57,611 nucleotides of DNA from Alcanivorax limicola (lineage in GTDB: Bacteria > Pseudomonadota > Gammaproteobacteria > Pseudomonadales > Alcanivoracaceae), in NCBI RefSeq assembly GCF_019931215.1, contig NZ_JAIOUB010000001.1, forward strand, positions 780,334-837,944, given 5' to 3'. This document shows positions 1-57,611 of this stretch, one piece after another (positions within the stretch are counted from its first letter, which is position 1; every line of letters begins with the position of its first letter). Made by a program: the position numbers and the translations under genes. The notes beneath the pieces are model-generated. The model worked only from the letters and a program-made list of their open reading frames with translations. It searched no databases and was not told where the DNA came from.

Positions 1-99
1 GGGCCGGGCCCCCCCCCCCGGGCGGGGGGCGGCTTTCTTTTTTTGGTCCTCCCCCCCCCCCCCCCCCCACCACCGCTCCCAACGCCACCACTACCTCCA
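1..99. other. Low-complexity contig edge
   Basis: The stretch consists of C and G homopolymer runs, including about 18 consecutive C near 51-68, with a short T run. No gene-like sequence is visible. It touches the stop codon of the first gene and looks like low-quality sequence or a misassembled contig end rather than biology. Confidence 0.6.
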
Positions 100-714
100 T
101 CAATTACACACCGCTGCCAGCACTTTACGCACACAGGTGTCCAGATCATCCGCCGCCGTATCGACCGTAATCTCCGGCGCTTCAGGTGCCTCATAAGGGC
201 TATCGATACCGGTGAAGTCCTTGATCAAACCCTCTCGGGCCTTCTGATACAGCCCTTTCGGATCACGCTGCTCACAGGCCGCCAGCGGAGCGTTCACATA
301 CACTTCGATAAACTCCCCCGGCTCAAACAGCGCACGCGCGGCCTCCCGGTCTGAGCGGAACGGCGAGATAAACGCGCTGATGACAATCAACCCGGCATCC
401 ACCAGCAGCTTCGACAATTCACCGACCCGGCGAATATTCTCGGTGCGGTCCTCGTCCGTCATGCCCAGGTCCTTGTTCAGACCATGGCGCACATTGTCAC
501 CATCCAGCAGATAGGTATGCCGCCCCTGCGCCGCCAGCGCCACTTCCAGCGCGTTCGCCAGGGTCGATTTGCCGGACCCGGACAGGCCAGTGAGCCACAG
601 GCAACGCGCCTGCTGACCTTTCAGCTTTGCCCGGTCGGCCTTGCTCACGCCACTGGCGTGCCAGACCACCTCGACGGGACTGTCGTTATCACGTTGCTCG
701 TAAGGGCTACTCAT
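100..714 (-). CDS. cysC: Adenylyl-sulfate kinase (APS kinase)
   Basis: This kinase phosphorylates APS at the 3' position to make PAPS, the sulfate donor for sulfotransferases. The 204-residue protein is the normal size for a stand-alone APS kinase. The P-loop GLSGSGKST lies at residues 43-51, followed by the family motifs [25 protein letters not shown] and [11 protein letters not shown]. It is the last gene of a long minus-strand run that starts at the flippase near 15.9 kb and lies 12 bases after an SLC13 permease. No sulfate-reduction gene is next to it, so I infer that it feeds PAPS to the sulfotransferases in this window rather than to cysteine synthesis. The C-terminus lies next to low-complexity contig-edge sequence, but the domain appears complete. 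Confidence 0.93.
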
Positions 715-726
715 CGCATATCATCC

Positions 727-2508
727 TCAAAAAGACCAGACCAGCGGGATCAGCGTCAGCGCGACAACCGCCGCAATCAGACTCAACGGCGCCCCCACCC
801 GCACGTAATCCATGAACCGGTAACCGCCCGGGCCCATCACCATCAGATTGGTCTGATACCCCAGCGGCGTAATGAAACTCGCCGACGCCGCAAACATCAC
901 CGCCACCACAAACGGCATCGGGCTGACGCCACAGAACTCCGCCACCCCCAGCGCAATCGGAAACATCAGCACCGCTGCGGCATTGTTGGTGATCAGTTCG
1001 GTAAACACCACCGTCATCAGATAAACGAGTGCCAGCGCCAGCCAGGGCGAGGCGCCCACATTACCAAACACCAGCCCCACCACCCAGGCCGCCGCCCCGC
1101 TCTCGGTCATGGCCGCACCCAGCGCAAACGACGCCGCGATCACTACCAGCACCGGCAGGTTCACACTCACCATCAGGCGCGCCCGGTTGACCGTGACACA
1201 CCGTGTACCAATCAACAGGCCACAGGCGACAAACACCGATTCCAGCACCGACAGCCAGCCGACCACGTTCAACGTCACCATGCCCACCAGAATAGTGACC
1301 GCCAACGGCGCCTTGCGGAAATCCGGCGGCGCCGAATCCTGCAACGGGCTCACCAGCATGAAGTCACGCCGATAGCGGTACTGCTCCACAAAGGCATGCC
1401 CGGTTTCCAGCAACAGCGTATCGCCCATGCGCAACTCGATGTCGCCCACCTTGCCGCTCATGCGCTCACCATTGCGGCTGACACTCAGGATCGCAGCCTG
1501 GTAGACCGTGCGAAATTCGCTCTGGCGCACCGTCTTGCCGAGGCCGGGGAATTCCCGCCCCAGTACCACTTCCACCAGACAGCGCTGGTGATTGCGCAGT
1601 TTGAGCTTGTCGACCCCGCCATTGGCGGTCTTCAGGCCATTGATACGCTGCAGCTCACGGGCACATTCCGGCGCCCCGACAAACACCAGATAGTCACCCT
1701 CATGCAGCTCCATATCCGGCGCCACAGCGGTGAACAGCTTGTCGCCGCGAATGATTTCCGTCAGGTAGCCGTGGGTCAGATTACGCAGACCGGCGTCACG
1801 AATGCTCTTGCCCGCCAAGGGGCTTTTTTCCGGCAAGCGCATCTCCACCCGGTATTCCCGCGCGTTTTCCAGCTGCTCCATGATGCCTTCACGCTCCGGC
1901 AGCAGGCGGTACCCCACCAGCACCAGATAGGTCCCGGCAATCAGCAACAGCGGCACACCGACCCATGCCAGATCAAAGATGCGGAAGCCCGGCAGCCCGG
2001 CCTTCTGGGCCAGACCGTCCACCACCAGATTGGTACTGGTGCCAATCAGCGTACAGGTGCCCCCCAGAATGGCGGCATAGCTCAGGGGCAGCAGCAGCCG
2101 CGACGGCGACACCTTCAGGCGCTGCGCCCACTCCTGCACCGCCGGGATCATCATCGCCACGACCGTGGTGTTATTGAGGAAGGCACTGAGCAGGGCGGTG
2201 GGCGCGACTACCCGCCCCAACGCCCTGCCCGGCGAACGTGGCTGCCCGAGAAAGCGATGCGCCAGCCAGTAAATCGCCCCGGTATCCCGCAATGCCGCCG
2301 CCACCACATACAGGGCCGCCACCGTCATCAGGCCCGTGTTGGCGAAGCCCAGCAGCGCCTCCGCCGGCGAAATCACCCCGGCCAGCACCACCACGACCAG
2401 CGCCGCCATCATGGCCATATCCGCCGGCACGCGATTGCTGGCCAGCATGCCCAGTACGCCGGCTACAACAAGCAATGTCAGTGCGATATCGAAGGTCAAA
2501 AGCCCCAC
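727..2508 (-). CDS. SLC13-family permease with two TrkA-C (RCK_C) domains, probable sulfate importer
   Basis: The 593-residue membrane protein has the divided SLC13/DASS layout: hydrophobic segments over residues 1-200, a soluble centre (about 205-390) with two RCK_C-like domains, and a second membrane block to the end. The signature SFLNNTTVVAMMIP-type segment lies near residue 110, and the second half carries the matching TELITNNAAAVLMFP. Family members move sulfate or dicarboxylates. Position directly before cysC, and 13-bp overlap with the preceding DHH gene, favour sulfate uptake for PAPS synthesis. The substrate is inferred from context; the fold is clear from sequence. Confidence 0.85.
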   Translation of the reverse strand: MGLLTFDIALTLLVVAGVLGMLASNRVPADMAMMAALVVVVLAGVISPAEALLGFANTGLMTVAALYVVAAALRDTGAIYWLAHRFLGQPRSPGRALGRVVAPTALLSAFLNNTTVVAMMIPAVQEWAQRLKVSPSRLLLPLSYAAILGGTCTLIGTSTNLVVDGLAQKAGLPGFRIFDLAWVGVPLLLIAGTYLVLVGYRLLPEREGIMEQLENAREYRVEMRLPEKSPLAGKSIRDAGLRNLTHGYLTEIIRGDKLFTAVAPDMELHEGDYLVFVGAPECARELQRINGLKTANGGVDKLKLRNHQRCLVEVVLGREFPGLGKTVRQSEFRTVYQAAILSVSRNGERMSGKVGDIELRMGDTLLLETGHAFVEQYRYRRDFMLVSPLQDSAPPDFRKAPLAVTILVGMVTLNVVGWLSVLESVFVACGLLIGTRCVTVNRARLMVSVNLPVLVVIAASFALGAAMTESGAAAWVVGLVFGNVGASPWLALALVYLMTVVFTELITNNAAAVLMFPIALGVAEFCGVSPMPFVVAVMFAASASFITPLGYQTNLMVMGPGGYRFMDYVRVGAPLSLIAAVVALTLIPLVWSF

Positions 2509-3458
2509 ACCTCACGCATCGCTGCCACAAATGCATCCAACTGCGCCACCGGCAGCACATTAACCCCTGCCGCCCCTTTGCGCCCACCCCCGGTGGGAAA
2601 CCGCTTCGCCAACACATCCGCGCCTTCCGGCTTCTCCAACGGCGCACGAATGCTCACCGCCAGATCGCCGCCCGGCGTATGCGTCACCACCGCATGCGCC
2701 CGGCCCGGCGCCGCATTGGCCAGCTCATTGCCCAGCACGCCACTGACACGCCGTGCCCAGGCCGCATTCGGCAGGCAGATCACAGACACCCGTTCATCCT
2801 GGTAATACGGCGCCGCCTCACGGCCACGGGTCATGTCCTGCTGATACCCTTCCGCCAGGTGCTCCCAGGTGTCACGGTCCTCCGTCATGAACGCCGACGG
2901 CGACTCAAACGCCACCAAGCGCCGATACAGATCCGCCGGATGAAAATGCAGATCCTCCACCGACGCACCATAACCATTGTAATTCAGGCACACCCCCAGG
3001 GATTCCAGCTGCGCGCTATAGGCCTCACTGAAGCCCGCCTGCTGGCCACGCGCCAACGCCACCGCGCGCATATTATCGCCGAACGCTGCCGCAACAGCCC
3101 AGCCCGGATACCGCCCACCCAGATGCCGGTCCACCAGCAAGCTGGTGCACACCGTCGCCTCGGTTTCGATAATCGCCTGAAACTGCGGATGCACCGGCAA
3201 GTCACCACCGGGGTTGTGGTGATCCACATAAAACACCGGCACATCCTGCGCCAGCAGCGCCTGCACCGCATCCCGGTTACTCGCGAAGTTCACATCCAGC
3301 ACCGTCACGCCACTGGCCTCACGCAAAGGCACCTGCTGCACCAGCGCCAGATCGCGCTTCACCCCGGTAATCAGCGTGCTGTCTTTCGGTTCCGCCAGGC
3401 GCAACTGCACCAATGCGCACAGGCCGTCGGCATCGCCGTTGAAAATATCAAAATGCAT
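2496..3458 (-). CDS. DHH-family phosphoesterase
   Basis: The 320-residue protein begins MHFDIFNGDADGLCAL, with the metal-binding aspartates of the DHH fold. The defining VDHHNPGG motif is near residue 74, and a C-terminal DHHA1-like segment ends with FPTGGGRKGAAG near 298. I chose the internal ATG at 3458 because the conserved domain starts there and the longer frame adds 47 basic, non-conserved residues that overlap the upstream gene. DHH enzymes include NrnA-type nanoRNases, many of which also hydrolyse pAp, the by-product of sulfotransferases. Being translationally coupled to the SLC13 permease and cysC, this gene may clear pAp. That role is an inference; the subfamily is otherwise uncharacterised to my knowledge. 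Confidence 0.8.
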   Translation of the reverse strand: MHFDIFNGDADGLCALVQLRLAEPKDSTLITGVKRDLALVQQVPLREASGVTVLDVNFASNRDAVQALLAQDVPVFYVDHHNPGGDLPVHPQFQAIIETEATVCTSLLVDRHLGGRYPGWAVAAAFGDNMRAVALARGQQAGFSEAYSAQLESLGVCLNYNGYGASVEDLHFHPADLYRRLVAFESPSAFMTEDRDTWEHLAEGYQQDMTRGREAAPYYQDERVSVICLPNAAWARRVSGVLGNELANAAPGRAHAVVTHTPGGDLAVSIRAPLEKPEGADVLAKRFPTGGGRKGAAGVNVLPVAQLDAFVAAMREVWGF

Positions 3459-3474
3459 GTGTTTCCCAGAAGTG

Positions 3475-4494
3475 TTAGCTGTAGAAAGTCTTGTACCACG
3501 CAACGAAGTTCGCCACGCCCTCTTTGACCGGGGTGGCAGGCTTGTAGCCCACCGCCTGCTCCAGCGCAGACGAGTCTGCGTAGGTGTCCGGCACATCACC
3601 GGGTTGCAGTGGCAGCAGTTCCTTGATGGCTTCTTTGCCCAGCGCCTCTTCCAATGCCTCGATATAGGTCGACAGCTTCACCGGGTTGTTATTGCCGATA
3701 TTGAAGAGCCGGTACGGCGCGCTACTGGTCGCCGGGTCCGGTGTATCACTGTTCCAGTCCGGATTCGGCTGGGCGATGTCGTCACTGGCGCGGATAACCC
3801 CCTCGACGATGTCGTCCACATAGGTGAAATCACGGGTGTGATTGCCGTGATTGAAGACCGGAATCGGCTCCCCCGCCAGAATCTTGCGGGTGAACAGGAA
3901 CAACGCCATATCCGGCCGGCCCCAGGGCCCGTAGACCGTGAAGAAACGCAGCCCGGTGGTGGGCAGCCGGAACAGATGACTGTAGCTATGCGCCATCAGT
4001 TCGTTGGCTTTCTTGGTGGCGGCATAGAACTGCAGCGGATGATTCACACTGTCATGTTCGCAGAACGGCATTTTGGTGTTGGCGCCATACACGCTGCTGG
4101 TGCTGGCATAGGTCAGATGCTCAATCCCGCCCTGGCGGCACGCCTCCAGAATATTGGTAAACGCCACCAGATTGCTTTGTACATAGGCATGGGGATTTTC
4201 AATGGAATACCGCACCCCCGCCTGTGCCGCCAGGTGGATCACCCGATCCGGCTTGTGCTCGGCAAAGGCCGCATTCACCGCCTGCTGATCCGCCAGATCC
4301 TGCCGCACAAAGGCATACTCACTGCCAGTGCGTGCCGCAGTCTCTTCCAGAATCTTCAGCCGGGCTTCCTTGATGGCCACATCGTAATAGTCATTGACCA
4401 CATCGAAGCCAACGACACTGTCGCCCCGCTCCAGCAAGCGCCGCGCCGTGTGGAAGCCGATGAAGCCGGCGTTGCCGGTAACCAGAATTTTCAT
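3475..4494 (-). CDS. NAD-dependent epimerase, UDP-glucuronate 4-epimerase type
   Basis: This extended SDR sugar epimerase (339 residues) has the Rossmann motif TGNAGFIG at residues 6-13, the SSVYG serine motif and the catalytic YAATKK (Y-x3-K). It resembles the CapI/LpsL group that interconverts UDP-glucuronate and UDP-galacturonate. I prefer the ATG at 4494, where GAGGG sits five bases upstream and the Rossmann strand starts at once, over the ORF start at 4512. A 3' stub of a UDP-sugar dehydrogenase lies directly upstream; that enzyme would normally make the uronic acid substrate. The epimerase therefore now depends on a dehydrogenase encoded elsewhere, or is a relic. Substrate assignment is by family resemblance. 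Confidence 0.85.
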
Positions 4495-4511
4495 GTTGCC
4501 CTCAGTCTTCA

Positions 4512-4592
4512 TTAAAGGCGCAGGTCCACCGTCGTTCTCGGCAGAACATACTTGAGATCATACAGCACATGCTTGGGCCTCACCCCGATACA
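4512..4592 (-). pseudogene. 3' remnant of a UDP-sugar 6-dehydrogenase (WbpA/TviB type)
   Basis: Reading the minus strand into the stop at 4512 gives a C-terminus ending [18 protein letters not shown]. This is typical of WbpA/TviB-like nucleotide-sugar dehydrogenases, whose last residues contain an LYDLK motif and an LRL-type end. Only about 25 codons remain. Upstream of about 4592 the similarity stops and a toxin-antitoxin module begins at 4613. The rest of the gene appears to have been deleted or replaced when that module arrived. Assignment rests on a short match, so the exact sugar specificity is open. Confidence 0.6.
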
Positions 4593-4612
4593 CACCGGAG
4601 CTCCCCAACGGA

Positions 4613-4939
4613 TCAAGCCTCAATCGGCCGGGCCGAGACATCCGGCATAATGCCCTCTTGTTCATTAAGCACCTGGAGCACCCGCGTGAGGTTGCCCAAT
4701 GTGGGGTTACCCTGGGCGCCAAACATACGATGCAGGCTTTTCACAGCAATGCCGCTGGCGTGGGCGAGTGCTTCAAAGCCCATGGTGGCATTGATGTAGT
4801 CGCGCAACAGCGCACGGGCGCCGTCTGCATCGCCCTGCACGAGAGCGCTTCCCGCCTCAGTGAGCAGTGCCCTGCGGAACGCTGCATCGTCTTGCGCGCG
4901 AGCGCGCACGGTTTCCCGGAATGCCTTCGTCAGTGCCAT
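4613..4939 (-). CDS. Addiction-module antidote protein (HigA-like HTH antitoxin)
   Basis: The 108-residue protein matches the family of putative addiction-module antidotes: the conserved block LRDYINATMGFEALA at about residues 45-59 is followed by a helix-turn-helix (ASGIAVKSLHRMFGAQGNPT) and a C-terminal helix. It should bind and neutralise the toxin encoded two bases upstream (4942-5268) and repress the shared promoter. The toxin-first gene order is HigBA-like. The module sits inside the exopolysaccharide operon, right after the remains of a sugar dehydrogenase gene. Confidence 0.85.
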   Translation of the reverse strand: MALTKAFRETVRARAQDDAAFRRALLTEAGSALVQGDADGARALLRDYINATMGFEALAHASGIAVKSLHRMFGAQGNPTLGNLTRVLQVLNEQEGIMPDVSARPIEA

Positions 4940-4941
4940 GC

Positions 4942-5268
4942 TTACTCTCCGCTGCTACGCTGAATATAGTCGCGCCAACGCGCCTTAGCCTGCGTGATGT
5001 CCCAGCGCTGCCGCCGTTTGGACCCACCACCCAGCAACAACACGACACGCCCCGATGCATGAGCGAAATAAACCCGATATCCAGGCCCGGTATGAATACG
5101 GCGTTCCTGCACACCTTCGCCTACCGACTTAGTGTCACCGAAATTTCCAGCTTCCATCCTCGCCAGCACATGCGCTACACGAGCGGCCTCAGTGGCCGGC
5201 AAGCTGTTGAACCAACTGGCAAATGGCGACCTCTTCTGAGCGTCGAGATACTCTTCCAGTATCCACAT
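4942..5268 (-). CDS. RelE/ParE-superfamily toxin (addiction-module killer type)
   Basis: The 108-residue protein shows the pattern of the killer-protein family paired with the HigA-like antidote above: an N-terminal helical region, then GPGYRVYFA near residue 61, VVLLLGGGSKRRQRWDI and a final WRDYIQ helix. Such toxins are expected to be ribosome-dependent mRNA interferases. The coding region ends two bases before the antidote start, so the two are co-transcribed. Sequence upstream (5269-5340) is A+T-richer and probably holds the module promoter, though I could not assign -35/-10 boxes with confidence. Confidence 0.85.
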   Translation of the reverse strand: MWILEEYLDAQKRSPFASWFNSLPATEAARVAHVLARMEAGNFGDTKSVGEGVQERRIHTGPGYRVYFAHASGRVVLLLGGGSKRRQRWDITQAKARWRDYIQRSSGE

Positions 5269-5355
5269 TCACACCCCTACGATAGTAACCTATTCGTTAC
5301 CATATATCCAGCCACCGAAGGCGCTGTATGAGGGAGCCAGTTTGTGTGTTTACCG

Positions 5356-5402
5356 AATAGAGCGCTGTAAGCCCCGGCTGAAATTCCTGTCAGCCGATAC
5401 CG
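5356..5402. repeat. 47-bp hairpin-containing repeat, copy A
   Basis: This stretch is about 80-85 percent identical by eye to copy B at 6305-6354. Both contain a perfect 7-bp stem (CGGCTGA and TCAGCCG) around an 8-base loop. Copy A joins, with one base between, a duplicated 3' end of the aminotransferase gene. The copies bracket a HigBA-type toxin-antitoxin module. Confidence 0.7.
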
Positions 5403-5403
5403 C

Positions 5404-5535
5404 ATTCATCCCAACCCCGCCTCCCCCATCACCGCTTCCAACACCCGGCACGTCAAGGCCATTTCCGCTTCGGTCAGGGTGGGATGCACCAGGAACATCA
5501 AGCTGGTTTCGCCCAGTTCGCGGGCGAGGGGCAAA
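5404..5535 (-). pseudogene. Duplicated 3' fragment of the DegT/PglE-like aminotransferase gene
   Basis: These 132 bases match the last 132 bases of the aminotransferase gene region (6518-6649) with about six mismatches, in the same orientation. The final 40 or so codons, including the end EAGLG and stop, are preserved. No upstream part of the gene is present, so it is non-functional. The intact gene lies about 1.1 kb away, with a toxin-antitoxin pair between the copies. The high identity implies a fairly recent partial duplication. Confidence 0.9.
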
Positions 5536-5550
5536 GGCGCCGCACAACCT

Positions 5551-5853
5551 TCAAAGTGAGAAACTGTGATGCCCGCCATCGGGCAGCTCGATGTCCACTG
5601 ACACCTTGCCTCCCAATGCCTCTACATACCGCTTGAGCGAAGAAAGTCGCAGATCCTGGCCGCTGCGCTCCATCCCAGCCACCGTTGGCTGCTTGACACC
5701 AAGCGCCTGGGCAACGTCTACCTGCGTCTTTGCCAGCAGCGTGCGAATTTCTGCCAAATGAATATCCAGTATGATGGCATCCGCCTTCTCGCCCGCTTTC
5801 CTTACGACTTCAGGTTTCTCCGATTCCAGAATCTCGTTCAATGTTCTGGCCAT
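5551..5853 (-). CDS. XRE-family antitoxin (HigA-like)
   Basis: The 100-residue protein has a helix-turn-helix, AQALGVKQPTVAGMERSG, around residues 50-67, preceded by IRTLLAKTQVDV and followed by RYVEALGGKVSVDIELP, the usual layout of antitoxins paired with Gp49-like HigB toxins. The ATG at 5853 is preferred: AAGGTG lies seven bases upstream, and the start is one base after the toxin stop codon. An alternative ATG at 5871 would overlap the toxin. It should repress its own operon and neutralise the upstream toxin. Confidence 0.87.
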   Translation of the reverse strand: MARTLNEILESEKPEVVRKAGEKADAIILDIHLAEIRTLLAKTQVDVAQALGVKQPTVAGMERSGQDLRLSSLKRYVEALGGKVSVDIELPDGGHHSFSL

Positions 5854-5854
5854 G

Positions 5855-6208
5855 TTAATCACCTTCATCAAGCTGACGTAAATGCGTACGGTATGCTCGA
5901 TCTGCGAGCAGGATCATCTCATCGTAAAAGCGCTTGCTCCGGCCGCTCTTCTTGCCTGCACAAAGTAGAATTGCGCTTCTTTGCGGATCGAACGCAAAGA
6001 ATGCCCTGATCGGAACGCCCTTACTCTGAATGCGCAATTCTTTCATGTTCGAATATTCAGAGCCTTTGACAGTGTCTGCATACGGGCGGGATAACATCGG
6101 CCCTTTTCTGCTCAGCACCAGCATACCTGCAAGCACATTGACCCTGTCTTTTTCATCCAGATGGTCAAACCAACGATCAAATATGTCCGTCGTCTCCACA
6201 CGCCACAT
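5855..6208 (-). CDS. HigB-like toxin (phage Gp49-like, RelE superfamily)
   Basis: The 117-residue protein carries the Gp49/HigB pattern: RWFDHLDEKDRVNVLAGM at residues 12-29, GPMLSRPYADTVKGSEYSNMKELRI, then FFAFDPQRSAILLCAGKK and a terminal helix rich in Lys/Arg. Proteins of this family cleave mRNA on the ribosome. It precedes its XRE antitoxin by one base. The pair is flanked by copies of a 47-bp repeat and of the aminotransferase 3' end, suggesting it arrived through recombination at a duplicated site. Confidence 0.87.
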   Translation of the reverse strand: MWRVETTDIFDRWFDHLDEKDRVNVLAGMLVLSRKGPMLSRPYADTVKGSEYSNMKELRIQSKGVPIRAFFAFDPQRSAILLCAGKKSGRSKRFYDEMILLADRAYRTHLRQLDEGD

Positions 6209-6304
6209 ACCATTTCATCCCTGAATATAGCAAAAGACCTATATAGTATTCAAGCTATAATGCGGCGTTTCCGCACCTCCATCTCAAATGAGCCTATGCG
6301 ATTA

Positions 6305-6354
6305 AATAGAAGCGGGCTGTACGCCCCGGCTGAAATCCTTGTCAGCCGATGCCG
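6305..6354. repeat. 47-bp hairpin-containing repeat, copy B
   Basis: This is the second copy of the repeat at 5356-5402, with the same CGGCTGA/TCAGCCG stem at 6327-6348. Unlike copy A it is separated from the aminotransferase 3' end by about 160 bases that include a REP-like pair. Confidence 0.7.
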
Positions 6355-6419
6355 TAGTTGGGCGTGAGATTTCAGGTGGGACGGTGCGGTGGGCCGGTGT
6401 GGGCCGATGCGTGCGGCTC

Positions 6420-6499
6420 GGTGCGCTTCGCCTTGCTCAGCACACCCTACGATAAGGCTGCGCCCCCCGTAGGGTGTCCTGAGCAAGGCGAAGCGCACC
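6420..6499. repeat. REP-like inverted pair (copies 1 and 2)
   Basis: A 32-base unit (6420-6451, starting GGTGCGCTTCGCC and ending CACACCCTACG) is followed after 16 bases by its inverted copy (6468-6499) with one mismatch. The pair can form a long stem just beyond the stop codon of the aminotransferase gene. The unit recurs at 17.4, 28.0 and 57.5 kb. Confidence 0.85.
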
Positions 6500-6519
6500 A
6501 AACCCAACAACCAGCCCAT

Positions 6520-7698
6520 TCACCCCAACCCAGCCTCCCCCATCACCGCTTCCAACACCCGGCACGTCAGGGCCATTTCCGCTTCGGTCAGGGTGGGATG
6601 CACCAGGAACATCAGGCTGGTTTCGCCCAGTTCGCGAGCGACGGGCAAACGTGCTTCGGGGCGGAAGCCCGTTCCATCAAAGGCCTTCTCCAGGTACACC
6701 TCGGAGCAACTGCCGGAAAAACACGGCACCCCACGGGCACTGATTTCCTGAAGAATGCGGTCACGCGACCAGCCGTCGGCCAGCCTCTCCGGCACCACGA
6801 AGACATAGCACTTGTAGGCCGCATGGGTGGCCCATGCCGGTATCGCAGGCACACGCAGGCCCGGGCACTTTGCTGCGGTTTGCCATATGCGGTTCGCGTT
6901 ATTCAGGCGAGCAGACTGCCAGGCGGGCATGCGCTGGAGCTGAATGCGCCCGATGGCCGACTGCATTTCCGTCAGGCGCCAATTGGTGCCGAAGCTTTCA
7001 TGCAACCAACGAAAGCCGGGGGGATGCTCGCGCTCGTACACCGCCTCCCAACTTTTACCGTGGTCCTTGTAGCTCCACATGCGGGACCAGAGCGCACGGT
7101 CATTGGTGGTGACCATGCCCCCCTCACCGCCGGTGCTCATGATCTTGTCCTGGCAGAAGGACCAGGCACCGATATGGCCGATGCTACCCACCGGCTTGCC
7201 GCGATAACGGGCCCCATGCGCCTGGGCGCAATCTTCGATCACTTTCAATCCGTGCTCATTGGCCAGCGTCATGATCGGGTCCATGTCGCAGGGCATGCCG
7301 GCCAGATGCACGCAGATCACCGCGCGGGTACGCGGTGACAACACAGCGGCAATCGTTGCCGCCGTAATGTTCTGCGAATCAGCATCCACCTCCGCAAACA
7401 CCGGCACGGCCCCGGCAGAGGCAATGGAAGACGCCGAGGCAAGAAACGTACGGGGCGTCACCACCACCTCATCGCCAGGGCCGATCTCCAGCGCCTTGAG
7501 TGCCAGATCCAGCGCCAGAGTGCCATTGCCCACTGCCACGGCGTATTCGCACTCGGTAAAGGCTGCAAATTCACGCTCGAACGCCCTGCCCTCCTGGCCG
7601 GTCCAGTAGTTGACCTTGTTGGAGAGCAATACGCGCTGCACGGCCTCAGCTTCTTCCGGGGTAAATGACGGCCATGGGGAAAAGGGGGTGTTCAACAT
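6520..7698 (-). CDS. DegT/DnrJ/EryC1 aminotransferase, PglE-like
   Basis: This PLP-dependent aminotransferase (392 residues) belongs to the sugar aminotransferase family. The catalytic lysine lies in FCQDKIMSTGGEGGM, the cofactor-binding block is VGNGTLALDLALKAL, and VIEDCAQAHGA supplies the Asp that contacts the pyridine ring. I start at MLNTPFSPWP (ATG at 7698), because the longer frame runs into the preceding acetyltransferase gene. With the PglD-like acetyltransferase (17 bases upstream) and the PglC-like transferase it forms a set like the one making UDP-N,N'-diacetylbacillosamine. The PglF-type dehydratase needed for that route is not in this window. A 132-bp duplicate of its 3' end lies at 5404-5535. 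Confidence 0.88.
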   Translation of the reverse strand: MLNTPFSPWPSFTPEEAEAVQRVLLSNKVNYWTGQEGRAFEREFAAFTECEYAVAVGNGTLALDLALKALEIGPGDEVVVTPRTFLASASSIASAGAVPVFAEVDADSQNITAATIAAVLSPRTRAVICVHLAGMPCDMDPIMTLANEHGLKVIEDCAQAHGARYRGKPVGSIGHIGAWSFCQDKIMSTGGEGGMVTTNDRALWSRMWSYKDHGKSWEAVYEREHPPGFRWLHESFGTNWRLTEMQSAIGRIQLQRMPAWQSARLNNANRIWQTAAKCPGLRVPAIPAWATHAAYKCYVFVVPERLADGWSRDRILQEISARGVPCFSGSCSEVYLEKAFDGTGFRPEARLPVARELGETSLMFLVHPTLTEAEMALTCRVLEAVMGEAGLG

Positions 7699-7714
7699 CA
7701 CTACATCTCGCAAT

Positions 7715-8338
7715 TCATTGATAAAGCGGCCGCGCCGGGTTACCCACCACAACCGCATCATCCGGTACATCACGCACCACCACGGCGCCTGCACCAACGG
7801 TGGCATTTGCACCGATCTTCACCAACTGTTTGACCGCCGCACCGATACCCACCCAGGCTCGCTCACTGACGGACACACCACCGGCCAGATTCGCACCCGG
7901 GCTGATATGTGCAGCAGGGCCAATCACACAATCATGATCCACCGTTGCACCCGTGTTGATGATGGCGCCGTCACCTATGATGGTGTCGGCATTGACGACA
8001 GCGCCGGCAAAAACAACCACGCCCATGCCTATTGATGCATACCGGCTGATCGAGGCCGCCGGATGCCGGAGTGACACCAGCGCCGCCCCAGAGTCCAGCA
8101 ACTCTGCAATCCGCGTATGGCGCGCCGCGTTATTGCCAATGGCCACGACAACACCATCGAAATCCGCCAGGGATGCCAGCAGCGCGGCTGAATCCCCCTG
8201 AACGTGCCAATGGCTGTTGGCATTGAGGGTCGGCCAGGCATCATCGAAGAACACCACCTGTTGCCAACCCGCCTCCTCGGCACAGTCTGCAACCACCTTG
8301 CCGTGGCCGCTGGCGCCAAGCACCGCAAGCTTCTTCAT
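7715..8338 (-). CDS. Sugar O/N-acyltransferase, PglD/NeuD family
   Basis: The 207-residue protein has the PglD/NeuD design: an N-terminal Rossmann-like domain (LAVLGASGHGKVVADCA at residues 4-20) followed by a left-handed beta-helix of hexapeptide repeats (about 100-190; e.g. VINADTIIGDGAIINTGATV-like turns) with the catalytic histidine in ATVDHDCVIG. PglD acetylates the 4-amino group of a UDP-sugar using acetyl-CoA. The 3' end is 17 bases from the aminotransferase start, and the 5' end overlaps the PglC-like gene by four bases, so the three are translated together. Confidence 0.9.
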   Translation of the reverse strand: MKKLAVLGASGHGKVVADCAEEAGWQQVVFFDDAWPTLNANSHWHVQGDSAALLASLADFDGVVVAIGNNAARHTRIAELLDSGAALVSLRHPAASISRYASIGMGVVVFAGAVVNADTIIGDGAIINTGATVDHDCVIGPAAHISPGANLAGGVSVSERAWVGIGAAVKQLVKIGANATVGAGAVVVRDVPDDAVVVGNPARPLYQ

Positions 8339-8931
8339 TCCTTGCTACCGGTAAACTTTGACATGGTTGCTTCGCCCTCTGCGGATATGCCGTCTCGCAC
8401 CAGCACTTTTTTGACCGTCAGGAACAGTATCTTGATATCCAGCCACAATGACTGGTTATCAACATACCAGACATCCAGCTTGAATTTCTCTTCCCAGCTT
8501 ATGGCGTTCCGGCCGTTAACCTGAGCCCAACCCGTGACGCCCGGTCGTACCTCGTGTCGGCGGGCTTGTGACGGGGAGTAAAGCGGAAGATACTCCATCA
8601 AAAGGGGGCGAGGGCCGACCAAACTCATATCTCCTCTGAGAACATTTAGAAGCTCAGGCAGCTCATCTATGCTCGTAGAGCGAAGAAAGCGCCCCAATCG
8701 GGTAATGCGCTCTGAGTCTGGAAGAAACAAACCTTTATCATCGCGCAAATCTGTCATGGTTCGAAACTTAATCATTCGGAAAGGCCTGCCCGATAGACCA
8801 GGTCTAATTTGGCAGAAAAGAACCGGCTTCCCAAGAAAAATAACTATCGATAATGCAACGATAAGCAGAAGCGGAAACAGGCCTATCAATGCTAGGCCGC
8901 TCACGAGAATATCCATACTTCTTTTAATCAT
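8335..8931 (-). CDS. Initiating sugar-phosphate transferase, PglC/WcaJ-type (monotopic PGT)
   Basis: The 198-residue protein fits the small monotopic phosphoglycosyl transferases. It has a re-entrant hydrophobic helix (residues 8-32), then CQIRPGLSGRPFRMIKFRTM, the catalytic Asp-Glu pair in STSIDELPELLNVLRGDMSLVGPRP, and GVTGWAQVNGRN. It transfers a phospho-sugar from a UDP-sugar to undecaprenyl phosphate on the inner face of the membrane, the first step of repeat-unit assembly. Absence of the large multi-pass N-terminal region of WbaP/WcaJ makes it PglC-like. It is encoded between a glycosyltransferase and the PglD-like gene. Confidence 0.92.
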   Translation of the reverse strand: MIKRSMDILVSGLALIGLFPLLLIVALSIVIFLGKPVLFCQIRPGLSGRPFRMIKFRTMTDLRDDKGLFLPDSERITRLGRFLRSTSIDELPELLNVLRGDMSLVGPRPLLMEYLPLYSPSQARRHEVRPGVTGWAQVNGRNAISWEEKFKLDVWYVDNQSLWLDIKILFLTVKKVLVRDGISAEGEATMSKFTGSKE

Positions 8932-10149
8932 TCAAACACCTTCCTGGACTGCACTAACAATTACAGCTTCTAACTGAATGGCCAAGGCATCTCTATTAAA
9001 CTCTCCGTTAGCCAATGATAATGCCGACACTGACGCCTTTTCCATGCTTTCTGAATCAGCCAAGTAATCCACAAGATCTTGCGCCGATTTACTAACATTT
9101 CGGTCAAGAACCAGTCCACAGCCGCTATTCTTCAGGATTTCCTTCTGCCAACCCCTATAGTTGATCATCACTGGGGTGCCTGACGCCAGCGCATCAAAAA
9201 ATTTATTGGCGGAGTTCGACTCCATTTCCGGAAGTGGAAGGAAAAGAGAGGCAACGATACTTGCGTCTCTGAATGCCGAAACAAGGTCCTTCTTTGGCAT
9301 GCTTTCAAACAAATGAAAGTTCACACCCAGAACCCCCATCTCTTTCGCCTTATTTATTATTTTCTCTTTCTGAGCACCATCCCCAATGACAAAAAAATCA
9401 ATCTCACTATCAATATTAACCACAGAAGCAGCAATATCAACCAAATAACCAACATCATTTATGTGACCCAAAGTTCCAGGATAAAGAACGACTTTTTTGC
9501 ACTCCCTACCGATAAGAGAGGAAAAAAAACACCCCCCCCCAGAATCATCATTGCTCTTGAACAAATCAGTATCGCAGCTGTTGGGTATAACGTATATTTC
9601 GCTTTCTGGGTACCCCGCTCTTTTTATCCCTTCAGCCATCCCTGGAGAAAGAGCCACTATCTTCTTTGAATTATAGTAAGCGAATCTTTCGAGCTTGCCA
9701 GCCAAGTAGATAGCCAAAGGATGAGAAATTGCGCCCATTGCAATGGGCAGCTCCGGCCACAGATCACGAACTTCAAACACCATGGGAACCTTTAAACGTC
9801 TCGCTGCATAAACGCCCGGCAACGCTATTGTGAGAGGAGTGCTTGTCGCTAGTACAACATCCCCTCCTATCTGCACAGCCTTCGGGCCTGCACGCATCGC
9901 AAAACGCGCGAACGCTTTCATTCGGTCGGAATAGCTCATATGGTTTGAGTAGTGGACGGGCAGCCAATGAACATTGATACCCTCAATTTTCTCAGAGGAC
10001 CAACCTTTTCTGGAGGTATCACCTTGCCAACTAGTGATTATATGAACATCATGGCCCTTGGCAACCAGTCTACGAGCCATCTCGTATGATCTCGTACCTC
10101 CAGACATTGAGGGTGTCACAAAGTATTGATGCAGGTAAATAATTTTCAT
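8932..10149 (-). CDS. GT4-family glycosyltransferase (WbuB-like), with homopolymer tract
   Basis: The 405-residue protein begins MKIIYLHQYFVTPSMSGGTR, typical of WbuB-like GT-B glycosyltransferases. It has the N-terminal acceptor domain (1-180), FVIGDGAQKE near residue 245 and the donor-site region ESNSANKFFDALASGTPVM near 308. It should add a sugar to the lipid-linked repeat unit. On the coding strand nine G in a row are followed, after one T-G step, by eight T (9521-9540), encoding GGGCFF. A single-base slip there would truncate the protein. It overlaps the sulfotransferase stop by four bases, and the coding sequence is A+T-richer than the housekeeping genes. Confidence 0.9.
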   Translation of the reverse strand: MKIIYLHQYFVTPSMSGGTRSYEMARRLVAKGHDVHIITSWQGDTSRKGWSSEKIEGINVHWLPVHYSNHMSYSDRMKAFARFAMRAGPKAVQIGGDVVLATSTPLTIALPGVYAARRLKVPMVFEVRDLWPELPIAMGAISHPLAIYLAGKLERFAYYNSKKIVALSPGMAEGIKRAGYPESEIYVIPNSCDTDLFKSNDDSGGGCFFSSLIGRECKKVVLYPGTLGHINDVGYLVDIAASVVNIDSEIDFFVIGDGAQKEKIINKAKEMGVLGVNFHLFESMPKKDLVSAFRDASIVASLFLPLPEMESNSANKFFDALASGTPVMINYRGWQKEILKNSGCGLVLDRNVSKSAQDLVDYLADSESMEKASVSALSLANGEFNRDALAIQLEAVIVSAVQEGV

Positions 10150-11087
10150 CGCAACACCTTTTCCGGGATGGCCACGGCATCAGGACTTTGCTCATACATT
10201 AAATCCAACAGAGCATTTGCTTTATTTCCAGAAGCAAAACCCGTCCCATCATCGAAGATATCCGAATAAAACTTTATGCTTGATTCAAATTCATTCCGAA
10301 GGAACTCAAGAAATTTCGTATCGACACCCGCCTCCTCAAACGAAACCTTTCCATTTTTAAATGCCACACCCTTCAAACCAATTTTCTTCATTAAATTGAC
10401 GAATTTATGGAACCCCCAGCTTCGAAATACAGAGGCCGCACCAGCCATAAATTTTGACAAAATCGGGAACCGCGGTGATATACCCTCGCCAACCCGCTTC
10501 TCGGGCGACGTCCACGGTATATCTGAAACTCCGATAAAAGAAGAGATTCCCGAAAGAACAGAAGTATAAGAATCGGCCACCATTCTGGAATCAATCAATA
10601 TTACATTTTCCTCTCCCACTGCCTCAATCCATCTCTTTACCCAATAACAATAGAAACTTGATCTATAAACATTTGGGTTACTAAAGAAGTCAGGATCTAT
10701 CTTTTTTGCTCTTCCCTTGGCAAAGCTATGAAGAAAGTGAGAGACGGACCTTTCGACAGGATCTCTCAAACTAATTATAATCTTTGCATTGTCAATTTTC
10801 TTGATTGCCTGAATCGCTCGGTTATCTGAGAAGTATGTGGGTCCAAACTCCCCCGCCACCTTTCCCGAGGCATCCCCATAAAGGGTCTCGTAGCGATCAA
10901 GCCCGCCTTGGCTTTCTGATGAAAAGAAGAAAGTTTCTTTTACATGCATGGGCAAATCAACTTCCGGATGCTGCCGGAACATCTGATCCATCCAGCTAGT
11001 ACATGTTTTCGTCGGCCCCACACCAATGAAGAAGCAATCGCGACCAAGAATCTTAACTTTACTCTCATCGTCGGAGTCTATAGCCAT
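10146..11087 (-). CDS. Sulfotransferase, probably acting on the polysaccharide
   Basis: The 313-residue protein has both PAPS-binding elements of the Sulfotransfer_1 family: the 5'-phosphosulfate loop GVGPTKTCTSWM (residues 22-33) and the 3'-phosphate motif IISLRDPVERSVSHF (about 102-116). The second loop has a heparan-sulfate-sulfotransferase-like form. It would transfer sulfate from PAPS to a sugar hydroxyl, in the cytoplasm, before export. It lies between the polymerase and a glycosyltransferase within the A+T-rich core. Together with cysC and the SLC13 permease it points to a sulfated polymer. Confidence 0.88.
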   Translation of the reverse strand: MAIDSDDESKVKILGRDCFFIGVGPTKTCTSWMDQMFRQHPEVDLPMHVKETFFFSSESQGGLDRYETLYGDASGKVAGEFGPTYFSDNRAIQAIKKIDNAKIIISLRDPVERSVSHFLHSFAKGRAKKIDPDFFSNPNVYRSSFYCYWVKRWIEAVGEENVILIDSRMVADSYTSVLSGISSFIGVSDIPWTSPEKRVGEGISPRFPILSKFMAGAASVFRSWGFHKFVNLMKKIGLKGVAFKNGKVSFEEAGVDTKFLEFLRNEFESSIKFYSDIFDDGTGFASGNKANALLDLMYEQSPDAVAIPEKVLR

Positions 11088-11092
11088 AGTCG

Positions 11093-12364
11093 CTATACCT
11101 TACGCAATGAAAAAAGGAAAAGGGTTCCACAGAATATGAAGAACATTAGGCTGCTAGCCAGATAAGTTCCGATGCCGTTCTTAAATAAAGTAATAAATCC
11201 TGATGACATCCATATTCCAACAGGAAACAGGGTTCCCGAGCGAACCGACATAGAGGACTTGGCCAAGAATGAAATAGTAAATGGAGAAAGAAAAGCAAAA
11301 AAGTAGGAGAGCGCTCCAAAGGAAAAATATAAATCCCCAAACCAAAACAGGGATGGGCTGGCACGCATGCCGGAGTACAACTGAATTATCCCATCCGCAG
11401 CAACTGGCTTGCCTTCCCACATAAATCTGGGGATGGGAGAAACCAAACCCTGGATGATTGAATAGAACCATTGAACCCCAAATTGATCAGTATAATCCAT
11501 TACAATTAGGAATGTTGAAAATCCACTCGCAGCACTCCCAAAAAGGACTTGACCCGGTGATCTAATCGAAAACGGATCGACAACCTCCCCTCTGAACAGG
11601 TTTGTAACATAAACTCTTATAGCCCACAGTATTACGAATAGAACAAGTATAGACATAGAGATGAATGATGCTTTCACGATGCTTATATTTACTGTTTTCC
11701 CATAAACAGTGGAAGACAGCAATGCCCAATAAAAAAGCCAAACTATCAATTCCCTTCTCTGCCCAGTCCCTACAAGCACTAGAAAGACTAAAGCAGAAAT
11801 GAGAATATATGGTGTGCGAGCCGGTCGTTTTGCTATCAGAAATACTGTCGCAATTGCAATCGGCAAATATACGTGAATCCCACGAACTATGTAGTTTGAA
11901 AATTTTCTGTCTTCAAAATATGCTGGCGAAAATATTCTAACCAAGCCACTTGGAGAAAATTCCGAGACATACGCAAGATTTGCCAGCCATATAAAAACGG
12001 CCACAAACACAGGGAAAAGATTTACTTTATAGCCACCCAAATCAGCGACTGAATTTCTCAGATTTAGATTTCGTGAGTACGTAACAAGAAATGCGGACAT
12101 AGAAAAACATAAGCAAATAAAACATAATTTCACCAGCGCCATTCTAGCTTCATAGTTATCACGTCTCGATATATCAATATTCTGAAATCCATACCCCAAG
12201 AAATCTTCATGGAAGCCGTTGATATACAGATAAGCCGGGACAATACCCCACGCAGCCGTTAAGAACGGAATCATAGCGATCATGTTGTAGTGATCGCGAG
12301 CCACACCTCGTGCGCCCACGAGTATGGAAAAAAAGAAAACTAAAATTACAAGGAGTATCTCCAT
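11093..12364 (-). CDS. Polysaccharide repeat-unit polymerase (Wzy-like)
   Basis: The 423-residue protein is almost entirely hydrophobic, with roughly 11-12 predicted membrane helices and a large loop holding IQLYSGMRASPSLFWFGD near residue 330. That architecture and its place among wzx and glycosyltransferase genes fit an O-antigen/EPS polymerase; sequence conservation in Wzy proteins is always low. I chose the ATG at 12364 (MEILLVILVF) over a GTG at 12379. The gene is A+T-rich compared with its surroundings. Confidence 0.8.
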   Translation of the reverse strand: MEILLVILVFFFSILVGARGVARDHYNMIAMIPFLTAAWGIVPAYLYINGFHEDFLGYGFQNIDISRRDNYEARMALVKLCFICLCFSMSAFLVTYSRNLNLRNSVADLGGYKVNLFPVFVAVFIWLANLAYVSEFSPSGLVRIFSPAYFEDRKFSNYIVRGIHVYLPIAIATVFLIAKRPARTPYILISALVFLVLVGTGQRRELIVWLFYWALLSSTVYGKTVNISIVKASFISMSILVLFVILWAIRVYVTNLFRGEVVDPFSIRSPGQVLFGSAASGFSTFLIVMDYTDQFGVQWFYSIIQGLVSPIPRFMWEGKPVAADGIIQLYSGMRASPSLFWFGDLYFSFGALSYFFAFLSPFTISFLAKSSMSVRSGTLFPVGIWMSSGFITLFKNGIGTYLASSLMFFIFCGTLFLFSLRKV

Positions 12365-12378
12365 GAATATCTCGCACA

Positions 12379-13488
12379 CTATATGGAGAAGAGGGCCGCT
12401 TTGTTCCTATCAGCCGCATCAAGCATAGCCTGAGGAATCTTCACCGGACAGTTACTTTCTAGCACACTCTTTGCGTGCTCAAGAATACTCTGCGGTCTCC
12501 AGTCGAGGGACGAGAAACACCTCCAAGCCTCATCCATCTGCCTATAGAACCTTGGCGTCTTAGGATGATAAGGAATAGCACAAACATTTCTCCCAAATGC
12601 CGATGAAACGATGCCGACATGCAATTTAGAAGTAAGTACATAATCAGCGTTAGCCAAGTAAGCCATTGTTGTGTCACAGTCTTCAAAATTAATTTTCCCT
12701 ACCTCAAGACCGCATGATAGCGCAGACTCCAAAAGGTAATCCGCTGCTCTTTCCTGCTTCGTCTTACTGTAGCCACGCCCCTTCCCATCCATTATCACAA
12801 AGAAACGCCAATCATCTCCTTTTTGCTTTATTAGCTCGATCATTGCGCTAATAATTGAGAGCAGGTGCGACTTCTCCTCATACTTATCGACAAGGTGGAT
12901 AAGGCCTACCCTGACTCCCTTACGATGAAGCTGCTCAATTTTCTGTGGGCTTTCGATGCTCGTGCCGTGCAAACCAATCGCAAGATCCGTAGTTACAGCC
13001 ATCCCATCCGAAACCCGACCTCCGTACTTCTCGAAATAATGCAATGACTCTTCGTCTCTAAAGTGGCATATTTCACATGCGCTCAAAGCTCTCACGACCT
13101 TATCCCTAATTTTTGTAGCGGATATTGGTCCGAAGCCTATACCCACTGCTATTGGGGGTCTCTTGGCTTTCTCCATCGCAGCCCAAAGAGCAACACCATG
13201 CCTATAATTGAACCGGCGAGTCCATTCATCTATACTCTTACCGGGCTCACCAAAGTAGCCTCCACCGCAGAATACCACTCGTTCAGGGCTACTAATAAGG
13301 CCACCCCATCCTCTAGAGACATTCATGGCACGGAGCGAAGAAGGGGCACAGAAAGGTAAGGCTACCGAACTATTCCCTTGCTCTGAAATTAACTTCCTTG
13401 CCTCACTAACAAGAAGAAGATCACCGAAATTGGAACCAAAATATGACCCATGAAGCCATATATTTTTTCTCCGATCAGGCTGATTCAT
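12379..13488 (-). CDS. Polysaccharide pyruvyltransferase family protein
   Basis: The 369-residue protein starts with NIWLHGSYFGSNFGDLLL, the glycine-rich N-terminus of the polysaccharide pyruvyltransferase family. It also carries VVFCGGGYFGEPG, CHFRDEESLHYF and the C-terminal ADYVLTSKLHVGIVSSAFG segment. Members move a pyruvyl group from phosphoenolpyruvate to a sugar, or act in related transfers, giving acidic ketals. It overlaps the following glycosyltransferase gene by 14 bases. The sugar modified cannot be told from sequence. Confidence 0.87.
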   Translation of the reverse strand: MNQPDRRKNIWLHGSYFGSNFGDLLLVSEARKLISEQGNSSVALPFCAPSSLRAMNVSRGWGGLISSPERVVFCGGGYFGEPGKSIDEWTRRFNYRHGVALWAAMEKAKRPPIAVGIGFGPISATKIRDKVVRALSACEICHFRDEESLHYFEKYGGRVSDGMAVTTDLAIGLHGTSIESPQKIEQLHRKGVRVGLIHLVDKYEEKSHLLSIISAMIELIKQKGDDWRFFVIMDGKGRGYSKTKQERAADYLLESALSCGLEVGKINFEDCDTTMAYLANADYVLTSKLHVGIVSSAFGRNVCAIPYHPKTPRFYRQMDEAWRCFSSLDWRPQSILEHAKSVLESNCPVKIPQAMLDAADRNKAALFSI

Positions 13489-14641
13489 TACATACCTCTT
13501 TCCATAGTCTAACCTTCCTCTTTGCTATCAATTCATTGTTAAATAAAAAAACTATTTTATTTCTACTCCTGGTCCTGATTTCACCCTCCTTTTCATCAAT
13601 AGCTTGGGCGACCCTCTTCGCCACATCAGGAAACCGAAACAAATCCGCATCAACAATAAAGCCATCTTCTCCATCTGCTATAAGTTCAGATATCCCTTCG
13701 CTTCGTGATGAAATAGGGATGCAGCCTACCATCATTGCTTCTTTTATCACGTTAGGAAGTCTTTCTGACTTACTTTCTGAGGCAAGGATGATAACGGAGC
13801 TTTCCATGAACTTTCCTATCAGCTTATCTTGACTTATGTAACCGAAAAAATTTATGTCGCCCGCGTGACCTTGCTTGCTGGCATATATCTCAAGATCTTT
13901 TCTCAATGGGCCATCGCCGTATATATTCAACTCTGCATCCTTCCATACTTTTTTTAGATTAACAAAGAAATCTATTGCCAAATCAACTCTCTTAGGCTCA
14001 ATAAGCCTGGATGCAACTATCACTTTCCTGGATTTACTTTTAGGAACCGTGCGTGCGTTATTACCCGGTAAATTAACCCCTCTGTAGAAAACTTCCGACT
14101 TCACCCCCCATTTCTCCTGGAGATAATCGCGACTCGCATTGCAATGTGTGATAACTGCATTTGCGTTGCTTGTTGACCATCTCGACAAGCCGTACTCACT
14201 TGTCATATCGTAAGCGCCGCAGAATGTAGTGAATTTCGTTTCTCCCTTTTTCAAATTTTTAATTGCATACGCAACAAGGGAGGGGTAGTGGGCCCAAAAC
14301 AAATGGATTACATCATATTCTTCCGAGACTATTCTCCTTGCTATAGCCAACGACGAAGGAATCAGTATAATCGCCCTGATAAGCTCAACAGGCTTCTTGC
14401 TGTACTTTAATGAGAATAGCATCATCAGAATAAATAACGGAGAGAACAGACTCCTTAACTTCTCACCTAACCTGATCTTTTGGAGCGATAGACCCTCAAT
14501 ACCGAAACCCTCGACTGGCCACTTATCTTCTTGCCTGTATATATCGACGCGGCACCCCACCTTATCCAAGGACTTTAGCTCGCTAACTCCAAAACTCTGA
14601 CTGCGAACAGGGAAGGCAGTGAATATATATGCTAGTTTCAT
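13475..14641 (-). CDS. GT4-family glycosyltransferase (WcaL-like)
   Basis: The 388-residue GT-B protein starts MKLAYIFTAFPVRSQSFGVSEL and contains KVIVASRLIEPKRVDLAIDF (about 203-222), LNIYGDGPLRKDLE and SKSERLPNVIKEAMMVGCIPI, the nucleotide-sugar binding pattern of GT4 enzymes. It resembles WcaL/AmsK-type transferases of exopolysaccharide clusters. AAAGGT seven bases before the ATG supports the start. It is the second gene after the ops leader, following the flippase by 10 bases. Confidence 0.9.
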   Translation of the reverse strand: MKLAYIFTAFPVRSQSFGVSELKSLDKVGCRVDIYRQEDKWPVEGFGIEGLSLQKIRLGEKLRSLFSPLFILMMLFSLKYSKKPVELIRAIILIPSSLAIARRIVSEEYDVIHLFWAHYPSLVAYAIKNLKKGETKFTTFCGAYDMTSEYGLSRWSTSNANAVITHCNASRDYLQEKWGVKSEVFYRGVNLPGNNARTVPKSKSRKVIVASRLIEPKRVDLAIDFFVNLKKVWKDAELNIYGDGPLRKDLEIYASKQGHAGDINFFGYISQDKLIGKFMESSVIILASESKSERLPNVIKEAMMVGCIPISSRSEGISELIADGEDGFIVDADLFRFPDVAKRVAQAIDEKEGEIRTRSRNKIVFLFNNELIAKRKVRLWKEVCNESA

Positions 14642-14651
14642 ACTTTACCTT

Positions 14652-15905
14652 TCATTGCAGCTTAATTTTTCTCGCAACCGCGAAATCCGAGACAATGGCA
14701 AAGGTCAGATAAATGAGAAGACATAGGACCCCGTATACCTTAATCGCCGCAAGTGTACCGAGATTGAAGGCTACCAGCGCGAGCGTCAAAGCCTTCAACA
14801 CCATTGAGAGCAGCTCGTACATCGCCAGAGCTTTATGATATTTTAAAGCCCTGTTTATGGCCAAGTATGGTAATGCCAAAGTCGAACCTACAGCGTACAG
14901 GCATAAGTACCAGATCACCGTTCCCAACCCCCGCCAATCATGCCCAAATATCCATTCAGCCAACATGTCTATATATATATATGACACCATCAGCAGAGGC
15001 AGAGACACGATGGCTATAGCAAAAACCATCTTTCTGGTGTTTAGGTATGCTTCCTTCAAGTCCACTCCGGCACTGACGGTGACCACTTGCTTTATCGTGT
15101 TGCTTACGACACTCAAGGGCGCCCTAATGAGCCTATCGGCCATGGAGAAAATACCTATAATCGAAGCGCCTCCGGCAGCAGGAAGAACCAAGTAGGGCAT
15201 GGTTTTGGACAGCGAGTTCAGGAAGGCTTGCGGTGCGTTAAAGTATAAATGGGTGCGTTCAGCCTTAAACTCTCTGATTGACTCTTTTATATTTACTCTT
15301 CTGCTTGGAAGTATTTTTACTGCTATGAAACGCGACCGACTGCCCATTAGAAAAAGAATAATCACCCCTAGTGACATTGAAATAAAATGCGATACCACAA
15401 GCATATCCCAGGACGACTCTCCCATTATTGCTGGAATAAGGAGCTGGAGACCAACCAATGATATAACCTTGCAAAATCTTGACACGGCAAGGAGCAAAAA
15501 CTCCCGAACCTTTACCAAGTACATTTCAAGCAAGTTATAGATGGCCAGGGTTACTGCACTTATCAGAATATAAAGAGCAAACTTAAACTTATATGGATCT
15601 AATAAGAAAAAAGAAAGGGAAAGCGCCCCCGCTCCCAAGAACGTGGCAAAGAGAATCAGCACCCAAAATGAGTTTACAAATGCCTCTATTTCTTTGCTTT
15701 CCTTTTTGTAGGCTAAAGCTATCTCCCATTTCAAAGTCAGGCCGATAACAGAAAGGTTTAGTAGCGCAACGAAGATGCCATATGGCGCGTATTCACTAGG
15801 GCCATAGAGCCTCGCAATTAGCGGCAACGCGCATAGGTATATAGCTTGCGCCCCCACTCCACTACCTAAAACCCTCGCTATATCTTTGATCAATTTTTGT
15901 ATCAT
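14652..15905 (-). CDS. Polysaccharide flippase (Wzx-like, MATE/MOP fold)
   Basis: The 417-residue protein has about 12 hydrophobic segments and the N-terminal pattern VLGSGVGAQAIYLCALPLIARLYGPSEYAPYGIF typical of Wzx flippases, interrupted here by no frameshift. It should move undecaprenyl-linked repeat units to the periplasm. It is the first gene of the long minus-strand operon, 165 bases downstream of the ops element. No clear ribosome site precedes the ATG at 15905, so the exact start is less certain than the identity. Confidence 0.88.
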   Translation of the reverse strand: MIQKLIKDIARVLGSGVGAQAIYLCALPLIARLYGPSEYAPYGIFVALLNLSVIGLTLKWEIALAYKKESKEIEAFVNSFWVLILFATFLGAGALSLSFFLLDPYKFKFALYILISAVTLAIYNLLEMYLVKVREFLLLAVSRFCKVISLVGLQLLIPAIMGESSWDMLVVSHFISMSLGVIILFLMGSRSRFIAVKILPSRRVNIKESIREFKAERTHLYFNAPQAFLNSLSKTMPYLVLPAAGGASIIGIFSMADRLIRAPLSVVSNTIKQVVTVSAGVDLKEAYLNTRKMVFAIAIVSLPLLMVSYIYIDMLAEWIFGHDWRGLGTVIWYLCLYAVGSTLALPYLAINRALKYHKALAMYELLSMVLKALTLALVAFNLGTLAAIKVYGVLCLLIYLTFAIVSDFAVARKIKLQ

Positions 15906-16069
15906 CCGGACGGGCTAAAAATTGCGGAAGCGAGCAGCGGAACTGCCTCTTGACCGCTTGAAAGCTGATCACAGTTTATAGCGACGGCAACCAAATACGA
16001 CTCATTACGGCCAAGTTTAGTCGCCACCGGGGAATTGCCACCCCGGCCCAGCAATGCAGAGTCTTCAGA

Positions 16070-16081
16070 CACGCTACCGCC
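16070..16081 (-). promoter_or_regulatory. ops element (JUMPstart) for RfaH-type antitermination
   Basis: The minus strand reads GGCGGTAGCGTG, the canonical ops core, preceded by CCTGG as in the JUMPstart consensus. It lies in the untranslated leader 165 bases before the flippase start. At ops sites RNA polymerase pauses and recruits RfaH, which suppresses termination over long surface-polysaccharide operons. An RfaH/NusG-like protein is encoded at 20446-20958. Confidence 0.88.
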
Positions 16082-16425
16082 CCAGGATTTGTCGCCTTTC
16101 CCTGATGGCGTGGCCTTTTCGGCCGTCATACGGGTGGGTGCCCCGTGGTCCGGTATGCCCTGTGAGGGACAGCAGACACGGAGTAGACCACCTATCTGTT
16201 CAATGGTTGAACACAAATGTGAAGTCTGGATGAAAGTGTGACGGACTTCAACTTCTCTGCACGGGCGTGCGAGGTGTGTTCGGGTGCCGAATGAAGGCGA
16301 GTGGAGTGTAGCGGTCCGGGTGGGCTGGTGGTGTGCGCCAGGTGCGCTTGTGCGGGAATTTTACGGTCTGGGGGCGGTTCGCGCGTGCCTGCCAACCGGG
16401 CACCCATTCGCAGTATGCTCCTGGA
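16082..16425. other. Leader and promoter region of the polysaccharide operon
   Basis: No convincing gene is seen between the ops element and the antitoxin gene at 16426. The operon promoter must lie here, firing leftward. A sequence TTGAAG on the minus strand near 16250 could be a -35 box, but I found no good -10 partner and do not assign it. Confidence 0.5.
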
Positions 16426-16725
16426 TCAGGGCCTGTGATGTTCGCTCAGCCAGTCTCGGAGCGCCTGATTCATCCGTGTTTGCCAACCCGGGCCGGTGGC
16501 GCGGAATGCCTCAATGACATCCGGATCCAGACGCAGGCTCACCTGCTCTTTGCGATGCGTGGCCGGGGGGCGACCTCGACGCGGGCGCAGCATCGCGTCA
16601 GTCTGAGGCTTGCCGAACAGACCGGGCAGTATTTCGCCCGCGGGGCGCGCAGCAGCAAAATCCTTGTCTTGCCATTCCGGGTTGGTGTCATCGGGGGGCT
16701 CAGTGTCGGGGTTTCTGGCGCTCAT
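16426..16725 (-). CDS. BrnA-type antitoxin
   Basis: The 99-residue protein ends with the BrnA pattern: RRGRPPATHRKEQVSLRLD (48-66), then DVIEAFRATGPGWQTRMNQALRDWL, a ribbon-helix-helix DNA-binding domain. BrnA neutralises the RelE-like RNase BrnT and represses the operon. AGAGGT eight bases before the ATG supports the start, which overlaps the 3' end of the brnT remnant. The toxin appears broken, so this antitoxin may be orphaned. Confidence 0.87.
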   Translation of the reverse strand: MSARNPDTEPPDDTNPEWQDKDFAAARPAGEILPGLFGKPQTDAMLRPRRGRPPATHRKEQVSLRLDPDVIEAFRATGPGWQTRMNQALRDWLSEHHRP

Positions 16726-16919
16726 ATCTGTTTACCTCTCGGGGGAAAACCAGCACATGAAGTCTCTCGTAAATCGGTCCCATCGCGACGTATCTGGGCT
16801 CACCATAATTACGCCGCTTGTCCTCCCTCATCAGAGCCGAGCCCCACTCGAAATGATGAACGAGGTCGAAGCTCCAGCGTATTCCGGAGACTCTTGTCCT
16901 CATCATACGTAACATCCAT
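16700..16919 (-). pseudogene. Decayed BrnT-like toxin gene
   Basis: From the ATG at 16919 one frame reads MDVTYDEDKSLRN, a good BrnT N-terminus. The next conserved part (RWSFDLVHHFEWGSALM, then RRNYGEPRYVAMG and RLHVLVF) is in a different frame, so there is a frameshift near 16885. After RLHVLVF the sequence jumps to PREVNRYERQ, whereas BrnT proteins have about 18-20 more residues there, including a conserved RVIS-type strand. The toxin is therefore probably inactive. The comparison is from memory of the family, not an alignment. Confidence 0.7.
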
Positions 16920-17077
16920 GTTTTTTGCATCTACATAAAATGAACAAAATATAGACTAATACTGTTGGAACAGTATGGCGTCGGATTGATACCTTCTCAG
17001 AGACGGATATGGCTGTCTGTCAGCCAGGGATTAAGGATTTGTAGGTGTATTGAAGTTGGTGGGGCGTTCGGTAAGTG

Positions 17078-17356
17078 GCGGTGTGGTAGATGGTGCGGCG
17101 CGGCGCGGCGCGGTGTGGTGCGGTGTGGTGCGGTGCGGCGCGGTGCGGTGCGGTGCGGTGCGGTGCGGCGCGGTGTGGTGTGGTGTGGTGTGGTGTGGTG
17201 TGGTGTGGTGTGGTGTGGTGTGGTGTGGTGTGGTGTGGTGTGGTGTGGTGTGGTGTGGTGTGGTGTGGTGTGGTGTGGTGTGGTGTGGTGTGGTGCGGTG
17301 CGGTGCGGTGCGGTGCGGTGCGGTGCGGTGCGGTGCGGTGCGGTGCGGTGCGGTGC
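17078..17356. repeat. Pentanucleotide tandem array (GGTGC/GGTGT/GGCGC)
   Basis: After a mixed start of GGTGC, GGTGT and GGCGC units, there are 24 consecutive GGTGT copies (17172-17291) followed by 13 consecutive GGTGC copies (17292-17356). The last GGTGC is also the first five bases of a REP-like unit. The array has no stop codon in several frames, which creates long but meaningless open frames. Its copy number is likely to vary between strains and to be error-prone in assembly. Confidence 0.95.
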
Positions 17357-17435
17357 GCTTCGCCTTTGGCTCAGCACACCCTACGGGGTGGGCGTGTGGA
17401 ATACGTAGGGTGTGCTGAGCGCAGCGAAGCGCACC
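17352..17435. repeat. REP-like inverted pair (copies 3 and 4)
   Basis: One unit (17352-17385, with two extra bases in the middle) and its inverse (17404-17435) flank an 18-base spacer. The left unit begins with the GGTGC that also ends the pentanucleotide array. Confidence 0.85.
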
Positions 17436-17458
17436 GGCGCACCACCACGCTGATCTGA

Positions 17459-17863
17459 TCAGACCCTGCGGCGCAACATCACCGCGGAGATCATGTGCGT
17501 CAGACCACCCACCGAGCAGATCAGCGTGAATGCGCCGGGTTGGCTTTGGGACACTTCCCAAAGTGCTCCGGCCAGTGCCACCACCAGGACCATGTAATAG
17601 GCCGTGGCTACGGCGCGCAGTTGGATCTGCGCATGGCGTTCGTCCAGGGGTGGTTCGTTGCTGAGTATCTGCACGGCCTCGAAGCGCTGGCCGAAGCGCA
17701 TCACAGCCGCATACGCCAGCATGATGCCCAGCATCACCAGACCAACCACGGGCTCACCGGCGGCCAGCCAGGCCGTCAGAAACATGATTGCCCCGAGCAC
17801 CAGGGCGGTTACGGGCACCAACAGGGGTTTGTTGCCGTGGCGGGATTCAGCCGCTCTGATCAT
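17459..17863 (-). CDS. Small membrane protein of unknown function, paired with an XRE regulator
   Basis: The 134-residue protein has four likely membrane helices: two near residues 14-58 and two near 85-130. Between them is a short hydrophilic stretch with SNEPPLDERHAQIQLRAVA. I do not recognise a named family with confidence, but small multi-helix proteins encoded downstream of a compact XRE repressor are a common bacterial arrangement. It overlaps the regulator gene by 17 bases, so the two are co-expressed and coupled. Confidence 0.7.
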   Translation of the reverse strand: MIRAAESRHGNKPLLVPVTALVLGAIMFLTAWLAAGEPVVGLVMLGIMLAYAAVMRFGQRFEAVQILSNEPPLDERHAQIQLRAVATAYYMVLVVALAGALWEVSQSQPGAFTLICSVGGLTHMISAVMLRRRV

Positions 17864-18044
17864 CGAACACCTCCTCTACGGGCCTGCCAAAAAAACGCGC
17901 CAGCGCCAGGGCCAGTGGCAGCGACGGGATATAGCGCCCCATTTCGATGGAGTTGATCGTATTGCGGGACACCTCCATCTGCTCGGCCAGTTCTGCCTGG
18001 GTCAGTTGGCGTGCTTTGCGCAGGGCACGTATGTGATTGATCAT
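17847..18044 (-). CDS. Small XRE-family transcriptional regulator
   Basis: The 65-residue protein is little more than a helix-turn-helix: RALRKARQLTQAELAEQMEV, then SRNTINSIEMGRYIPSLPLA and ARFFGRPVEEVFD. This is the compact form seen with small membrane proteins. Two 18-bp palindromes lie directly upstream, the first ending two bases before the ATG, so the protein probably represses its own operon. Confidence 0.87.
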   Translation of the reverse strand: MINHIRALRKARQLTQAELAEQMEVSRNTINSIEMGRYIPSLPLALALARFFGRPVEEVFDDQSG

Positions 18045-18045
18045 A

Positions 18046-18063
18046 TGCCAAGCTTACTTGGCA
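18046..18063. promoter_or_regulatory. Operator palindrome 1 for the XRE regulator
   Basis: The sequence TGCCAAG-CTTA-CTTGGCA is a perfect 7-bp inverted repeat immediately before the regulator start. Its likeness to a second palindrome 29 bases away and its position make an autoregulatory site likely. Confidence 0.65.
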
Positions 18064-18082
18064 CTTTCGGAAAATGCAAAGC
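18054..18082 (-). promoter_or_regulatory. Candidate promoter of the XRE-membrane protein operon
   Basis: On the minus strand TTGCAT, a 17-base spacer and TAAGCT form a plausible sigma-70 promoter embedded between and within the two palindromes. Its start site would fall at or near the ATG at 18044, giving a leaderless or nearly leaderless mRNA. Repressor binding would cover both boxes. Confidence 0.45.
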
Positions 18083-18092
18083 TTGCTTGGCA
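18075..18092. promoter_or_regulatory. Operator palindrome 2 for the XRE regulator
   Basis: TGCAAAG-CTTG-CTTGGCA is a near copy of palindrome 1 with one mismatched pair. The centre-to-centre distance is 29 bases, close to three helical turns, which would put two dimers on one face of the DNA. Confidence 0.6.
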
Positions 18093-18156
18093 TTGGGTGA
18101 GGAGGTGCAGGTGATTGGCGGATTGGATTGGGTGGCGGGGGTTTGGGGTCAGGCCT

Positions 18157-18990
18157 TTACCAGTTGAATCGTCTGCCAACGAGAGCAGCCACCTGGTCTT
18201 TCTCCGAAGCGAAGTAATCTACAAGATAATCGTAAACCTCAGGGTCCACCGCTTCCCTGTTAACGCCAACGTTTCTGGCGACGGTATTGTCAATGGAGAC
18301 GTCTTCCTTCACACCGCAGAATCGAAACACCTCGCTCAGCACGCGGTCTGGCTCTGCGAAGAACTCCTCGCTGGATAGCACCAGTATCTGCTCGCTCGGG
18401 AAAAGCTCATAGTAGCGCTTGAGCTGTTCGTAATACTTGCCCCGCGCCTTGTATGATTTCTTGATGAAATCATAATTCTTGAAATCGCCCGATTCGAGCG
18501 CCTGGCGCACGAAATCTTCGTTGTCCAGCAAGGCCTCGTCTGCTTCCCGGGTCTCCCGGCCCTTTCTTTTCTGGTGGAAATAATGGGAGATGGCGCGCTC
18601 AACAGGGTTTCTTAACAGGATGATAATTTTGGTGTCTGGAAATGCCTTCTGTATTCTCGGTGCCGCAACCGGCGAGAAGAGGTATAACGGCGAGGCTTCA
18701 TAGACCACTTTGTCAGCAACGGCGGCAGCCAGCGGAAAGTTGGCACGGTACCAGCGCAAGCCTTTCTTATACCGGTCCACCGCCGGGTTCAACCCGCCAT
18801 CGAAAAAGTGCACCTCTTTTCGGAAGCTGGGTGCCATCTCCGGATGCTGGGAAAGGTAATCAAACAGGCTGGTTGTGCCACCTTTCTGTGTCCCGGCAAT
18901 AATGACATGCGGCCTGGCTCGGAGCGGGGATGTCACATACCGCACCAATTTTAAAATACCTTGGGTAAATTTTCGCAACGCCCTTTTCAC
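18157..18990 (-). CDS. Sulfotransferase (second copy)
   Basis: The 277-residue protein has the PAPS-binding loop GTQKGGTTSL (residues 33-42) and the 3'-phosphate motif IILLRNPVERAISHYFHQKR (about 125-144), both in the form seen in bacterial carbohydrate sulfotransferases. It is unlike the copy at 10146-11087 outside these motifs and is closer in base composition to the host genes. It stands alone, with its own upstream region, between the two polysaccharide operons. A second sulfation position on the same polymer is a reasonable guess. Confidence 0.87.
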   Translation of the reverse strand: MKRALRKFTQGILKLVRYVTSPLRARPHVIIAGTQKGGTTSLFDYLSQHPEMAPSFRKEVHFFDGGLNPAVDRYKKGLRWYRANFPLAAAVADKVVYEASPLYLFSPVAAPRIQKAFPDTKIIILLRNPVERAISHYFHQKRKGRETREADEALLDNEDFVRQALESGDFKNYDFIKKSYKARGKYYEQLKRYYELFPSEQILVLSSEEFFAEPDRVLSEVFRFCGVKEDVSIDNTVARNVGVNREAVDPEVYDYLVDYFASEKDQVAALVGRRFNW

Positions 18991-19173
18991 TGATCCCCCG
19001 ATTACAAGAGCAATACAAGCTGAAATTTACAATTTCGCCATTACATTTTGGTGCCAAACCTCGCCCTCGCACATAATAACCCTATTCCCCCGGAAAAGGC
19101 ATATTGGCTGACGTGTGCAGAAATCAGGCATGCTGTCCCTCTCAGGGTGATCTGAACGGGGACGGAGGGCGTC

Positions 19174-19959
19174 ATGCGGTATCTGGGTCATTTCCTGCCA
19201 TTGCTGGGCAGTATTGTGTTCGTCTGGGCACTATTGCTCGTTGTCGGTTTTTTTCTGGGTTTTGATCATGGCCTCTGGCTGACCGGGGCACTGCTTTTCG
19301 GGGTGCTGGGGCCACTGATGGTGCTGTTTGGTGGTCTGCGCACCACGCTACGGCGTTGGCGCTGGCGCGACTACGGCTTCAGCCAGATCTGCCTGCCACT
19401 GATGTATTACCGCGGTACCGAACGGCTGGATGCATCAGGGCAGGCGCTGCTTAACCGCCGTGGTGAGCCTGTGCTGGCAAAGAAGCCACCCGAGAACTTG
19501 CGCCATGCCTGCTGCGTCGCGCTGCTGTCACCGGCAACGATAGTGTTGTGCCGGGCGGACAAGCAGGTCTGCGAGGGCCCCATCAAGGGAATACCGTGGA
19601 ACGATCTGAACGCCGTGCTGGCAGAGGTGCCGCTGACGGATTTGCGAGGTATCGACCTGACACTATTCGATGCCGAGGAAATTCGTCAGGCGCAGGCCGC
19701 TGACCTGTCAGGGCGCACCTTCTTCACCGCCATGCTCTCGCTAACCTGGTCCATTCAGGGGGGCGAGCAGCGTCGCGCGGTATTCGGGTTCAGCCGCGAT
19801 CAGGGCAAGGCGCCGGTACGCGAGGCCATCACACAGCTGCTGTCCGAAGGGGGCCTCCCAACGCCGGGGCTGTTACGGGATGCCGGTAAGGACAACCTGG
19901 TCGCCAGCCAAGGGGTGGCGGACGCTGTGGCAGCCTACTTGCGGGCCTGGGCGGGTTGA
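19174..19959 (+). CDS. Hypothetical membrane-anchored protein
   Basis: The 261-residue protein has two N-terminal membrane helices (about residues 8-30 and 34-55), then a soluble region of about 200 residues. I recognise no domain. GGAGG seven bases before the ATG supports the start. It is the only plus-strand gene among the polysaccharide genes. It is transcribed away from the second sulfotransferase and towards the MarR-type regulator, ending 18 bases from it. Confidence 0.75.
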   Translation: MRYLGHFLPLLGSIVFVWALLLVVGFFLGFDHGLWLTGALLFGVLGPLMVLFGGLRTTLRRWRWRDYGFSQICLPLMYYRGTERLDASGQALLNRRGEPVLAKKPPENLRHACCVALLSPATIVLCRADKQVCEGPIKGIPWNDLNAVLAEVPLTDLRGIDLTLFDAEEIRQAQAADLSGRTFFTAMLSLTWSIQGGEQRRAVFGFSRDQGKAPVREAITQLLSEGGLPTPGLLRDAGKDNLVASQGVADAVAAYLRAWAG

Positions 19960-19977
19960 CCCGGGCGGGGTGATTGA

Positions 19978-20382
19978 TCAGTCACGCTTCAGACCCGGGT
20001 TTGCCGTGAGCTCCGCCCTGAGTTCAGCGATTTCACGGATCAGGGCGTCGTGCTCGGCTTCCTTGCGGCGCAGGAAGCGCAGCGTCAGGGCGGCTTTTTC
20101 CTTGATGCCGCCGGGAGTGAGCTTGTAGAGGTACGCTTTCTTGTTGTTGCTGCGACGAAAGTTCTCGGCCTTGATCCAGCCTTTTTCCACCAGCGCACGT
20201 ACGCAGTAATTCACTTTGCCGAGGCTGACACCCAGCCGTTCGGCCAGTTCGCGCTGCGACAGCTCCGGGGCCTCCTCAATCAGGCGCAACAGGCGCAGGT
20301 GCGCATCCTCGGATATCAGGGCACTGTGTGTGGTTGCCGATGGCTCGGCGGAGGGCTGTGTTTTTGTTGTCTGTTCAGTCAT
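19978..20382 (-). CDS. MarR-family EPS-associated transcriptional regulator
   Basis: The 134-residue protein matches the EPS-associated MarR-like family. The winged-helix core reads LSQRELAERLGVSLGKVNYC, then VRALVEKGWIKAENFR, NNKKAYLYKLTPGGI, and a C-terminal coiled helix (about 95-125). These regulators are found at the end of exopolysaccharide export operons. The start at MTEQTT (20382) leaves a disordered tail of about 22 residues; the GTG at 20409 is an alternative and neither has a strong ribosome site. It is the last gene of the wzi-wza-wzb-wzc-rfaH run. Confidence 0.85.
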   Translation of the reverse strand: MTEQTTKTQPSAEPSATTHSALISEDAHLRLLRLIEEAPELSQRELAERLGVSLGKVNYCVRALVEKGWIKAENFRRSNNKKAYLYKLTPGGIKEKAALTLRFLRRKEAEHDALIREIAELRAELTANPGLKRD

Positions 20383-20445
20383 TGAACAGATTCTGGCACG
20401 GTCTTTCACAGAATGGCAAATTGAGCGGCCAGTCAGGCAAGGCCA

Positions 20446-20958
20446 TCAACCCGCCGCGACATCCGCCATCTGTATGACCAGGCGCTGGCGTCGATGCATC
20501 AGCTCCAGCAGCACCACCACCCGCTCTTCGCCATCGAAACCCTGGAAAATGGCCTGCACGTCGGCAAACGGGCCGCGGGTAATGCGCAGCATCTCGCCGG
20601 TACGGAACAGCGCCGGCCTGGCGCTTTCTCGCTGATCTATCTGAACGCGAATACTGTTGATAATGTCATCGGCAACCGGCACAGGCTTGTTGTCGAAGGT
20701 CACCAGGCGTTGCACGCCGCGGGTAGAGCGAATCGGTTGCCAGCTGTCGGCCCCGGGGCGCAGGTACACGAAAAGATAGCCGGGAAACAGTGCCTCCCTC
20801 ACCTGCTGGCGGCGACCACCGCGCAAGCGGTCGACGCAGATCCGGGGGAAGTAGCACCGGTAGCCCTGGTTAATCAGATTCTGTTCGGCCCGTGTACCCT
20901 GGCGGGGTTTGCTCTGAATCAGGAACCAGCTTCCGGTCTGTGCCATCTTGGCTTGCAT
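20446..20958 (-). CDS. RfaH/NusG-like transcription antiterminator
   Basis: The 170-residue protein has a NusG N-terminal domain: WFLIQSKPRQGTRAEQNL (11-28), YFPRI, REALFPGYLFVYL and the IRSTRGVQRLVTFDN segment typical of RfaH. A C-terminal KOW-like part follows (about 118-165; MLRITRGPFADVQAIFQGF). AAGGAG six bases before the ATG supports the start. Such specialised NusG paralogues bind RNA polymerase paused at ops elements and couple translation to transcription in long polysaccharide operons. A canonical ops lies at 16070-16081 before the flippase operon, the obvious target. Confidence 0.9.
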   Translation of the reverse strand: MQAKMAQTGSWFLIQSKPRQGTRAEQNLINQGYRCYFPRICVDRLRGGRRQQVREALFPGYLFVYLRPGADSWQPIRSTRGVQRLVTFDNKPVPVADDIINSIRVQIDQRESARPALFRTGEMLRITRGPFADVQAIFQGFDGEERVVVLLELMHRRQRLVIQMADVAAG

Positions 20959-21027
20959 GATCTCTCCTTGAACCCGTTGCGCCCGAACCTCAATTTAGCA
21001 GAGCCATGGGGCCCTGTGTAGGCGCAA

Positions 21028-23235
21028 TCATTTGTACTCGTACGCGTAGTAGGAATACGCGTTGCTGGCCTTGCGTTCCACCGCGTTGAGGATGCACCCC
21101 TTGATGGTCACGCCATTCTGCTCGAAGCGGCGCAGCGTGTGATCAATCTCTTTGACCGAGTTGTGCCCGTAGCGGGCCACCACCATGCCGGTGCCGGCAA
21201 CCTGCCCGATAATCGCAGCGTCGGTCACCGCGAGCACTGGCGGTGTATCAATCACCACCAGGTCGTAGTCCTTGCTCAGGGTGTCCATCAACGCCTTGAA
21301 GCGCGGATGCATCAGCAACTCAGCGGGATTCGGCGGTATCTCGCCTCGGGAGATGAAAGACAGATTGTCGACGTCGGTCGGGGTCAGCACCTCCTCCAGC
21401 GTGTTCTGGCCGGACAGATACGTGGACAGGCCCTGTTTCGCCTCCCCGGTGAAGTATTTGTGCATGTGCCCTTTGCGCAAATCGCCATCCACCAGCACCA
21501 CCCGCTGGCCGATCTGCGCCAGCACCATGGCCAGGTTGGCGGAGATGAAGGATTTACCGACATTGGGGCTGGGGCCGGAAATCATCAGGACGTTGTTGTC
21601 CGCTTCCATCATGGCAAAGTGCAGGCTGGTGCGCAGACTGCGGAGGGCCTCGATGGTCAGATCACCCGGGTTGGTTTCTGCCAACAGATGATGGCGCTTG
21701 GGCGTTGTGCCCCGTCTGCGGCTGATGCGTTGCAGCAGGCGTTCGTTCTTCATCTGGTCTTCGGACAGGGGCAGCGTGGCGTATACCGAGATGCCCTCCT
21801 GCTCCAGTTGTTCCGGGCTTTCGATGCCGCGATTGAAGACGGCGCGCACCAGCACCATGCCGACGCCGCCCATCAGGCCGAGCAGGGTCGAGAGCGCAAC
21901 GATCAGTGTCTTCTTTGGCTTCACTGGCTCAGGCTGAACCTGCGCCGAGTCAATAATCCGCACGTTGCCGACAGTGCCCGCCTTCAGGATGCGCAATTCC
22001 TGCGCCCGGTTCAGCAGCTGCAGATAGATTTCCTGATTCAGTTCGACATCGCGCATCAGGCGCAGGATTTCCTGTTGCTTCTCCGGAAGATTCCGTACCT
22101 GACCATCCAGCCGCTCACGCTCTTCTTCCAGGCTGCGCCGTTGCTCCAGCAACGTGCGGTAAGCCGGATGTTCACGGGTGTAAAGCCGTGCCACTTCGCT
22201 TTCCTTGAATTTCAGATCATTCAAGCGTGCTTCCAGCTCCACCAGCTGATCAAGCACCGCTTTGGTTTCCAGCGACAGGTCCACCGATTCGCTTTCCAGG
22301 CGATATTCATTCAGCAGCTTCTCCGCCGCTTCGAGCTCTTCACGAATTTCCGGGACCTGTTCATCCAGAAACTCCAGGCTCTTCTCCGCCTCGGCAGAGC
22401 GGCGCTGAATGTTCTGCATCAGATAATTGCGTGCGACCGCATCCAGGGTGGCCTGAACACGTGCGGGATTTGGGCCGGTCATGCTCAACGTCAGGATGCC
22501 GGTATTGCGGCCGCGCTCCGCCACCGACAACACGCCCTGCAGATTACGAATCACATTGGCGCGGGAGCGTTTGGTCAGGCTGAAGCGCTCGCCCGGTGCC
22601 GCATTCAGTTCGGCCACATGCAACACGACGCGCTCGTCGCTGGAGCGCAAGGTCTGACCGGCCGGCCCGCGCAGCATTTCCTCGCCTGCCAACGTCAGGA
22701 CCAGGCCGCCGTCGTCCTGCACCCGCAGCTCGAATTCTTCACCACGCAGCCAGTCCGGCACGTCGAAGCGATCAATCCAGAGCTGGCGTTCCGCATCCGC
22801 CCAACCGGAAAACAGCATGCGATTGTCGGCCGGTTTCGGGCCAGTAAAGCGACCGATAAGGGGTGCCGCCGCCGGTTGCACATCAATGTCCGCTTTCAGC
22901 TCGTCACTGGCGTTGCCCAGCACCATGCGCGAACGCACGATTTCAATTTCGGTCTGCGCAGAACTTTCACTGCCGAACATTTCGGACAGGTCACCGATCA
23001 ACGGCATGCCGGACTGCCGGGCTTCCACCTGCAACAGTGCATCAGCACGATAAATCGGCGTTGCCAGCGTGGCATAGGTTGCCCCCATCACCAGCGCGAT
23101 AATAGCAATCAGAGCAATCTGCCAGCGATGGTCCACCAACAAAGCCCAGAGGCGGGTCAGATCAATTTCGTCTTCGCCCGTGCTCGCTGTGGCGCGGGAG
23201 GCGCTGGTGCTGGCGGGACGGTTATCCTGGGTCAT
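21028..23235 (-). CDS. wzc: Polysaccharide co-polymerase / tyrosine autokinase (Wzc)
   Basis: The 735-residue protein is a complete Wzc. It has a first membrane helix at about 35-58, a periplasmic Wzz domain with long coiled coil (about 60-440), a second helix (about 445-470) and a cytoplasmic BY-kinase domain. The kinase has Walker A in GPSPNVGKS (554-562), Walker A' in VVLVDGDLRKG and Walker B in LVVIDTPP. The C-terminus ends in a tyrosine cluster (AYSYYAYEYK) that is the expected autophosphorylation site. It controls chain length and export with Wza and is dephosphorylated by Wzb. It starts 12 bases after wzb. Confidence 0.95.
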   Translation of the reverse strand: MTQDNRPASTSASRATASTGEDEIDLTRLWALLVDHRWQIALIAIIALVMGATYATLATPIYRADALLQVEARQSGMPLIGDLSEMFGSESSAQTEIEIVRSRMVLGNASDELKADIDVQPAAAPLIGRFTGPKPADNRMLFSGWADAERQLWIDRFDVPDWLRGEEFELRVQDDGGLVLTLAGEEMLRGPAGQTLRSSDERVVLHVAELNAAPGERFSLTKRSRANVIRNLQGVLSVAERGRNTGILTLSMTGPNPARVQATLDAVARNYLMQNIQRRSAEAEKSLEFLDEQVPEIREELEAAEKLLNEYRLESESVDLSLETKAVLDQLVELEARLNDLKFKESEVARLYTREHPAYRTLLEQRRSLEEERERLDGQVRNLPEKQQEILRLMRDVELNQEIYLQLLNRAQELRILKAGTVGNVRIIDSAQVQPEPVKPKKTLIVALSTLLGLMGGVGMVLVRAVFNRGIESPEQLEQEGISVYATLPLSEDQMKNERLLQRISRRRGTTPKRHHLLAETNPGDLTIEALRSLRTSLHFAMMEADNNVLMISGPSPNVGKSFISANLAMVLAQIGQRVVLVDGDLRKGHMHKYFTGEAKQGLSTYLSGQNTLEEVLTPTDVDNLSFISRGEIPPNPAELLMHPRFKALMDTLSKDYDLVVIDTPPVLAVTDAAIIGQVAGTGMVVARYGHNSVKEIDHTLRRFEQNGVTIKGCILNAVERKASNAYSYYAYEYK

Positions 23236-23247
23236 GCGGTGCTCCGA

Positions 23248-23682
23248 TCAACCAAGTCGTCTGACCCAGGCGGCAACGCCCTGAGTCATCAATTCATAAG
23301 CCTGTTCATACACTTCGCGGCTGCGTTTGTATGGGTCCGGTATTTCCTGATTATCCTGCCATTTGCCGAGCAGGAAGGCCTTGCCGCTGGCCTCCGGGGC
23401 CAGACTGGCAAGCCGATCCCATTGACGGTTTTCCATGACCAGAATCATGTCCGCCTCGCGACACATCTCACGGGTCAGCTTGCGCGCACTGTGCGGCGGG
23501 CAGGCAAGTCCGTGTTCAGCAGCGACCTCGCGGGCAGTGGTGTCCATGTCGTGCTCAACCAGCGCCACCAATCCGGCGGAGGTCACCGTCTTGCCGGCGG
23601 GCAGATCACGCTGCAACATCGCCGCCGCCGTGGGGCTGCGGCAGATATTGCCATCGCACACCACCAGAATACGCTCGAACAT
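23248..23682 (-). CDS. wzb: Low-molecular-weight protein tyrosine phosphatase (Wzb)
   Basis: The 144-residue protein has the CX5R active-site loop in VCDGNICRSP (residues 8-17) and the general-acid segment IPDPYKRS near 115. This is the standard Wzb/Ptp layout. It should remove phosphate from the tyrosine tail of Wzc, cycling polymer export. The start codon shares one base with the stop codon of wza. Confidence 0.94.
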   Translation of the reverse strand: MFERILVVCDGNICRSPTAAAMLQRDLPAGKTVTSAGLVALVEHDMDTTAREVAAEHGLACPPHSARKLTREMCREADMILVMENRQWDRLASLAPEASGKAFLLGKWQDNQEIPDPYKRSREVYEQAYELMTQGVAAWVRRLG

Positions 23683-24818
23683 CAGCGATCCAGCTCCCGC
23701 TCGGTCCGGGCGGCAAAGTAGACACCCTGAATGGTTGGCATAATCTGCGAGATGATGCGGTTCCAGCGGGCAATCGGTGCGGCGGTCACATAAATGATAT
23801 CGCGGGGGTTGAGCACGAACTCATCGGCCAGCACCAGGGCTGTGGCGTCTTTCGCATTCAGCTGGAACAGGTCGATAACACCGGCTTCGTCCGGCGAGCG
23901 GCGCATCACGAACACGCCGGTGGCATCCGCCTGCAGCTCATTGATGCCACCGGCTTCGGACAGCGCCTCAGCCAGGGTCAGGCCGTTGCGGCCCATCATC
24001 AGGGATTGCGGGTTACGCACTTCGCCCAGCAGGAAGACCTTGTTGTCATCGGCGCGCGCCACGTGCACTACATCACCGGCTTTCAGCAGCACGTTGTAGC
24101 GGGCATCGCCGCGCTCGTAGACTTCGCGCAGTGACAGCCGGTATTCGCGGCCATCGCGGGTCAGCTGCACATTGCGCCAATCCGCCTCTTCGGTCACGCC
24201 GCCGGCGGCATTCACCACATCCAGCAGGCGCATCGGTACGTTGGTGACCGGATAGGCGCCTGGTTCACGCACGCTGCCCGCCACGTAAACGCGCTGGGAG
24301 CGGAAGGCAGCCACGGTGACGTCCACCTGCGGGTCTTCGATATACCGGGCGATACGGCGGGTAATCATGTCGCGGATTTCCGTGACACGCAGCCCGGCGA
24401 CTTCGACGACGCCGACATAGGGATAAAAGATGGTGCCGTCGTTGTGGACCCAGTTACCAGCCTCCGAGGGGCTGCGCATGGAGCCGGCGGGAATGGTCAG
24501 CTCAGGATGGTCCCATACCGTGATATTCAGCACGTCCCCGGCGCCCACCACGTAGTCGTAGTGACCGGTGTTCTCGAGGACCTCCGGCAGGGTCGGCTCG
24601 ACCTCGGCGGGGCTCAGCGCTGCCAGGCCGGGACGAATCGGGAAGACGCGCACTTCGTCCGGCGGCACGGCATCACGGTCCTTGTCACCATCAAACCAGC
24701 GGCTGCTGCCCGATGAAGAAATGTGCGAACCGGGTATGACGGTGCAGGCACTCAGCGCGGCGAGTGCCACCAGCACCACCAGGGTGCGCCCTGTCTTGGT
24801 CAATGTCGTGTCAATCAA
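23682..24818 (-). CDS. wza: Outer-membrane polysaccharide export lipoprotein (Wza)
   Basis: The 378-residue protein has a lipoprotein signal (VALAALSAC, Cys25), a Poly_export domain starting at YVVGAGDVLNITVWDHPEL (about 90-108), and SLBB domains (about 170-330). Wza octamers form the outer-membrane channel and meet Wzc across the periplasm. The length matches the family. It overlaps wzi upstream by eight bases and touches wzb downstream. Confidence 0.95.
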   Translation of the reverse strand: MIDTTLTKTGRTLVVLVALAALSACTVIPGSHISSSGSSRWFDGDKDRDAVPPDEVRVFPIRPGLAALSPAEVEPTLPEVLENTGHYDYVVGAGDVLNITVWDHPELTIPAGSMRSPSEAGNWVHNDGTIFYPYVGVVEVAGLRVTEIRDMITRRIARYIEDPQVDVTVAAFRSQRVYVAGSVREPGAYPVTNVPMRLLDVVNAAGGVTEEADWRNVQLTRDGREYRLSLREVYERGDARYNVLLKAGDVVHVARADDNKVFLLGEVRNPQSLMMGRNGLTLAEALSEAGGINELQADATGVFVMRRSPDEAGVIDLFQLNAKDATALVLADEFVLNPRDIIYVTAAPIARWNRIISQIMPTIQGVYFAARTERELDR

Positions 24819-26301
24819 AGCGAAACTCCCAGGCCGCCATTACTGTCCCTTGCGACCAGGTTCTGGTCACTGTCTCGATCTCTTTACTGGTGTGATACCC
24901 CGACAGCGTCAGGCGCCCCACCGGAAGCGGGCGCCGATAGCGCACGGCATAGATATCGATTTCCTGCACGTAGGGCACATCAAACACCGGAATGCCGGCC
25001 TCCGGGGGCCGACCGCGCAGTGTATCAAGTCTGTTCAGCTCTGCCCTGCTGTAGGTCACGGAAATATCACTGCCGTTCCGGAAAAACTGGTTTGCTCCCA
25101 GGGAAAACACACGTGAGTTCGATTCCCAGGTGGCGCCCAGGGTGCGCCCCTTGTAGCGATTGCCGGTGCGAAATGTGCTGTGCTCGTAGGCCGACATTCG
25201 CTCTTCACTGGAGAAGACACCTGCCACCGTGTCGGTAAATTCCAGAAAGTAGCGCTGCTCGCCACCTGCCAGACGTGTCGCGCCATCCAGCCCGAAGGTG
25301 CCGAACAACTGTGACGGCAAAAAGCCTGCCTCATCCTCACCGATCACTTCGCCATAAAAACCCAGGGTCGTGCCGCCCAGGGGCACCGACAACCTGAAAT
25401 CGCCACCGGCAATCTGGTCACAGGGGTTTTCGGTGTCGCCGTAAACGTTGGATTGACCCAGTGTACAGTTGCGCAGTGAACTCCAGGATTCACGCTGCCC
25501 TTCACCGCCCCACAGGAAGGTGCGCATCAGGCCGATTTCCAGATACTGCCAGGGCCGAAAGCTGAAGCGGGCACCAATCAATTTTGCCTCGCTGACGAAT
25601 CGATCAGACTCCATCTGCCCGGCGAAGGCAACGAAATTCCACGGCCCGAGCCAGCGCAGGCCGATCCAGTCCGGCGCCTCGCTGCGGCGCCGGTTCAGCC
25701 ACACACCCGGCACCGGGCGGGCGTTGCTGGAGAGCAGCGCAGCGCTGTGCCAGCCGGGGCCCCACCAGCGGTCGATGGCGCCCGCCCCCAGCACCCAGTT
25801 GCCCGCTGTGCCAGCCAGGTAGGACCCGTCCAGACGCACGCGGTCACCGTCACGCGGGTCACGCACATAGGTGGGCGCGAGGCCGATGGCCAACTGGTTC
25901 GTCATGATTTCCAGCCGCGCGCCGACCTCGGCTTTTTCCCGGGGGCCGCCGCCAAAATCACGCAGCAGCGGTTCGCGGCTGGCGCTCGCAACCCGCAACT
26001 CGATGCGGGGCTGGTCGGTCATATGATAGTCCCGCTCGAAGCGCAGGTAACGCCAGGCAATGCTGTCGCGACAGTGCTCGGGGGCATCATTGCTCAGCGC
26101 CGGGCTGAGATCTGACCACATGATGGGCCAGGTGTTGGCAGGAATATTGAGGCAGCCACGGTCAGCAAGCCATTGCACACTGTGGCGCGCGCGAATGTCA
26201 CCGGGCTCAAGCCAGGGGCGAGCATGGCTGTGAAGGGTCGAGAAAAGACCCAACAGCAGCGTCAGGCTTGTGATGGCGCGCTTGCATGTCCGTTTCTTCA
26301 A
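24811..26301 (-). CDS. Capsule assembly Wzi-family outer-membrane protein
   Basis: The 496-residue protein has a signal peptide (residues 1-27, ending HSHA), then the Wzi family start RPWLEPGDIRARHSVQWLADRG and a run of amphipathic strands with a terminal aromatic residue pattern ending AAWEFRFD, as in an outer-membrane beta barrel. Wzi proteins help attach or organise the exported polysaccharide at the cell surface. It is the first gene of the export operon, so the promoter should lie in 26302-26737. Confidence 0.9.
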   Translation of the reverse strand: MKKRTCKRAITSLTLLLGLFSTLHSHARPWLEPGDIRARHSVQWLADRGCLNIPANTWPIMWSDLSPALSNDAPEHCRDSIAWRYLRFERDYHMTDQPRIELRVASASREPLLRDFGGGPREKAEVGARLEIMTNQLAIGLAPTYVRDPRDGDRVRLDGSYLAGTAGNWVLGAGAIDRWWGPGWHSAALLSSNARPVPGVWLNRRRSEAPDWIGLRWLGPWNFVAFAGQMESDRFVSEAKLIGARFSFRPWQYLEIGLMRTFLWGGEGQRESWSSLRNCTLGQSNVYGDTENPCDQIAGGDFRLSVPLGGTTLGFYGEVIGEDEAGFLPSQLFGTFGLDGATRLAGGEQRYFLEFTDTVAGVFSSEERMSAYEHSTFRTGNRYKGRTLGATWESNSRVFSLGANQFFRNGSDISVTYSRAELNRLDTLRGRPPEAGIPVFDVPYVQEIDIYAVRYRRPLPVGRLTLSGYHTSKEIETVTRTWSQGTVMAAWEFRFD

Positions 26302-26737
26302 AATCAGCTCTGCCCTACCCTGGCCTGAATACGCATGCGTGAGCCGAGGCTCTCATCTCTTGATCAGCAACTATGCCATAGCCTGACAGATCAGGCCCAC
26401 GGTGCGGCTTTTTGGAGCCCTGCGTCGGGGCATGGTTCCCCGAGACAAGAATATGGGGACAGAGAAAACAGGAGGGATGGTAAAACCAGGCAATGACACC
26501 TTGTTGCACTGCACTGTTTGTTGCACCGGACTGTTGCGCTGCATTGGCGAACATCGTGTCCGCGACATCCCTGAGGCCCGAAATCACCGTCTGTGGCGCG
26601 CAGAGGGTGCCTAAGAGCGAGGTGTGCGTCAAGTAGCCTTTTGCATCCTTTTGCTTTCAGAGAAGGGCTGACGCCCTCCCGCGTGTGAATGGACTTGCTC
26701 CGGTATACCTTCACACGCGGAAGACGTAAAACATCAA
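26302..26737. other. Intergenic region upstream of the export operon
   Basis: No gene is convincing here. The leftward wzi promoter must lie in this 436-base stretch, and no ops-like core was seen on either strand. An 11-bp perfect inverted repeat (26679-26689 with 26710-26720) follows the comEA-like gene. Confidence 0.6.
26679..26720 (-). terminator. Stem-loop downstream of the comEA-like gene
   Basis: CCGCGTGTGAA and TTCACACGCGG form an 11-bp perfect stem with a 20-base loop, 18 bases beyond the comEA-like stop codon. There is no U tract on either side, so it may be a processing or transcript-stabilising hairpin rather than a classical terminator. Confidence 0.45.
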
Positions 26738-27034
26738 TCAGTCAGTGTGAATATAGGATTTGTTTCGCTCAATGGTGGCCGGCCCGATGCCGCTGACACG
26801 ACGAAGGTCCTCAGCACTGGCATACGGCCCGTGTTGCTCGCGATCAGCAACGATTGCCTCTGCCCGGGTAAGGCCGACGCCTTCGAGGGCTTCTGCCAGT
26901 TCGGCCGCCGAGGCCTGATTGATATTGACGACAGGACGGGCCTGCAGGGCTGGTTCGGCGAGGCTGGCGGCAGGCGCCATGCTCAGGCCCAATGCCAGCA
27001 GCACCAGCAGTGCGACGCGTTGCAGTATGTTCAT
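26738..27034 (-). CDS. ComEA-like helix-hairpin-helix protein
   Basis: The 98-residue protein has a signal peptide (about residues 1-26) and one ComEA-type helix-hairpin-helix domain: VVNINQASAAELAEALEGVG, then LTRAEAIVADREQHGPYASA and VSGIGPATIERNK. Small periplasmic ComEA proteins bind DNA during natural uptake. In this family the short form is common in gammaproteobacteria. A strong AAGGAG-like site lies before the start. It reads in the same direction as pyrF, about 140 bases downstream of it. Confidence 0.88.
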   Translation of the reverse strand: MNILQRVALLVLLALGLSMAPAASLAEPALQARPVVNINQASAAELAEALEGVGLTRAEAIVADREQHGPYASAEDLRRVSGIGPATIERNKSYIHTD

Positions 27035-27172
27035 GGTGATCTCCTTGTTGTGTTGGGAGACATGAGCATAGGCAGCGCGTCGGGGGCTGTATGTCGGTGA
27101 ATGGCGCTGGTTACCGTGCGAGGTTGCCGACCGAATCTGTCAGCCAGAGATGATCGTTATGTACGTGTTTGG

Positions 27173-27874
27173 CTACGACTGCGACACAAGGCTGGCAAGG
27201 ATCTGCTGCACTGCCGCAGCCGGGTCCGGGGCCTGGGTGATGGGCCGGCCGATCACCATGTAGTTCACCCCCATGTCCCGGGCGTCCACCGGAGTAACGA
27301 CACGAGTCTGGTCGCCGGCATCAGCGCCCGCCGGGCGAATCCCCGGGGTGACCAGGCTGAAGTCCGGGCCGCAGGCATCACGCAGCATCGTGGCCTCCCG
27401 GGCGGAGCACACAACACCGTCGATACCGCTGTCACGGCTGAGCAATGCCAGGCGGCGCACCTGCTCTGCCGGCGGGACGGTGATCCCGATCTCCGCGAGA
27501 TCCTCCGGGCCCATGCTGGTGAGCACGGTGACAGCGGTCAGCAGTGGGCGGTGACGGCTGTTGGCCACGGCGTTGGCGGCCGCTTCGAGCATACGGCGCC
27601 CACCGCTGGCATGCACGTTGGTCATCCACACGCCCAGTTCGGCGGCGCTGCGCAGGGCCCCGGCGACGGTATTGGGGATATCGTGGAATTTGAGATCCAG
27701 AAAGACGTCGAAGCCGCGCTGATGCAGTGCTTCGACGATGGCCGGGCCACTGCGGGTGAACAGTTCCTTGCCCACCTTGGCACGCACATGTGCCGGATCG
27801 AGCCGATCCGCCATGGCCAGGGCGCTGCTGCTGTCAGGGAAATCCAGGGCGACGATGATGGGGGACGTGGGCAT
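27173..27874 (-). CDS. pyrF: Orotidine 5'-phosphate decarboxylase
   Basis: This enzyme makes UMP from OMP in pyrimidine synthesis. The 233-residue protein begins [10 protein letters not shown] and holds the catalytic KFHDIPNT loop ([10 protein letters not shown], near residue 61) and the phosphate-binding end TPGIRP...[12 protein letters not shown] start at the ATG at 27874. The longer open frame upstream runs through REP-like repeats and is not conserved. It follows lapB in the order seen in related gammaproteobacteria, with a repeat-filled gap. Confidence 0.95.
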
Positions 27875-28004
27875 CAGTAATCCTGCGGCAGTGCGTGTGG
27901 TAGCGGTCAGGCGCGGATTGTCGCCTACCCTGCTTTGAAAATCATCTTTCCTGTACCCCACCTTGGAGTACGTAAGGCGCGCAGCGTGGGCGTGCGAGGG
28001 CGTG

Positions 28005-28116
28005 CGTAGGGTGTGCTGAGCGCAGCGAAGCGCACCGCAAGCCCGCAGCGCCCCCCGTGGCATGGGCAGTGGACCGAAGCAAACGGTGCGCTTCGCTACG
28101 CTCAGCACACCCTACG
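28005..28116. repeat. REP-like inverted pair (copies 5 and 6)
   Basis: One unit (28005-28036) and its inverse (28085-28116) are separated by 48 bases in the pyrF-lapB gap. The right-hand unit ends CCTACG, and its last two bases begin an octanucleotide array. Confidence 0.85.
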
Positions 28117-28210
28117 TAGTCCCGTAGTCCCGTAGTCCCGTAGTCCCGTAGTCCCGTAGTCCCGTAGTCCCGTAGTTCCGTAGTTCCGAAGCCCCGAAGC
28201 CCCGTAACCC
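28115..28210. repeat. Octanucleotide tandem array (CGTAGTCC)
   Basis: Seven perfect CGTAGTCC units (28115-28170) are followed by two CGTAGTTC, two CGAAGCCC and one CGTAACCC, twelve units in all. The array starts on the terminal CG of a REP-like unit and runs into a 13-bp stem-loop beside lapB. Confidence 0.92.
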
Positions 28211-28235
28211 CGTAGCGAAGCCACGGGGTTACGGG
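28201..28235 (-). terminator. 13-bp stem-loop after lapB
   Basis: CCCGTAACCCCGT and ACGGGGTTACGGG form a perfect 13-bp stem with a nine-base loop, directly after the lapB stop codon. No U tract follows, so efficient intrinsic termination is uncertain. Confidence 0.5.
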
Positions 28236-28236
28236 A

Positions 28237-29400
28237 TCAGGTGGGATCGGGTGGCGTGCGCAGGGTGGACCAGCTTTTGCAGCCGGGGCATTGCCAGTGG
28301 AGTTTGCGGGCTTTGTAGCCGCATTGGGTGCATTGGTAGCGCGGGATATCGCTGCCCAGGCGGGCGCTCAAGGCACGCAGGATGTCGAGGGGTTGATTCG
28401 CGCCCTCGCCCGCCGGGTCTTGCGTCTGTTGCAGGGCGATCATTTCGCTGAGGCCGTGCAGTGACGGGTAACGTTGCAGGTACTGACCCAGGAACCGACT
28501 GGCTTCCTCCTGGCCTCCACGCTCCTTCAATTGCTGGATCAACCGGCTCAGGACGGCGCCTGAGGGATGATCCAGGCTCGCATCCAGCAGCAGGTCGAGC
28601 ATCTCACCCTCGCGCCCCAGGGCCTCGAGGCAGGCCTGGGTGTCATCCAGCACCAGTTCGAAGTATTCCGGTTGGCCGCGCAAACGCCGGAATGCGCGCA
28701 GGGCACTGCCATGATTGCCGGCGGCCAGTTCAAGGCGCCCTTTCAGCATGCTGGCACGGGCATTGCCCGGATCAAACATCAGGGCGCGGCGCAGCAGGCG
28801 CCGCCGGGGGTTGGTTTCGTCGTTACCGCGCAGGCTGTCGGCCAGCTCGCAGCAATACTGGGCCAGGATCGGCGCCACGGTACTGTCCCGGGGCAGCAGG
28901 CGCTCGCCCACCGCCAGGGCGCTGTGCCAGTCGCGCTCCTGCTCATACAGTGACATCAGATGGCGCATCGCCAACGGCGAATGCTGGCTGCCCACATCCA
29001 CCATGTGCAGCAGTACGTGCTCTGCACGATCCAGCAAGCCGGCGGCGAGAAAGTCCCTGGCCAGTTCCAGCTCGACGTCTTCGCGCACGTTCTCCGGCAA
29101 GGCGCCGTTATCCAGCATGCGCTGATGGATGCGGGTGGCGCGGTCCAGTTCGCCGCGCTTGCGGAACAGCCGGCCCATGGCCAGGTGGGTATCCACCGTA
29201 TCCGGGTCCGAGGCGTCCCGGTCATTACGATGGCTGAAGAGTGCGTCGATGGCATGGTCCGGCTGGTCACCGAAGCTGTAGTTCAGGCCCCCCGTGCGCC
29301 GAACACGACGGCGGCGGCGGTTTTCCAGCCGCCCGAGGAAAAACCCGGCTGCGATGGCCACAAACAGGACCAGTAAGAGCCAGAGGGGAGAGCTGTTCAT
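28237..29400 (-). CDS. lapB: Lipopolysaccharide assembly protein B
   Basis: The 387-residue protein has one N-terminal membrane helix (about residues 5-23), followed by TPR repeats (about 65-350). A C-terminal rubredoxin-type knuckle has paired cysteines in YQCTQCGYKARKLHWQCPGC. LapB controls LpxC turnover through FtsH and so balances LPS synthesis. It lies 10 bases after lapA, the universal partner gene in gammaproteobacteria. Confidence 0.93.
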   Translation of the reverse strand: MNSSPLWLLLVLFVAIAAGFFLGRLENRRRRRVRRTGGLNYSFGDQPDHAIDALFSHRNDRDASDPDTVDTHLAMGRLFRKRGELDRATRIHQRMLDNGALPENVREDVELELARDFLAAGLLDRAEHVLLHMVDVGSQHSPLAMRHLMSLYEQERDWHSALAVGERLLPRDSTVAPILAQYCCELADSLRGNDETNPRRRLLRRALMFDPGNARASMLKGRLELAAGNHGSALRAFRRLRGQPEYFELVLDDTQACLEALGREGEMLDLLLDASLDHPSGAVLSRLIQQLKERGGQEEASRFLGQYLQRYPSLHGLSEMIALQQTQDPAGEGANQPLDILRALSARLGSDIPRYQCTQCGYKARKLHWQCPGCKSWSTLRTPPDPT

Positions 29401-29410
29401 GATGGGCTAT

Positions 29411-29659
29411 TCACCGGCGCTGACGACGCAACCTGAAGGCGCCACTGAGTGCCAGCCCGGCCAGCAGGCCAATAGCAATGCCGCACAGCAGAAAGGCCAG
29501 CAACCACTGGCCCAGCGCTGCGGACGGCTGCCAGGCAACGACCAGCAGATCCAGCACCACGGGCTGCGGATTACCGAGCAGAAACAGTATGCCTGTCAGC
29601 AACAGTGTGAGGGTGAGAAGGACGAGCAGAAAATTCAGCAACCAGCGCACAGCGCGCAT
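29411..29659 (-). CDS. lapA: LapA-domain inner-membrane protein
   Basis: The 82-residue protein has two membrane helices (about 7-30 and 45-70) joined by a short loop with NPQPVVLDLLVVAWQ, the pattern of the LapA/DUF1049 family. It is encoded between ihfB and lapB as in many gammaproteobacteria and is thought to act with LapB in LPS assembly control. Confidence 0.88.
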   Translation of the reverse strand: MRAVRWLLNFLLVLLTLTLLLTGILFLLGNPQPVVLDLLVVAWQPSAALGQWLLAFLLCGIAIGLLAGLALSGAFRLRRQRR

Positions 29660-29694
29660 CCTTTTATGATCCGGGTTGCTGTGAGTGTAGCGTG

Positions 29695-30066
29695 TCAGGT
29701 TCCGGAAGCAAGCTGCCGGGGATGCTCCTGAAGGGTCTGGATATCGCCCTCGCCAGCGATCTGGCCGGGGTTATCCTGCATGGCCTGATTGACGCGGTCG
29801 CGCAATTCCTTGCCAGGCTTGAAGTGCGGCACATATTTGCCGTGGAGTTCCACAGATGCGCCAGTCTTGGGATTGCGGCCAACACGTGGCGCGCGAAAAT
29901 GCAGAGAAAAACTGCCGAAGCCGCGAATCTCGATCCGGCCACCGCCAGACAGATTATCCGCCATTTCTTCGATCAGCGCCTTGACGGCCAGCTCGACATC
30001 TTTGGGTGAGAGTTGTTTCTGACGCGCCGCAATGCGGTCGATCAGTTCTGACTTGGTTAACGCCAT
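29695..30066 (-). CDS. ihfB: Integration host factor beta subunit
   Basis: IHF bends DNA sharply at specific sites. The protein starts [14 protein letters not shown] and carries the beta-arm signature [22 protein letters not shown] (written as two pieces [10 protein letters not shown] and [12 protein letters not shown]), then [15 protein letters not shown]. At 122 residues it is longer than the usual 94-100, because about 24 mostly polar residues follow the last helix ([17 protein letters not shown]). The ATG at 30066 gives the standard N-terminus. Confidence 0.95.
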
Positions 30067-30094
30067 ACTCAATGTCCCTGATAAATCCCCTGGG

Positions 30095-30142
30095 CGTCCT
30101 GCCCGCGCACCGCACGCCGAAGCATGCGGTGCGTGGAGGACG
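30095..30142 (-). terminator. Stem-loop between rpsA and ihfB
   Basis: A long imperfect inverted repeat, with core GCGCACCGCA (30105-30114) facing TGCGGTGCGT (30125-30134), sits immediately after the rpsA stop codon. It could attenuate read-through into ihfB. There is no U tract. Confidence 0.55.
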
Positions 30143-30145
30143 GCC

Positions 30146-31825
30146 TTACTGGTCGCTACCTTCCATCTGCGCCTTGATCAGGTCACCGATGGTTTTCGGA
30201 GATTGTGCGTCCGGCTTGGCATTCAGTTCTTCTACCGACTCGCGCTCGTCTGCCATGTCCTTGGCGCGAATGGAGAGGCTGATGCCACGGTTCTTGCGAT
30301 CGATAGCGATGATTTTCGCTTCGACGTCGTCACCGACCTTGAACAATGTACCGGCATCTTCAACGCGGTCGCGGCTGATTTCGCTGGCTTTCAGCAGGCC
30401 TTCGACGTTGTCTGCCAGTTCTACGGTGACCGTCTTGGCGTCAACCGCAGTGACCTTGCCGGTCACGATCGCGTTCTTCTCGTTAACAGCAACATACTGA
30501 GCAAACGGATCATCTGTCAACTGCTTGATACCCAAGGAAATTCTTTCGCGCTCTGCATCCACGGAGAGAATCACGGTATCCAGCTCGTCGCCCTTGGCAA
30601 ATTTGCGCACTGCGTCTTCGCCTGCTTCTTCCCAGGAGATGTCAGACAGATGCACCAGGCCGTCGATGCCGCCATCCAGACCGATAAAGATACCGAAGTC
30701 AGTGATGGACTTGATCTTGCCGGAAATGCGGTCGCCCTTGTTGAAGTTGGTTTCGAAGGCTTCCCACGGGTTGGACATGCACTGCTTGATGCCCAGGGAA
30801 ATACGACGACGCTCCTGGTCGATATCCAGAATCATCACTTCGACTTCGTCGCCAATGGAAACGACTTTGGACGGGTGGATGTTCTTGTTGGTCCAGTCCA
30901 TTTCGGACACGTGGACCAGACCTTCCACACCCTCTTCGATTTCGGCAAAGCAGCCGTAATCGGTGAGGTTGGTGACCTTGGCCTTGACGCGAGCACCTTC
31001 CGGGTACTTGCCAACGATGTCGTGCCACGGATCTTCGCCCAGCTGCTTGAGGCCGAGAGAGACGCGCATCTTGTCGCGGTCAAACTTGAGTACCTTGACT
31101 TCGATTTCCTGGCCGACTTCAACGATTTCGCTCGGATGCTTGATACGCTTCCACGCCATATCGGTGATGTGCAGCAGGCCGTCGATGCCACCCAGGTCGA
31201 CAAACGCGCCGTAGTCGGTGAGGTTCTTGACGATACCCTTGACGACCATGCCTTCCTGCAGGGATTCGAGCAGCTGCTCGCGCTCTGCAGAGTGCTCGGC
31301 TTCCATGACCGCGCGGCGGGAAACCACCACGTTGTTGCGTTTCGGATCGAGTTTGATGACCTTGAAATCCAGGTCTTTGCCTTCCAGGTGAGCAACGTCG
31401 CGCACCGGGCGGATATCCACCAGGGAGCCTGGCAGGAAGGCGCGGATAAGGCCGATATCGACGGTGAAACCGCCTTTGACCTTGCCGCTGATCTGACCCT
31501 TGATGATTTCGTCTTTATCGAAGGCAGCTTCCAGATCTGTCCAGATTTCAGCGCGCTTGGCTTTTTCACGGGACAGACGGGTGAAGCCGAGGCCGTCGTC
31601 GATAGCGTCTACCGCTACTTCAACTTCTTCGCCTACGGCGGTTTCGAGCTCGCCGGCTTCACTGAGGAATTCTTCGCGCGGGATAATCCCTTCGGATTTA
31701 AGGCCGGCGTTTACGGTTACCCAGTCGCTGTCGATGGCGACAACGGTGCCGCGAATAATCGCGCCACGGGCAACATCGAGATCCTGGAGACTGGCTTCAA
31801 AAAGATCAGCAAAACTTTCGGTCAT
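30146..31825 (-). CDS. rpsA: 30S ribosomal protein S1
   Basis: The 559-residue protein starts [13 protein letters not shown] and contains six S1 (OB-fold) domains. Domain repeats are visible as [36 protein letters not shown] and [18 protein letters not shown]. It helps the ribosome unfold and bind mRNA. The length equals the family norm. The ATG at 31825 was chosen over a longer frame with 12 extra, non-conserved residues. Confidence 0.98.
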
Positions 31826-31950
31826 GTGTGAGTACCTGTAAGGTGTATTTCGCCATGGCAACCAGCAGTCATGGGCAGCTTTAAGTCAGATCAACCATTG
31901 GCCTTGCTGGTTTGCATTTGCGGCCAACGGGCGATCACCCGCATCATTTT

Positions 31951-32649
31951 TCACGCCGACTGGACGAGCGCTCGTCTGGCGGCTTCATCAAGAATCCGGT
32001 TAACCACGTCATCGATCGTCATTGCTGTACTATCGATCACGATTGCATCATCGGCGGGCTTCAACGGCGCCACCTCACGCTGCATATCACGGTCATCCCG
32101 GGCGCGGATGTCCTCAATGAGGGCCGGGAGGGTAGCACCAAACCCCTTTTCCTTCAACTGGTTATAGCGCCGCCGGCCGCGCTCCTCAGCGCTGGCGGTG
32201 AGGAAGATCTTGAGGGGGGCAGCGGTAAACACCACGGTGCCCATGTCGCGGCCATCAGCCACCAGACCCGGCGCCTCGGCAAAGTCCCGCTGGCGCGCCA
32301 GCAGTGCATCGCGCACCGGTTGCAGGATCGCGACCCGCGAGGCCAGCTCGCCGACCCGCTCATCCCGGATCTCCCGGCTCACATCTTCGCCATTCAGGCA
32401 CACTTGCGTGTCGCCGCCCTGCTCCCGGAAGCTCACCGGCAGGCGCTGGGCCAGCGCCTGCAGGGCTTCAGCATCATCCAGCGCCACGCCCTGCTGCTCC
32501 GCGTGGAAGCCCAGCACCCGGTAGAGGGCGCCGGAATCCAGCAGATGCCAGCCCAGACGGCCCGCGACGATGCGGGCCACGGTGCCTTTGCCGGAGGACG
32601 AGGGCCCGTCTATGGCCAGAATCGGGGTCTGGGCTTGGGTCTGTGTCAT
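31951..32649 (-). CDS. cmk: Cytidylate kinase
   Basis: The 232-residue protein has the P-loop [12 protein letters not shown] (residues 15-26), the CMP-binding [10 protein letters not shown] segment and the C-terminal [19 protein letters not shown]. It phosphorylates CMP and dCMP. The ATG overlaps the stop of tyrA-aroA by four bases (ATGA). The gene order to rpsA is conserved in gammaproteobacteria. Confidence 0.97.
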
Positions 32650-34919
32650 TGCTGCACCGCCAATTGAAGTCCGACACGGGCAGCAAGCTCGGCGAAACCG
32701 GGGAATGAGGTGGCCACGTTGGCGCAGTCGTGGATGCGTATCTCGCCACTGGCGCGCAGGGCGGCCATGGCAAAGCTCATGGCAATACGGTGGTCGCCGT
32801 GGCTGTGGATCTCGCCACCGGTAAAGGCCGCATTGCCCTGCCCTGCCCCGCGAATGCGGATGCCATCGGGGTACACCTCGGCCTCCACGCCCAGCGCCAG
32901 CAGGCCGTCGGCCATCACCTGAATACGGTCTGATTCCTTCACGCGCAGCTCTTCTGCGCCGTGCAGGATGGTGTCGCCCTCGGCGCAGGCTGCCGCCACG
33001 AACAACACCGGAAACTCGTCAATCGCCAGTGGCACCAGGGCTTCGGGAATCACGATCCCTTTCAACGGCGCGCTTTTGACGCGCAGGTCTGCCACCGGCT
33101 CGCCGCCCGCGTCGCGTTCGTTCTCCACGGTAATATCGGCGCCCATCAGGCGCAGGATATCGATCACGCCGGTACGGGTCGGGTTGATGCCCACATGGGG
33201 CAGCAGCAGCTCGGAGCCCGGCGCGATGGAGGCCGCGACCAGAAAGAAGGCCGCAGAAGAGATGTCCGCTGGCACATCCAGCTGACAGGCGCGCAGCGTG
33301 CCGCCGCCGTTCAGGGTGACGCTGGCGCCATCACGCTGCACCGGGTAGCCAAAGCCGGTCAGCATGCGCTCGGTGTGGTCGCGGGTTGGCGCGGGTTCGG
33401 TGACCCGGGTTTCCCCCTGGGCATAGAGCCCGGCCAGCAGGATGGCAGATTTCACCTGAGCAGAAGCCACCGGCATGTTGTAATCGATGCCCTTGAGCGG
33501 CTTGCCCCCGCGAATGCGTACCGGCGGCGTGCCTTTGCCGCCGCTGTCCGTGGTGCTGACGGCAGCGCCCATGTCCCGCAGCGGTTGTGCCACGCGCTCC
33601 ATCGGGCGCTTGGACAAGGAGGCATCGCCGGTCAGTTCGCAATCGAACGGCTGGCCGGCCAGCAGCCCCATCAGCAGCCGCATGGAGGTACCGGAGTTGC
33701 CCATGTAGAGGCTGCGCGACGGTGCCTGCAAACCGTGCAGACCAACACCGTGGATGCGCACCCGGCCCGCGTGCGGGCCTTCAATGACAACGCCCAGGTC
33801 ACGGAAGGTCTGCAGGGTCGCCAGGGCGTCTTCGCCTTCCAGAAAGCCTTCCACTTCCGTCACGCCCTCTGCCAGGGCGCCCAGCATGATGGCGCGGTGC
33901 GACATGGATTTGTCGCCGGGCACGCGGGCCTGGCCGCTGAGCTGACCGCCGGGCTGGACGACGAAAACCGGATTGGCGGGGGCGCCAGTGCTGTGTGAAT
34001 CAGTGCTCATGGATTGCTCGGTGTGTATATGGGTATAAGAAGTGCGGGCATTCATGGCCAGAAACCGGGCGCGGGCCGTATTGGCGCGGGTCATGGTGCC
34101 CAGCAGGGCATCACTGTCGCCCGCCGCCACCGCCGCGCGGAAGCGCGCCAGGCCGGCAGCAAACAGGTCGGTAGCGGCCAGCACGGCCTCCCGGTTCTCG
34201 GTAAAGATGTCATGCCACATCACCGGATCACTGGAGGCAATGCGGGTAAAATCCCGAAAACCGCCGGCAGCATACCGGAAGATCTCGGTGGAGTCGCCCT
34301 GCCGGGCCAGCGTGTCCACCAGGGAAAACGCCAGCAGGTGCGGCAGGTGGCTGGTTTCCGCCAGCACCCGGTCGTGTTCGTCCGGGCGCATGGTCAGCAC
34401 TTCCGCGCCAACCCGGGTCCACATCTGCCGCACCACCAGGGTGGCAGCAGGGTCGGTATCCGGGGTCGGGGTCAGAATGACGCGGTGCCGCTCGTAGAGC
34501 GCGGCATCGGCGGCATCGACACCGCTTTTCTCTTTGCCGGCAATCGGGTGGCCCGGCACAAAGCGGGAGCGGTGTGCGCCCAGCTGGGCGCGGGCCGCCT
34601 CGATCACGGCGCCTTTGACGCTGCCGCCATCGGTGATGATCGCCCCCGGCGCCAGCGTCGGCGCAATCGCGGCAAAGGTGTCTGCCATGGCCGAAACCGG
34701 CACGGCCACAAATACCAGGTCTGCGCCCTCCACGGCCTCGGCCAGGTTCTGATACCCGGCATCAATCAACCCCAGCGCCAGGCCGCGCTCCAGGGTCCGT
34801 GCGGAACGGCCGCCCGCCACAATGCTGTCGGCCATTCCACGTGCCCGCAGCGCCGCCGCCAGTGAGCCACCAATCAGGCCCAGGCCGATAATCGCGACTT
34901 TGCGGAAACCATCACTCAT
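32646..34919 (-). CDS. Bifunctional prephenate dehydrogenase / EPSP synthase (TyrA-AroA fusion)
   Basis: The 757-residue protein joins two enzymes. Residues 1-300 are TyrA: Rossmann [33 protein letters not shown]. Residues about 315-757 are Aro[54 protein letters not shown] and [15 protein letters not shown]. TyrA acts in tyrosine synthesis and AroA makes 5-enolpyruvylshikimate 3-phosphate. The linker (about 295-315) has [17 protein letters not shown]. This fusion is known in pseudomonads and relatives. It follows hisC by nine bases. Confidence 0.96.
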
Positions 34920-34928
34920 GCGGACACC

Positions 34929-36026
34929 TCATCCCAGCACCTCGCCCAGCGCCTCGAGGAAGCGCTCGTTCTCCTCTGGCAAGCCAATGGACACGCGCAG
35001 GTGGTCGGGCATGCCATAGGCCGCGATGGGCCGCACGATCACCCCCTCACGCAACAGCGCTTCGTAGATGGGCATGGCTTCGCGGCCACAATCGAAGGCG
35101 ATGAAATTGGCCACAGAAGGAATGTAGGACAACCCCAGCTGCTCCAGCCCCTCGGCCACCTGCGCCAGCCCGCTGGTGTTGAGATCACGGCTGTGTTCGA
35201 GGAAGTCCACGTCGTCCAGCGCCGCCTCTGCCGCTGCCAGCGCCAGGCTGTTGCAGTTGAACGGCTGACGCACGCGGTTGAGCACCTCCGCCACATCCAG
35301 GCTGGACACGCTGTAGCCGACGCGCAAGCCGGACAGCCCGTAGGCCTTGGAGAAGGTACGCGCAACAATCAGGTTCGGGTGCGCCGCCAGGCGGGTGACC
35401 CCATTGGGGTAGGCGCTCTCTTCGACATACTCGTAATAGGCCTCGTCCAGCACCACCAGCACATCCTTGGGCACGCGCGCCAGAAAACGGTCCAGCGCAG
35501 AGGCGGTCACCCAGGTGCCGGTCGGGTTATTCGGGTTGGCGATAAAGACGATGCGGGTGCGCTCGGTAATGGCGGCCAGCATGGCCTCCAGATCGTGCCC
35601 GTAATTTTTTGCCGGTACGGGCAGTGGCCTGGCCGAACAGGCCATGGTCACCAGCGGGTAGACCGCAAACGCGTGCTGGCTGAAAACCACTTCGTCGTCA
35701 GCGCACAACCAGCCCCGCGCCACCAGTTCGAGCACGTCGTTGGAACCGTTGCCCAGGCTGATCTGCGCAGCGCGCACGCCCAGCCGCTCCGCCAGCGCCG
35801 CCTTCAGGCGGTAGCCGGAACCATCCGGGTAACGGTGCATGTTGTCCAGCGCCGCCCGTGCGGCCGCCATGGCCTTGGGGCTGGGGCCCAACGGGTTTTC
35901 GTTGCTGGCGAGCTTGACGATATTGGAGATGCCCAGCTCACGCTCGAGCTCTTCAATGGGCTTGCCGGGTTGATACGGCTTGAGCTGCTGCACACCAGCC
36001 GTGGATAACGCAATAAAGTCTGCCAT
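34929..36026 (-). CDS. hisC: Histidinol-phosphate / aromatic aminotransferase
   Basis: The 365-residue PLP enzyme has NENPLGPSPKA near residue 42, NPNNPTGT (about 166), DEAYYEY and the PLP-lysine in TFSKAYGLSGLRVGY (about 225). Placed between pheA and tyrA, this copy (often called hisC2) probably transaminates aromatic keto acids as well as imidazole acetol phosphate. The ATG at 36026 starts the conserved N-terminus; six earlier residues in the frame are not conserved. Confidence 0.94.
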   Translation of the reverse strand: MADFIALSTAGVQQLKPYQPGKPIEELERELGISNIVKLASNENPLGPSPKAMAAARAALDNMHRYPDGSGYRLKAALAERLGVRAAQISLGNGSNDVLELVARGWLCADDEVVFSQHAFAVYPLVTMACSARPLPVPAKNYGHDLEAMLAAITERTRIVFIANPNNPTGTWVTASALDRFLARVPKDVLVVLDEAYYEYVEESAYPNGVTRLAAHPNLIVARTFSKAYGLSGLRVGYSVSSLDVAEVLNRVRQPFNCNSLALAAAEAALDDVDFLEHSRDLNTSGLAQVAEGLEQLGLSYIPSVANFIAFDCGREAMPIYEALLREGVIVRPIAAYGMPDHLRVSIGLPEENERFLEALGEVLG

Positions 36027-36095
36027 GTCGTGCGGGCCCCACAATAATCTGTTGATATTGGTATGCGCGGGAAACGGCGGCTGTCTTCTCCGGGG

Positions 36096-37184
36096 CTAGA
36101 TGACCGCTCTCGGATAGGAACCGAGAAAACGGATATCCAGCGCTTCATCCTCGAGGCTGGACAGCACACGTTGCACCGACACATCGTCCTTGTGGCCTTC
36201 AAAATCGATAAAGAATACGTAACTCCAGTTACCACTGCGTGAGGGGCGTGACTCGACCCGGGTCAGGTCCACGCCCTGCTCCATGAACGGCTTGAGCACG
36301 TGATACAGCGCGCCGGGGCGGTTCTTCATGCGCACCAGCATGCTGGTCTTGTCCTGCCCGGAGGGCGGCGTTTCGCGACGGCCGATAATAATGAAGCGGG
36401 TCGTATTGTCAGGCCGGTCCTCCACATTCTTGCGCAGCACTTTCAGGCCGTAGATCTCGGCCGCCGTTTCGCCAGCAATGGCCGCTGCGTTCCATTCGTC
36501 CTTCAGGCGGCGTGCTGCCTGGGCGTTGGAACTGACCGCGATGCGCTCGACGTGGGGCATGTGCGCGTCCAGCCATTTGCGGCACTGCGCCAGGGTCTGC
36601 TGGTGCGAATAAATACGGGAAATGCTTTTTTCCTGGGTATTCTCGCCCACCAGCAGATGATGATGGATACGCAACTCCACTTCGCCACAGATTTTCAGGG
36701 ACGAATCCATGAAGCTGTCCAGCGTGTGGTTCACCACACCTTCGGTGGAGTTTTCCACCGGCACCACACCGTAATGGGCGGTACCGGACTCCACTTCGCG
36801 GAACACTTCGTCGATGGCCCCCATGGGCACTGTGTCAACGCCGTGGCCAAAATGCTTGAGCGCTGCCTGTTGGGTAAACGTACCCTCCGGGCCAAGAAAC
36901 GCGACCTTGGTGCGTTGCTCCAGTGCCAGACACGCCGACATGATTTCACGGAACAGACGCGCGACGGTTTCGCCGTCCAGCGGGCCGGTGTTGCGCTCCT
37001 TGACGCGACGCAGGATCTGCGCCTCGCGCTCAGGCCGATAGAACACGGCGTTACCATCTTCCACCAGCTTCACATCAGCGACTTGCCTGGCGAGTTGAGC
37101 ACGCTGATTGATCAGCTGTTGCAACTGATCATCCAGCGCGTCGATATGCTGGCGAAGTTGGTCGAGAGTCAGATCATCAGCCAT
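36096..37184 (-). CDS. pheA: Chorismate mutase / prephenate dehydratase (P-protein)
   Basis: The 362-residue protein has an AroQ chorismate mutase domain (LRQHIDALDDQLQQLINQRA, about 10-90), a prephenate dehydratase domain (VAFLGPEGTFTQQAALKHFG from about 100; DNTTRFIIIGR near 265) and a C-terminal ACT domain with GALYHVLKPF and ESRPSR for phenylalanine feedback. It commits chorismate to phenylalanine. The start overlaps the end of serC by eight bases. Confidence 0.96.
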   Translation of the reverse strand: MADDLTLDQLRQHIDALDDQLQQLINQRAQLARQVADVKLVEDGNAVFYRPEREAQILRRVKERNTGPLDGETVARLFREIMSACLALEQRTKVAFLGPEGTFTQQAALKHFGHGVDTVPMGAIDEVFREVESGTAHYGVVPVENSTEGVVNHTLDSFMDSSLKICGEVELRIHHHLLVGENTQEKSISRIYSHQQTLAQCRKWLDAHMPHVERIAVSSNAQAARRLKDEWNAAAIAGETAAEIYGLKVLRKNVEDRPDNTTRFIIIGRRETPPSGQDKTSMLVRMKNRPGALYHVLKPFMEQGVDLTRVESRPSRSGNWSYVFFIDFEGHKDDVSVQRVLSSLEDEALDIRFLGSYPRAVI

Positions 37185-38256
37185 GGCGTTGGGCAAAGTC
37201 CTTCATGTAGTCGATCAGGGCGTCCACCGCCGCTTCGGGCACGGCGTTGTAAATACTGGCACGCATGCCGCCGACGCTACGATGCCCCTTGAGGTTCAGC
37301 AGGCCAGCGCCTTCAGAGCCTTTCAGGAACGTGTTGTCCAGCTCGCTGTTGGCGAGCACGAAAGGCACGTTCATCCAGCTGCGGCTGTGCCGCTCCACCG
37401 GGTTGCTGTAAAAGCCGCTCTCATCAATATAGTGATACAGCTTTTCTGCCTTGCGGCGATTCAGTGCTGCCATCTGGGTCAGGCCGCCCTGGGCCTTGAG
37501 CCATTTGAAGACCAGCCCGGCAAGATACCAGGCGTAGGTCGGTGGCGTGTTGTACATGGATTCGTTTTCAGCGTGGACGCGGTAATCCAGCATCGCCGGT
37601 ACTTTTTCACCAGCGCGACCGAGCAGATCACGGCGCACGATGACCACTGTAATCCCTGCGGGCCCGATATTCTTCTGGGCGCCGGCATAGATCACACCGA
37701 AGCGGGACACGTCCAGCGGACGCGACAGGATGGTGGAGGAAAAATCAGCCACCAGCGGTTTGTCGGTTTCCGGCACGAAGGAGTATTCCAGCCCGCCAAT
37801 GGTTTCATTGGGGGTGTAGTGCACATAAGCCGCATCGTCAGACAGTTGCCAGGTATTTTCCGCGGGCACCGTGGTGAAGTTGGTGTCTTCACTGCTGGCC
37901 GCGACATTGACCTGGCCGTAACGCCGCGCTTCCTTGATCGCCTTGATCGACCACTGCCCGGTGTTGATGTAGTCGGCCTTGCCGCCGTTACCCATCAGGT
38001 TCATCGGCACCATCGCAAACTGCTGGCTGGCGCCACCTTGCAGAAACAACACGGCATAATCATCGCTGATGCCGAGCAGATCACGCAGATCCTGCTCCGC
38101 AGTCTGGGCGATGTGCACGAACTCATCAGAGCGATGGCTCATTTCCATGACCGACAAACCGCGACCGTGGAAATCCAGCATCTCGCTGGCGGCCTGTTTC
38201 AGTACATCTTCAGGCAGTGCCGCAGGACCGGCACAGAAGTTATAGGCACGCGTCAT
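37177..38256 (-). CDS. serC: Phosphoserine aminotransferase
   Basis: The 359-residue protein starts YNFCAGPAALPEDVL and holds the PLP-binding lysine in YAGAQKNIGPAGITVV (near residue 196), with FLQGGASQQFAMVPMNL before it. It makes phosphoserine for serine synthesis and acts in pyridoxine synthesis. The length is standard. It lies between gyrA and pheA, the usual order in pseudomonad-like genomes. Confidence 0.97.
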   Translation of the reverse strand: MTRAYNFCAGPAALPEDVLKQAASEMLDFHGRGLSVMEMSHRSDEFVHIAQTAEQDLRDLLGISDDYAVLFLQGGASQQFAMVPMNLMGNGGKADYINTGQWSIKAIKEARRYGQVNVAASSEDTNFTTVPAENTWQLSDDAAYVHYTPNETIGGLEYSFVPETDKPLVADFSSTILSRPLDVSRFGVIYAGAQKNIGPAGITVVIVRRDLLGRAGEKVPAMLDYRVHAENESMYNTPPTYAWYLAGLVFKWLKAQGGLTQMAALNRRKAEKLYHYIDESGFYSNPVERHSRSWMNVPFVLANSELDNTFLKGSEGAGLLNLKGHRSVGGMRASIYNAVPEAAVDALIDYMKDFAQRHG

Positions 38257-38332
38257 AACACCCCAGGCGGCTGCGCCGCATCTCTCGGTTCTCGGTCAGT
38301 ACTTTCTTTACACAACAAGCCTTTACACAACA

Positions 38333-38354
38333 GGCCGGAGCATCTGCCCCGGCC
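38333..38354 (-). terminator. Stem-loop after gyrA
   Basis: GGCCGG and CCGGCC flank a ten-base middle that can extend the stem, about 20 bases beyond the gyrA stop. No U tract is seen, so the call is tentative. Confidence 0.4.
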
Positions 38355-38374
38355 CATTGCATCAGCACGGTCTG

Positions 38375-41062
38375 TTACTTGTCTTCAGTGCTGTCGTCTG
38401 CATTGTCGTCGGTGCTCTCGTCGGCACTGGTTTCGGTGCTGTCCGTCTGCTCGGCGACAACGTCCGCAGCGACTTCAGCGCCCGCCGCGACATCAACGCC
38501 TTCATCTTCCACGTCTTCTTCCACGCCTTCCAGTTCCGGAATGCGCTCGACGCCTACCAGACGCTCGTTTTCGCCGACGCGAATCAGTGTCACGCCCTGG
38601 GTGTTGCGGCTGAGCGTGCTGACTTCATCAACACGGGTCCGCACCAGTGTGCCCTGATTGGAGATCAGCATCAGGTCTTCACCGCCGAACACCTGGGTCG
38701 CACCCACCAGTGCGCCATTCCGTTCGTTGACGATCATGCCGATCACACCCTGGGTGCCGCGCCCTTTGGTCGGGAACTCACCCACATCGGTACGCTTGCC
38801 GTAGCCTTTGGACGATGCGGTCAGCACCTGGCCGCCTTCTGCCGGCACGATCAGGGCAATCACTTTCTGGCCTGCGGCAACGCGCATACCACGCACGCCG
38901 CGTGCGGTTCGGCCCATCGGGCGCACATCTTCCTCGCGGAAGCGCACGGCCTTGCCGTTATCCGCCACCAGCAGAATGTCTTCCTCACCGCTGGTCATGG
39001 CCACATTCACCAGGCTGTTGCCGTCTTCCAGTTCAATCGCAATCAGGCCGTTGGAACGGGGGCGGCTGAAGGATTCCATGTCCACTTTCTTCACGGTGCC
39101 ATTGCTGGTGGCCATGAAGATATATTTGCTGGTCATGTCCTTGGCCATGGGCAGGATGGCGGTAATGCGCTCATCCGGCTGCAAGGCAGGAATCAGGTTG
39201 ATGATCGGCTTGCCACGGGAACCACGGCCACCTTGCGGCAGGGTAAACACCCGCAGCCAGTAGACCTTGCCCGCGCTGGTAAAGCACAACAGCGTATCGT
39301 GGGTGCCGGCCACCAGCAGATGTTCAACGTAATCCTCATCCTTCACCGCCGTGGCAGCCTTGCCGCGCCCGCCACGTTTCTGGGCACGGTAAGTATCAAT
39401 CGGCTGCATCTTGGCGTAACCGCCATTGGACAGCGTGACCACCACGGTTTCTTCAGCGATCAGATCTTCCATGGACAGGTCCAGATGGGAGGTCTGGATC
39501 ACGGAACGGCGCGGGTCGTTATATTCTTCGCGAATCGCGCGCAGCTCTTCGCGGATCACTTCCAACAGCCGCTCCGGGTCGGCCAGAATCCGGCCCAGTT
39601 CGATAATCAGTTCCAGCAGGGCCTGGTAATCCAGCACCAGCTTTTCCTGTTCCATGCCGGTCAGTTTTTGCAGGCGCAGATCCAGGATGGCCTGGGCCTG
39701 ATCCGGGGACAGGTGATACAGGCCGTCGCGCAGGCCGTAGTGTTCATCCAGCCCGTCCGGACGGCAGGCATCGGCGCCACCGGCACGGTCCAGCATGGTC
39801 ATGACTTCGCCCGGCGCCCAGCCTTTGGACACCAGCGCTTCCTTGGCTTCCGCCCCGGAGGTGGACTGCTTGATCAGCGCAATCACGGCGTCGATGTTTG
39901 CCAGCGCCACCGCCAGACCTTCCAGCACGTGGCCTTTTTCCCGCGCCTTGCGCAGTTCATACACGGTGCGCCGGGTCACCACTTCGCGGCGGTGACGAAT
40001 AAAGGCTTCGAGCATCTGCTTGAGATTCAGCAGGCGCGGCTGGCCATCCGCCAGCGCCACCATGTTGATGCCGAAGACGCTTTGCAGCTGGGTCTGGGCG
40101 TACAGGTTGTTCAGCACGACTTCGGCGTTCTCACCGCGACGCAGTTCGATCACCACGCGCATGCCATCCTTGTCGGATTCGTCGCGCAGCTCGGTGATGC
40201 CTTCGATGCGCTTTTCTTTCACCAGCTCGGCAATCTTCTCGATCAGCCGCGCCTTGTTCAGCATGTAGGGCAGCTCGGTGATGATGATCGCCTGCTTGTT
40301 GCCCTTCTCCATGTCTTCGATATCGGCCCGGGCGCGCACGTAGATGCGGCCACGGCCGGTACGGTAGGCCTGGATGATCCCGGCACGCCCGTTGATGATG
40401 CCGGCGGTGGGGAAATCCGGGCCCTGAATGTATTCCATCAGGTCGTCGATGGTCAGGCTGTCGTCGTCGATCAGCGCCAGACAGCCGTCAATCACTTCGC
40501 CGAGATTGTGCGGCGGGATATTGGTGGCCATGCCCACGGCAATACCGGAGGAGCCGTTCACCAGCAGGTTCGGCACCCGGGTCGGCATCACTTCGGGAAT
40601 GCGCTCGGTGCCGTCGTAGTTGTCGACGAAGTTCACCGTTTCCTTGTCGAGATCGGCCAGCAGGTCATGGGCGATCTTGGACATGCGCACTTCGGTATAT
40701 CGCATGGCAGCGGCGGAATCACCGTCCACCGAACCGAAGTTGCCCTGCCCGTCTACCAGCATGTAACGCAGGGAAAACGGCTGCGCCATGCGGACGATGG
40801 TGTCATATACCGCAGAGTCACCGTGGGGATGGTATTTACCGATCACGTCACCCACGACACGGGCCGACTTCTTGTAGGCCTTGTTCCAGTCGTTATTGAG
40901 CTCGTGCATGGCAAACAGCACCCGCCGATGCACCGGCTTGAGGCCGTCACGCACGTCCGGCAACGCCCGACCGACGATGACGCTCATGGCGTAATCCAGG
41001 TAGGACTGCTTCAGTTCGTCTTCGATGTTGACCGGGGTAACTTCTCTGGCGAGATCCGTCAT
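38375..41062 (-). CDS. gyrA: DNA gyrase subunit A
   Basis: The 895-residue protein is a full GyrA. The catalytic tyrosine is Tyr122 in [11 protein letters not shown]. The quinolone-resistance region [10 protein letters not shown] has Ser83 and Asp87, the sensitive-type residues. The C-terminal beta-pinwheel carries the GyrA box QKRGGRG. A strongly acidic tail of about 45 residues rich in Asp, Glu, Ser and Thr ends the protein, as in many gammaproteobacteria. The long spacer to serC and a good extended -10 upstream suggest its own promoter. Confidence 0.98.
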
Positions 41063-41115
41063 GCTAATCCTTTATTATGGCGCTGGTACGGGGTGGTGCC
41101 TGTTTTAAGCCGGCA

Positions 41116-41124
41116 ATAATAGCA
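41116..41124 (-). promoter_or_regulatory. Candidate gyrA promoter (extended -10)
   Basis: On the minus strand TGC-TATTAT forms an extended -10 element about 54 bases before the gyrA ATG. No strong -35 box is seen, which suits a TGn-type promoter. Confidence 0.5.
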
Positions 41125-41179
41125 CAACCCGGAGCCCCAGGTAGGGCCCTCCCCTACCCAATCTTTCACGCGGTTGCGC

Positions 41180-41185
41180 TATACT
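41180..41185 (+). promoter_or_regulatory. Candidate -10 box for the mtaD operon
   Basis: TATACT lies 37 bases before the mtaD ATG with no good -35 partner. It is the best promoter-like element in the gyrA-mtaD divergent gap on this strand. Confidence 0.4.
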
Positions 41186-41222
41186 GCCGCCCCGGTAGTC
41201 CAACCAGGAATCAGGAGTGTCC

Positions 41223-42545
41223 ATGCCCCAAGCCCCGGCCCACGCCGATCTGATCATCCAGGCCAGCTGGATTGCCCCTGTAGAGGGCCCGGAACGCCTG
41301 CTGACCGATCATGCCATCGTCATCAGCGGCTCGCGCATCGTCGATATCCTGCCGTTTGCGGATATCAGCCATCGCTGGCAGGCCACCGAGACGATCCGGC
41401 TGGACAAGCACCTCTTGATGCCCGGATTGATCAACGCCCATACCCACGCGGCCATGAACCTGTTCCGGGGCCTGGCAGATGATCTGCCGCTGATGACCTG
41501 GCTGGAGGAGCATATCTGGCCCGCCGAGGGCAAATGGATCAGCGAGCAGTTCGTGGCGGATGGCACGCGCCTGGCCGCCGCCGAAATGATTCGCAGCGGC
41601 ACCACCTGCTTTGCGGACATGTACTTCTTCCCGGATGCCATCGCCCGGGTGGCCTCGGAAGCGGGCCTGCGCGCCAGCCTGTTCAGCCCGCTACTGGATT
41701 TCCCCACCCCCATGGGCCAGGGCCCGGATGACTACCTGCGCCTGGCCACTCAGGCAGCGGATGCCTGGCGCCATGACCCGCTGATTTCCGTCGGCTTTGG
41801 CCCCCATGCGCCCTACACCGTGTCCGATGAGCCCTTGCAGCGCGTCGCCATGCTGGCCGAGGAACTGGATGCCCAGATCATGATGCATGTGCATGAAACA
41901 GCGGGCGAAGTGGCCACGGCCGAACAGGCTGGCGAGCGCCCGCTGGCGCGCCTGGCACGCCTGGGGCTGCTGTCCCCGCGCCTGCTGGCCGTGCACATGA
42001 CGCAGCTGAATGACGATGAGATCGAGCAGCTGCGCGCCAGCGGCACCCACGTGGTGCACTGCCCGGAATCCAACCTGAAGCTGGCCAGCGGCTTCTGCCG
42101 GGTGGAGGCGCTGCGCCGCGCCGGCGTCAATGTGGCGCTGGGCACCGACGGCGCCGCCAGCAACAACGACCTGGACATGCTGGGCGAGCTGCGCACGGCG
42201 GCCCTGCTGGCCAAGGGCGTGGCCGGTACGGCTGATGCGCTGCCGGCGGACGCGGCATTGGCCATGGCCACTCTGAATGGCGCCAGGGCGCTGGGGCTGG
42301 AGCACCAGACCGGCTCCCTGGTGGCGGGCAAGCAGGCGGACATTATTGCTGTGGATCTGGGGGCGCTGGAAACCCGCCCCACGTACGATCCCATCGCTCA
42401 GGTGGTGTATGCCGCCGGGCGCGAACAGGTGACTTACAACTGGGTAGCAGGCCGCTGCCTGATGGCAGAGCGCCAGCTGCTGACCCTCAACAGCGCGCGC
42501 ATTCTGCGCGACACCCAGCACTGGCAGGAGATGATCAATGGCTGA
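41223..42545 (+). CDS. mtaD: TRZ/ATZ-family hydrolase, probable 5-methylthioadenosine / S-adenosylhomocysteine deaminase
   Basis: The 440-residue amidohydrolase has metal ligands in [17 protein letters not shown] (about 62-78), the HVHET motif (near 220), HMTQL and the acidic [13 protein letters not shown] (near 305). This is the MtaD/SsnA-like group that deaminates methylthioadenosine or S-adenosylhomocysteine. The ATG at 41223 has AGGAG five bases upstream; the GTG at 41217 overlaps that site and is less likely. It overlaps ubiG by eight bases, consistent with removing the S-adenosylhomocysteine that UbiG produces. Confidence 0.88.
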
Positions 42546-43290
42546 GATCCAACCCGGCGACACGGTACACAAGGATACTGTCAACAAGGACACTGCCCGC
42601 AATGTGGACCTGCAGGAAATTGCCAAGTTCGAGGCCCTGGCCGAGCGCTGGTGGGACCCGAGCAGCGAGTTCCGCCCCCTGCACGATATCAACCCGCTGC
42701 GCCTGAACTATATTGACGAGCGCGCCGGGCTGCCGGAAAAACGCGCCATCGATATCGGCTGCGGCGGCGGTCTGCTGTCCGAAGGCATGGCTCTGCGCGG
42801 CGCCGAGGTCACCGGCATTGATCTGGGCGAGGCGCCGCTGGCCGTAGCGCGATTGCACGCACAGAAATCCGGCGTCGAGGTGGAATACCTGAACATCGCC
42901 GCCGAAGAAATCGCGGCGCAACGCCCGGGGCAATACGACGTGGTCACCTGCCTGGAAATGCTGGAGCATGTGCCCGACCCCGCCGCGGTGGTGGCCGCCT
43001 GTGCTGCGCTGGCCAAACCGGGCGCGCAGCTGTTTTTCTCCACCATCAACCGCAACCCGAAGTCTTTCCTGTTCGCCATTGTCGGCGCTGAATACGTATT
43101 AAGGCTGCTGCCGCGCGGCACCCACGAATACGCCAAGCTGATCCGCCCGTCCGAGCTGGCCGCCTGGTGCCGGGATGCCGGGCTGGACGTGCGTGACACG
43201 GCGGGTATGACCTACAACCCGCTGACCCAGGTCTACAAGCTGAACCGGGATGTGTCGGTGAACTACCTGATTCATGCAGTCAAACCCTGA
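42538..43290 (+). CDS. ubiG: Ubiquinone biosynthesis O-methyltransferase
   Basis: The 250-residue protein has [20 protein letters not shown], the UbiG signature, then the SAM-binding motif [16 protein letters not shown] (about 69-84) and [13 protein letters not shown]. It performs both O-methylations of ubiquinone synthesis. The start overlaps mtaD, and gph follows 15 bases later, the common ubiG-gph order. Confidence 0.96.
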
Positions 43291-43305
43291 TACGGTGAGC
43301 CACTG

Positions 43306-43971
43306 ATGGCACAAGCAGTTTTTTTTGATCTGGACGGAACACTGGTGGATACGGCACCGGATTTTCATGTGGTGCTGAACCAGGTGCTGGCCGAGGCCGG
43401 ACGTCCGGCGCAGAGTCTCGCGGCGGTGCGCACCCAGGTGTCCAACGGGGCACGGGCGCTGGTGACCCTGGGCTTTGGCCTGGTCCCGGAAGACGCGGCC
43501 TTCCCCGACACCCTGGACACCCTGCTGAATGCCTACGCGGCGCGTCTGGATGTGGACACTTGCCTGTTTCCCGGCATGGCCGAGGTGCTGGCGCGGCTGG
43601 ACGCCGACGGCACCCCCTGGGGCGTGGTCACCAACAAGCCGGCGCGCTTTACCGCCCCGGTATTGCGCGGGCTGGGCCTGAGCGAGCGCGTCGGCCCGGT
43701 GATCTGCCCGGATGACGTGGTGCTGCGCAAGCCTGATCCGGAGGGTCTGCTGAAAGCGGCGGCCATGGTGGGCGTGGACCCGGCGCGCTGTCTGTATGTG
43801 GGCGATCATTTGCGTGATATCGAAGCCGGCCGCAATGCCGGCATGACCACGGTAGCCGCCCTGTTCGGCTATCTGGACCCCAATGAAGACCCGCGTGCCT
43901 GGCACGCCGACTACTATATAGACGCTGCGGACGCACTGTTGCCGCTGCTGGATCAGGATATGCACTCATGA
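43306..43971 (+). CDS. gph: Phosphoglycolate phosphatase
   Basis: The 221-residue HAD-superfamily protein has motif I FFDLDGTLVDTAPDF (residues 6-20), motif II in GVVTNKP, and motifs III/IV in RKPDPEGLLKA and YVGDHLRDIEAGRNAG. It clears 2-phosphoglycolate from DNA repair; in some species it acts on related phosphosugars such as MurNAc-6-phosphate. It overlaps yciK by four bases. Confidence 0.93.
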   Translation: MAQAVFFDLDGTLVDTAPDFHVVLNQVLAEAGRPAQSLAAVRTQVSNGARALVTLGFGLVPEDAAFPDTLDTLLNAYAARLDVDTCLFPGMAEVLARLDADGTPWGVVTNKPARFTAPVLRGLGLSERVGPVICPDDVVLRKPDPEGLLKAAAMVGVDPARCLYVGDHLRDIEAGRNAGMTTVAALFGYLDPNEDPRAWHADYYIDAADALLPLLDQDMHS

Positions 43972-44786
43972 GCACAAAAGCCCCCGCCACTGACACGCCG
44001 AAGATCACGCCGAAGATTGACCTGGCCACAGCGCAGGCCGCCGCACTGGCCTATCAGTGGGAACCCGGCATCCTGAATGACCGCATCATCGTGGTCACCG
44101 GTGCCGGTGAAGGTATCGGCCGCGCCATCGCACTGGCGCTGGCTGCCGCCGGGGCCACAGTCGTGTTGCTCGGACGCACGCAGGACAAACTGGAAAGCCT
44201 GTATGACGAGATTGTCGCGGCGGGTTACCCGACGCCGGCGATAGTGCCGGTGAATCTGGAAGTGGCCATCCCGGCGCACTTCGAGGAGCTGGCCGGCATG
44301 CTGGATGAGACGTTCGGGCGGCTGGACGGCATTCTCCACAATGCCTCGATCCTGGGCGATATCACGCCACTGGACAATTACGGCTATGGCACCTGGGACA
44401 GCGTCATGCAGGTGAACCTGAATGCCGCCTTCTACCTGACCCGGGCCATGCTGCCGCTGTTGCGGGCTTCCTCGGATGCGTCGGTGCTGTTCACCTCCTC
44501 CAGTGTCGGCCGCAAGGGCCGTGCTTTCTGGGGCGCCTACGCGGTGAGCAAGTTTGCCACCGAGGGGCTGGTGCAGGTGCTCTCGGATGAGCTGGAAAAC
44601 ACCACGGCAATCCGCGTCAACAGCATCAACCCCGGCGCCACCCGAACGCGCATGCGCGCCCTGGCCTACCCCGGCGAGGAAGCGATGAGCGTCACCCCGC
44701 CGGAAGACCTGGCCCCGGCCTATCTGTATCTGCTCGGCCCGGCCAGTCGCGGCGTCACCGGCCTGGCGCTCAACGCCCAGGCCTGA
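43968..44786 (+). CDS. yciK: YciK-like short-chain dehydrogenase
   Basis: The 272-residue SDR has the cofactor motif VTGAGEGIGRAIALALA (about 43-59), NASILGDITPL, and the catalytic S and Y-x3-K in SSSVGRKGRAFWGAYAVSK. An N-terminal extension of about 35 residues precedes the Rossmann fold. YciK proteins are oxidoreductases without a firmly assigned substrate. The conserved ubiG-gph-yciK order supports the name. Confidence 0.9.
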   Translation: MSTKAPATDTPKITPKIDLATAQAAALAYQWEPGILNDRIIVVTGAGEGIGRAIALALAAAGATVVLLGRTQDKLESLYDEIVAAGYPTPAIVPVNLEVAIPAHFEELAGMLDETFGRLDGILHNASILGDITPLDNYGYGTWDSVMQVNLNAAFYLTRAMLPLLRASSDASVLFTSSSVGRKGRAFWGAYAVSKFATEGLVQVLSDELENTTAIRVNSINPGATRTRMRALAYPGEEAMSVTPPEDLAPAYLYLLGPASRGVTGLALNAQA

Positions 44787-44945
44787 GGCGCCACTTTATT
44801 CAAGCATGCTTTCACGCGTTGTTGACTCTGCCGCAGTCGCGCGCTGACCTCACAGTCATAGATCACTCCCCCTCCCGGTAGGACCATCACTGGAGCATGG
44901 CCGCGGCCATCACACCCACCAGGGATGAACGACGGAGCAAGGACT

Positions 44946-46151
44946 ATGAAGCGAATTGCCGTGTGGATGGCAGTGTTGATCACGCTGTGCGGCCTGATGT
45001 TCGGGGCAGCGCTGGCGCAAGGCGCTCAGCGCAGCGGCCCGGAATTGAGCGATGAGCAGAAACAGGCATTCCAGCAGTTGGCCCCCGGCGTCGAGATCAC
45101 GCCGGAGCTGATCGAGCTGATGCAGGACATCACCTACAACCCGGACATGAGCATTGACGCACGGCTGCGTGCCATTGGCCGACTGTCGGGGCTGGATCGC
45201 CTGCCGGAAGACCAGCGCATGTCCACCACCATCTGCATCTGGGATCCTGCCGGGCGCGCCGGCCCGATCTTTACGGCGGCCGAAGAGCAGCGTATCCGTG
45301 CGGCGGAATACGGTTTGCAAATCAACATGGTGCCGTATACCAACGAAAGCGTGATGGTAGATGAGCTGCTCAGCGCGCGCTGTGATGCGGCGCTGATGAC
45401 CGGCCTGCGGGCGCGGCAGTTCAACAAGTTCACTGGCACGGTGGATGCCATTGGCGCCCTGCCCACGGATGAACACATGCGCATCCTGTTGGAAGTGCTC
45501 AAGCATCCCAGCAATGCCGGGCGCATGGTTGATGGGGAATATGTGGTGCTGGGCGTCTTCCCCGCCGGTGCCGCGCATATTTTCGTCAATGATCGCGAGA
45601 TCAATACGCTCGGCAAGGCAGCAGGCAAGCGTGTGGTTGTCCTGGATTATGATCCCATGCAGGCGCAGATGGTCGCCGGCCTGGGCGCCACGCCGGTGCA
45701 GGCGGACATCACCCGCGCGCCGGGTATGTTCAACAACGGTGTGGTGGATGTCCTGGCCGCGCCACTGGTGGCCTATGAAGCGCTGGAACTGTATCGCGGG
45801 CTGGACCCGGACGGCGGCATTATCGATTACCCGCTGACCCAGCTGTCCATGCAGCTGATCGGGCGGCGGGCAAAATTCCCCAACGAAATCGCACAGCTGA
45901 TCCGCGAGGCCACCCACGAAGCCTATGACGACATCATGGCGTTTCTGAATCGGGAAGCGGAACGTGTACCGGCCAGATGGTGGATCGAAATCCCTCATGC
46001 AGACCGGCTCGAGTACGAACTGATGATGGAGGATGCGCGGGTAGAATTGCGCAATCTGGGTTATTACGACGGCGAGATGCTGCAACTGCAACGGCGCATC
46101 CGGTGCCGTATGGCACCGGACCGCAGTGAGTGTTCCGACCCGCGCGAGTAA
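44946..46151 (+). CDS. AdeT1/2-like periplasmic solute-binding protein, copy 1
   Basis: The 401-residue protein has a signal peptide ending near ALA (residue 24). A helical extension follows (about 28-85; LAPGVEITPELIELMQDITY) and then the solute-binding core with ICIWDPAGRAGPI, YTNESVMVDELLSARCDAAL and NNGVVDVLAAPLVAYEALEL. The C-terminus has IRCR and, after a short gap, SECSDPRE. Two paralogues follow at 48980 and 52910. AdeT1/2 from Acinetobacter were described as RND-type drug transporters, but these sequences have no membrane domain and look like exported binding proteins. The TRAP permease gene downstream is the likely partner. Confidence 0.82.
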   Translation: MKRIAVWMAVLITLCGLMFGAALAQGAQRSGPELSDEQKQAFQQLAPGVEITPELIELMQDITYNPDMSIDARLRAIGRLSGLDRLPEDQRMSTTICIWDPAGRAGPIFTAAEEQRIRAAEYGLQINMVPYTNESVMVDELLSARCDAALMTGLRARQFNKFTGTVDAIGALPTDEHMRILLEVLKHPSNAGRMVDGEYVVLGVFPAGAAHIFVNDREINTLGKAAGKRVVVLDYDPMQAQMVAGLGATPVQADITRAPGMFNNGVVDVLAAPLVAYEALELYRGLDPDGGIIDYPLTQLSMQLIGRRAKFPNEIAQLIREATHEAYDDIMAFLNREAERVPARWWIEIPHADRLEYELMMEDARVELRNLGYYDGEMLQLQRRIRCRMAPDRSECSDPRE

Positions 46152-46160
46152 CCCCCGGGA

Positions 46161-48749
46161 TCAGGGTGCGCTGGCGCGCAGGCGCAAGGTCTGCAGCGCC
46201 GGATCCGCATTGATGTCGGCGTCCGTATACGGGAAGCGAATCCACGCTTTGTCGGCATAGGCCTCGGTCATGTTGCGGAAGAACGGCGAGGCCGGGTCGG
46301 TGGACTGGGAATAGGTCACAAACCCTTCTGCCACCGGCCTGCCCTGCTCATCCCAGGTCACCGTCTGAATATAGCTGTTGCCAAAGTTCACCGCGTAGCC
46401 GTCCTCTGTCAGCGGCCCGCGCGAGCTCGCGATGGTAAAGGCGCCCTCGAACCCTTCCCCGCCAAACACCGGAATGCGCGCGTCCTGCACACCGGAAGAC
46501 GAGATACCGACAGGATGAATGGCGGAGAACTGAATATCTCCCATCGGGGCATCCAGCGGAAAGCCGGAATCCACCGCAGCCTGCACACCATCAGCAAAGG
46601 CCGTTGATACCAGCGGGCTCAGGGGATTCAGCCCGGCCGGCGTGTTCACCGGGTCACTGGCGCTGAACGGGGTCAACCACATGCCCGGCACATCCAGCGG
46701 CAACGGATTGATGCCGCGCCAGAATTCACGCCAGATATGACCGCCACGGGCATCCAGGTTATGGGTGCCGTCCCAGGCAGCAAGCACCTCACACGCCGGC
46801 GCAACATCCACAGGGCCACTGCTACCGAGCAAGGGCAACGGCACTGCGCAGTAGCTGTCGAGCACGGTGTCGCGGGCAAGCCGCTCCGTCATCAGACGGC
46901 TATCAAGCACGATGTCCTGCAGCAGTGGCATGTCAAAGGTCGTACCGGGGCGGCCGTCACTGCCATCCAGACGATCCTGGACCTGGCGTATGCACTGGCG
47001 CGTGCGCAGTGAACGCGCCGACTCTTCATCACCGATGACGGCAGCAAAACCGGTCAGAGGCTCTTCCGGATGAGTCAGCCAGTAGCTGTCATTGCAGTTA
47101 TGCACCCAATCGCTGCGTGTCAGGCTCGGCAGATTGCCGGGGCCGAAAATGCCCGGGGCCGGTGCGTCGTCATCGGTGTCCCAGGCACAGTCGGTGCGAC
47201 TGCCGTCCAGAATCGGCAAACCGGGCTGCAACAACGCGAATACCGGCGTCAGCGCGGTGGGGCACGTGAGCACCTTGCTGTCCGGCACGTTGGGCACCAC
47301 GGTCACATCGCCATAATAGGAAGGCTTGCCGGGACCGGTGGCAATCGTATTGACCCAGGGGGTGCCGAGCACACTGGCATGCAGCGCGACAAATTCCTCG
47401 AAGCTGCCGGCGCGGTTCCAGCGGAAGAACTGGTTCAGCAAGCGATCATTTTCGGCGTTAGCGTCGCGCAGGGTGTAGGCCTTCAGCGGTGACCAGCTGA
47501 GAATCGGCACGCCGGAGACTTCGAATTCCAGCATCGGCCCGTAATGGGAGTGATACAGCGTGCGCTGCTCCTGACGCAGCGTGCCGTCCTGCTCCAGCAC
47601 ATCAATGGTGATATCCCGGGCTTCCATATCGATGAGCTCGCCATCGAACAGGTAGCGCGTCGGGTCCAGCGGGTCCAGCGTCAGCTCGTAGAAGCTGAAG
47701 CGGAATGCCGTGGACACCGTGTGACTCCAGGCGAACTTGTCGTTGAACCCGATCAGCACCGCCGGCAAGCCGATCAGCGCAGCCCCCATGATCTCGATGC
47801 GTTCGTCCGAAGGACCGACTTGCAAATGCGCCATGTACAGCCGTTCGGTCTTCTCCCAGGGGAAATGCGGGTTGCCGAACAGCATCGATTCACCGTTGTG
47901 GGTGGTCTCCCCGGACAGTGCGTACATATTGCTGCCGAAGGGCAGCTCACCGCCCAGCGGGAAAGGCAGCAGGCTATCCACGCCATCCAACAGGCCACCC
48001 GCCAACTCGGTGAGCTGCGCTATGATGTCGTCCGCGTCGAGCGGCAACGGGATGTCGCCGGTGAGCGCTGGCGGTGCGGCATTGGCAACGCCGTCAACAA
48101 AGACGGAAGAGCTTGCCAGTACCGCCAGGCGGAAATAACGGCGATACATGTCGTTTTCCTCCAGCGCCAGCAGCCAGTCCGCATCGCGACAGGCCAGATG
48201 CCGACCACTGTGCTGCCCCGCCAGAATCTCCTGTCGGTAACGGTTGAAACCGTCAACAAAGCCCCGGGATGCCGCCAGCACTTCCGGGTCACTGACCTCA
48301 CGCAGCGGCGCAATGGCGTCATCGGTAGCCAGGCTGCGCCAGAAAAAATCGGCCTCGATATTGGTCGTCGCCGCACCGTTGGCAGGAATGGTGTAGCGGC
48401 CGTCCCCGCCCAGATAACGGGCACGCAGCCCACGGATCGTCAGGGTGTCTTCCGCCAGCAAGCACAGATTGTCTTCCGCCTGGGCATACCCGTAGCCATA
48501 ACCCATGCTGGCGAAATTTGCCGCCGTGATGTGGGGAATGCCCTCACCGGTACGGCGAATGGTGACGTCGTAATCAGTGGCCGGCGGCGGCAGCTCGGGG
48601 TCAACGCCGGAGCCCGGCGCGCGCAGATTGCTGTCACCGCCGCAGGCCGCCAGCGCCAACGTGCTGGCCAGAAAGCCCGCCGTTGCCCCCTTGCGCCACC
48701 GCAGACTTTTACTGTTCAGGTCCTTATTGTTCGTATAGGTGCTGTGCAT
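46161..48749 (-). CDS. Penicillin-acylase-family lipoprotein, acylhomoserine lactone acylase-like
   Basis: The 862-residue protein is an Ntn hydrolase precursor. It has a lipobox LALAAC (Cys36), an alpha chain, and the self-cleavage site GSNMYALSGETTHNGE, which would expose Ser273 as the beta-chain nucleophile. The histidine in FGNPHFPWEK falls at beta-chain position 23, as in PvdQ and related AHL acylases, and the block GLPAVLIGFNDKFAWSHTVS follows. The substrate is not certain; long acyl-homoserine lactones or acylated peptides are likely. It is encoded between two AdeT-like genes and converges with copy 1 at a nine-base gap. I chose the ATG at 48749; another lies at 48767. Confidence 0.85.
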   Translation of the reverse strand: MHSTYTNNKDLNSKSLRWRKGATAGFLASTLALAACGGDSNLRAPGSGVDPELPPPATDYDVTIRRTGEGIPHITAANFASMGYGYGYAQAEDNLCLLAEDTLTIRGLRARYLGGDGRYTIPANGAATTNIEADFFWRSLATDDAIAPLREVSDPEVLAASRGFVDGFNRYRQEILAGQHSGRHLACRDADWLLALEENDMYRRYFRLAVLASSSVFVDGVANAAPPALTGDIPLPLDADDIIAQLTELAGGLLDGVDSLLPFPLGGELPFGSNMYALSGETTHNGESMLFGNPHFPWEKTERLYMAHLQVGPSDERIEIMGAALIGLPAVLIGFNDKFAWSHTVSTAFRFSFYELTLDPLDPTRYLFDGELIDMEARDITIDVLEQDGTLRQEQRTLYHSHYGPMLEFEVSGVPILSWSPLKAYTLRDANAENDRLLNQFFRWNRAGSFEEFVALHASVLGTPWVNTIATGPGKPSYYGDVTVVPNVPDSKVLTCPTALTPVFALLQPGLPILDGSRTDCAWDTDDDAPAPGIFGPGNLPSLTRSDWVHNCNDSYWLTHPEEPLTGFAAVIGDEESARSLRTRQCIRQVQDRLDGSDGRPGTTFDMPLLQDIVLDSRLMTERLARDTVLDSYCAVPLPLLGSSGPVDVAPACEVLAAWDGTHNLDARGGHIWREFWRGINPLPLDVPGMWLTPFSASDPVNTPAGLNPLSPLVSTAFADGVQAAVDSGFPLDAPMGDIQFSAIHPVGISSSGVQDARIPVFGGEGFEGAFTIASSRGPLTEDGYAVNFGNSYIQTVTWDEQGRPVAEGFVTYSQSTDPASPFFRNMTEAYADKAWIRFPYTDADINADPALQTLRLRASAP

Positions 48750-48882
48750 AGGTCGACCCCGGATCATTACGAATATCCCTTGTTCTACTCCGACACCGCC
48801 GGGACCGGGAGGGGCCGGCTACGATAATCCCTCAGGGCTTACAAAAATCCTAAACAGAGAAGATCCATTGACTCTTCAGTCA

Positions 48883-48903
48883 CCCGGCTCGTCCTACCGG
48901 GTC
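48883..48903. promoter_or_regulatory. Possible operator before AdeT-like copy 2
   Basis: ACCCGG and CCGGGT flank a nine-base centre in the divergent gap between the acylase and AdeT-like copy 2. TTGACT at 48869-48874 could be a -35 box, but its -10 is weak. The assignment is tentative. Confidence 0.3.
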
Positions 48904-48979
48904 ATGTACGCTTTCGGGGCCCACTGTTAGAAAGGAGCACACTACCTCGTGCAGTACCGCCAGAGGCCAGGGAGAACAC

Positions 48980-50173
48980 ATGACACAGATAACCAGAACA
49001 AGGCGCGTGCTACGCCTGCTGTTGACCGTCGGCATCGCCAGCCTGCTCGGCGTGGGTCAGGTTGCCGCCGTGGACATGACGGCCGCCCAGCGCGAAGAAC
49101 TCAACCGCCTGGCGCCGGGCGTGACGATCACCCCCGAGATGGCAGAGCAATTGCGCGCCATTGCCTATGATCGCTCGCTGCCTCTGGAACAACGGGTCGC
49201 GGCGATGCGCCGCGTGTCCGGGTTCCCGGACGGCGTCATGGTCAAACGGCGCATCTGTATCTGGGACATTGCCGGGCGCAGCGGCCCCATTTATCAGGCA
49301 GCTGAAGACCAGCGGATGCGCATTCTGGAATTCGGTGTCGATGTAGAACTGCTGCCCTATACCAACGAGGGCGTCATGGTGGAAGAACTGCACTCGGGCC
49401 GTTGCGATGCCGCACTGATGACCGGCTTGCGGGCGCGACTGTTCAACCAGTTCACCGGCACCATCGATTCGGTCGGCGGCCTGCCCACCGACAAACATAT
49501 GCAGGTACTGCTGCAAGTGCTGGCCGATCCGCGCATGGCCGACAAGATGGTCAGCAACCGCTATGTGGTGATGGGTATTGCACCAGCCGGTGGCGCCTAT
49601 GTGTTCGTTAACGACAAATCCATCAACTCACTGGCGCGTGCGGCCGGCAAACGGGTGCCGGTACTGGAATATGATCCGACCCAGGCGCGCATGGTGTCGC
49701 AGATTGGCGCCACGCCGGTGGCGGCGGATCTGATCAGTGCACCGAACATGTTCAACAATGGCGTCGTGGATGTGTTACCCGCGCCGCTGATCGCCTATGA
49801 AATTCTGGAGCTGTATCGCGGCATGGGTGCCAACGGCGGCGTCATCGATTACCCGCTGGCGCAGATCACCATGCAATTGATCGGGCGGGAAGATAAATTT
49901 CCGAACGAAATTGCGCAGCTGGTGCGGGAAGCATTTTTTGAAGGCTATGAAGAAATCATGGCGCAACTGAATGCAGAAGCCGCCAAGGTGCCAGACCGTT
50001 GGTGGATTGCGATTCCGGAGGAAGACAAGCAGGAATACGAAACCATGATGCAGGATGCGCGCCTGCAACTGCGGGAGGAAGGCTATTACAGCGCAGAGAT
50101 GCTGACGCTACAGCGGCGCATTCGTTGCCGATTGGATAACAACCGTGGCGAATGCACCAATCCGGTGGAGTAG
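48980..50173 (+). CDS. AdeT1/2-like periplasmic solute-binding protein, copy 2
   Basis: The 397-residue protein has a signal peptide ending near VAA (residue 30), then the same helical extension as copy 1 (LAPGVTITPEMAEQLRAIAY). Core motifs are ICIWDIAGRSGPIYQAAED, YTNEGVMVEELHSGRCDAAL and GATPVAADLISAPNMFNNGV, with the terminal RIRCRLDNNRGECTNPVE. It is very like copy 1 over the whole length. GGGAG before the ATG supports the start. It is flanked by minus-strand genes on both sides and so needs its own promoter. Confidence 0.82.
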   Translation: MTQITRTRRVLRLLLTVGIASLLGVGQVAAVDMTAAQREELNRLAPGVTITPEMAEQLRAIAYDRSLPLEQRVAAMRRVSGFPDGVMVKRRICIWDIAGRSGPIYQAAEDQRMRILEFGVDVELLPYTNEGVMVEELHSGRCDAALMTGLRARLFNQFTGTIDSVGGLPTDKHMQVLLQVLADPRMADKMVSNRYVVMGIAPAGGAYVFVNDKSINSLARAAGKRVPVLEYDPTQARMVSQIGATPVAADLISAPNMFNNGVVDVLPAPLIAYEILELYRGMGANGGVIDYPLAQITMQLIGREDKFPNEIAQLVREAFFEGYEEIMAQLNAEAAKVPDRWWIAIPEEDKQEYETMMQDARLQLREEGYYSAEMLTLQRRIRCRLDNNRGECTNPVE

Positions 50174-50202
50174 CTGAGCCTTTCCGTACAGGTCCTTGCC
50201 CG

Positions 50203-51567
50203 TCAGTGAAGCCGATCCACTGGCGGGAAACCCTCGAGCCCACTGAACATATCGACACGCGTGTCGGAGAACATATCCAGCTCCGGCGCCAGCGCCTGAA
50301 TGTAGCGGTCGAAATACAGGAACTGTTTCAGCAACAACGCAAATTCCCGCGGGAAGCGAATGCCATGCTGTTCGCCGATCTTGACGATATCCATGAGCAG
50401 GCGATTGACCTCGCGCTCATTGCGATTGCCTTCCAGCAGACTGGCGGGATCCACATTTTCCAGACGTGACTGGAACTGCTCCAGATCACGGGTCAGCGCA
50501 TCCACACTGACCGTATCGCGAGTCATGCCAATCTGGATCATGGATTCCGCCACCGCGCGGTGATCGCCGTTGCTGATGCCGTCCAGAAAACGGGACATGG
50601 CTTCCCAGGTATTCTTGCGAATACGCCCCACCATGCCGAAATCAATAAAACCGATACGGCCATCGTGGAGCAACATCAGGTTGCCGGCGTGCACGTCCGC
50701 ATGGAAGAAATCGCACAACATGAGACTGGAGAACCAGGTATTGAGGGCCGCCACCAGCGTTTCTGCCGGATCATCCACATGGCGCCGCAGCACCTCCAGA
50801 TCGGTCAGCGGCACACCATGGAAGCGCTCCATGGTCAGCACCTTCTTGGTGCTCAGTTCGCGATAAGGGCGCGGCGCCACGGCGCGGGTGTTGCCCGTCA
50901 TCAACAGAAATTCGTTGAAGCGCTCCAGGTTCTGCGCTTCCTTGAGAAAGTCACATTCCTCCAGCATGGAGCCCTGCAACTCCTCGATCACGCCAGAGAC
51001 CGCGGAACGGGACAGGCCCGGTGTCAGCATCTCGAAAACACGCGCAGCCACGTAGAGGAAGTTGAAATCGGTGAGCAGCACGGTACTGACACCGGGCTTC
51101 TGCACCTTGATAACCACATCCTCCCCGGTGTGCAATCGCGCGGCATGCACCTGGGCGATAGACGCCGAGGCCAGCGGCGCCGGATCCACATGGCTGTAGA
51201 GCGCACTCAGAGGCTTGCCCAACTCACTTTCGATGGTCTCGCGGATATAGTGGAACGGCAGCGCCGGTGTGCGATCCAGGCACTTCTGGAACTCCTCGAC
51301 GTAGGCTTCCGGGAACAGGGACGGCGAGCTGGCGATAAATTGACCAAGCTTGATATAGGTCGTGCCGAGGGATTCCACCGTCTCGCGGAGTAGCACTGGC
51401 GCCGGCGGTCGATGGCCGAGCAGCCAACTCGCGCCGGCACGCAGCAGGACGGCGCCAGTCTGCACCACCCGAAAGCCACCGCGCGCGGTGTCCCGGGCCA
51501 GGCTCAAACCCGCACGGCGGGCGGCCATCCGCTCACGCATCTGCTCAACCTCAGTCTTTCTACTCAT
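50203..51567 (-). CDS. ABC1/UbiB-family atypical kinase
   Basis: The 454-residue protein has the UbiB/ABC1 family elements: TYIKLGQFIASSPSLFPEAY (KxGQ, about 70-89), the Ala-rich loop ASIAQVHAARL, VVIKVQKPG, HADVHAGNLML and FIDFGMVG (DFG). Unlike UbiB it has no clear paired C-terminal membrane helices. Family members act in ubiquinone or lipid handling as ATPases. Its place between AdeT-like genes suggests a lipid-related task, but that is a guess. It runs opposite to the TatT-like gene and has a divergent gap of about 210 bases. Confidence 0.87.
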   Translation of the reverse strand: MSRKTEVEQMRERMAARRAGLSLARDTARGGFRVVQTGAVLLRAGASWLLGHRPPAPVLLRETVESLGTTYIKLGQFIASSPSLFPEAYVEEFQKCLDRTPALPFHYIRETIESELGKPLSALYSHVDPAPLASASIAQVHAARLHTGEDVVIKVQKPGVSTVLLTDFNFLYVAARVFEMLTPGLSRSAVSGVIEELQGSMLEECDFLKEAQNLERFNEFLLMTGNTRAVAPRPYRELSTKKVLTMERFHGVPLTDLEVLRRHVDDPAETLVAALNTWFSSLMLCDFFHADVHAGNLMLLHDGRIGFIDFGMVGRIRKNTWEAMSRFLDGISNGDHRAVAESMIQIGMTRDTVSVDALTRDLEQFQSRLENVDPASLLEGNRNEREVNRLLMDIVKIGEQHGIRFPREFALLLKQFLYFDRYIQALAPELDMFSDTRVDMFSGLEGFPPVDRLH

Positions 51568-51671
51568 CAGCTCGGATCACCTTATGTTCGAATGCAGAGA
51601 CGGCTATCATCACGGGGCATTGACGCTTGCCGAACACCCTTAATGTATAGCTTACTATGCGGCCATAAGCG

Positions 51672-51717
51672 TTTGTAATTGCATACTTTGCTTTTTGTAA
51701 TTGGCGCTTGTGCCAAT
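51672..51717. promoter_or_regulatory. Direct repeats and palindrome upstream of the TatT-like gene
   Basis: TTTGTAATTG occurs twice, at 51672-51681 and 51694-51703, 22 bases apart (two turns). The second overlaps the palindrome ATTGGC-N6-GCCAAT (51700-51717). This could be a regulator site serving the TatT-AdeT-TRAP genes or the divergent kinase gene. Confidence 0.4.
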
Positions 51718-51778
51718 AATGACCGTTCGGTACTGTTGCCGTCTTGGTGATTCAGAACAATAACATGGAGAACGCTGC

Positions 51779-52843
51779 ATGAAGTCTTCTTTTGAGACTC
51801 CGGGTGTGACTGGCGCTATGAAGCCAGCAATGAAGAATCTGTTTGGCCAGGTCAGGCTGGCCGCTCTCGCGTTGGTCGTCATTGCGCTTCAAGGCTGTGG
51901 CATCATCTACAAGACCACCGGTGACGTGCTGATCAGCTACGGCGGCAACGAAATGGTGCCTTACCTGCTGACCTATGACGACGTCGCCATGGGCTGCGCC
52001 ACCGGTGAAGCCCTGACCCCGCTGCTGATGTCCTTTGAGGCCGTCGGCTCCAATCCTGACCGTCTCGCGCCACTGGTCTTTACGGTCGCCGCCTCCTGCA
52101 CCGAAGCCCTGGCCACCGAACAGGAACTCCGTTACAGCCGCGCACTCAAAGATGGCAACGTCAATGAGGCTCAGGATGCGCGTGCCCTGCAGAAACGCTA
52201 CCTGCGTGTCACCGCACAGCGCTACCACACGGCGTACCAGCGCGTCACCGCCCAGTATGGCGAAGCCGACAACGGCAAATGCCCGCGTCTGCGCAAGGAC
52301 TTCGATGAGCTGGTGTGGATGGTTGGCCAGATCGCCGGCGTTCAGGCCGTACTGAATGATGGCGCTTCTGATGCCTCTCTGGGCATCCCGCGGGATATCG
52401 CCGCCAAAGTAGAGCGCGGCGCCGCCTGCCTGGATAACGAAAAATGGTGGGGCGTACCCAATGGTACCCGCGCCGCACTGTGGAGCATTCTGCCGATGTT
52501 CGCACCGGAAGGCGCTGACCCCTGGAAAGAAATGGATCGCTCCGTGCGCATGGGCTTCGAGCAGGGCGTACGTCTGCCCAGCGCCTTGGCCGCCATTGCC
52601 GCCCACAGCGTCGGTGATGAGCAGCGTGTGCGCCGCTCCATTCGCGAGTTTGCCAATAACAATAACAACCTGGATCCGAACTACGCCATGCTGGATGCGC
52701 TGGCCGAGTTCCTGATCACAGGGGTATCTGACCGCATGTGGACAGAAGCGACAGGACGCCGCACGCCATTCAATGCACTGGGTACATTCTGGGACGACGC
52801 AAGATCTTCACAGCCAGACTTCGACATTGATGACCTGTTGTAA
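51779..52843 (+). CDS. TatT-like TRAP-associated lipoprotein
   Basis: The 354-residue protein has a lipoprotein signal ending LQGC (Cys40). The start of the mature part resembles the TRAP transporter T-component: a helix GEALTPLLMSFEAVGSNPDRLAPLVFTVAASC and YLRVTAQRYHTAYQRV follow one another as helical hairpins (quoted in pieces). TatT of Treponema forms a TPR-like trimer and binds its solute-binding partner. AdeT-like copy 3 and the fused permease follow on the same strand, which supports the name. Internal ATG codons at residues 14 and 18 are alternative starts. The assignment is by pattern and context and needs a profile search. Confidence 0.7.
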   Translation: MKSSFETPGVTGAMKPAMKNLFGQVRLAALALVVIALQGCGIIYKTTGDVLISYGGNEMVPYLLTYDDVAMGCATGEALTPLLMSFEAVGSNPDRLAPLVFTVAASCTEALATEQELRYSRALKDGNVNEAQDARALQKRYLRVTAQRYHTAYQRVTAQYGEADNGKCPRLRKDFDELVWMVGQIAGVQAVLNDGASDASLGIPRDIAAKVERGAACLDNEKWWGVPNGTRAALWSILPMFAPEGADPWKEMDRSVRMGFEQGVRLPSALAAIAAHSVGDEQRVRRSIREFANNNNNLDPNYAMLDALAEFLITGVSDRMWTEATGRRTPFNALGTFWDDARSSQPDFDIDDLL

Positions 52844-52867
52844 TCTGAACATTAATAACATGCTTGG

Positions 52868-52889
52868 CAGCACCCTGCTCCGGGTGCTG
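52868..52889 (+). terminator. Hairpin between the TatT-like gene and AdeT-like copy 3
   Basis: CAGCACCC and GGGTGCTG form an 8-bp perfect stem with a six-base loop in the 66-base gap. No U tract follows. It could partly terminate or stabilise one segment and so set the ratio of lipoprotein to binding protein. Confidence 0.45.
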
Positions 52890-52909
52890 TCGATCAGGAG
52901 GCAGTAACC

Positions 52910-53926
52910 ATGCGCTTTTCTCGTTTTCTCTCCGTTGCTCTTGCCGCGCTTGCTCTGGGCGTTACCTCCCAGGCCAGTGCCAACACCCAACTGCGGTTGT
53001 GCGTGTTCGACATCATCGGCACCTCCGGTGACATTTATAACCTGATGCAGGATTACCGCACCGCCGCTCTGGGACAGGGCGTCGACTTCAGAATGCGCGC
53101 CTTCACGGATGAAAACATCGCTTATGAAGAGCTCACTGGCGGCCAGTGCGACGTGGCAGCCATTACCGGTATCCGTGGCCGTCAGTTGAACAGCTACACC
53201 GGCAGCCTGGACTCCATTGGTGCCGTGCCCAACTACGATGCCCTGCGCATGGTGGCTCAGGTACTGGCCAGCGAGAATCCGCGCATTACGCCCAATCTGC
53301 GTAACGGCCCTTACGAAGTCATCGGCATTGCGCCCATGGGCGCCGCCTACCTGTTCGTGAAGGACCAGAGCATCAACAACGTCAATGCGCTGGCGGGCAA
53401 GTCCATCGCCGTAATGGAATATGACGTGGCCCAAGGGCGCATGGCCTCCCGCGTCGGCATGTCACCGGTGATGTCTGACATCACCAACTTCTCTGGCCGT
53501 TTCAACAACCACAGCGTGGACATCTGCTTTGCGCCGATGGCGGCCTACGGGGCGCTGGAACTGTATCGCGGCATGGGCGAAGACGGCGGCATCGTCGACT
53601 ACACCCTCGGCCAGCTGACCATTCAGCTGATTGCACGTCATGACAAGCTGCCGGAAGACTTTGCTGTCTGGTCACGCAAGTACATGTTCGAGGAAATCTA
53701 CGACCGTGCCCAGTCCGTCGTCGACAATGCCTACAAGGACGTGCGCGACGATCGCTGGATTCGCATCAGTGAAGAAGACACGCTCAGCTACGATGAAATG
53801 ATGCGCGATGCCCGTATCGACCTGACCCAACAAGGCGTCTATAACGCAGACATGATGTCACTGCTGCGCAACATCCGCTGCCGTCTCGACGCTTCGCGTG
53901 GTGAGTGCAGCGAAAGCCGCGAGTAA
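52910..53926 (+). CDS. AdeT1/2-like periplasmic solute-binding protein, copy 3
   Basis: The 338-residue protein has a signal peptide ending ASA (residue 24) and then goes straight into the core LRLCVFDIIGTSGDIYNLMQ without the extension of copies 1 and 2. Shared motifs include EELTGGQCDVAAITGIRGRQ, NFSGRFNNHSVDICFAPMAA, ALELYRGMGEDGGIVDY and the end RNIRCRLDASRGECSESRE. It is more distant from copies 1 and 2 than they are from each other. It is encoded between the TatT-like gene and the fused permease, making it the most likely primary binding protein. AGGAGG lies before the ATG. Confidence 0.82.
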   Translation: MRFSRFLSVALAALALGVTSQASANTQLRLCVFDIIGTSGDIYNLMQDYRTAALGQGVDFRMRAFTDENIAYEELTGGQCDVAAITGIRGRQLNSYTGSLDSIGAVPNYDALRMVAQVLASENPRITPNLRNGPYEVIGIAPMGAAYLFVKDQSINNVNALAGKSIAVMEYDVAQGRMASRVGMSPVMSDITNFSGRFNNHSVDICFAPMAAYGALELYRGMGEDGGIVDYTLGQLTIQLIARHDKLPEDFAVWSRKYMFEEIYDRAQSVVDNAYKDVRDDRWIRISEEDTLSYDEMMRDARIDLTQQGVYNADMMSLLRNIRCRLDASRGECSESRE

Positions 53927-54209
53927 CAACAGTTTGCCGTAATCAGCACTCATGCGGGGCCCAGGCGGCCCCGCATTGCTATGCCTACCCGCTGTGTATT
54001 CCGGATATACATTCCAGAGACATGCAATTACTGAAAAGCTGCCTTGAATGGCAGTTCTACGGTAGGCAGAGGGGCACAGGTCACATAGAATCAGCGATTC
54101 GCTTGAGTAACGTGAAATTCCGGGCCGGCAGTCTGGCGCCCGGGTCTTTCAAACCATCAGGTGTCTGGAGCAGATAACCGGCACCGTGATAACAACAACC
54201 GGGTGAACA
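53927..54209. other. Gap before the permease gene
   Basis: The 283 bases hold a 10-bp stem-loop directly after the binding-protein gene (53952-53976) and no convincing gene. A separate promoter for the permease may lie in the right half. Confidence 0.5.
53952..53976 (+). terminator. Stem-loop after AdeT-like copy 3
   Basis: ATGCGGGGCC and GGCCCCGCAT pair over 10 bp with a five-base loop, 26 bases beyond the stop. Only a short T-poor sequence follows, so it may be a partial terminator. Confidence 0.55.
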
Positions 54210-56360
54210 ATGACTACAGCGTCGCCTTCATTCAAGATAGCCAATCGCTCTGTCGGCGAATGGATATCCTCTCTCCCTACTCTCATTATTCTTCTGATCA
54301 CCATCTTTGTGGCGTCCGGCGAGATCATTCACTCCCAGCTACTGAAGGTCGGTGAGAACACCTGGGAAGAATACTTCCTGCTACGTGGTGCCGGTGTCGT
54401 CGGTGAACCCACCTGCGACAAGAACCCGGATATCGACGAACAGGTTCGCCGCACCGTCGAGCAGCGCGAGGCTGATGCAGCCGACGACCCGCTGGCCGGT
54501 ATGTTCGGTACCGATATCGACGAGGACGCGATACGCCGATCCATCGAGCGCTCAGTGCAGGTATGTCAGGGGCGATGGTCCCGCTTTGAGCGGATCGAGG
54601 AGCGGGTGACCCCGGGGGTGCGCGCCTTCCGGACCGTGGAGGTCGGCGTCTCGCGCATGATCACCGGCATCGGGGAGAGCAAGCGCACCCTGCTTGCTCT
54701 GCTGGTGCTGATCTGTGCGGCCACAGCCACCTTCAGCCGGCACCACATCGCCATCCGGCCAGTGCGTACGGTCCGCGATCATTATGTCTCCACCACCGCC
54801 CTGCTGGCGGCCAATACCATGCTGTTCGTGTCGTCGATCCAGTATCGCGAGCGACAGCTGATGAGTATTGCGGAGGGCATATCGGTCAGCCATTACAACC
54901 TCAACCTGATCTGGATTACCGGGTTCGGGGTGCTGGCGGCCATCAACATCTACCATCTGGCCAAGCGGCCAGCGGGGCTGGAGGCCGGCGGCAATTTCGG
55001 CAAGGCCCTGCTGACCATCCCGCTGTACGGCTTCATGTCCCTGACCGCCGGCAGCCGCTTCATGCTGGATGGCTACTACCACGGCATGAGCGTGTACCTG
55101 GGCATGATGATGGAGCACTCCACGCTGTTCCTGAACCTGGCCCTGTATATCTGGATCGGCATGATGCTCAAGCAGACCCGGATGGCCCAGTTGGTGTTCA
55201 ACGTGTTGCGCCCCTGGAACATGTCGCCGGAACTGCTGTGCTTTGTGGTGCTGCTGGTGACTGCGGTACCCACCGCCTACACCGGTGCCTCCGGGATCTT
55301 CGTGATCGCGGCGGGTGCGGTGATCTACAGCGAGCTGATGCGCGCCGGGGCACGACCACAGATGGCCCTGGCGACCACTGCCATGTCGGGCTCCATGGGT
55401 GTGGTATTGCGACCCTGTCTGCTGGTAGTGATCATTGCCGCACTGAACAACCAGGTGACCACCACCGAACTGTTCGGCTCCGGGGTGAAGATCTTCTTCC
55501 TGACCGCATTCCTGTTCTTCATCTACTCGCAGTTCGCGCGTAAGGAACCCGCCCGCATCGCGCCCTTCCGTGAAGCGCTGCCGGAAAGCATCCGTCGTCT
55601 GAAGCCGCTGATCCCCTATGTCATCCTGATGGCGCTGGTGATCATGTTCTTCGGCCAACTGCTGGACCGTCGCCTGGATGAGTTCTCGGCCCCCATCATT
55701 CTGCCGGTGATCCTGCTGGTGATCCTGCTGTATGAATATGTCTTCTCGAAGAAGACCGCCGAAGCACTGGGACTGGATGCGGACAAGACCTCGGGCAATG
55801 AAGCACGCCCCACCGGTTTTGAGCCTGCCCTGCGCAAGGCCACCAACGAAACCACCGGCCACATCGGCGCCCTGCTGATGTTGATGGCCCTGTCGGTGAG
55901 CGTCGGCGGTATCATCGAGCGCACCGGCCTGATGGAATCCATGCCGTCCGAGTTCGCCTCCATCTGGATCGCTGCCGCCATTCTGGTAGTGACCCTGGTC
56001 GGCATCGGCATGATCATGGACCCCTACGGTGCGGTGATTCTGGTCAACGCGACCATTGCCCAGGTGGCCTTTGCTGCCGGCATTGATCCATTGCACTTCT
56101 GGATGATCACGCTGGTGGCCTTCGAGCTGGGGTACCTGACGCCGCCCGTTGCGCTAAACCACCTGCTTACCAGGCAGGTGGTCGGTGATGACGAGGTGGA
56201 GAAGTCCAAGCTCACCACCGGGTCCTTCTGGGATCGCTATGAGAAGTTCCTGTTGCCCATTGCAGTGATGCTCACAGCGCTGGTGGTCGTGGCCTTCCTG
56301 CCACTGGCCTGGGACGGCCTGCACGAGTGGCTGTTCAAGAAAGTGGCGGTAGGCGGCTAA
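54210..56360 (+). CDS. TRAP transporter permease, fused small and large subunits (DctQ-DctM type)
   Basis: The 716-residue membrane protein joins a DctQ-like four-helix part (about 20-270) to a DctM-like part (about 275-710). The DctM half has repeats around TAYTGASGIFVIAAGAVIYSE and LVGIGMIMDPYGAVILVN. The N-terminal part has a large loop (about 45-160), probably periplasmic, with two cysteines, Cys69 in EPTCDKNPD and Cys119 in VQVCQGRW. Such a loop is unusual for DctQ proteins. TRAP permeases import solute with Na+ or H+ and a periplasmic binding protein. The AdeT-like and TatT-like genes upstream are the likely partners. A strong terminator follows. Confidence 0.85.
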   Translation: MTTASPSFKIANRSVGEWISSLPTLIILLITIFVASGEIIHSQLLKVGENTWEEYFLLRGAGVVGEPTCDKNPDIDEQVRRTVEQREADAADDPLAGMFGTDIDEDAIRRSIERSVQVCQGRWSRFERIEERVTPGVRAFRTVEVGVSRMITGIGESKRTLLALLVLICAATATFSRHHIAIRPVRTVRDHYVSTTALLAANTMLFVSSIQYRERQLMSIAEGISVSHYNLNLIWITGFGVLAAINIYHLAKRPAGLEAGGNFGKALLTIPLYGFMSLTAGSRFMLDGYYHGMSVYLGMMMEHSTLFLNLALYIWIGMMLKQTRMAQLVFNVLRPWNMSPELLCFVVLLVTAVPTAYTGASGIFVIAAGAVIYSELMRAGARPQMALATTAMSGSMGVVLRPCLLVVIIAALNNQVTTTELFGSGVKIFFLTAFLFFIYSQFARKEPARIAPFREALPESIRRLKPLIPYVILMALVIMFFGQLLDRRLDEFSAPIILPVILLVILLYEYVFSKKTAEALGLDADKTSGNEARPTGFEPALRKATNETTGHIGALLMLMALSVSVGGIIERTGLMESMPSEFASIWIAAAILVVTLVGIGMIMDPYGAVILVNATIAQVAFAAGIDPLHFWMITLVAFELGYLTPPVALNHLLTRQVVGDDEVEKSKLTTGSFWDRYEKFLLPIAVMLTALVVVAFLPLAWDGLHEWLFKKVAVGG

Positions 56361-56384
56361 GACCGCTCACCCCAGGCCGTATCG

Positions 56385-56409
56385 AAAACGCCCCGCAAGG
56401 GGCGTTTTT
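56385..56409 (+). terminator. Strong intrinsic terminator after the TRAP permease
   Basis: AAAACGCCCC, a GCAA loop and GGGGCGTTTTT form a classic GC-rich stem with a run of five T, 25 bases beyond the stop codon. The A run on the left could serve the opposite strand too. Confidence 0.93.
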
Positions 56410-56494
56410 CGTTTCTGCTTTGATGCGGCCTTTCATGTAACATTGCCCCCACCAGCGCTACGCTCAAGCCTCGCAACCGAAAGTGAAGAGCCGC

Positions 56495-56704
56495 ATGACC
56501 GACGAACAGAAACCTGTAGAACAGCACCCTGCCCCGGCGCAGCAGCGCCAGGCCCCAGCGCGTCGAAACCGGCGTGACCACAGCACCTATGAACCCGCTC
56601 CCGGCAACTTCCGGCCTGTCTGGGGTCTGTTGTTGTTTCTGGCCGGTATCGTGGCACTGGTCGCCCTGGCCGCCGCCGTGGTCGATACGCTGGTATTGAA
56701 CTGA
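56495..56704 (+). CDS. Small single-helix membrane protein, unknown function
   Basis: The 69-residue protein has a polar N-terminal half rich in Gln, Pro and Arg and one membrane helix near the C-terminus (about 42-66; WGLLLFLAGIVALVALAAAV). GAAGAG before the ATG at 56495 supports the start; a GTG at 56483 adds four residues. I recognise no family. It lies 15 bases before the methyltransferase gene and may be co-transcribed with it. Confidence 0.65.
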   Translation: MTDEQKPVEQHPAPAQQRQAPARRNRRDHSTYEPAPGNFRPVWGLLLFLAGIVALVALAAAVVDTLVLN

Positions 56705-56719
56705 TTCCGGGAGGCGCGC

Positions 56720-57511
56720 ATGCCGGAGCACACGACGACCGACCCGCGCGCCACTGCCCGACACAGCCCCGATGACTGGCGCTCCCCGGCCTATCAGCAA
56801 TTCCGCCCCCGCTACCCCGATGCCCTGTTTGACTGGCTCGCCGCCCATTCGCCCGCCACCGGGCGCGCGCTGGATTGTGGCTGCGGCACCGGCCAGGCCA
56901 GCGGGCCACTGGCGGCCCGCTTCACGCAGGTGATTGCCACGGATCGCGTCCCCGCGCAGCTTGCCACACTCGACCCGCCGGCCAACTGCCACCGCCTGGC
57001 GGCCGACAGTGGCGCCCTGCCCTTGGCCGATCATTGTCTTGATCTGCTGACGGTGGCCCAGGCGTTGCACTGGTTTGATCACGCCGCCTTTATGCACGAA
57101 GCCCGACGCACGCTGCGCCCTGGCGGCCTGCTGGCCGTGTGGACCTATGGGCTGCTGACCCTGCCGGATCATCCCGATGACCAGCGATGTGCCGCGTTGG
57201 TCCGGGATTTCCATGACCAGACTCTGGCGCCCTGGTGGGCCCCCAATCGCGCCCATGTGGTGGAGGGTTATACGCGCCTGCCGCTGCCCTGGCCGCTGCT
57301 GGAGAATACGCCGGTATTGCAGCTGTCACAGCGCTGGCACTGGCGTGACATGCTGGGGTATCTGGGCACCTGGTCGGCGGTCATTGCTGCGGCACAGGCC
57401 GGTGAGGATCTGCTGGGCGCTTTCGCGCCCGTATTAAAGGACGCCTGGGGCGATGTGCCACGGCGGGTGGTGTGGCCGTTGCATGTGAAGGTGGCGCGGA
57501 AAGCGGACTGA
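56720..57511 (+). CDS. Class I SAM-dependent methyltransferase
   Basis: The 263-residue protein has the SAM-binding motif GRALDCGCGTGQASGPLA (about 49-66), a methyltransferase type 11 acidic motif, then LDLLTVAQALHWFDHAAF and RTLRPGGLLAVWTYG. The pattern matches the family of small methyltransferases with a conserved QALHWF segment. The substrate is unknown. GGGAGG precedes the ATG. Confidence 0.88.
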   Translation: MPEHTTTDPRATARHSPDDWRSPAYQQFRPRYPDALFDWLAAHSPATGRALDCGCGTGQASGPLAARFTQVIATDRVPAQLATLDPPANCHRLAADSGALPLADHCLDLLTVAQALHWFDHAAFMHEARRTLRPGGLLAVWTYGLLTLPDHPDDQRCAALVRDFHDQTLAPWWAPNRAHVVEGYTRLPLPWPLLENTPVLQLSQRWHWRDMLGYLGTWSAVIAAAQAGEDLLGAFAPVLKDAWGDVPRRVVWPLHVKVARKAD

Positions 57512-57526
57512 GGTTGCGGCGGGTGT

Positions 57527-57558
57527 GGTGCGCTTCGCTGTGCTCAGCACACCCTACG
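57527..57558 (+). repeat. REP-like unit (copy 7), single
   Basis: A single copy of the 32-base unit, starting GGTGCGCTTCGC and ending CACACCCTACG, lies 15 bases after the methyltransferase gene. The sequence after it is G/C-rich low complexity up to the end of the window, where an inverse partner may have been cut off. Confidence 0.85.
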
Positions 57559-57611
57559 GGGGGGGGCGGATGGGGGGCTGGGCGCCCCCCAGCGCCCCCA
57601 AGCGCACGAAC

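Follow-up and report, generated by a model that had tools for sequence, protein, structure and literature searches.

A conserved lipoprotein, AdeT1/2-type binding protein and fused TRAP permease in Alcanivorax limicola: a probable importer of hydrophobic ligands

The genome of Alcanivorax limicola, a marine member of an oil-degrading family, carries a locus with three AdeT1/2 genes, a lipoprotein gene and a gene for a fused QM permease, all on the plus strand, and the question is whether these genes make up one transport system and of which kind. The window, i.e., the whole stretch of DNA that was analyzed, comprised 57,611 nucleotides. The initial annotation had described three paralogous binding proteins in this locus, with genes for an acylase and an ABC1 kinase interleaved. 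The genes, their coordinates and the paralogy were confirmed, as all three AdeT proteins matched PF19582 (AdeT1/2) at 258.8–268 bits (cut-off 27), and the two interleaved genes were also found, both on the minus strand. The features of the locus are as follows:

44925..46151, plus strand, AdeT_a: exported AdeT1/2-type binding protein, 408 aa, N-extended clade (PF19582, 268 bits)
46161..48767, minus strand, PvdQ-like N-acyl amidase lipoprotein (acylase): neighbor, outside the core (PF01804, 358.8 bits)
48980..50173, plus strand, AdeT_b: second AdeT1/2-type binding protein, 397 aa, N-extended clade (PF19582, 258.8 bits)
50203..51567, minus strand, ABC1/UbiB-like kinase: neighbor, outside the core (PF03109, 209.2 bits)
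51779..52843, plus strand, T-component-like lipoprotein: 354 aa, Gly directly after the lipobox Cys40, modeled as helical, without a Pfam or NCBIfam family
52910..53926, plus strand, AdeT_c: core AdeT1/2-type binding protein, 338 aa (PF19582, 261.1 bits)
53952..53976, plus strand, hairpin: perfect over 10 bp, in the gap from AdeT_c to the permease gene, not followed by a T-run
54210..56360, plus strand, fused Q-M type TRAP permease: 716 aa, DctM profile match

The lipoprotein gene and AdeT_c are separated by 66 bp. The region with the hairpin (53927–54209) had a folding z of -3.17, and the hairpin is possibly an mRNA stabilizer or attenuator. Since the acylase and ABC1 kinase genes lie on the minus strand, they share no common transcript with the plus-strand genes. 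The acylase reached 527.6 bits with the PvdQ equivalog model, under the cut-off of 950 for that model, and among 58 lipoprotein-found loci the near relative L010 was the only one with the acylase in this place. A single operon that includes both genes was rejected on the grounds of strand and of this acylase position. At 13 of these loci (L009–L015, L017–L019, and L021–L023), the ABC1 kinase gene is a direct neighbor of the core.

The analysis of the binding proteins showed that AdeT is related to DctP by profile-profile comparison (hhalign 97.6%, E 3.7e-12); the DctP profile PF03480 itself gave no match on AdeT by hmmscan (E ≤ 0.05) and none in the genome search. The AdeT family had already been placed nearest to the DctP TRAP binding proteins in PMC11467057. 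For residue conservation, 148 matches were reduced to 138 AdeT sequences by removing identical sequences and those shorter than 300 aa. All 138 kept the four Cys, and none kept the canonical carboxylate-binding arginine, whose position was set by a strand motif taken to mark the equivalent of SiaP Arg-147. Ala occupied this position in 115 of the 138 sequences, and Arg or Lys in none.

The lipoprotein had been labeled TatT-type, and that label did not survive the profile searches. No Pfam or NCBIfam model matched it at E ≤ 0.05, a PF16811 (TAtT) search of the A. limicola genome gave nothing on it at E ≤ 10, and none of 55 lipoproteins, the window protein included, was matched by PF16811 at E ≤ 0.1. 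The profile instead matched another gene of the same genome, located in a separate four-gene TatT-DctP-DctQ-DctM (TPAT) operon with Q and M unfused. Because PF16811 missed all 55 lipoproteins and matched this other gene, membership in the TatT family was rejected. The lipobox Cys was present in 33 of 36 lipoproteins. The model of the window protein was helical (pLDDT 88.8), and Foldseek aligned it with the TatT-like folds of 3u64 (prob 0.91, TM 0.43/0.52, but E 0.72) and 8g53 (prob 0.99); the matches to TatT were insignificant (E 0.4–0.72), and other helical folds ranked above them by E-value. A profile match to TatT was collinear over 252 columns with an E of 0.0028 (controls, P 0.21–0.56), at an hhalign probability of only 10.9%. 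At the level of sequence and predicted structure, the TatT likeness remains a remote similarity only.

In the permease, residues 313–698 matched DctM (PF06808) at 61.1 bits, hhalign related the M domain (about residues 265–701) to DctM at 99.6%, and in Foldseek the model and a fused QM structure could be aligned over 616 columns (IseQM and SiaQM fold). The DctM profile match and the structural alignment support the annotation of a fused QM permease. The Q part was weak by sequence, as residues 156–258 reached only 3.2% (E 0.013) against DctQ in hhalign. An insert of ~100 residues (~50–155) with invariant Cys69 and Cys119 lies between hydrophobic helices 1 and 2. Compared with the classical DctP-QM TRAP transporters SiaPQM and IseQM, the system has the same fused QM permease fold and a DctP-related binding protein; it differs in the additional lipoprotein, in the loss of the arginine, in the residues inserted between helices 1 and 2, and in the low score of its permease with DctM.

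Subsequently, the genes were traced across genomes. AdeT was found in 34 of 194 genomes of the order and the lipoprotein in the same 34, whereas the permease family was present in 33 of them and nowhere else, with permease candidates scored only in part in many genomes of this draw. The restriction of the permease family to AdeT genomes had a hypergeometric p of 1.7e-36 (194 genomes, relatedness ignored). In the exceptional genome (G173), the AdeT-lipoprotein pair is located at a contig end. Thus, the claim of a single system, for which AdeT genes in genomes without a TRAP permease would be damaging, was upheld. In a draw from the phylum, AdeT and the permease occurred in an identical set of 8 of 299 genomes; since seven of these eight were already in the order draw, the gain is a single new positive genome together with many negatives. 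Both the permease profile and the lipoprotein profile derive from lipoprotein-found loci, a bias partly offset by the independent Pfam AdeT profile and by the even genome draw. Gene order, counted by hand, was lipoprotein-AdeT-permease in 40 of the 55 lipoprotein loci and AdeT-lipoprotein-permease in 4; lipoprotein-AdeT occurred without the permease in 8, and the lipoprotein alone in 3. For 52 of the 55 lipoprotein genes, an AdeT gene of the same orientation lay no more than 3 kb away. The predicted lipoprotein, AdeT_c and the permease are a conserved, co-inherited unit.

These data also bear on the listing of AdeT in some Acinetobacter papers as part of RND drug-efflux pumps. AdeT1/2, the family to which AdeT_a, AdeT_b and AdeT_c all belong, is listed as RND efflux in PMC5622949, whereas here it is tied to one TRAP permease and a lipoprotein. 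PF19582 was the sole match on AdeT at E ≤ 0.05, with no RND family domain, and both the relation to DctP (hhalign; PMC11467057) and the co-occurrence with a TRAP permease in both genome draws stand against an efflux role. Nothing in the analysis supports the RND listing, which was rejected as scarcely credible. The literature searches found no paper that links AdeT1/2 to one specific permease and lipoprotein.

The conserved unit resembles the TPAT system of Treponema (TatT Tp0956/TatP Tp0957/TatQM) in combining a lipoprotein, helical in its model, with a DctP-type binding protein and a TRAP permease, and the T gene here adjoins the genes for the permease and for a DctP-type SBP that has no canonical arginine, which are traits of TPAT membership. 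A further hallmark of TPAT is a trimer of TatT that binds three TatP and has a hydrophobic pore. Ala replaces the canonical arginine in Tp0957, which has a hydrophobic pocket (PMC4646407), in line with the prevailing Ala in AdeT; Q and M are fused in Treponema too, and proteobacterial TPAT systems occur mostly in hydrocarbon degraders (PMC5812351). The lipoprotein here is, however, outside PF16811, the binding proteins belong to PF19582 and have four invariant Cys, the permease has a large Cys-bearing insert, and there are several binding proteins per permease. Despite the same logic of parts and the remote fold and profile likeness, a plain TatT/TatP (TPAT) family member, as the locus was first titled, is very improbable: it is contradicted at the profile level by the PF16811 result and by the separate, unfused TPAT operon that coexists in the A. 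limicola genome. Moreover, the order TatT-DctP-DctQ-DctM was found in 20 of 20 further TPAT loci, and the arginine position was Trp in 21 of 21 TPAT DctP proteins versus mostly Ala in AdeT. The sterol-binding protein BstC belongs to the TRAP T-component superfamily, and by comparison the window lipoprotein has no PF16811 match. The partners of BstC are not known to be TRAP proteins.

The next question concerns the surplus of AdeT genes, which the initial annotation had noted in the window and which proved common across genomes. The A. limicola genome has six AdeT genes versus one permease of this type; three lie elsewhere in the genome, and a second lipoprotein gene adjoins one of these. After removal of two fragments from 128 AdeT rows and one split piece from 68 permease rows, 57 of 126 AdeT genes were >15 kb from any permease of this family, and 13 of 67 permeases had no AdeT within 5 kb. 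Three of these 57 orphan genes belong to A. limicola itself; 52 of the other 54 were covered by 47 stretches, in one of which (L088) the AdeT gene had been missed by gene calling, and two at contig ends were left out. AdeT_a and AdeT_b fell into a clade of 40 (support 1.0), with AdeT_c outside. At least 60 residues preceded the first Cys in 34 of the 40 members of this N-extended clade versus 13 of the 98 other AdeT, a comparison blurred by start-codon choice. Beyond the tandems of the window's family, the clade consisted of L090 and of members from a single further family (f39), and each of these is an orphan locus.

This pattern gives some ground for a reading in which the core trio is an importer, whereas AdeT_a, AdeT_b and the orphan AdeT bypass the permease and serve in scavenging, sensing, or delivery elsewhere. 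The separate clade with its N-terminal extension, the orphan position of its outlying members and the many AdeT genes far from a permease agree with it. However, apart from the contig-end case, no AdeT genome in the draws examined was without the permease family, and all 138 sequences kept the four Cys and regained no Arg or Lys at the arginine position. We regard the bypass as less probable than AdeT_a and AdeT_b using this permease, as we infer they do.

The surroundings of the AdeT genes were compared as well. A shared enzyme beside the orphan genes was rejected, because among the first 25 of 130 Pfam families listed none exceeded 3 of 124 neighbors (up to two genes of 100–700 aa per flank, at 35 loci that represent 38 clusters formed at 65% identity). 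An AdeT gene lay ≤5 kb from a lipase-chaperone (Lif) gene in six of the seven genomes of the window's family, giving seven pairs where 0.57 were expected over all 34 genomes (6 fragments of 63 Lif rows left out); this linkage was absent in the other 27 of the 34. Cases picked by eye beside orphan AdeT genes were a lipase with Lif (L076 and L089), FMO-like genes (L081, L094, L106, and L139), FadL (L094), a P450 (L098), and a GDPD (L104); they are suggestive only, since the Pfam count gave no common family. With no common neighbor enzyme and the lipase-chaperone linkage absent in 27 genomes, the case for a lipid theme comes from a single family and from selected examples.

The best explanation, to which we give a probability of about 0.6, is that the locus encodes a TPAT-like TRAP secondary importer, with the core trio as one unit and the extra AdeT proteins feeding the same single permease. 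The ligands are probably hydrophobic. By the lipoprotein sorting rule, the lipoprotein is probably located at the periplasmic face of the outer membrane, where its helical bundle would receive a ligand of hydrophobic or amphipathic nature; fatty acids and products of lipid or hydrocarbon breakdown are the most likely candidates. The ligand would then be handed to AdeT_c, which would dock on the permease for import driven by an ion gradient, and AdeT_a, AdeT_b and the three AdeT encoded elsewhere may supply the same permease with other ligands or at other places. This importer reading is supported by co-occurrence, gene order, the relation to DctP, arginine loss, the TatT-like fold, the ratio of six AdeT to one permease, and the lipase-chaperone linkage; the missing TAtT match, weak Foldseek and hhalign scores with TatT, distant AdeT genes, AdeT-less permeases, and the weak Q part argue against it. 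The hydrophobic character of the ligand is weakened by the TRAP SBP Csal_0678, which has no arginine and was bound to polar ethanolamine (PMC4646407). An importer for small polar non-carboxylate ligands, i.e., amines or alcohols such as ethanolamine, would fit that precedent and is nevertheless unlikely, given the TatT-like partner, the Ala shared with Treponema TatP and the lipase-linked AdeT in one family, none of which is decisive.

A broader version of the importer reading is more tentative, with chances slightly below even. According to it, the locus would represent a second, unrecognized class of lipoprotein-assisted TRAP transporters for hydrophobic ligands, with a new, TatT-remote family as the T component and two interchangeable AdeT clades, of which the N-extended one acts in trans. 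If this class is real, the AdeT1/AdeT2 genes that are now counted among RND efflux components would be parts of import systems.

If the importer reading is right, an uncharacterized Pfam family of binding proteins, counted by some as drug efflux, would gain partners and a likely mode of action, and a second T-component family would be added to a transporter type of organisms living on oil and lipids. The locus would also offer a natural setting in which to see if several binding proteins can be accepted by a single TRAP permease. Because the core parts lie in one short cluster in non-pathogenic marine bacteria, the question of the ligand would be directly testable.

The core of the system comprises a lipoprotein, the AdeT1/2-type binding protein AdeT_c and a fused QM TRAP permease, and is accompanied by two further AdeT genes (AdeT_a and AdeT_b) and two genes of the opposite strand:

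44925-46151, plus strand: AdeT_a, PF19582 match
46161-48767, minus strand: PvdQ-like acylase
48980-50173, plus strand: AdeT_b, PF19582 match
50203-51567, minus strand: ABC1/UbiB-like kinase
51779-52843, plus strand: lipoprotein, no Pfam or NCBIfam family
52910-53926, plus strand: AdeT_c, PF19582 match
54210-56360, plus strand: permease, DctM match

The three AdeT proteins scored 258.8-268 bits with PF19582 and the permease 61.1 bits with DctM; the lipoprotein had no Pfam or NCBIfam matches at E<=0.05. The closest matches to the window were the fetched loci L010 (96%) and L009 (69%). A perfect ten-pair hairpin without a T-run (53952-53976) separates the AdeT_c and permease genes and could raise the amount of binding protein over that of permease. 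PvdQ-like acylase genes stand near AdeT/lipoprotein loci at two differing positions, in the window and in L020 (5557-7876), the latter copy being 40-42% identical. In addition, a weak match to the DctM profile (24.7 bits) at about 865-1299 of the window (minus strand) falls in a 594-aa frame that is probably another permease, of the ion-transporter type.

Cluster counting in 67 sequences (the window and L001-L066) showed that AdeT (60 sequences), the lipoprotein (51) and the permease (49) were the most widespread clusters, the next one reaching 17. A survey of 194 evenly drawn genomes of the order was performed at E<=0.001 for AdeT and the lipoprotein and E<=1e-30 for the permease, with AdeT detected by PF19582 independently of the home-built profiles of the other two. 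AdeT was found in 34 genomes, the lipoprotein in the identical 34 and the permease in 33 of them, and none of the three was found elsewhere among the 194; in the sole permease gap, G173, AdeT and the lipoprotein lie at a contig end. Thirteen families are represented among these 34, and some same-family relatives (G019, G020) lack all three genes. Across a phylum draw of 299 genomes, AdeT and the permease were confined to the same eight, seven of which were already in the order draw, while the eighth (G296) lies outside the order. The DNA order lipoprotein-AdeT-permease was observed at 40 of 55 lipoprotein loci, the others showing AdeT-lipoprotein-permease (4), lipoprotein-AdeT without a permease (8) or the lipoprotein alone (3), and 54 of 67 permeases had a same-strand AdeT gene within 5 kb. 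Shared genomes and gene order support the part of the initial annotation that places the lipoprotein, AdeT and the permease in a single system.

Window-type permeases at L127-L132 and L136 had no AdeT or lipoprotein gene recognised in the fetched stretch; both genes are located elsewhere in these genomes. In the window's family, 8 of the 13 core loci have two permease genes side by side (L009, L011, L017, L018, L019, L021, L022 and L023), and the window, L010 and L012-L015 carry a single one.

The permease model (pLDDT 81.8) matched IseQM (E 1.4e-10, 616 columns) and also SiaQM structures. By sequence, the M part is recognised clearly (99.6% over residues 265-701) and the Q part faintly (probability 3.2% over residues 156-258). 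About 100 residues separate the first and second hydrophobic helices. They include Cys69 and Cys119, both unchanged across 22 sequences; that this insert might serve in docking is a guess.

The same annotation had called the system TatT-type, which holds as an analogy with the lipoprotein-assisted TRAP (TPAT) systems and fails as a family label. At E<=10, PF16811 (TAtT) matched the A. limicola genome in a single place (C4:336963-337697, 256 bits), the first gene of a separate TatT-DctP-DctQ-DctM operon in which Q and M are not fused (L078 8730-12543, contig C4), and it matched 0 of 55 members of the lipoprotein family at E<=0.1. Strong PF16811 matches were present in 47 of the 194 genomes, this one included; loci fetched from 20 of the 46 others all had the four-gene set, and both systems were present together in 13 of 194 genomes. 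The lipoprotein model is helical (pLDDT 88.8, pTM 0.81) and had no PDB matches at E<=0.001. Treponema TatT (3u64) gave the top query TM-score among the 50 PDB matches listed (probability 0.91, TM 0.43/0.52, E 0.72), and 8g53, titled as a bacterial TPAT family transporter, reached probability 0.99 (TM 0.32/0.55). The profile-profile alignment with TatT was collinear over 252 columns (E 0.0028), yet with a probability of only 10.9%; three control comparisons covered 19, 42 and 25 columns (P 0.26, 0.56 and 0.21). Because of this model likeness and the collinear alignment as against short control alignments, distant homology with TatT is probable but unproven. Apart from the lipobox Cys, kept in 33 of 36 lipoproteins, four Cys are invariant in these 36 sequences. 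In E. coli, the residue after the lipobox Cys indicates the membrane destination of a lipoprotein; since among the 33 it is Gly (11), Ser (9), Thr (7), Ala (4), Glu (1) or Asp (1), this rule points to a predicted outer-membrane location for most of them.

The A. limicola genome has a single permease gene of this type, alongside two lipoprotein and six AdeT genes. Across the 34 genomes, AdeT genes numbered 126 and permease genes or partial genes 67; 57 of the 126 were orphans, lying more than 15 kb from any such permease. A tree of 138 AdeT proteins placed AdeT_c in an 18-member clade (support 1.0) that also holds the core copies of its family, AdeT copies next to second lipoprotein genes and a single orphan (L087). 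AdeT_a and AdeT_b belonged to a separate clade of 40 (support 1.0), comprising the family's tandem copies, the orphan L090 and orphan copies from one other family (f39); its members carry a short extra stretch at the N-terminus (median 85 residues ahead of the first conserved Cys vs 36). The initial annotation's picture of additional binding proteins fits this wider pattern; the use by AdeT_a and AdeT_b of the same permease as AdeT_c is the part that we infer. A second lipoprotein-AdeT pair (L075 7975-10373, contig C1 of the same genome) has no permease within 8 kb and lies near two other lipoprotein genes, one of the DUF4394 kind and one weakly hydrolase-like. The 2.3-Mb genome G101 (L081, L098, L106) has seven AdeT genes, one permease and one lipoprotein, its orphan AdeT genes adjoining flavin monooxygenases, a GMC oxidoreductase and a P450 gene.

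Profile comparison related AdeT to DctP (hhalign 97.6%, E 3.7e-12), and four Cys were invariant in all 138 AdeT proteins. The position of the ligand-binding arginine was located by a strand motif that we take to mark the equivalent of SiaP Arg-147; it holds Arg183 in a classical DctP of this genome and Trp in 21/21 TPAT DctP proteins. None of the 138 AdeT proteins had Arg or Lys there, the residues being Ala (115), Ser (10), Pro (4), Val (3), Gly (3) and Thr (3). According to PMC4646407, this arginine grips the carboxylate group of the ligand in TRAP binding proteins, and Treponema TatP has Ala at the position and a hydrophobic pocket. The same paper proposes a small set of TRAP systems for hydrophobic ligands and also cites ethanolamine binding by a protein that lacks the arginine.

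About 20 kb past the window, an orphan AdeT gene is clustered with two secreted-lipase genes and a lipase chaperone gene (L076 7500-12329); it lies ~240 bp after one lipase gene and beside the second lipase and the chaperone. Of the 7 genomes of the family, 6 have a lipase chaperone gene no more than 5 kb from an AdeT gene, against 0 of 27 others (7 pairs observed vs 0.57 expected, the copies having common ancestry). Single hand-picked neighbours of AdeT included flavin monooxygenases, FadL and P450, and an unselected neighbour count gave no common family beside orphan AdeT genes. TPAT systems of free-living proteobacteria belong mostly to hydrocarbon degraders, as stated in PMC5812351.

The kinship of AdeT1/2 with TRAP DctP proteins is already published, proposed from learned embeddings and structure (PMC11467057); AdeT1 and AdeT2 are classed under RND in PMC5622949. 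AdeT partnered with this permease and lipoprotein was not found in the literature searched, and since its coverage was partial, these partners may have been published earlier. In conclusion, the core system is a real, conserved TPAT-like TRAP importer, apparently uncharacterised.
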